Shown here: piece after piece, positions 1 to 22,365 of the stretch
How the letters are laid out: every line of letters begins with the position of its first letter
Position numbering within the stretch: position 1 is the stretch's first letter
IMG/VR virus record: IMGVR_UViG_3300006749_000160
Span: 1 to 22,365 of that record
Direction: 5' to 3' (one strand)
Source of the DNA: a virus
DNA: 22,365 nt
The notes under the pieces: generated by a model
Seen by the model: only the letters and a program-made list of their open reading frames with translations
Told to the model about the DNA's origin: nothing
Databases searched by the model: none
Program-made: the position numbers and the translations under genes

Positions 1-19
1 GCCTGATGAGATTTAAACT

Positions 20-1906
20 GTGCCTTTAACAAAACTACAATTCCGTCCTGGGATCAATAGAGATATAACATCTTTTTCTAATGAAGGTGGTTGGGTTGAT
101 TGTGATCGAGTGCGGTTTCGTTTGGGTTATCCTGAAATTATAGGTGGCTGGGAAAAGTATACTGATGAAACATATCTTGGCACAGCTAGGGGTTTATTTA
201 ATTGGGCTGCTTTAGATGGCAGTAATTTACTAGGGTTAGGCACGGAAGTCAAATACTATATAGAAGAAGGCCAACAATTTTATGATGTAACCCCTATTAG
301 AAAAACTTCCACAAACAGTATCACATTTGCTGCTACAAATGGTAGCTCTACAATAACAGCTACAGATAGTAATCATGGGGCGGTGGTAGCTGATTTTGTA
401 ACAATATCAGGAGCTGTTAGTTTAGGTGGAAATGTTACAGCAGCCGTGTTAAATCAAGAATATCAGATAACAAGTATCCCTACCGCTAATACTTATACAT
501 TTGAAGCCAAAGATACATCAGGCGCAACAGTTACAGCAAATGCTAGTGATAGTGGTAATGGTGGCTCTGGGGTTGATGGTGTTTATCAAATTAATTCAGG
601 CCTAGCAAATGGAGTCGGTGGCACAGGTTGGGGTGCGGGAACATGGGGCAGAGGTACTTGGGGATCTGCTGCTACTGTAGGCGTAACAACACAATTAAGG
701 TTGTGGAGTCATGATAATTTTGGTGAAAACTTAATTATTAATCCGCGTGATGGTGCTATATATTACTGGATCAAAGGTGATGGTTTTTCAACAAGAGCAG
801 TTGAAATTGGTGCAATAGGTGGGGCTAATGAAACTCCTATCATAGCAAAACAAATATTAGTCTCAGATGTTGATAGACATGTAATTGCATTTGGGACAAA
901 TCCTGTGGGTAGTTCTACACAAGACCCTCTTTTAATACGTTTTTCAGACCAAGAAAATGTTCTTGATTGGGAACCAACTGCAACTAATACTGCTGGCGAC
1001 TTACGCATAGGCACAGGTTCACAATTTGTAAAAGCTATAGAAACTAAACGTGAAATAGTTATTTTCACAAATAGTTCTATACACTCTATGCAGTTTATTG
1101 GCAGTCCGTTTACTTTTGGTATACAACCTCTTGCTTCTAATATTACCATCATGGGTCCAAATGCAGCAGTTGCTGTAGAAGATGCTGTGTTTTGGATGGG
1201 AAAACAAAACTTTTATCTGTATGATGGTAAAACACAACAATTACCATGTAGTGTAACTGAGCATGTGTTTTTTGATTTTGATTTTGATCAGTTTGAAAAA
1301 GTGTACGCTGGTATTATATCAGAGTTTAGTGAAGTTATTTGGTTTTATCCTTCTAATACAAACTCATTAGCTAATGGTGGGACAGGTGAAAATGATAGAT
1401 ATGTCATTTACAATTACTCAGAAAACATTTGGTATTATGGTGATTTAGGCAGAACAGCATTTATTGATAGAGGTATAAGAGATTTTCCAATAGGGGCAGC
1501 AGACAATTACCTATACAACCATGAGTCGGGGTATACAGATGATGGCGCAGCATTAGTAGCAAGTATTGAATCTAGCCCGATTGATATGGGTGAGGGCGAT
1601 CAATTTACTTTTATACGCAGAATTATACCTGATTTTACATTCATAGGTTCTACTAATACAGACCCTACTGTAAATGTCACATTGCAATCCAATAATTTTC
1701 CGGGAGGTAATTATTTGCAAAGTGAGGTAGCGCAAGTAGATAGAACAGCTACTTCTACAACAGTGCCTTTTGAAAAATTTACAGATAAAGCTGATGTTAG
1801 GTTAAGAGGTAGAGCATTTAGTATAAAAGTAGACTCATCATCTGTAGGTACAAGATGGCGGTTAGGTAGTCCACGAGTTGATATGAGACAAGATGGGAGA
1901 AGGTAA
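20..1906 (+). CDS. P22 gp10-like packaged-DNA stabilisation / head-tail protein
   Basis: A 628-residue virion protein that most likely closes the portal or tail hub after DNA packaging. The N-terminus (PGINRDITSFSNEGGWVDCD, residues 10-29, then RVRFRLGYPEIIGGW) is the signature I associate with the P22 gp10 / phage-stabilisation family of podoviruses. P22 gp10 itself is about 470 residues. The extra length here includes a Ser/Thr/Gly-rich beta-type stretch at about residues 98-180 and a Gly/Trp motif GWGAGTWGRGTWGS at 203-216 that is usual in marine phage versions. The start is a GTG: an in-frame TAA six bases upstream excludes any earlier start. The Shine-Dalgarno is weak (GATGAG). The stop overlaps the next ATG by one base (TAATG). 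Family membership is by recalled motif, not alignment. Confidence 0.75.
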   Translation: MPLTKLQFRPGINRDITSFSNEGGWVDCDRVRFRLGYPEIIGGWEKYTDETYLGTARGLFNWAALDGSNLLGLGTEVKYYIEEGQQFYDVTPIRKTSTNSITFAATNGSSTITATDSNHGAVVADFVTISGAVSLGGNVTAAVLNQEYQITSIPTANTYTFEAKDTSGATVTANASDSGNGGSGVDGVYQINSGLANGVGGTGWGAGTWGRGTWGSAATVGVTTQLRLWSHDNFGENLIINPRDGAIYYWIKGDGFSTRAVEIGAIGGANETPIIAKQILVSDVDRHVIAFGTNPVGSSTQDPLLIRFSDQENVLDWEPTATNTAGDLRIGTGSQFVKAIETKREIVIFTNSSIHSMQFIGSPFTFGIQPLASNITIMGPNAAVAVEDAVFWMGKQNFYLYDGKTQQLPCSVTEHVFFDFDFDQFEKVYAGIISEFSEVIWFYPSNTNSLANGGTGENDRYVIYNYSENIWYYGDLGRTAFIDRGIRDFPIGAADNYLYNHESGYTDDGAALVASIESSPIDMGEGDQFTFIRRIIPDFTFIGSTNTDPTVNVTLQSNNFPGGNYLQSEVAQVDRTATSTTVPFEKFTDKADVRLRGRAFSIKVDSSSVGTRWRLGSPRVDMRQDGRR

Positions 1907-2196
1907 TGGCTACTAATGTTACACCTTTTCCTAGATTACCGACTCCTGGGAAACAAATAGATGAAAAATATATAACAGATTTAATCAGAGCATTAGAAAT
2001 ATTTTTGCGGCAAATGCAAAATCCTCAGCTTAATTTTCAAGAGGTTCCTACAAGTGGTAACAATAATTTGTTAGAACAAGGGGATATTTATATAGCCGAT
2101 GGTGGGTTTTTGAAAATAATTGGAAAAACAGAAATATTTAGTGGTAGTTTTGAAGCCACTGGTTCTTTAGGAAGTGTAACAGTATCTGTTTCATAA
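1906..2196 (+). CDS. Small conserved phage structural-module protein, function unknown
   Basis: A 96-residue protein whose ATG shares its first base with the stop of the gp10-like gene and follows a strong GGGAGAAGG ribosome-binding site. The first half (PFPRLPTPGKQIDEKYITDL) is helical and predicts a short amphipathic segment with LIRALEIFLRQM. The second half is Gly/Ser/Val-rich and probably beta, ending TGSLGSVTVSVS. There are no cysteines, no signal peptide and no membrane segment. Its position between a head-tail protein and internal virion proteins, and its translational coupling to the former, suggest a small virion or assembly component. I recognise similar short proteins in this position in marine podoviruses but know of no assigned function. 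Confidence 0.7.
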   Translation: MATNVTPFPRLPTPGKQIDEKYITDLIRALEIFLRQMQNPQLNFQEVPTSGNNNLLEQGDIYIADGGFLKIIGKTEIFSGSFEATGSLGSVTVSVS

Positions 2197-2198
2197 GG

Positions 2199-2289
2199 TT
2201 GCATAGTGCGGATATTAGGTTTATGATGCAAGCAGCAAGTTTCAGGATTAGCTACCCTGCATCTCATTTTATAAGGAAAGTAAGATGCA
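2199..2289 (+). promoter_or_regulatory. Leader with mutually exclusive hairpins covering a start codon (candidate)
   Basis: The 88-base gap before the next gene holds four short complementary blocks. TTGCAT (2199-2204) and TGCATC (2258-2263) can each pair with either of two GATGCAA copies (2225-2231 and 2284-2290). The second GATGCAA contains the ATG of the 2285 gene. The 7-bp pairing 2258-2264 with 2283-2289 would bury the start codon and leave the Shine-Dalgarno AAGGAAAG (2273-2280) in the loop, while pairing 2225-2230 with 2258-2263 would free it. The stems are short, so this may be chance. Confidence 0.25.
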
Positions 2290-3781
2290 AGGTATAGCCA
2301 CTTTACCCTACGAAGTACAAATGAGACCGATGATCCCTGTCGGTGGTTTAGGAACAGTGCAATCAGCCGCAAAAATGTTGGCTGATTTTGGACGTGAGGG
2401 CGATACATATATTGTACATGCTGCCGAAGGTGAAACAGTTATACCACTTGAGGTATTAGAAGCTAACCCTCGCATGAAGCATATGCTTTTCCAACAAATG
2501 GAAGATATGGGATTAGAGCCTGAGCGTTATGTAGTTGGCAGTGAGTTTAACAGTTTAAATCCTGTAACTGGTCAGCCTGAGTTTTTCTTTAAAAAGCTGT
2601 TCAGAGGCATTAAGAAGATTGCTAAAAAGGTAGCCCCTGCCGTCTTACCTATAGCGTTGTCCTTTATTGCTGGTCCAATATATGGTGCAGCATTAGGCTC
2701 TGGTATTACTACTTTATTACAAGGTGGCAATATAAAAGATGCTGCTAAATCTGCGTTGATATCAGGTGGTCTTGGTGCATTAGGTGCTGGCATTGGTAGT
2801 AAAGTAGGTGGTGGTGGATTTTTTGAGGGTATCCAAAAAGCTGCATTTAATCCTTTAGAAGCAGCAGCCGCACAAAGAGAAGCATTTAGTAGTATGTTTG
2901 ATAGGTTTAAAACACCACAAATGACCGACGCGCAATTAACAGATAGTAATGTGATAGGTCCCACATCAACACCCACAACAACAGGTGCGGAACCTATATC
3001 TGATAGGGTAGCCAGTATCCCAGAAGTCGGTTCTGGTAGTGGCACTTCTGAAGTAATAACATCAAATACTCCAGAAAAAACCTTTATTGAGAAGTACATA
3101 TATGATCCAAAACCAGCACAATTTGATGCTGCTTCAGGGCAAATTACTGGTGAAGGTACATTAGAGGGTATATTTAGCCCTAGTAGAAGTAGTCTAGACC
3201 CTGTACTTGCTGGTTCAGAAGCTGGTGCTCAAGCAGCAAGTACAATAGCAGAAACGAATAAAGCATTAGCCGCAGCAGGTCAACCAGCATTAAGTAAGCA
3301 AGCAGCTCAAAACTTAGTAACAGATGCTGTAACAAAAGCTAGCACCGCAGCTACTGATGCTGGTTTCTTTACAGCGTATGGTCCTGCTTTAGGTGCAGCA
3401 GGAACTGCTGCAGGAGCCTATGGTATCGCACAATTATTTCCTGATGATAACCCTGATGATGAAGATCAAGATGGATATCATGATACAACAGGTGTGATGC
3501 TTTATAAAGACCAGCCAGAAAAATATGGTTATGGCAGGGATTTTTACGGTGATAACCCTTATTACCAAGATTCTACTTTTACTCCTGGAGCATTGTTTGC
3601 TAGAGGCGGTGGTGAAATAAATGGTCCAGGAACCTCTACCAGTGATTCTATACCAGCTATGTTGAGTGATGGTGAATTTGTTATGAATGCAAAAGCTGTT
3701 CGTGGCGCAGGTGATGGCGACCGTAGAGCTGGTGCAAAACGCATGTATGATATGATGCGTAAGTTTGAAAGGATGGCATAA
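2285..3781 (+). CDS. IPAMLSDGEFV-motif virion protein, probable internal/ejection or tail component
   Basis: A 498-residue protein. The C-terminus carries NGPGTSTSDSIPAMLSDGEF (residues 447-466) and then VMNAKAVRGAG, a motif shared by many phage tail-tape-measure-like and internal proteins whose exact role is unknown. Near the N-terminus, HAAEGETVIPLEVLEANP (45-62) looks like a looser version of the same GE-V pattern. Residues 103-122 (KKLFRGIKKIAKKVAPAVLP) form a strongly cationic amphipathic stretch leading into a Gly/Ala-rich hydrophobic region (about 121-172). That layout is compatible with membrane interaction during DNA ejection. The middle (210-330) is low-complexity. The start is the ATG after TAAGGAAAGTAAG. 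It is followed by a one-base-overlap junction. Function is inferred from position and motif. Confidence 0.7.
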   Translation: MQGIATLPYEVQMRPMIPVGGLGTVQSAAKMLADFGREGDTYIVHAAEGETVIPLEVLEANPRMKHMLFQQMEDMGLEPERYVVGSEFNSLNPVTGQPEFFFKKLFRGIKKIAKKVAPAVLPIALSFIAGPIYGAALGSGITTLLQGGNIKDAAKSALISGGLGALGAGIGSKVGGGGFFEGIQKAAFNPLEAAAAQREAFSSMFDRFKTPQMTDAQLTDSNVIGPTSTPTTTGAEPISDRVASIPEVGSGSGTSEVITSNTPEKTFIEKYIYDPKPAQFDAASGQITGEGTLEGIFSPSRSSLDPVLAGSEAGAQAASTIAETNKALAAAGQPALSKQAAQNLVTDAVTKASTAATDAGFFTAYGPALGAAGTAAGAYGIAQLFPDDNPDDEDQDGYHDTTGVMLYKDQPEKYGYGRDFYGDNPYYQDSTFTPGALFARGGGEINGPGTSTSDSIPAMLSDGEFVMNAKAVRGAGDGDRRAGAKRMYDMMRKFERMA

Positions 3782-4725
3782 TGGCTGTCGAAGAGGTAAT
3801 TACCAGAGAAGCTCCTGATATTGAAGCCTATAAAATTGGGCTTATGGAGCAAGCTAAAGCTCTGACTTCAGCACCGCCCACAGGTGGTCTTCCTGGAATA
3901 ACATCACAAGGTATGACGCAAGCAGGGCAAGATGCGCTTACTGCTGCTCAAACAGGATTAGGGGCATATCAACCTTATTTACAGGCTGGCTCAACTACTA
4001 TGGGTGCAGCATTACCTACTTTTCAGGCTGGACAAGCAGCCCTAGGACAAGCACAAGCGACTTATGGTATGGGTACAGGTGCGCCAACACAGGCGCAAAT
4101 GGATGCCTATATGAATCCGTATCAGCAAGCTATACAAGATGAAATTAATCGTTCTTTTGATCAACAATCAGCACAAGCTGGTTTGACTGCTGCAGGAGCT
4201 GGTGCATTTGGTGGTAGTAGAGGTGCAATACAACAAGCTGAAATAGGTCGTAATCGTGCTCAGGCATTAGCTCAATCACAAGCGCAAAACTTTTTGCAAG
4301 CTCAGCAAGCTGCACAAAATGAAATGCAACGTTCATTACAAGCTGCTCAAGGGTTAGGCCAATTAGGGGCAACACAAGGACAGTTAGCACAAGGCATTGG
4401 TGCATTAGGATTACAACAGGCTGGTCTGGGCGAGCTTGCTACTAAACTTAATATTGCAGATACGGCTAATCTGGCGGCACTTGGTGAACAAGAGCGTGGT
4501 ATATTGCAAGCACAAGATGAAGCGGCAAGACAAACACAAATGCAACAAATCTATGAACCATATCAACGACTTGGTTTCTACAGTGATATATTGCGTGGTG
4601 CTCCAACAAGTCAATCTGTTATTACGACAGGTGCGGCTCCACAGCCTAGTGTTTTAAATCAATTATTAGGTGCTGGTATTGGTGGTCTTAGCCTATATGG
4701 TGCAGCACAGAAGGCATTTAGTTAA
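3781..4725 (+). CDS. Ala/Gln-rich internal virion protein
   Basis: A 314-residue protein very rich in Ala, Gln and Gly, with long helical and probably coiled-coil stretches (about 105-260). It contains the motif GAGAFGGSRGAIQQAEIGRN (139-158), which I recognise from internal virion or ejection-type proteins of marine podoviruses. The C-terminus ends in a weakly hydrophobic segment, VLNQLLGAGIGGLSLYGA (291-308). There is no signal peptide and no enzyme motif. The ATG overlaps the upstream stop by one base and is preceded by GAAAGGATGG. Its place just before two giant proteins parallels the small-medium-large order of ejection proteins in T7 (gp14, gp15, gp16) and P22 (gp7, gp20, gp16), which supports a role inside the capsid. 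Sequence alone cannot prove it. Confidence 0.65.
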   Translation: MAVEEVITREAPDIEAYKIGLMEQAKALTSAPPTGGLPGITSQGMTQAGQDALTAAQTGLGAYQPYLQAGSTTMGAALPTFQAGQAALGQAQATYGMGTGAPTQAQMDAYMNPYQQAIQDEINRSFDQQSAQAGLTAAGAGAFGGSRGAIQQAEIGRNRAQALAQSQAQNFLQAQQAAQNEMQRSLQAAQGLGQLGATQGQLAQGIGALGLQQAGLGELATKLNIADTANLAALGEQERGILQAQDEAARQTQMQQIYEPYQRLGFYSDILRGAPTSQSVITTGAAPQPSVLNQLLGAGIGGLSLYGAAQKAFS

Positions 4726-7484
4726 TGGCTGGTCCAGGCGAAGTACAAGATCCAAGACTTAGAGCTCTGTTACTCGGTGGAGGGACAGCGGTAGGTGCTG
4801 CGCCATTTGTAGCGAGCGCAATAAAAGGGTCGCTTGATAAAAAATCAAAAGCAAATGAGTTAGCAAATAGGCAAGCTGCTAGAAAAGCAAAATTAGATGC
4901 TAGGTTTGGACAAGCAACTCCAGCGGCAGGGCGTGGTGGTTTATCAACTTTGGGACGTTTTGCTGGTCCAGCAGGAGCTGTTGCTGGTATGGTTGTGCCT
5001 TCAGGTAATATGGCAGGTCCGGAGGCTACGATGTTACGACCTAATGAAACCTATAGTGATCCTGTACTACAAAGAACTATGTTTAGTGGTCAAGCACCTA
5101 AAGCAGATGGACAAGGTATAACATCTGGACTTGAAACATCACCAGAACAAGAAGCCCAAATGGAAGAAGTTATGGGTGATATGTCAGGTATGATGCAAAG
5201 TATGGCTGAGGGTATTGATAATGCTAGTGATTATGCTGGTATTATGAATGCTATCCGTGGTGATGAACAAAGTATAGACCAGCGTCGTGGTGAGTTAGCA
5301 CAATTGATTGGTAAATCAGATGCTGAAAAAACACCTGAATCTGCGCTTACACTTATACAGCCCTCGCTTACTTTACTAGAAGCCACTGACCAAGGCTCTC
5401 CAGATTCCCCTGAACCTGTTATGGATGAGGATATATTATCTGCATTAGGTAAAGCTGGTGAGCAAGGTGAGGCTTTGGCTCGTATGGAGATGGGTGAGCA
5501 ACCTGTAAAAATGTTTAAGGGTGGCTTACAAAATGATGCACAAGCTGCAATGTCTTTCCCAGGAGACCCTGTAGCATTTGCGCCCACACAAACTGGGACG
5601 AGTCAACAACAATTATTAAGTGCTCTAGTACAAGGCTTACCACAACCTAAAACATCTGCTGAATTGCTACCTCAGTATCAAGAACTTTATAAAGATTCAG
5701 CAAAAGCATATGAGTTAAACCCATACATAGCAGGTCTTAATCTTGCTGCTGCTGTTGCTAATGCACCTGAAGGGGAATTAATTAGCTCTATTTTAGCACC
5801 TGAAACAATAAAAGCAGTAAGTGATCCTATCTTGCAGATGGCACAAGCTAGAGGTCAGGGTGATCTATTAGCTAAGAAAGCTGCGATGGAACGTGCAGCT
5901 ACAGAATCATCTGATTATAAGAAATCTATTCAAGCGTACACCACAGCCGCTATACCGAAAATGTTTGAAAAGGGTAAAATAACCACACAGACAATAGGTA
6001 ATCAAGTAGTTGTTATTGATGAAGATGCATTAAGGGCTGCTAATGCTGCTGGTACGAAATATCAACCTCTTACTGTAGATGGGAAACTCGCCCCTAATTT
6101 CCAAGTCACTAGACTTAGTGATACTCAATGGGTAACAACAGATAAGAATACTGGTGCAAGCACAGTAGGTGGTGACCAAAAAACAACTTGGAAAGAAATA
6201 ACAACTCAGGATGGTGATATTATTTTTGTAGATGCAAATCGCCCATCAAATTATCAAGTAATAAGTGAGGGCGGTGGACAAATACTTGGCGATGCTAAAG
6301 ATGGATTTTTCCGTCTCAAAGACGGTGTAATATCACAAGTAAATGTAGCTGGATATACACCTCCTGGAGACCTGACAGAAAGAATGAAGGAAGCGCGAAG
6401 GTTTGGTGAGTTGCAAGCGGCGGCAAAAGCTGGAACAATGACTATAGCAGAAACAGGTGAATTAGAGGTGCTTACAAAAGCCCTCATACCAGCGGAAGAT
6501 AAAACAGAATTTGAAGCTGCTGTTGATCAATACATAACAGGCTATAAAACAAGTATAATTGATGCTATGGGCGAAGGCACAGATGAAACCTACGCTACTG
6601 CTAGAGCTAATGAAGTACGACAACTTATGTTGTATGAGTATATACAAGCTAAAACAACGAAACCTGGAGGACAATACGATCCAGAGCAGAGCCTGAAAAA
6701 AGCTGCATCCACATCATTACTCAAAGCTATAGATGGTGTAAATGAAACAGCACAGGTAGCCGCAAATCTTGCAAGTCAAGCACAGGTTGTAGCAGAATTA
6801 AGTGGTGATCAAGGATTCCGTGGTGGTCAACTTGGTTCTGCAAGATTGACAGTGCTTAATTTAGCTAAAGAGATGGGTATAGAAAACCTTCTTGAGAAAC
6901 AATTAGGTATTGATGATGGAACATTAGAAGACTTCTTTGGTGGCAATCCTGATGTGGGTAGAGTGCAAGAAGCACTTGGTGAGGCAATGGTTGTATCAAT
7001 GGCTGGTGCATTCCCAGGAAACCTCAATCAAACAGAAATTGATATTCTTAAATCAGCTGCGTTGGGTATCGGTAAAACTCCAGGAGCGAATAAACTATTA
7101 GCAGATACCTTAACGGCTATATCAGAAAGACAAACTAAAGTTGCACAAGAATTGAATACCTTTATTTCAGGTAAACGTGAGGGCGGTGCAGATTCATTTG
7201 AGCTTAAATTAGCTTATGATATTGAGAAGTCAAAGTTAGATGCTAAGTATGCAGATCCTGAAACAAATTCAGTATTGCAAAATTTGAGAGAACGTGCAGA
7301 TGCTTTATCCGACCGCACTGATGATATATCTGGATTAGCAGGTACTTACCCTGATACTGCTGCGTTAGAAGCAGATTATCAAAATCTCATGAATAGATAT
7401 CCTAATATTTTCCCTACTTTGCCTGCTCGTGGTCCAAATAGACAAGCAGCTCTGGAACGAGCTTTAGATTTCATAGGTCGATAA
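4725..7484 (+). CDS. Large internal virion (ejection) protein, 919 aa
   Basis: A 919-residue protein with a short hydrophobic N-terminal segment (LLLGGGTAVGAAPFVASAI, residues 15-33) followed by a basic helix (35-60). A Met- and acid-rich region follows (about 140-180), then long helical stretches. I see no lysozyme, transglycosylase or protease motif. The C-terminus ends with a helical region (AALERALDFIGR). The ATG overlaps the previous stop by one base, with AGAAGG about ten bases upstream. The stop is directly abutted by the next ATG (TAAATG). Size, helicity and position between other internal proteins suggest an ejection-complex component equivalent in place to T7 gp15 or P22 gp20. I cannot assign a homologue by motif. 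Confidence 0.6.
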   Translation: MAGPGEVQDPRLRALLLGGGTAVGAAPFVASAIKGSLDKKSKANELANRQAARKAKLDARFGQATPAAGRGGLSTLGRFAGPAGAVAGMVVPSGNMAGPEATMLRPNETYSDPVLQRTMFSGQAPKADGQGITSGLETSPEQEAQMEEVMGDMSGMMQSMAEGIDNASDYAGIMNAIRGDEQSIDQRRGELAQLIGKSDAEKTPESALTLIQPSLTLLEATDQGSPDSPEPVMDEDILSALGKAGEQGEALARMEMGEQPVKMFKGGLQNDAQAAMSFPGDPVAFAPTQTGTSQQQLLSALVQGLPQPKTSAELLPQYQELYKDSAKAYELNPYIAGLNLAAAVANAPEGELISSILAPETIKAVSDPILQMAQARGQGDLLAKKAAMERAATESSDYKKSIQAYTTAAIPKMFEKGKITTQTIGNQVVVIDEDALRAANAAGTKYQPLTVDGKLAPNFQVTRLSDTQWVTTDKNTGASTVGGDQKTTWKEITTQDGDIIFVDANRPSNYQVISEGGGQILGDAKDGFFRLKDGVISQVNVAGYTPPGDLTERMKEARRFGELQAAAKAGTMTIAETGELEVLTKALIPAEDKTEFEAAVDQYITGYKTSIIDAMGEGTDETYATARANEVRQLMLYEYIQAKTTKPGGQYDPEQSLKKAASTSLLKAIDGVNETAQVAANLASQAQVVAELSGDQGFRGGQLGSARLTVLNLAKEMGIENLLEKQLGIDDGTLEDFFGGNPDVGRVQEALGEAMVVSMAGAFPGNLNQTEIDILKSAALGIGKTPGANKLLADTLTAISERQTKVAQELNTFISGKREGGADSFELKLAYDIEKSKLDAKYADPETNSVLQNLRERADALSDRTDDISGLAGTYPDTAALEADYQNLMNRYPNIFPTLPARGPNRQAALERALDFIGR

Positions 7485-10400
7485 ATGAGTTTAGATTTTA
7501 CTGATATTGGTGGTGGGAAAGCTGGTGGTACAAGTCTGGACTTTTCTGATTTGCAACCTCCTACAACTCCTGGAGGTGTGTCATTAACACCCATCACAGT
7601 GCAAGATACATTTACAGAGCCAGACCCAACAGTAGACAGACAAGCTGCTGAAGACGATTTTGCAGCAGGGGTAAATTTAGTTAATGATTTAGAAGCTAAT
7701 GGTTTTATTTTGCCCGCGCCCGATGCTCCTCTTTCATTATCTTTATCTGATATGCTTTCACAAGAAACAATTAATGCTGCCGAACAAGCATCTGTATTAG
7801 ATGCAGAGCGTGTAGAAAATGTATTATTTGATTTAGTGCCAGATTACCAAGGTTCTAATGTTGATCCTAAAGTATTAAGTTTTGGGGATAGGGATAGTTT
7901 ATCCCGTATGCCGAGATTTGAGCAAAGACAAAGTTATTTCAAAAATAAATTTCCTAGAGGAGAGCTGTTCAGAGTGGATACAGGTGATGGCAACCTTGTA
8001 GAAATGTACAAAACATCACCAAATGGTAAAGCATATCGTGTATCTGATGATGTATTTTCTTTTGCTGATATTGGTGGTGGCACAGGAGCTTTTGCTAATT
8101 TCACTACTGCAGGATCAGTTCTAGGTTCTATTTACAGTCCTTTTTTAGGAACTCTAAGCGGAGCTTATGTAGGTAATACTATAGATGATGCGATTGCTAA
8201 TTTTTTAGCTACCCCTGATGGCGAATATTTTAGTGATGAAAAAGACTTTAAAATGAAGTTTTTATCGGGTGACCGCGTAGCTTTATCACTTATCGATGCA
8301 ACACTAACCAAAGTTCTCCCAGGAGCTGGACGCGCTGGTAAACATATGGTGAAGCAAGGTCTGTCATCTCTTGAGCGTAGATTCGCTAAAGAAGGTGAAG
8401 GCCTTATTTTTGAAGGACAGCCAAACACAAGTCTATTGTATGAGCTTGGTGTTTTTAGCACAGTGCCAAAAGCGGTTGATGCACAAAAAGCAGCACAAAC
8501 CATAGCAAGAGAGACAGGCGTTAAACTCCCTGCTTTAAATATATCACAATTAAGCAGCAGTCAAGTCATGCGAGGCATTGCAAGTCAAGTATCGGGTACT
8601 GCTGATACTTTGCCTAAAAATTTATCTAATCAACAATCAAAACTTTTACAAGCCTTAAATGCAAAAGTGCAAAAACTAGGCGGTAATTATGAACAATTAA
8701 GTCAAGATGAACTTTACAACTATATTGCGCTGACAAACAAACAGTTAGCAGATGATGTTTTTAATGCATTTAGATTAAACTCAGGTGGAAAAGATTTATT
8801 GCCTGAGATAGATGATGCGGCTGCTGCTTTAAGTGCAAGTGCAAGAAAATTTGATGATGGTATAAAAAATGCTATAGACCGTAAATATACAGAAGCCTTC
8901 ACAGTTGCAGGAATAGATGATGTTGTATTTGATATATCTGATCTTGTAGCAGAAGCACAACGTGTAAAAGCTGGCATACCTATTACTAAACAACCAGCAG
9001 GAGGTCGTACAGCAACAGGTAAAGCTCTAGATAAAGATAAAAAATTTGCACCTGAACAAACTGTCCGCACCAGAGATTTTGGTGGTGACCTAGCTAATAT
9101 CACTAATAAACTTATAAATGTTTTTGATCCTAAAATAAAAAATCTTAAAGCTGTAAAAGGTTCTGGTGAGCCAGAACTAATAAGTTCTTTTAGGCAGTTA
9201 AAAGATATACGCGATCAATTAAGTGATTTAATAAATGATGGTGCTGGGGGTGAGGCTTCTAAGGGTGCTACAGACCTTATTAAACAGATAGACAATTTAA
9301 TACTTAACGGTATTGAAAATGGAAAAGTTACAGGTGGCTCTGACGCATGGCGAAAAGCATACACAGAAGCAGGTGAACTTGTTAAACAACGTATAGATGC
9401 TAAAAATTTTACAAGAGTGGGTCAGCTATTTGGTAGGAAAGGCGAAGTCACTCCTGTTGAAGTTGCACAAAATCTATTAGATGGCAGTATTACTTTTGAG
9501 ACATTAGGCATAATTAAACGTATGGCTAATACCTCTGCTTTGAACGCAACAGAAAAAGAAGCTGGTCAGGCTTTTATAAAAAATATTGGTGATACTTTTG
9601 CGAGTTTACTGATTCATAATCCTGATGAGGGATTTAAACGCATATCTGATTTGAAAAAACGTGATTTACGACTGTTCAATACTTTATTTGATAAGCCCAC
9701 TAAAGATGCTTTAAATGCTTGGGAAATAACTGGAAAGCGATTGGCTAGTGATCCTGTCCAAGCAGGAATGGACGGTTTCACAACGAACGGTGCTACCGCA
9801 AAAATCTATGTTGCTGCTCAATACGCTAAAGGTCAAGATGCAGCCGTGGCAAAATTCATTAATGCTAATGGCGGTGTGAGTGGAGATAGAGCAAAACAAA
9901 TAAGAGCTGCTATTTTAGATGATATTGTTGAAAAAGTTTCCCAAGTACAAAGAGAGGGGGCAGCAAAATCTTTTAGTGAAACTGTAATTAACCCCATACA
10001 ACTAGCAGAAGAGATGAGAAAGTTTCAGACTTTCCAAGGGGAATACAGAGCTTTTAAACCTTTATTTGGTGAGGTTGATCAAGCTGGTAATTTTGTAAAT
10101 AAACAAATCAAACAAAATGATGATATGACTTTTACTGGCACATCTGAATTAGATATGTTGCAAAATTTTAAAATTTATGCTGCATTTTTAGGGAATACAC
10201 CCGACATTGGCGGTGCGTTTTCAACAGGTAATATCCGTGCTTCGTTGTTAGATGTAGGTACGGCAAAATCGGTTGGTGCTCTAAAACATTTATTTACTAA
10301 TAAATATATATCAAAAGTATTTGCCGCAGAACCCTCAGTTGAACAGCTTGAAAGAGCTATAAAAATTAAAAGTGGCGCGGGAGGAGTTAGGGCAAGCATC

Positions 10401-10697
10401 GCTTTATTAGAAAATATGTTAGATACTTTAAATTTTGAAGTAGATTTAGTGCCGCCAGATATTACTGCACCAAAAGTCGCACCAGGACAAGAAACTCCTA
10501 CAGAGGAACGTGAGCGCACTGGTACAGTAGATATGGGTCCTATGGCATCATTATCACCTACTTTGCCACAGATACAACCATCACCAAGCCCATCAGCAGG
10601 GACAGGCATTACTAATTTTGCTAATTTATTCCCACAAGATGAGTTGGGGGGTGCTATAGCAAATCGTCGTAACCAAGGTATCCGAGGTTTAGTGTAA
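7485..10697 (+). CDS. Giant internal virion protein, 1070 aa
   Basis: This 1070-residue product is the largest in the window and the last of the morphogenesis run. The N-terminus repeats a short pattern (LDFTDIGGG, then LDFSDL), and a third copy, FADIGGG, lies near residue 190. A Gly/Ala-rich hydrophobic stretch follows the third copy (FTTAGSVLGSIYSPFLGTLS) and could insert in a membrane. Most of the rest is predicted helical. The tail is Pro/Ser-rich and ends with NLFPQDELGGAIANRRNQG, a C-terminal motif I recognise from large virion proteins of marine podoviruses. I see no peptidoglycan-cleaving motif. Size and position resemble T7 gp16. The start abuts the previous stop with AGGTC upstream, and the stop overlaps the lysozyme ATG by one base. 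Confidence 0.6.
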   Translation: MSLDFTDIGGGKAGGTSLDFSDLQPPTTPGGVSLTPITVQDTFTEPDPTVDRQAAEDDFAAGVNLVNDLEANGFILPAPDAPLSLSLSDMLSQETINAAEQASVLDAERVENVLFDLVPDYQGSNVDPKVLSFGDRDSLSRMPRFEQRQSYFKNKFPRGELFRVDTGDGNLVEMYKTSPNGKAYRVSDDVFSFADIGGGTGAFANFTTAGSVLGSIYSPFLGTLSGAYVGNTIDDAIANFLATPDGEYFSDEKDFKMKFLSGDRVALSLIDATLTKVLPGAGRAGKHMVKQGLSSLERRFAKEGEGLIFEGQPNTSLLYELGVFSTVPKAVDAQKAAQTIARETGVKLPALNISQLSSSQVMRGIASQVSGTADTLPKNLSNQQSKLLQALNAKVQKLGGNYEQLSQDELYNYIALTNKQLADDVFNAFRLNSGGKDLLPEIDDAAAALSASARKFDDGIKNAIDRKYTEAFTVAGIDDVVFDISDLVAEAQRVKAGIPITKQPAGGRTATGKALDKDKKFAPEQTVRTRDFGGDLANITNKLINVFDPKIKNLKAVKGSGEPELISSFRQLKDIRDQLSDLINDGAGGEASKGATDLIKQIDNLILNGIENGKVTGGSDAWRKAYTEAGELVKQRIDAKNFTRVGQLFGRKGEVTPVEVAQNLLDGSITFETLGIIKRMANTSALNATEKEAGQAFIKNIGDTFASLLIHNPDEGFKRISDLKKRDLRLFNTLFDKPTKDALNAWEITGKRLASDPVQAGMDGFTTNGATAKIYVAAQYAKGQDAAVAKFINANGGVSGDRAKQIRAAILDDIVEKVSQVQREGAAKSFSETVINPIQLAEEMRKFQTFQGEYRAFKPLFGEVDQAGNFVNKQIKQNDDMTFTGTSELDMLQNFKIYAAFLGNTPDIGGAFSTGNIRASLLDVGTAKSVGALKHLFTNKYISKVFAAEPSVEQLERAIKIKSGAGGVRASIALLENMLDTLNFEVDLVPPDITAPKVAPGQETPTEERERTGTVDMGPMASLSPTLPQIQPSPSPSAGTGITNFANLFPQDELGGAIANRRNQGIRGLV

Positions 10698-11137
10698 TGG
10701 ATCTTGCAGTATTACGAGAACAAATAGAAGCAGATGAGGGGTGTAAGTATGAAATATACTTGGATCATTTGGGTCTGCCTACTTTTGGGATTGGTCACTT
10801 GGTCACTGAAGCTGACGAAGAATATAACCAACCAGTCGGAACAACTATCACAGCAGATAGAGTCGCAGAGTGCTTTAATAAAGACGTTGGAACAGTCCTC
10901 GAAGACTGTGAAAAATTGTACGCCGACTTTGATTCCTTACCAGAAGAAGTGCAACTAATAATAGCAAATATGATGTTCAATATGGGCTATCCGCGTTTGA
11001 GTAAATTCAAAGGCATGAAAGCTGGTGTCGATGCACGTGATTGGCAACAGGCAGCAGATGAGATGGTCGATTCTAAATGGTACAGACAAGTAACTAATCG
11101 TGCAGAACGGTTGGTCTCCCGTATGCGGGAGGTCTGA
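10697..11137 (+). CDS. T4-type lysozyme (GH24 muramidase), endolysin
   Basis: A 146-residue endolysin that cleaves the glycan backbone of host peptidoglycan at lysis. The family's catalytic triad is present with exact T4 lysozyme spacing: Glu14, Asp23 and Thr29, in EADEGCKYEIYLDHLGLPTF followed by GIGHLVT. T4 has Glu11, Asp20 and Thr26. Conserved C-terminal features are visible too (NMMFNMGYPRLSKFKG, and KWYRQVTNRAERLVSRMREV at the end). It is slightly shorter than T4 lysozyme (164 residues). There is no signal peptide, so release through a holin is expected. The ATG overlaps the stop of the giant virion gene by one base, with GAGG nine bases upstream. This places lysis at the end of the late transcript. 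Confidence 0.92.
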   Translation: MDLAVLREQIEADEGCKYEIYLDHLGLPTFGIGHLVTEADEEYNQPVGTTITADRVAECFNKDVGTVLEDCEKLYADFDSLPEEVQLIIANMMFNMGYPRLSKFKGMKAGVDARDWQQAADEMVDSKWYRQVTNRAERLVSRMREV

Positions 11138-11138
11138 T

Positions 11139-11642
11139 ATGGAACCCATATCTACGGCTCTAGCTGGTATCGCGTTATTTAAAAGCGCGGTCGATGGTAT
11201 TAAGGGTGCGATAAGCACAGCTAATGATGTTGGAGAGATTGCTGGTTATTTGGACAACCTCTTTGAAGGGGAAAAACAAGTCCAACAACGTCGTAACCAA
11301 AAGTCTGGACAATCAGTCGGCGATCAATTTGGTATAAAAACAGTAGCGCAAGAAATAATTGATGCCAAATTAGCAAAAGAACAAATGCAAGAAATAGCTA
11401 GTATGGTGGATATGCGTTTTGGTCATGGTACTTGGCGAAGCATAGTAGATGAAAGAGCTAAACGTATACGAGAAGCTAAGGAAGCTCAAGCTGCTGCTAG
11501 AAAAGCAGCCAGACAAAAACAAAAAGAGTTTGAAGAAAATGTAAAAAATGCTTTCATGGTGGCTGGTGTAATTTTAGCCGTGCTTGGTTTATTCATGTTT
11601 TTATTTGCAACTATTGCGAGAGCTACACTATCCATTCTCTAA
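11139..11642 (+). CDS. Small protein with C-terminal membrane segment, probable lysis-associated
   Basis: A 167-residue protein. The chosen ATG lies one base after the lysozyme stop and follows a good GGGAGG. A start 39 bases upstream in the same frame lies inside the lysozyme gene and has no good ribosome-binding site. The N-terminus (MEPISTALAGIALFKSAVDG) is amphipathic. The middle is charged and coiled-coil-like (about 75-135: AKRIREAKEAQAAARKAARQ and so on). Residues 139-161 (FMVAGVILAVLGLFMFLFAT) form one strong transmembrane helix next to the C-terminus. The layout suggests a tail-anchored inner-membrane protein. Being next to the lysozyme, it may be a holin-like or accessory lysis factor, although a single C-terminal helix with a large cytoplasmic domain is not a typical holin. 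The 3' end overlaps the convergent helicase gene by 20 bases. Confidence 0.7.
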   Translation: MEPISTALAGIALFKSAVDGIKGAISTANDVGEIAGYLDNLFEGEKQVQQRRNQKSGQSVGDQFGIKTVAQEIIDAKLAKEQMQEIASMVDMRFGHGTWRSIVDERAKRIREAKEAQAAARKAARQKQKEFEENVKNAFMVAGVILAVLGLFMFLFATIARATLSIL

Positions 11643-13059
11643 AATCTTCTGCAAGCACTTGGCTCGCTATATTAATTTTATTCCGTAAGGCTTTGAGAAT
11701 ACGTTCATCTACAGTTTTATCTGCTACAATATCTATATAGGTAACTTTACTTGTTTGCCCGATACGGTGTGCTCTATCCTCACTTTGCAATCGTATTTCA
11801 AGGTCAAAATTATTACTGTAGTACACCACTGTCTTAGCTTCTGTAAGTGTTAAACCATAGCCACCTGTCCGTGGTTGTCCTACAAAATACATAAGTGGGT
11901 CATTAGGATCTTGGAAACGGTTGACGATAGCTTGCCGATCATCACTCTCTGTTTCACCATAATATGTAGCTACAGAATCTGCGCCATACACTTTTGATAT
12001 TTCTTGTTGAATAGTTTTTATATCATGCGTAAAGTTAGCCCAGATAATTACCTTACCATCCACTTCCTCAAGCACCGACATAAGTTCTGGTAATTTAGCA
12101 GAGTTGAATGTTTTCATCTCACCATCATCAAGTTTTACATGACCTGAGCATACCTGTTGTAGCCTGAGTAATTGTGTAAGGATAGTATCTGTGGTTACAG
12201 AGCCTTCTTCAAGCATTGCTAAAGCAAATGTCTTTAAACTACTGTAAACAGACTTTTGTTCATCAGTAAGTTCTACACTACGCTTGATATAAACTTTATC
12301 TGGTAAATCCAAACAATCCTCCTTTTTAACTCTAAAACTAAAGTTCTCAAGTATGCCGTTTAGCTTATCCAGATTACGATAACCCACTACTTGATTAAAA
12401 CTGTGCGCTCCCATGCTACGACGTTGCACAATGGCATATTCATACTGGAAACTGAAGTAACTACTATGTCCCAATAACCATTCATCAAGGAACTCTGCTT
12501 GAGTGTACAGATCCATAGGGCTTTTAGTTACTGGTGAGCCTGTGAGTATACGTTTGTAGTGAGCAGATTTACCTATCTTAACAATACTCTTAGTGCGTTT
12601 AGCATCTTTATTTTTTATGGTAGTGCTTTCATCAATAGCCATAAGTGATTGATGTGCATTTAAAAAACGCTCAGCCTCACCACAACCTTTCTTAGTGCTA
12701 AAGGCTTCTACATTCATAACAAATATTTTAAGATTATCATCTACCTGATATAACATTTTTTGTTTTTCTAGCTGTGTTTTTGTCTGGCTAGGATTCCACA
12801 ATACAGTATCGTACATAACATGTTCAGGAATATGCGTGGGCAGTTCGCCTTGCTCCCAGTTCCGGTACACACCTTTAGGGGCAACGATCAATGCACCAGT
12901 AATCTCTCCACGGACGTAGAGGACACACATATTATCAATAAGAACTTTTGATTTGCCTGTCCCCATATCCATGAAGTAAGCAAATTCTTTCTTGTTCCAA
13001 GACATTTTCAAAGCCTCGAGCTGATGCTCATATGGCTGGTATTTAAATTTGTAACGCAT
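11623..13059 (-). CDS. SNF2-family (SF2) DNA helicase/translocase
   Basis: A 478-residue ATP-dependent DNA translocase and the only minus-strand gene here. Helicase motifs appear in order: motif I GTGKS (33-37), motif II DEST (143-146), motif III LTGSP (172-176), motif V GGYGLTLTEA (399-408) and motif VI QSEDRAHRIGQ (425-435). The last is the SNF2/Rad54-type version. The N-terminus HQLEALKMSW serves as the Q-like region. Compact phage SNF2 helicases of this size are common and are thought to act in replication, recombination or transcription remodelling. The ATG at 13059 has AGAAAG seven bases upstream. An in-frame extension to 13155 would add 32 residues of poor composition and lacks a ribosome site. 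The gene is transcribed divergently from the replication module, and its end overlaps the lysis-module gene. Confidence 0.9.
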   Translation of the reverse strand: MRYKFKYQPYEHQLEALKMSWNKKEFAYFMDMGTGKSKVLIDNMCVLYVRGEITGALIVAPKGVYRNWEQGELPTHIPEHVMYDTVLWNPSQTKTQLEKQKMLYQVDDNLKIFVMNVEAFSTKKGCGEAERFLNAHQSLMAIDESTTIKNKDAKRTKSIVKIGKSAHYKRILTGSPVTKSPMDLYTQAEFLDEWLLGHSSYFSFQYEYAIVQRRSMGAHSFNQVVGYRNLDKLNGILENFSFRVKKEDCLDLPDKVYIKRSVELTDEQKSVYSSLKTFALAMLEEGSVTTDTILTQLLRLQQVCSGHVKLDDGEMKTFNSAKLPELMSVLEEVDGKVIIWANFTHDIKTIQQEISKVYGADSVATYYGETESDDRQAIVNRFQDPNDPLMYFVGQPRTGGYGLTLTEAKTVVYYSNNFDLEIRLQSEDRAHRIGQTSKVTYIDIVADKTVDERILKALRNKINIASQVLAEDFREWIV

Positions 13060-13086
13060 GACACCGCTTTCTATTGGGTACTTTGT

Positions 13087-13094
13087 ATAATAGC
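13087..13094 (-). promoter_or_regulatory. Candidate extended -10 promoter for the SNF2 helicase
   Basis: Read on the minus strand, TGCTATTAT (TG plus one base plus TATTAT) resembles an extended -10 element and lies about 28 bases upstream of the helicase ATG. No good -35 hexamer is seen at the usual spacing. This is a by-eye call, and the sigma factor of the host is unknown. Confidence 0.3.
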
Positions 13095-13183
13095 ACAAGA
13101 AACAAAATCCTGTATACCGTTTTATGTTCTTGTTGTATCTCGCGTAGGGGCTCAAAGTAAGTATTTGTAAAAGAATAAAACCC

Positions 13184-13212
13184 AGATATCAGATATCAGA
13201 TATTAAAATATC
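13184..13212. repeat. Tandem AGATATC repeats with inverted repeat, candidate operator
   Basis: Three adjacent 7-base units, AGATATC, AGATATC and AGATATT (13184-13204), run into an inverted repeat GATATT-AA-AATATC (13199-13212). Each GATATC core is itself palindromic. A further AGATATC occurs just inside the first gene on the right (13355-13361). The cluster sits midway between two divergent genes, where a repressor or initiator could control both directions. Its function is not known, and AT-rich sequence makes such words more likely by chance. Confidence 0.4.
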
Positions 13213-13232
13213 GGATGGATCACAAAGATAAC

Positions 13233-13258
13233 TTTTTTGTTTTAACCCTATATATAAA
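13233..13258 (+). promoter_or_regulatory. Candidate AT-rich promoter for the rightward replication module
   Basis: A T-tract (TTTTTT at 13233) is followed by TATATATAAA (13249-13258), about 60 bases upstream of the first GTG of the replication module. The -10-like sequence TATAAA is reasonable, but no -35 lies at ideal spacing. It is supported mainly by position downstream of the repeat cluster and at the head of a run of co-directional genes. Confidence 0.3.
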
Positions 13259-13319
13259 AGTGTAAGGTGGCATTGTTTGGTAATAACACCAGACTAGAAA
13301 GCAAGCGGAGTAGAAAGCC

Positions 13320-13652
13320 GTGACAGTCTACATAACACAAGAAGTGCGTGGTAGAGATATCACAGATGCAGTTGCCTTTGGTGATTTGCAGATACTTGTT
13401 CCAGCCAAGGAACAGGTTTCATTCAGCACTCAGCCAACGGTTCGTAGGATTGCTCGTGGCCTTCGTAACTTTAATGATGATGACTACCTATTACTATCAG
13501 GAGACCCATTATGCATAGGCATTGCTTGTGCAGAAGCAGCTCGCCTGAATATGGGTAAGTTCAAAGCATTAAAGTGGGACAGGCTAGAGGAACGCTATTA
13601 CCCATTGGAAGTAGATCTATACCATAGGAAGGAGTCTAGTAATGGACTTTGA
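13320..13652 (+). CDS. Conserved small phage protein, first gene of the replication module
   Basis: A 110-residue protein of unknown function. It contains STQPTVRRIARGLRNFNDDD (residues 36-55) and YLLLSGDPLCIGIACAEAAR, a conserved pattern I have seen in hypothetical proteins of many tailed phages, always near replication genes. The C-terminal part (ALKWDRLEERYYPLEVDLY) is also conserved. It has no membrane segment, no cysteine motif and no known enzyme signature. The start is a GTG, with GGAG nine bases upstream. Its 3' end overlaps the next gene by 11 bases, so the two are probably translationally coupled. As first gene after the divergent control region it should be expressed early. Confidence 0.75.
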   Translation: MTVYITQEVRGRDITDAVAFGDLQILVPAKEQVSFSTQPTVRRIARGLRNFNDDDYLLLSGDPLCIGIACAEAARLNMGKFKALKWDRLEERYYPLEVDLYHRKESSNGL

Positions 13653-14184
13653 AAGTGTAGCTGGAGACCTAACCAGCATAAATCAATCAGGTATCAGCAC
13701 TGTTAGTAACCTATGTAAGCAACAGATTACGTTAGAACAACGTGTCGCTGATCTTGAGTTAGAGTTAAAGGAAGCCAAGCGTGAGTTGCGTAAAGTATCG
13801 GAAGATTTACTTCCGGCTGCGCTACAAGAGCATGGTGTTACTGAACTCAAAATGGACGATGGCAGTGAAATTAGTGTTGCACCTTATTATAGTGCCAGCA
13901 TTGCCAAAGACCGAGCTGAGGAAGCCTTTCAGTGGCTTACTGCGGCAGGGCATGGTTCGCTAATCAAGAATCATGTTACAGCGGCTTTTGGTCGCGGTGA
14001 GGATAACCTTGCCAAAGATTTGCTTGCCGAGCTAGGACAGCGCGGTATGCAAACGCAGACAAAAACTTGGGTTGAACCCATGACACTCAAGTCTTTTGTA
14101 AAGGAACAGGTAGAAAAGGGTGAAAATTTGCCGTATGACCTGTTGGGTATATTCGTGGGGCAGCGAGCCAAAATACGGAGGTAG
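13642..14184 (+). CDS. Conserved phage protein with N-terminal coiled coil
   Basis: A 180-residue protein. Residues about 24-60 (CKQQITLEQRVADLELELKE and onward) form a heptad coiled coil. The rest matches a pattern I recall from phage replication regions: an LPAALQEHGVTELKMDDGSE block, then AEEAFQWLTAAGHGSLIKNH, then a C-terminal MTLKSFVKEQVEKGENLPYD block and GIFVGQRAKI. Its function is unestablished. The coiled coil followed by a small domain, beside an SSB-like gene, makes a DNA- or nuclease-binding accessory protein (Gam-like in layout) conceivable, but no diagnostic residue proves this. The start ATG follows a strong GGAAGGAG inside the end of the previous gene. The stop lies two bases before the next ATG. 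Confidence 0.72.
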   Translation: MDFESVAGDLTSINQSGISTVSNLCKQQITLEQRVADLELELKEAKRELRKVSEDLLPAALQEHGVTELKMDDGSEISVAPYYSASIAKDRAEEAFQWLTAAGHGSLIKNHVTAAFGRGEDNLAKDLLAELGQRGMQTQTKTWVEPMTLKSFVKEQVEKGENLPYDLLGIFVGQRAKIRR

Positions 14185-14186
14185 AT

Positions 14187-14990
14187 ATGGCAACAGAAGT
14201 AGCTAAGAAAGAGTCTTCTGCTGTAGCAGTTGCACAGTTTGAAGATATTGGTGGGTTGGGTTTTGAAGAAACCACATCCCAAGATATGGCAGTACCGTTT
14301 CTACGGATACTGGCACAGTTAAGTCCTCAGGTAAACAAACGCGATGGTGCGTATGTAGAGGGTGCTGAAGCTGGCATGATGTTCAACACAGTAGCTAATA
14401 AAGTATACGATGGTGAAAATGGTGTGACTGTTGTGCCATGCTATTATAACCGTCGGTATGTTGAGTGGGCTCCTCGGGAAAAAGGTGGTGGATATTTTGG
14501 TTCATACAATCCTGATGACCCTATTGTCAATACGACTACTAAAAATGAGCGCGGTGAGGATATACTGCCTAATGGTAATATTCTTACAAATACAGCGCAG
14601 TTTTTTGTAATCCTACTGGATAGTGATGGTCCACAGCGTTGCCTAATTACTATGTCTAGCACACAGTTAAAGAAGGCTCGTAAGTGGGTGACACAAATGC
14701 AAGCACTCACTGCTCAAGGTAAGAACGGTCCGTACACTTTACCTATGATGTCCCATAAATACCAAATGACCACTGTTGCTGAGAGCAATGATAAAGGTAA
14801 TTGGTTTGGTTGGGATATTGCTAAGATCGGTCCGATTAGCCTTGGTGATGCTGAGGAAGCTAATGTTTTTGAGATGGCTGTTGCCTTTGCTAAATCAGTA
14901 AAGGCTGGTGAAGTTGAGGTAAAGGAAACTGCACCTGAAACAAGCACTCCTCAACAAGATAAAGACGGTGACGATGATATGCCGTTTTAA
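14187..14990 (+). CDS. Single-stranded DNA-binding-like protein with acidic DDDMPF tail
   Basis: A 267-residue protein that probably coats single-stranded DNA during phage replication. The C-terminus, QQDKDGDDDMPF, closely mimics the acidic tip of bacterial SSB (DDDIPF), which recruits replication and repair partners. An unstructured Glu/Thr/Pro linker precedes it (about 236-260). The core has the conserved phage pattern AVPFLRILAQLSPQVNKRDG, then GVTVVPCYYNRRYVEWAPRE, compatible with a beta-barrel. I do not see a classical bacterial SSB fold signature, so the role rests on the tail, the length and the genes around it (coiled-coil protein, primase, helicase). GGAGG lies seven bases upstream of the ATG. 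A hairpin-plus-U-tract follows the gene. Confidence 0.65.
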   Translation: MATEVAKKESSAVAVAQFEDIGGLGFEETTSQDMAVPFLRILAQLSPQVNKRDGAYVEGAEAGMMFNTVANKVYDGENGVTVVPCYYNRRYVEWAPREKGGGYFGSYNPDDPIVNTTTKNERGEDILPNGNILTNTAQFFVILLDSDGPQRCLITMSSTQLKKARKWVTQMQALTAQGKNGPYTLPMMSHKYQMTTVAESNDKGNWFGWDIAKIGPISLGDAEEANVFEMAVAFAKSVKAGEVEVKETAPETSTPQQDKDGDDDMPF

Positions 14991-14999
14991 GTACGACCG

Positions 15000-15017
15000 C
15001 AGGGGTTGATCGCCCTG
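15000..15017 (+). other. Short RNA hairpin after the SSB-like gene
   Basis: CAGGG (15000-15004) and CCCTG (15013-15017) form a 5-bp GC-rich stem with an 8-base loop. It begins ten bases after the SSB-like stop codon and ends nine bases before the larger terminator-like hairpin. It may help RNA 3'-end stability or be incidental. Confidence 0.3.
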
Positions 15018-15026
15018 TAGTTGCTC

Positions 15027-15075
15027 GGGAGGGTAGTGTCTAGGTATCAACTAACATTACTCTCCCACCTTTTTC
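15027..15075 (+). terminator. Candidate Rho-independent terminator/attenuator before the primase
   Basis: GGGAGGGTAGTG (15027-15038) can pair with CATTACTCTCCC (15055-15066) along 12 consecutive positions in RNA, two of them G-U, around a 16-base loop. A CCTTTTTC tract follows at 15068-15075. This is the usual layout of an intrinsic terminator, although the loop is long. The primase ribosome site (GGAG, 15079-15082) begins only a few bases later. Transcripts from upstream must therefore read through, or be attenuated here. Confidence 0.6.
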
Positions 15076-15088
15076 ATTGGAGAAAGCA

Positions 15089-16603
15089 ATGACATTAGCT
15101 GAACAATTTTTAAAGCTGTTTGATGGTAATAAACGTGCTCATGGTGTGTTTAATCCTGATGAACAACGTGGTGATGGTAAACGTCTAGGCGTATATAAAA
15201 TAATTAAAGAATCACCCACAGAAGAACTTTGGCAACAGCATTTAGATGGTAAGCAAGGGCTTGGTATTATACCCATACGAGATGATAGCTTATGTAAATG
15301 GGGTGCGATTGATATTGATACGTATGATGTAGATCATAAATCATTAGTTAATAAATTAAAGGAAGCTAAGATAGTTGGTTGGGTGGGTCGCAGTAAAAGT
15401 GGCGGTGCTCATATTTATTTTTTCTTTAAAGATGCGCTGAAAGCTGAGTTTGTGCAATCTAAACTCACTGAGTTAGCTGCATCATTAGGCCATGCTGAAG
15501 GTGAGATATTCCCCAAACAGACAACTATATTAGTTGACCGTGGTGATACTGGTAATGGTTTAAATATGCCGTACTTCAAAGGTGATTTAAGCACACGTTC
15601 TGTTTATGATTTTAAGGGCGAGCTTATGTCGCCAAAGGATTTTGTAAATAAAGCTGCAAGATACTTAATAACGCCTGAGGATTTTGAAAAGTATCGTATA
15701 TCTAAACCAGAACCAAAGTTAAAGGATGGTCCACCCTGTTTGAATGCGCTTTGTGAGCAAGGGTTTGGTGAAGGCTCACGCAATAATGCTCTCTTCAACT
15801 TAGGTGTGTACGCACGAATGTTTGACTCTGATAATTGGGAGGCATTAGTGCAGCGATACAATGTAGATTATTTACATCCTCCACTTAGTCATACTGAAGT
15901 TGGAGCAGTAATCAAACAGCTACAACGTAAAGACTATTACTATAAATGTGAAGACCAACCCATCAAACCTTTTTGTAATAAGGATATATGCGTTACTCGT
16001 AAATTTGGTGTCGGTCCAGCTGGTGTGCAAAACCAGATGTCTAGCCTTACCAAAATAGATGGGGATCCACCTATATGGATTCTTGATGTAGATGGTCAGC
16101 GTGTAGAACTCAGTACAGATGGTTTGATTAGCCAGACAAGGTTTCAAAAAGATTGTGTGGCACAAATAAATAAATTACCGATAGCTGTTAGCCAAAGAGC
16201 ATGGCAGACCAGAATACAGCTATTGTTAGATAACTTAACTATTGTAGAAGTACCACCTGACGCTACAATAAAAGGTGAGTTTGAGGATTTACTATCACAG
16301 TTTTGTACTGATAGAGCTAAAGGCACAGAGCGTGAAGATGTACTACAAGGCGTTGCTGTATGGCTTGATGAAAAAGTATTTTTTCAAGTTAAAGATATTA
16401 AAAAGCATCTTACAGTAAATGATTTTAACCATTATACCTCAAACAAAATAACATTAAGACTTCAAGGGTTGGAAGCAGAAAAAATGTTTTGGCGTGTGAA
16501 AAATAAAGGTGTGCATGTATGGTCATTGCCACAAGGTTATTTTGCGGATAGCCAAGAACCATTGGAGTTACCAGACTTACCCGAGCAAGAAGAAATACTC
16601 TGA
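15089..16603 (+). CDS. Archaeo-eukaryotic-type (AEP) primase
   Basis: A 504-residue primase or primase-polymerase that would lay primers for phage replication. Catalytic AEP motifs are visible: AIDID (73-77, the metal-binding DxD), SKSGGAHIYFF (102-112, the sGGxH nucleotide-binding motif), and a later NGLNMPYF (156-163). A primase C-terminal helical region follows (GSRNNALFNLGVYARMFDSD, 229-248). Cysteines at 217, 287, 296 and 301 (PPC, then YKC, then PFCNKDIC) look like a metal site, as in related phage primases. The last part (about 430-495) resembles a winged helix. I chose the ATG at 15089, six bases after GGAG, over a TTG four codons upstream that overlaps the ribosome site. It overlaps the helicase gene by one base (TGATG). 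Confidence 0.82.
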   Translation: MTLAEQFLKLFDGNKRAHGVFNPDEQRGDGKRLGVYKIIKESPTEELWQQHLDGKQGLGIIPIRDDSLCKWGAIDIDTYDVDHKSLVNKLKEAKIVGWVGRSKSGGAHIYFFFKDALKAEFVQSKLTELAASLGHAEGEIFPKQTTILVDRGDTGNGLNMPYFKGDLSTRSVYDFKGELMSPKDFVNKAARYLITPEDFEKYRISKPEPKLKDGPPCLNALCEQGFGEGSRNNALFNLGVYARMFDSDNWEALVQRYNVDYLHPPLSHTEVGAVIKQLQRKDYYYKCEDQPIKPFCNKDICVTRKFGVGPAGVQNQMSSLTKIDGDPPIWILDVDGQRVELSTDGLISQTRFQKDCVAQINKLPIAVSQRAWQTRIQLLLDNLTIVEVPPDATIKGEFEDLLSQFCTDRAKGTEREDVLQGVAVWLDEKVFFQVKDIKKHLTVNDFNHYTSNKITLRLQGLEAEKMFWRVKNKGVHVWSLPQGYFADSQEPLELPDLPEQEEIL

Positions 16604-18120
16604 TGAATATAATACTCGGACCTCCAGGGACAGGTAAAACAACTTATCTACTAAACAAGGTCGAAGAGTATTTACAAAAGGGTATCCCACCAGATCGTAT
16701 AGGTTATTTTGGTTTTACTCGCCGTGCAGCAAGTGAAGCTATTGATCGTGCTTGTGAAAAATTTAAACTTCATAGACGTGACTTACCTTTTTTTCGTACC
16801 CTTCATAGCTTGGCATTTATGCAAATGGGCATTAACCATAATCAGATTATGACTGCTGATAAGTTCCCTGAGATTGGTGAGTGGTTAAAGATCGGTGGGT
16901 TTTTTAATTCAGGGCTGACAGACCAAGGTCCGTATAAAGATTTTGGTTATGGTGATAAATTTTTAGAGATAATAAATATATCTAGGATACTGCAACAGCC
17001 TTTACGCAAAGCCTATAATGAATCTACTGTGCCTCTAAAAACAGATTGGGCAAGAGTTGATTATGTTGATAGGGGTCTAAGAATGTGGAAGGATAGATAT
17101 CAGTTATTTGACTATACTGATATGTTAGAGCAGTTCTGTCACAGAGAGTTAGCACCAAGATTAGAGGTAGTATTTATTGATGAGGCACAAGATCTATCAC
17201 CTTTACAATGGAGGATGGTACATTTATTAGAGGCCAATTCTAAAGAGATGTTCGTGGCTGGCGATGATGATCAAGCCATCTTCCGTTATGCGGGAGCAGA
17301 TGTAGATTACTTTATAGGACTCGAAGGTAGTGTAACTGTGCTCGACCAAAGTTATAGGATTCCATCCCTCCATCACACACTTAGTCAAAAAGTTATCCAA
17401 CGCGTCGTCGACCGTAGACCCAAAGAGTTCAATCCTAGGAATGAGGTAGGTGCTGTCCATTGGCACAGACACTCCGAACAAGTTGATATGTCCAGTGGCG
17501 AATGGCTCTTACTTAGCCGTACAACAAGAGGTGCAAAGCAAATAGAAGAAGAAGTACGCCGACGAGGTCATCTATATGTCTACAATGGCAGTAAATCTAT
17601 TGATGGTAAAGTTCTTGAAGCTGTGAGGCTTTGGGAAAATATGCGTAATGGTAGTACCCTCACAGCAGAACAAGTGCGTATCGTGTACAGTCAGATGCTG
17701 TTAGGTAGCCAAGTAGAGTACGGACACAAGACCTTTAATAAAGGACAATCAGACCAAAGATATAGTATGCAAGACCTACAAGATTTCTATGGTCTGCTAC
17801 ATACTTTGCCGTGGGATGAAGGATTAGGTAAGATATCTGAAACAGATAAGCGTTACATAAAGGCTTGTCTGCGTAAAGGAGAATCTTTAACAGAGGAACC
17901 TCGTATACGGATCTCTACTATTCATTCAGCTAAAGGCGCACAGGCAGATAATGTTATGCTTCTCACTGATACTATGCGTCGTTCCTATTCTATGTGGCGT
18001 AAGTTTGAAAACGAACATTTGGATGAAGCTCGCGTGTTTTATGTGGGTCTTACTCGCGCTTTACAACATCTTCATTTGATACATCCTATGCACAGTAGAG
18101 GTTATCAAATCCCAGCATAA
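16603..18120 (+). CDS. UvrD/Rep-like SF1 DNA helicase
   Basis: A 505-residue superfamily 1A helicase, probably unwinding DNA for the primase encoded just upstream. Motifs are complete and in order: Walker A GPPGTGKTT (6-14), motif Ia FTRRAASEA (38-46), RTLHSLA (65-71), motif II DEAQD (193-197), motif III GDDDQAIFRYAGAD (220-233), motif IV QSYR (249-252), motif V STIHSAKGAQADNV (438-451) and motif VI VGLTRA (481-486). The protein begins right at motif I, so the N-terminal Q motif usual in UvrD/Rep is missing. It is also shorter than UvrD (about 720), with reduced 1B and 2B subdomains. The ATG shares one base with the primase TGA, so the two are translationally coupled. Confidence 0.92.
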   Translation: MNIILGPPGTGKTTYLLNKVEEYLQKGIPPDRIGYFGFTRRAASEAIDRACEKFKLHRRDLPFFRTLHSLAFMQMGINHNQIMTADKFPEIGEWLKIGGFFNSGLTDQGPYKDFGYGDKFLEIINISRILQQPLRKAYNESTVPLKTDWARVDYVDRGLRMWKDRYQLFDYTDMLEQFCHRELAPRLEVVFIDEAQDLSPLQWRMVHLLEANSKEMFVAGDDDQAIFRYAGADVDYFIGLEGSVTVLDQSYRIPSLHHTLSQKVIQRVVDRRPKEFNPRNEVGAVHWHRHSEQVDMSSGEWLLLSRTTRGAKQIEEEVRRRGHLYVYNGSKSIDGKVLEAVRLWENMRNGSTLTAEQVRIVYSQMLLGSQVEYGHKTFNKGQSDQRYSMQDLQDFYGLLHTLPWDEGLGKISETDKRYIKACLRKGESLTEEPRIRISTIHSAKGAQADNVMLLTDTMRRSYSMWRKFENEHLDEARVFYVGLTRALQHLHLIHPMHSRGYQIPA

Positions 18121-18212
18121 TTGTCAAAGCGACTTGTTTATGGTTGCGCTCCAAAAGCTGCACCTATTAAATAAAGGCATAACCAAAACAGCCATAGAAG
18201 GGGCTTATTATT

Positions 18213-18476
18213 ATGTCAGAAGTAAAATACCTTACCAAAGAGCAGTTCCAGCGGCTTAACAACCGCGCTATCAAGCGTAGTGCTAACCGCACGGTCAAGC
18301 CTAAGTTTATTGACAATTTGTCAGAGGGCTTAAAGTTTCCGATTATTGAAACACTGCTACATAATGATGTGGAGATGCGTTGCCACATCGCAACCAGTTC
18401 CGAGGGTAGCACATGCTGGTTGGACATTACTTTGTCCGACTTTGATGTATTGCCAACGGTCGACACCAGTGCTTAA
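18213..18476 (+). CDS. Small hypothetical protein
   Basis: An 87-residue protein that I do not recognise. The N-terminal half is basic and helical (KEQFQRLNNRAIKRSANRTV, residues 9-28). The C-terminal half is acidic and probably beta (CHIATSSEGSTCWLDITLSD). It has two cysteines but no metal-binding spacing. There is no membrane segment or signal peptide. The start ATG follows AGAAGGGG about ten bases upstream. A 92-base gap separates it from the helicase; I see no clear terminator there, only weak promoter-like words (TTGCGC, then TTAAAT at 17-base spacing). It lies 24 bases before the DUF932 gene, so it is probably co-transcribed with it. Confidence 0.6.
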   Translation: MSEVKYLTKEQFQRLNNRAIKRSANRTVKPKFIDNLSEGLKFPIIETLLHNDVEMRCHIATSSEGSTCWLDITLSDFDVLPTVDTSA

Positions 18477-18500
18477 CATCTTGTAGAAAGGAGATATATT

Positions 18501-19526
18501 ATGGCACATATGGTAGAAACAATGGCTTATGCAGGACAGGTTCCTTGGCATGGGCTTGGTGAAAAAGTTGAGCATAATCTTACACCTGAAGAGATGCTCA
18601 AAGCCGCAGGGCTTGATTGGACAGTAAGTAAACGTCCCGTTTATTATGCTGATAAACCAAATACATGGGATCTTAATGACCCACGCGGTGAAGCAGATTT
18701 GCTTCGCGCTAATGAACATTATGTGGTTGTTCGTGATACAGATAACCGCGTATTATCCCACTGTGGTGAGGGGTTCATACCTTTCCAAAACCATGAAACA
18801 ATGTCCTTCTTTAAAAAGTTTACTGAGGCAGGGCATATGGAGATGGATACTGCTGGTAGCCTAAGTGATGGCGAGCGTGTCTGGGGCTTGGCTAAAATCA
18901 AGAAGGGCTTCAAACTAGCTGGCGGTGATGATATTGAAGGTTACTTACTTATGGCTAACAGTCACAAAGTTGGCACAGCTATGACGGTAATGTTCACACC
19001 CATCCGCGTAGTATGCAATAATACGATTACCTTGGCTCTCAACCAAGAGGGTACGACTGGTAAGTTCCGTGTATTACATTTGCAAATGTTTGATGAGGAA
19101 ATTATGCAAGCCGCTGAGACTGCACTTGGTATTAGTGGTGAGCAAATGGCTAAGTTCCAAGAACAGTCAGAGTTCCTTGCCAGTAAGCGAGCCACTAAAG
19201 AGCAGATAGATAACTACATTGCTGAGTTGTTCCAGCCTAAATTACTTATTGAACGTGCTAAGTCTAAAGAGTCTGACTTACCACCATTACATGAGGAGTT
19301 TAGCAAAACATCACAGTCAATACTGGAGGCTATTGAAACATCTCCAGGACATGACCTTAAATCTGCTAAAGGAACTTGGTGGGGAGCACTCAATGGTGTG
19401 ACATATGTTATGGATCACCAAAAGCGAGCCAAGACTCGTGACCATGCATTAAACTCTGCATGGTTTGGTTCAGCCGCTACTACTAAACGTAAGGCTATGA
19501 CCAAGGCACTTGAGTACGCCGCATAA
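18501..19526 (+). CDS. DUF932 / TIGR03299 phage-plasmid protein
   Basis: A 341-residue protein of the DUF932 family (TIGR03299, found on phages and plasmids), whose biochemical function is not established. The family opening is clear: MVETMAYAGQVPWHGLGEKV (residues 4-23), followed by DWTVSKRPVYY, the central HYVVVRDTDNRVLSHCGEGF, then IRVVCNNTITLAL, and the C-terminal GTWWGALNGVTYVMDHQKRA. Length matches the family. It has no signal peptide or membrane segment, so it acts in the cytoplasm. Members usually lie near replication and recombination genes, as here. The ATG follows an excellent AAAGGAGATATATT leader. Two strong RNA hairpins begin within about six bases after the stop codon. Confidence 0.88.
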   Translation: MAHMVETMAYAGQVPWHGLGEKVEHNLTPEEMLKAAGLDWTVSKRPVYYADKPNTWDLNDPRGEADLLRANEHYVVVRDTDNRVLSHCGEGFIPFQNHETMSFFKKFTEAGHMEMDTAGSLSDGERVWGLAKIKKGFKLAGGDDIEGYLLMANSHKVGTAMTVMFTPIRVVCNNTITLALNQEGTTGKFRVLHLQMFDEEIMQAAETALGISGEQMAKFQEQSEFLASKRATKEQIDNYIAELFQPKLLIERAKSKESDLPPLHEEFSKTSQSILEAIETSPGHDLKSAKGTWWGALNGVTYVMDHQKRAKTRDHALNSAWFGSAATTKRKAMTKALEYAA

Positions 19527-19531
19527 GATGT

Positions 19532-19596
19532 GGAGGTGGGCAGAAGCCCACCTCTCGCCTGATGCCCTGCTAAGAGAGAACTTTTAGTGGGGCATT
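19532..19596 (+). other. Two tandem RNA hairpins with identical AGAA loops
   Basis: The first hairpin pairs GAGGTGGGC (19533-19541) with GCCCACCTC (19546-19554) perfectly, plus one outer G-U, around an AGAA loop. Five bases on, 19561-19576 can pair with 19581-19596 over 16 consecutive positions, four of them G-U, again around AGAA (19577-19580). Neither hairpin is followed by a U-tract, so a simple intrinsic terminator is unlikely. The site follows the DUF932 stop and precedes a well-translated gene by about 75 bases. It may be an RNA processing (RNase III-type), stability or protein-binding element, or a small RNA. Confidence 0.65.
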
Positions 19597-19671
19597 GGAG
19601 TATTTAATGCTTGCTTGATTCCCTATATGTAGTTAGAGTTTTTATATTAGCCCCATAGAAAGGAGGCACTC

Positions 19672-20289
19672 ATGGCAGCTATCAAAACTTATGCGGTGTT
19701 AGAAAATGATAATACCAGTAATCGTAACGATGCCTACTCTTACTTTGTATTCAAATCCTTGCGTGAGTTAAAGGCGTGTAAAGAACTAAACGAGCATAGT
19801 ATTGTGTTTGCTGAAGTTCAACAGTTACAGGATACCTATAGTGAGGAAGAGTTGCGGAGTGTAGTTGCCGCTACAGTTGGTGAGTGTGCCTTACCAAATT
19901 TCCCTAGCTTTCATAAAAACTTTGCAGAGTTTGTACATGAACGAGCTAAAAAATATAAACCTGTTTTAAAGGAGAAACAAATGACTGCTGAAATAGTAGA
20001 TATTACGCCGGAGCCACAGGGTATTGCGTCTGTTGCCACAGAAAAACCAAAGCGTGTGGCAAAATCTAAGTATGATGAAAATGCTAAAATACTTTTGCCT
20101 ACAGGATCAATGGGCATGTTCGTTAATCCATATCGTAAAAATAGTAATCGGTGGCATAATTTTGAAGCCTTAACCAGATCGGATACAGTGGGTGAGGCTC
20201 TTGCTGCTATGAAAAAGTTAAGTCCAGGAGGCAATAGTGTTGATATTCGCCTTGCTATTGAAAAAGGTGCTATCAAGCTAGGAGAATAA
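19672..20289 (+). CDS. Two-part phage protein with probable internal translation start
   Basis: A 205-residue protein that seems to join two parts. The N-terminal 103 residues (for example NRNDAYSYFVFKSLRELKAC) are not recognised. The C-terminal 102 residues start at Met104 and contain KYDENAKILLPTG, then FVNPYRKNSNRWHNFEAL, then DTVGEALAAM and DIRLAIEKGAI. They resemble a stand-alone small protein family of phages and mobile elements with the layout K-Y-D-xx-A, then NPxRxxSxxxxxF, then TVGExLAA, then DxxxAxxxGxI. Their function is unknown. A strong ribosome site precedes Met104, so the second part may also be made alone. The first ATG follows an excellent AAAGGAGG. The stop lies two bases before the next ATG. 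Confidence 0.75.
   Translation: MAAIKTYAVLENDNTSNRNDAYSYFVFKSLRELKACKELNEHSIVFAEVQQLQDTYSEEELRSVVAATVGECALPNFPSFHKNFAEFVHERAKKYKPVLKEKQMTAEIVDITPEPQGIASVATEKPKRVAKSKYDENAKILLPTGSMGMFVNPYRKNSNRWHNFEALTRSDTVGEALAAMKKLSPGGNSVDIRLAIEKGAIKLGE
19968..19983 (+). promoter_or_regulatory. Internal ribosome-binding site with in-frame ATG
   Basis: AAAGGAG (19968-19974) lies six bases before an in-frame ATG (19981-19983) that is codon 104 of the surrounding gene. Strength and spacing equal those of real starts nearby, such as the one at 18501. It would give a 102-residue product made of only the conserved C-terminal part. The alternative is chance, because the bases also encode Lys-Glu-Lys-Gln. Confidence 0.5.
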
Positions 20290-20291
20290 TT

Positions 20292-21188
20292 ATGGAGAAC
20301 ATAGAAAGGTTCTGCTACTGGATTAATGAGCGTCATGCCATTTATCAAAAAAGAGCCAAGGGGCTTCCTGCCCCTTGGACAGAAGACACTATCTTACAAC
20401 AATATAAATTCACAAACCCTTTCCGTGAGAATGATAGGGTAACTGTTTGGATGCGGCAAAACTGGACAAAGCCAAATGATAACCGCCCACATGGTGAGAT
20501 GATATTTAACTGTTGTATGTTTCGTATGGTTGGAACTAGTGAGTTTGCTGAAGCGCATGGTTGGGTAGAAGAGTTTAATCCTGAGCATACTAAGTCTTTG
20601 ATTGAAGAAAGGTTGAAGCAGGGTTTACGGACTTTTACTGGTGCATATATAATCACTAACCAAGGACTCAAAGCACCTAAATCGGAGGTAGTTGTTGACC
20701 ATTTCCTTTCGCCAATATGGGAAAACAAAGAAGCGTTGGCGCAGATTGCCACCGAAACACAGTCGTTGGAAGAAGTACACAAAGCGTTGGCGGCATATAA
20801 AGGATGGGGAGGGGGAGGTTTTATGTCATACGAGGTTGTTACCGACCTCAACTACACACCAGTCCTTGCCAAAGCCGAAGACAAATACAAATGGGCAAAC
20901 GCTGGTCCGGGAGCAAAGCGTGGCCTCAACAGGATCCACGATAGGCCGCTCACAAAAGCATTAGGTGCTTATCAAAGCAATAGGGAGATGCAAGATTTAC
21001 TCGAAGATTCACACCGTTATCTTGGCAAACACATCCCGACTTTGGCGGTGGATATGCGCTGTATTGAACATAGCTTATGCGAGTGGGATAAATATGAGCG
21101 CGTTAGGCTTGGTCAAGGCACTCCGCGTAGTAAGTATAATGGACTACAGAGTTCAGTGCTGGAGGCTCCGATTGGGACGGTGGCGTAA
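20292..21188 (+). CDS. Alpha-glutamyl/putrescinyl thymine pyrophosphorylase-like protein (HMUDK_hel family)
   Basis: A 298-residue predicted DNA base hypermodification enzyme. In the known pathways, 5-hydroxymethyl-dU in phage DNA is pyrophosphorylated by a kinase, and enzymes of this DNA-glycosylase-like helical family then replace the pyrophosphate with an amino acid or polyamine. Family hallmarks visible here are ENIERFCYWINERHAIY (2-18), KFTNPFRENDRVTVW (39-53), FTGAYI (115-120), the glycosylase-like GWGGGGFMSYEVVTDL (171-186), WANAGPGAKRGLNRIH (201-216) and IEHSLCEWDKYERVRLGQG (258-276). Length is normal for a stand-alone member. No P-loop kinase domain is fused to it. The ATG follows AGGAGA. 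The second half is clearly richer in G+C than the first. Downstream genes also belong to modification families. The substrate cannot be told from sequence. Confidence 0.78.
   Translation: MENIERFCYWINERHAIYQKRAKGLPAPWTEDTILQQYKFTNPFRENDRVTVWMRQNWTKPNDNRPHGEMIFNCCMFRMVGTSEFAEAHGWVEEFNPEHTKSLIEERLKQGLRTFTGAYIITNQGLKAPKSEVVVDHFLSPIWENKEALAQIATETQSLEEVHKALAAYKGWGGGGFMSYEVVTDLNYTPVLAKAEDKYKWANAGPGAKRGLNRIHDRPLTKALGAYQSNREMQDLLEDSHRYLGKHIPTLAVDMRCIEHSLCEWDKYERVRLGQGTPRSKYNGLQSSVLEAPIGTVA
20356..20378 (+). repeat. Perfect 9-bp inverted repeat inside the pyrophosphorylase-like gene
   Basis: CCAAGGGGC (20356-20364) and GCCCCTTGG (20370-20378) flank a 5-base spacer. In mRNA this makes a very stable hairpin at codons 22-29, encoding Lys-Gly-Leu-Pro-Ala-Pro. 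It could slow early elongation or bind a protein. It may also simply reflect the coding of a conserved Gly-Leu-Pro-Ala-Pro-Trp segment. Confidence 0.5.
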
Positions 21189-21190
21189 TT

Positions 21191-21490
21191 ATGTTGTGTC
21201 CAAAATGCAATGGCAAATCCGAGGTCGTAGACAGTCGTCCTTATCAAGGCACAATACGGAGGAAGAGGAACTGTCCGAAATGCAAATACAATTATCGGAC
21301 ATTGGAACTATTAGAGCCGCAAGAGCCGCCGAAGCCGAAGCCGAAAGCAGAGCCAAAACCCAAAACCAGAAAACGAGTGTTAAAACCAAAAAGAAAACAA
21401 ACGATGTTTGAGCTCGATTACATGAGTGATGAAGAATTAGAAAGGGCAGTGCTTGAAGGGCAAGTAAGGTTTGATGAGGATGAGATATGA
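21191..21490 (+). CDS. NrdR-like zinc-ribbon protein lacking the ATP cone
   Basis: A 99-residue protein. Residues 1-39 are a near-complete NrdR-type zinc ribbon: CPKC (3-6), VVDSRP (12-17), RRKRNCPKC (23-31), then YRTLE. Cys3, Cys6, Cys28 and Cys31 would bind Zn. Bacterial NrdR (about 150 residues) joins this ribbon to an ATP cone and represses ribonucleotide reductase genes. Here the cone is absent, replaced by a Pro/Lys-rich linker (42-70) and a short acidic helical end (YMSDEELERAVLEG). It may bind DNA or RNA, possibly as a regulator or adaptor for the neighbouring modification enzymes; that is inference. The start lies two bases after the upstream stop, with only a weak ribosome site. The stop overlaps the next start (ATGA). 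Confidence 0.75.
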   Translation: MLCPKCNGKSEVVDSRPYQGTIRRKRNCPKCKYNYRTLELLEPQEPPKPKPKAEPKPKTRKRVLKPKRKQTMFELDYMSDEELERAVLEGQVRFDEDEI

Positions 21491-22272
21491 TACCAATATA
21501 TATTCCAACTAGGGGCAGGATGAATAACCAAGTTACTTGGCAAAGCATTGGTCCGGAGGGCAGAGAGCATGCTGTTCTTGTATGCCCACAAGATGAAGTA
21601 AACTGGCATACGAGACAGGGTCGGTATTGTTTAAATCGTGGTGATTTAAAAGGTATCAATAATGTAAGGCAGTTCATATTAGAACATGCCGTGGAGCAGA
21701 AGCATGATAAAATTATTATTCTGGATGATGATCTTATATTTGGTCGCCGCATACATGGGCTGGCTCCCAACTTAAGAAAAACAAATCAAGAAGAGATGCA
21801 TGAGTTATGGGAGCGCATGGAGTGGTTGTTGAATAACTTTACTCATGTGGGACTTAGCCCAAGGCAAATGAATGATAAGCACTTCCCTGATACAGTTAAG
21901 TATGGTATGCGACAAAATGCTGTTCACGCCATACGTCCTGAAATTATTCATGGGTTGGGCATACGTTATGATACTATGGAGCTTATGGAAGATTATTACG
22001 TTACACTTGAGTTATTTAAGCATGGTCATGGTAATGCTGTAATTGTTGATTGGACATGGGATCAGCGTGGTGCTTCAGGTGCTGCTGGTGGCTGTAGTTC
22101 ATACCGCAATGCAGAGTTACAAGAACGTGCGAGCCTTGCCCTTGCTGAAAAGTTTCCTGATTATGTAAAAGCTGTACAGAAAGAAACTAAAACAGGTTGG
22201 GAGGGTATGAAAACACGTTGGGATGTTCGCGTACAATGGCGAAAGGCTGCTAAAGATGGCAACTGTATCTAA
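21487..22272 (+). CDS. TET-associated-type DNA glycosyltransferase (TAGT family)
   Basis: A 261-residue glycosyltransferase-A-like enzyme that probably transfers a sugar to a hydroxymethylated base in phage DNA. Visible features are IPIYIPTRGR (2-11) at the N-terminus, the DxD-type metal/nucleotide-sugar site KIIILDDDLIF (75-85, with Asp80-82), FTHVGLSPRQMND (118-130), MEDYYVTLELFKHG (167-180), GGCSSYR (201-207), and the characteristic ending KETKTGWEG (232-240) with DVRVQWRKA (246-254). I know this set from TAGT proteins. In characterised phages, TAGT follows TET-type dioxygenases and glycosylates 5-hydroxymethylcytosine. No TET gene lies in the window, so the target base and sugar are open. 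It overlaps the zinc-ribbon gene by four bases and the radical SAM gene by 17. Confidence 0.75.
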   Translation: MIPIYIPTRGRMNNQVTWQSIGPEGREHAVLVCPQDEVNWHTRQGRYCLNRGDLKGINNVRQFILEHAVEQKHDKIIILDDDLIFGRRIHGLAPNLRKTNQEEMHELWERMEWLLNNFTHVGLSPRQMNDKHFPDTVKYGMRQNAVHAIRPEIIHGLGIRYDTMELMEDYYVTLELFKHGHGNAVIVDWTWDQRGASGAAGGCSSYRNAELQERASLALAEKFPDYVKAVQKETKTGWEGMKTRWDVRVQWRKAAKDGNCI

Positions 22273-22365
22273 CCATTATCAAGACCCACCTAATTCTATA
22301 CAAATAGAATTAACTGAGGGATGTAACCTTGCTTGTTCTTTTTGCGGTATACAAGCGATACGTGA
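22256..22365 (+). CDS. Radical SAM enzyme, N-terminal part (continues past the window)
   Basis: Only the first 36 codons are present; the window ends inside the gene. They contain QIELTEGCNLACSFCGIQAI (16-35), the [4Fe-4S] cluster motif CxxxCxxC at Cys23, Cys27 and Cys30, with the usual beta-strand and Thr-Glu-Gly lead-in and Gly after the third Cys. The protein should use S-adenosylmethionine to start radical chemistry. Its reaction cannot be told from this part. The ATG lies inside the 3' end of the glycosyltransferase gene, with AAAGG nine bases upstream, so the two are probably co-translated. Radical SAM enzymes take part in several phage base hypermodification pathways, and the context points that way. 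A radical SAM enzyme with another phage role remains possible. Confidence 0.85.
   Translation, partial: MATVSNHYQDPPNSIQIELTEGCNLACSFCGIQAIR

Follow-up and report, generated by a model that had tools for sequence, protein, structure and literature searches.

Covarying twin hairpins between a DUF932 gene and DNA-hypermodification genes in a clade of uncultured phages

The catalogue of structured RNAs from uncultured phages is poor. Among the described systems that come closest to the element analyzed here, intrinsic terminators combine a stable hairpin with a U-tract, the RNase III sites of T7-type phages are intercistronic double-stranded stems in phage mRNA, and strict AGNN loops are bound by yeast Rnt1p. 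A Rho-trimmed class of 3' ends is defined by a hairpin without a strong U-tract at the gene end (PMC13289151). The put RNAs of phage HK022 are about 70 nt long with two stem-loops, lie downstream of early promoters, and have stems that hold a triplex and noncanonical pairs (PMC9378689).

The window, that is, the whole stretch of DNA analyzed, is a 22,365-base virus record in which a pair of abutting hairpins follows a DUF932 gene. These twin hairpins share with the U-tract-less 3'-end hairpins of Rho-dependent or processed bacterial transcripts a strong hairpin soon after the stop codon, the lack of a proper U-tract, and a likely transcript boundary, and they agree with the hairpin part of the description of the Rho-trimmed class; they differ from them in their twin abutting stems, their loop constraint, an invariant block, and the lack of a C-rich/G-poor stretch. 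With HK022 put, they have in common a length of about 70 nt and two adjacent stem-loops, whereas put lies just after a promoter and the twin element lies 3 nt after a stop codon and has nearly perfect stems. A T7-type RNase III site is one long hairpin, unlike the two tetraloop-capped stems predicted here. Finally, the likeness to intrinsic terminators consists of a stable stem and of hairpins with a U-tract and a positive terminator index at the same place in some relatives, but the twin element itself is poor in U-tract and its index is negative in all four twin members scored.

The twin hairpins and their gene context

PHROG families were matched by 8 of the 10 proteins tested from the window. 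The features at and around the hairpins, all on the + strand, are as follows.

18501-19526 (+): DUF932 gene, 341 aa (Pfam PF06067, E 5.6e-46; phrog_1221, E 4.7e-63), with the twin hairpins 3' of its mRNA
19530-19558 (+): hairpin 1 (hp1), 12 bp, one bulged U at 19555, loop AGAA at 19542-19545 (RNA fold)
19559-19598 (+): hairpin 2 (hp2), 18 bp, loop AGAA at 19577-19580 (RNA fold)
19599-19632 (+), alignment columns 73-106: conserved block of 34 nt, AGTATTTAATGCTTGCTTGATTCCCTATATGTAG, whose distance from hp2 is fixed
19611-19639 (+): candidate promoter TTGCTT-17-TAGAGT, inferred, with 7 of 12 sigma-70 consensus letters
19654-19663 (+): putative ribosome-binding stretch CATAGAAAGG of the 205-aa gene, read from the letters
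19672-20289 (+): next gene, 205 aa, without family match
20292-21188 (+): 5-hmdU DNA kinase helical-domain protein (DNA hypermodification; PF18723, E 5.2e-52)

The DUF932 stop codon ends at 19526, and the twin element begins 3 nt downstream; hp1 and hp2 abut with zero unpaired bases between them, and the whole element covers 19530-19598 (69 nt, +). A preliminary description had placed two stems of 9-10 and 16 bp, five bases apart and closed by AGAA loops, at 19532-19596. Its coordinates and core stems are confirmed (10 bp at 19532-19555 and 16 bp at 19561-19596, with a five-base gap), and the core lengths are right; the full fold is longer, at 12 and 18 bp, and has no gap. Likewise, the four G-U pairs that it counted in the 16-bp core become five in hp2 at full length, and the 30-pair structure has six. 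Its statement that neither hairpin has a U-tract is fair, since the hp2 tail, AGUAUUUAAU, is U-rich but interrupted and has a poor terminator index, though the loosest terminator scan flags it. The comparison of folding energy with shuffled controls, which it had proposed as a check, came out in favor of the hairpins: 19528-19605 folds as RNA at -48.1 kcal/mol against a shuffle mean of -22.2 (standard deviation, 3.2; z, -8.1), and 0 of 200 shuffles match this value. When uninterrupted stems of at least 9 bp were considered on both strands, hp2 (-24.4 kcal/mol) and hp1 (-19.6 kcal/mol) were the two most stable hairpins of the window, followed by hp1 on the opposite strand (-18.6 kcal/mol) and a hairpin at 20356-20378 (-18.1 kcal/mol). 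Among 40 dinucleotide-shuffled versions of the window, of which a single strand was scanned, -19 kcal/mol was reached by one hairpin and 15 bp by six counts, nested versions being counted apart.

No DNA similar to 18501-20289 was found in the phage collection, where the best place for the DUF932 protein is 39.9% identical. The 205-aa gene product had no match in PHROGs, Pfam, or the phage collection (tblastn), and the YATAGAAAGGRR of its ribosome-binding stretch is present in 39 of 85 loci examined. Farther downstream, at 20292-22272, the window holds genes for thymine-type DNA hypermodification, namely, those for the 5-hmdU DNA kinase helical domain, an NrdR-like zinc ribbon, and a TET-associated glycosyltransferase. 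The hairpin at 20356-20378, a strong 9-bp one of the form CCAAGGGGC TTCCT GCCCCTTGG, lies inside the 5-hmdU kinase-like gene.

Covariation, strand preference, and loop constraint

An IMG/VR protein scan with the DUF932 product gave 332 relatives, of which the best 80 were kept, and the twin element was recognized by reading the stretch 3' of each DUF932 gene; four of the 80 loci (L038, L053, L066, and L067) end inside this gene and are uninformative for its 3' side. Within these best 80, homologues of the twin hairpins were recognized in 21 IMG/VR contigs and amount, together with the window, to 12 distinct sequences. In the alignment of the 12, standard pairs occupy 358 of the 360 cells, and 11 of the 30 pairs change on both sides, nearly all double changes stemming from two deep members (L013 and L024) of a set that is related throughout (DUF932 nucleotide identity to the window, 77 to 99.9%); 0 of 500 shuffles reach either value. 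The both-side changes affect 4 of the 12 pairs of hp1 (98.6% of cells paired) and 7 of the 18 pairs of hp2 (100% of cells paired), and 12 of the 30 stem pairs never vary. When the partner is slid by 1 to 3 columns, pairing falls to 42 to 56%, with 0 to 3 pairs changing on both sides. RNAalifold, run unguided, recovers the same two stems, together with further downstream pairs that have little covariation. On the DUF932 gene tree, the pair is retained on 15 of the 16 double-change branches, the exception being a mismatch in L013, and this sequence also accounts for both nonpairing cells of the alignment.

G-U pairs occupy 74 of the 360 cells and A-C none. In an RNA of the opposite strand, every G-U becomes a mismatch. 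In each of the four sequences compared, the + strand gives a more stable fold than the - strand: the window (-48.1 versus -33.0 kcal/mol, the former value being that of a 78-nt stretch that includes the 69-nt element), L013 (-36.8 versus -28.0 kcal/mol), L024 (-50.4 versus -29.8 kcal/mol), and L023 (-48.4 versus -34.1 kcal/mol). The numbers of paired cells and double-change pairs and the presence of G-U without A-C therefore point to selection on the + strand RNA, and the conclusion that its structure is under selection is strongly supported. The preliminary description had suspected selection on RNA rather than DNA and had named a lack of conservation or covariation in close relatives as one half of what would refute its proposal; the suspicion is borne out, and the proposal withstood this half of the test. 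This strong covariation support for an element between DUF932 and DNA-hypermodification genes was obtained from public contigs alone.

The loops vary as well. In the 12 sequences, hp1 has AGAA, ATAA, or AAAA and hp2 has AGAA or ATAA, which gives the form ANAA. All five loop changes inferred on the DUF932 tree fall at position 2 and none at position 1, 3, or 4; the stems underwent 53 changes over 60 positions on the same tree. By a simple Poisson estimate, zero changes at six loop positions would be unlikely (about 0.005), and this figure is optimistic because 12 of the 30 stem pairs do not vary either. In the 59.6-kb contig of the twin member L001, these two are the only ones with an ANAA loop among 11 intergenic + strand tetraloop hairpins (18 gaps); such loops also occur on 8 of its 95 in-gene tetraloop hairpins, all at -8 kcal/mol or weaker, and the loop alone is therefore not rare. 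The pattern argues for constraint on three loop bases, which in itself names no partner, and we infer that a binding partner or a requirement of loop structure keeps the ANAA loops fixed. From the identity of the loops, the preliminary description had proposed recognition by a protein or an RNase; the fixed positions 1, 3, and 4 agree with this proposal, which their sequences continue to suggest, whereas the loops proved to differ at position 2. A strict AGNN tetraloop, the substrate of Rnt1p-type RNase III, was ruled out, given that ATAA and AAAA occur and that position 2 is G, T, or A.

A covariance-model search of 14 records found five twin-bearing contigs with one full copy each, the remaining matches being partial or opposite-strand echoes and one weak match (E 0.44) in a non-twin contig. 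Searches of the collections for further twin contigs with two DNA patterns and the 205-aa protein returned only known contigs, and none came to light when bacterial and archaeal genomes were scanned with one exact pattern. A scan with the hp1 core matched three contigs, namely, two twin contigs and L083; the latter was rejected as a twin member, as it is a GC-rich sequence without the rest of the element. Rfam 15 has 0 matches in the window at the gathering cutoff, the best weak match scoring 17.6 bits against a cutoff of 92, and among the papers listed no title or abstract opening describes this element or a matching tandem-hairpin phage RNA, which does not prove that it is unpublished. Within the reach of these searches, a single clade of uncultured phages has the element. 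This RNA is clade-specific and new to Rfam, and its general kind, that of intercistronic or 3'-end hairpins, is known.

The same place in other relatives and the downstream block

To compare the stretch 3' of DUF932 across relatives, 59 of the 80 loci were examined, the other 21 being duplicates or ending too early, and identical stretches were merged. The resulting 54 stretches comprise 11 twin members and 43 others, 25 of which have a DUF932 identity of at least 58%. An uninterrupted hairpin of -15 kcal/mol or stronger lies within 150 nt of the DUF932 stop codon in 23 of these 25 non-twin relatives, compared with 2 of 1,500 dinucleotide shuffles and 1 of 475 tiles of 150 nt from the 3 kb upstream; the remaining two, L041 and L046, have interrupted hairpins that the uninterrupted-stem scan missed. 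Relatives below 58% identity also reach -15 kcal/mol in 12 of 18 cases, which were left out of the count because some of these hairpins lie inside an overlapping next gene. The hairpins of the non-twin relatives are unrelated in sequence to the twin pair and have different loops, and in 10 of the 25, a gap of only 14 to 24 nt separates the hairpin end from the next start codon, which was assigned by mechanical calling. Of the 19 non-twin hairpins scored here, 11 have a positive terminator index Y (e.g., L030, +19.0; L040, +24.6; L065, +29.1; and L077, +19.0) and 8 have a negative one. Since a strong hairpin is present in 23 of 25 relatives and the index is positive in some and negative in others, the place selects for a hairpin, whether or not it is a terminator. 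In related phages a hairpin is kept here, but its sequence and type are freely swapped, with U-tract terminators at one end of the range and U-less twins at the other; these phages offer a natural test set for the setting of mRNA ends.

The 34-nt block that follows hp2 is invariant in 26 of its 34 columns in the 12 sequences, compared with 1 of the next 22 columns, and its spacing to hp2 is free of insertions and deletions. In IMG/VR, the block pattern occurs in 19 contigs, all of which (19/19) are among the 21 hairpin carriers; of the two carriers outside the pattern, L015 has a changed base and the L009 contig has the last 23 bases of the block. Within the alignment, TTGCTT is invariant and is followed, after a spacer of 16 or 17, by TAGAGT or TAGAAT. 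A related CTTG..ATTCACTACATATAGTTAAAAT block is retained in L030 and L036, whose hairpin is a different one and has a U-tract. Because of these sequences and this retention, the conserved block likely holds a weak sigma-70-like candidate promoter, possibly for the DNA-hypermodification genes; it scores below the threshold of a sigma-70 consensus scan. In L019 (5033-5107) and its kin L020 to L022, the post-DUF932 hairpin consists of TTCCCTACATA repeated in inverted orientation; some twin members have this sequence within the conserved block.

Possible roles of the pair

The twin hairpins are quite possibly a cis-acting RNA at the 3' end of the DUF932 message that defines this end and blocks exonuclease, which is the reading that we tentatively favor. 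The stackable hairpin pair would define and protect the 3' end of the DUF932 mRNA; read-through transcripts would be cut or released downstream, by an RNase or Rho, and 3'-to-5' exonucleases would then halt at hp2, so that the DUF932 mRNA would be uncoupled from the downstream hypermodification genes, which a promoter in the 34-nt block would probably restart. Several data speak against such a guard: the C-rich, G-poor composition expected of Rho sites is missing from 19599-19671 (16% C and 19% G), the candidate promoter fits the consensus weakly, and a generic guard needs neither twin hairpins, ANAA loops, nor an invariant block. The short distance to the next start codon in 10 of the 25 relatives is a further counterargument, because a 3'-end signal there would cut the expression of the next gene. 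A noncanonical intrinsic terminator, in which the two stacked stems would make RNA polymerase let go although the U-tract is poor, perhaps aided by host NusA/NusG or by a phage factor, is unlikely, though it draws on two observations: the loosest scan flags hp2 with the tail AGTATTTAAT, and 11 of the 19 non-twin hairpins scored at the same place are terminator-like, which leaves room for true termination as the general function. The hairpin of hp2 is stable enough (-24.4 kcal/mol), but its U-tract is deficient (nT 2.2; Y, -17.7); the two window hairpins, and hp2 in each of the three other twin members scored, have Y values between -7 and -18, and the tail is kept as a specific sequence, A and G included, and not as U-richness. 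We prefer a 3'-end guard to a terminator because a U-tract is lacking and the index fails here, while U-tract hairpins at two other gaps of the L001 contig pass (Y, +22.6 and +68.9).

The loops and the helix lend themselves to other readings. A dedicated two-site RNA recognition function of the pair, in which a phage or host factor on both ANAA loops of the stacked helix would switch transcription or mRNA fate between the DUF932 unit and the DNA-hypermodification operon, is doubtful. It is rather unlikely that the near-continuous helix of about 30 bp is an endonuclease processing site, cut by host RNase III or by an RNase recruited to the ANAA loops, that would separate the DUF932 and downstream mRNAs: the abutting 12- and 18-bp stems with compensatory changes and the restriction of loop changes to position 2 would suit such a site, but the G, T, or A at this position excludes strict AGNN, and we know of no host RNase specific for ANAA loops. 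PF00940 (T7-type RNA polymerase) was found in 0 of 11 related contigs by a search whose positive control was also blank, and its absence is not implied. A protein-binding mRNA operator, on which a phage or host RNA-binding protein would control stability or translation at the operon boundary through both loops, would explain why two unrelated stems have the same loop constraint and why these are the only intergenic ANAA hairpins of the L001 contig; it becomes improbable in view of the weak in-gene hairpins with the same loop, the derivation of the constraint from 12 closely related sequences whose stem pairs are equally invariant in 12 of 30 cases, the other loops of other relatives, and the want of a candidate protein. 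Two abutting stem-loops of 69 nt in the nascent + strand also recall a put-like RNA, which would stay on RNA polymerase and alter its behavior downstream as HK022 put does, but the stems are nearly perfect and sited after a gene, and this reading is very improbable; a scan for sigma-70 types lists no + strand promoter-like sites from 19023 to 20257. The last alternative, a DNA element (operator, replication, or recombination site) whose dyad was misread as hairpins, takes its support from the hp2 core AGAKAACTTTT, which recurs at 13226-13236 in another gap and at a third gap in some relatives. It is nearly excluded by the G-U evidence, since 74 G-U against 0 A-C cells and weaker - strand folds are unexpected of a DNA dyad, and the long stem is absent at the other two AGAKAACTTTT sites.

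The repeated motif was accordingly dropped as main evidence, the share of the hp2 site in it being weak. Exact copies of AGAKAACTTTT are found in the window (13226-13236), in L104 (9210-9220, -), and in L105 (3290-3300, -); the core recurs in the gap before the replication genes and, in G001, the contig of L001, also in a third gap. The three G001 copies are on the coding strand and in gaps of a mechanical gene list. Two of these gaps are identical over 15 bases, a length that 0 of 300 shuffles attain. When all three gaps are compared, with one of them widened by 15 bases to take in the whole motif, the shared length with one mismatch is 13 bases (equaled in 2 of 25 shuffles), 12 bases (18 of 25), or 11 bases (equaled or exceeded in 25 of 25). 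The copies may mark a site for a promoter or a regulator. The gap that precedes the replication genes (13156-13319) also contains repeated AGATATC/AGATATT units, AATATC, and CTATATATAAAAG; it is largely kept in relatives and looks like a regulated promoter.

Follow-up and report, generated by a model that had tools for sequence, protein, structure and literature searches.

The right-hand end of the virus record IMGVR_UViG_3300006749_000160 (22,365 bases; the whole of this stretch is called the window here) carries what we consider, with somewhat better than even confidence, to be a 5-hydroxymethyl-deoxyuridine (5-hmdU)-type hypermodification locus in which the second step is glycosylation, not phosphorylation followed by amino-acid transfer, and in which a radical SAM enzyme edits the sugar. 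A broader reading is offered tentatively, at somewhat short of even odds: the locus may belong to a widespread and so far undescribed phage branch in which interchangeable glycosyltransferases act on 5-hmdU and a phage-specific radical SAM/SPASM enzyme remodels the sugar, yielding base-J-like tailored bases.

The record stops within the fourth of the following genes:

20292..21188, + strand: HMUDK_hel / aGPT-PPlase clade 1 protein, 298 aa (PF18723)
21191..21490, + strand: small NrdR-type zinc-ribbon protein, 99 aa, with a K/P-rich tail (PF22811)
21487..22272, + strand: TAGT-family GT-A glycosyltransferase, 261 aa (PF20691, phrog_842)
22256..22365, + strand: 5' part of a radical SAM/SPASM enzyme, from the ATG at 22256 (whole gene at 11965-12984 of L003, 339 aa)

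The ORF coordinates bear out the tight spacing given in a preliminary description of this DNA (a 2-base gap and overlaps of 4 and 17 bases), and profile searches agreed with the families it had named (HMUDK_hel, TAGT, and Radical_SAM), the last of these through the complete gene in L003. PHROG assignments for the window genes were phrog_2396, phrog_842, and phrog_1802. L003, taken from a 59.6-kb viral contig, represents the same phage, with 99.9% identity to the window across 12 kb; subtracting 10291 from a window position gives the L003 position. After the radical SAM gene, L003 carries a thymidylate synthase (TS) homologue (13068-14096) and then genes for a 137-aa protein, for DNA polymerase A (PolA), and for an HD YfbR-like nucleotidase. 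The TS homologue, which the preliminary description had suggested might lie to the right of the window, has a hydroxymethylase-type signature, and its presence supports the earlier reading of these genes as a phage DNA base-hypermodification locus. The PolA of the window phage is nearest to that of phage DSL-LC04 (56%) and is 51-55% identical to those of the pelagiphages 023Pt_psg01, HTVC027P, and HTVC023P, which relates the window phage to the HTVC023P type. Just upstream of the HMUDK_hel gene, at 19672-20289 of the window, lies a 205-aa gene that has no family match and is kept in most relatives.

The TS homologue is the candidate source of the hydroxymethyl group. It is 43% identical to the enzyme of Pseudomonas phage M6 over 96% and, like that enzyme, has "PCN" in place of the thymidylate synthase "PCH". 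All hydroxymethylase-type members that were readable at the dUMP-selecting position have Asn, as TS itself does, whereas cytosine hydroxymethylases have Asp, seen directly in the MilA alignment and described for T4 dCMP hydroxymethylase (PMC6400193); positions 147 and 177 (E. coli TS) are reported to track substrate and modification (PMC8670742). The DNA of phage M6 contains bases derived from 5-hmdU (PMC6449724). The dUMP-type Asn and the likeness to M6 lead us to infer that the modified base is a uracil, and the sequence suggests a TS homologue of the deoxyuridylate-hydroxymethylase kind, with 5-hmdUMP as its predicted product.

The same features bear on two other readings. If the TS homologue were a cytosine hydroxymethylase, the sugar would be placed on hydroxymethylcytosine as in T-even phages; the PHROG label of the TAGT (beta-glucosyl-HMC-alpha-glucosyltransferase) points in this direction, as does a PDB comparison, in which the TS homologue family matched a CMP hydroxymethylase best, ahead of TS. 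However, the pyrimidine-selecting position is occupied by Asn and not Asp in all aligned members, and together with the 43% identity to the M6 enzyme this renders hydroxymethylcytosine an improbable substrate. Alternatively, the locus might serve ordinary nucleotide metabolism, with the TS homologue supplying dTMP and no modified base being formed. The protein does fall in the thymidylate synthase family, and genes for an HD nucleotidase and PolA adjoin it, yet the replacement of "PCH" by "PCN", the fact that hydroxymethylases are the best matches, and the constant presence nearby of HMUDK_hel and a glycosyltransferase reduce the probability of this reading to a minimum.

TET/JBP oxygenases are another source of hydroxymethyl-pyrimidines. 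A TET dioxygenase, one of the enzymes that the preliminary description had proposed to look for, was not encountered in the group of the window, and this route was set aside as the source of the hydroxymethyl group: Tet_JBP was detected in none of the 19 close relatives and in a single one of 31 distant records (L162), although the TAGT family takes its name from an association with these oxygenases. At positions 5803-7874 of L162, and likewise in L161, a gene for a TET/JBP oxygenase (PF12851, E = 1e-19) comes immediately after the radical SAM gene, and a group C gene (described below) lies upstream; in these loci, TET seems to replace the TS-type hydroxymethylase.

HMUDK_hel goes along with 5-hmdU pathways. 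The window protein matches PF18723 across 270 aa (E = 5e-52), is 33-40% identical to Mesyanzhinovviridae homologues, lacks a P-loop, and has about 100 residues that are invariant among 41 relatives. Its AlphaFold model (pLDDT 87.6) is all-helical and gave no significant match against the PDB, where DNA glycosylases appeared only at E values of 0.4-2.3. Its family, PF18723 (aGPT-PPlase1/HMUDK_hel), is distinct from PF18724, which comprises the amino acid:DNA transferases. Homology between the two was considered and rejected, as HMMER produced only weak matches and profile-profile comparison did not support it.

We then asked which of the known downstream enzymes accompany HMUDK_hel. A search for the P-loop 5-hmdU DNA kinase (PF18748) gave no match in 24 close and 36 distant records, many of which are 50-70 kb long and many of which are fragments. 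The model does match M6 gp54 (E = 8e-18) and hence detects a genuine kinase, although a divergent kinase could still escape it. The amino acid:DNA transferase (PF18724), matched in M6 by gp51, was above the cut-off in none of the 60 records, and at least one weak match fell on the HMUDK_hel gene itself. The absence of the kinase beside PF18723 genes indicates that PF18723 does not depend on it. Neither the kinase sought among related records nor the amino-acid/polyamine addition that the preliminary description had proposed as one arm of the pathway is thus borne out. In an M6/ViI-type scheme, 5-hmdU would be phosphorylated, an amino acid or polyamine would be added and then rearranged by the radical SAM enzyme, and the TAGT would act separately. 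HMUDK_hel and the TS homologue are indeed common to M6, the cluster of which also has a radical SAM gene; however, the kinase and the transferase are missing in 60 of 60 records, and the radical SAM enzyme of M6 has no similarity to that of the window by BLAST, so that we hold such a scheme to be distinctly improbable.

The zinc-ribbon protein matches Zn_ribbon_NrdR (PF22811, E = 8e-12) at residues 1-39 only, has no ATP-cone, and scores 30 bits with the NrdR equivalog model TIGR00244, far below the cut-off of 124.65. The earlier label of an NrdR-like zinc ribbon therefore stands for the ribbon and not for NrdR itself. The gene is missing from 8-9 relatives with TAGT and radical SAM genes and occupies a different place in several relatives of the GT-B or group C kind. 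Its proposed place as a core member of the cassette was abandoned, and we treat it as optional, a passenger or a regulator.

The TAGT protein matches PF20691 over its full length (1-205 of 205, E = 8e-14) and phrog_842 (E = 1e-44), and its profile had no match in the PDB. Invariant residues among the relatives include DDD at 80-82, the metal-binding DxD motif, and E168-D169. The enzyme is predicted to attach a sugar to 5-hmdU in DNA. In phage T6, however, TAGT places a second glucose on hydroxymethylcytosine that is already glucosylated (PMC13216743, PMC13390438), so that an acceptor other than 5-hmdU itself is conceivable for the TAGT here. A spring-water phage (MW202897.1, positions 6001-8299 of L298) carries a TAGT 33% identical to that of the window; next to it are an HD protein and a gene annotated as pyrimidine hydroxymethylase, and no radical SAM gene is annotated in its vicinity.

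The position between HMUDK_hel and TS proved to be a slot in which glycosyltransferases are exchanged. Among the 74 relatives in which both flanks were readable, it held TAGT plus radical SAM in 27, a group B GT-B glycosyltransferase in 32, and a group C protein in 13, and was empty in 2; in the two empty loci (L066 and L075), the contig has a group B gene some 5.5 kb upstream. Group B proteins are GT-B glycosyltransferases of ~430 aa with weak matches to Pfam GT4. Group C proteins, of ~330 aa, have no Pfam match, and their structure model (pLDDT 73) gave matches to GT-B enzymes, the best at E = 7e-9; T4 alpha-glucosyltransferase with HMU-containing DNA (1y6g) was among these matches. By profile, groups B and C show a distant likeness. 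On the PolA tree, the TAGT plus radical SAM state forms a single clade and B and C swap several times, L030 (group B) and L033 (group C) having near-identical PolA. Within the group of the window, the radical SAM gene is always beside the TAGT and never occurs with group B or C alone.

Two further observations were made on these contigs. FkbM-type methyltransferases (PF05050) lie near the glycosyltransferases at 11982-12722 of L069 and 3299-4015 of L146; many members of the FkbM family methylate sugars. The contig of L008 (G003; 69,322 bases) contains capsid and tail genes twice, in diverged copies at about 51-10099 and 58861-69057 (coordinates of the reversed orientation), and is therefore over-length or chimeric.

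The 36-aa radical SAM stub inside the window scored only E = 0.003, and the complete enzyme of L003 (339 aa) matched both Radical_SAM (PF04055, E = 3e-9) and SPASM (PF13186, E = 3e-12). The radical SAM CxxxCxxC and the SPASM cysteines are invariant in relatives. In an NCBIfam search, the enzyme reached no equivalog cut-off. BtrN, which oxidizes a sugar-like aminocyclitol (PMC9012708) and thereby favors a sugar as the target, was the only PDB family matched by the profile. Since this match is confined to the SPASM/twitch region, sugar editing is one conjecture out of the many reactions of radical SAM enzymes, and we put the chance that the enzyme tailors the sugar at just under even.

A profile scan with the radical SAM family recovered 92 viral relatives. 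From these, we examined a distant set of 45 loci at 39-59% identity, of which 38 were non-redundant (<85%). A glycosyltransferase was present in 35 of the 38, the TS homologue in 33, HMUDK_hel in 32, and all three in 30; the TAGT lay within 150 bp of the radical SAM gene in 15 of 31. Gene order was scrambled among these loci, the radical SAM proteins of which have a median identity of 45%. In a search of 50,697 phage records, TAGT was found in 4, the radical SAM family in 7, and HMUDK_hel in 383, and with genes this rare, chance co-occurrence is not credible. Among 84,980 cellular genomes, there were pattern matches to the radical SAM family, and no relative was confirmed.

These linkages weigh on two alternatives to a sugar-editing enzyme acting on DNA. 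In the first, the base is 5-hmdU, the target of the radical SAM enzyme is the base itself or the methylene carbon, where a carbon-carbon or other linkage would form, and the glycosyltransferase adds to the product. Consistent with this, the gene comes and goes with the TAGT, the GT-B versions in the group of the window are without it, and it adjoins the oxygenase gene in L162; against it, the gene is linked slightly more often to a glycosyltransferase (35/38) than to the TS homologue or HMUDK_hel. We regard such chemistry as unlikely. In the second, the glycosyltransferase and the radical SAM enzyme act on a target other than DNA, such as a virion protein, the host envelope, or a free nucleotide, and their placement reflects chance or shared timing. 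Phage GT-B enzymes do often work on surface sugars; however, the association with the hydroxymethylase and HMUDK_hel persists through the sequence divergence and scrambled order of the distant loci, and a non-DNA target is accordingly very unlikely.

Other contexts of the radical SAM family were also observed. In cultured phages, which were considered as experimental models and set aside, matches were distant only, came mainly from Campylobacter phages, and lay within a different cluster. Campylobacter phage CPt10 (positions 875-6430 of L296) has a run of five radical SAM genes, one of which is a distant relative of that in the window, with a glycine-amidinotransferase-like gene. L176-L179, from a different kind of virus, combine TAGT and radical SAM genes with a second radical SAM-like gene, and neither HMUDK_hel nor the hydroxymethylase-type TS lies nearby.

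For the favored reading, glycosylation of 5-hmdU, we propose the following pathway. The TS homologue would make 5-hmdUMP, and the phage polymerase would place 5-hmdU in DNA, replacing part of T. HMUDK_hel would then recognize, select, or present 5-hmdU in DNA, and the TAGT would join a sugar to its hydroxymethyl group. Afterwards, the radical SAM/SPASM enzyme may oxidize, epimerize, or otherwise edit the attached sugar. The modified base would protect the phage DNA from host nucleases, which is its likely role. A conserved neighborhood does not prove that these enzymes share a substrate.

If this pathway is correct, the 5-hmdU route has, in ocean phages and, judging by the relatives, in many further uncultivated ones, a sugar branch distinct from the kinase/amino-acid branch of M6 and ViI. 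Glycosylated 5-hmdU, which had not been reported in phage DNA as of 2019 (PMC6449724), would then be expected there. The loci would also be a source of uracil-acting DNA glycosyltransferases and of radical SAM chemistry on a DNA-borne sugar. With HMUDK_hel not tied to the kinase, its role becomes testable. The radical SAM link, the slot exchange, and the missing kinase appear to be new, although an earlier mention of TAGT or radical SAM together with aGPT-PPlase1 is possible (Iyer 2013, Lee 2018, Lee 2022).

Part of the layout of the window has already been reported for HTVC023P-type pelagiphages; the main text of that account mentions no radical SAM enzyme, and neither the missing kinase nor a three-type glycosyltransferase exchange appears to be described there (PMC9599517). 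T-even phages likewise combine a TS-family hydroxymethylase with DNA glycosyltransferases (AGT and BGT in T4, TAGT in T6); the TAGT family is shared, and group C resembles T4 AGT in fold. However, the T-even enzymes act on hydroxymethylcytosine, whereas the locus of the window has the dUMP-type Asn and, in addition, HMUDK_hel and the radical SAM enzyme. Base J of kinetoplastids likewise carries a sugar on 5-hydroxymethyluracil, the predicted product here, but is formed from T in DNA by JBP oxygenases, whereas hydroxymethylation here is predicted at the nucleotide. Bacillus phage SP-15 also has a sugar on a modified uracil in its DNA and is set apart, as described, by a dihydroxypentyl side chain and a teichoic-acid-like gene cluster (PMC5977210).

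A close parallel in gene content is offered by Pseudomonas phage M6, Sphaerotilus phage SN1, Stenotrophomonas phage Sonora, and Pseudanabaena phage Pam3, which share HMUDK_hel and the hydroxymethylase-type TS in the same order near PolA. Unlike the window type, all four carry, next to HMUDK_hel, an amino acid:DNA transferase together with a P-loop 5-hmdU DNA kinase; M6 and SN1 have a PLP enzyme as well, along with a radical SAM enzyme that is unrelated. The slot between HMUDK_hel and TS is occupied by Nmad5 in M6-type phages, whereas in the window type it holds a glycosyltransferase, with or without the SPASM radical SAM enzyme.
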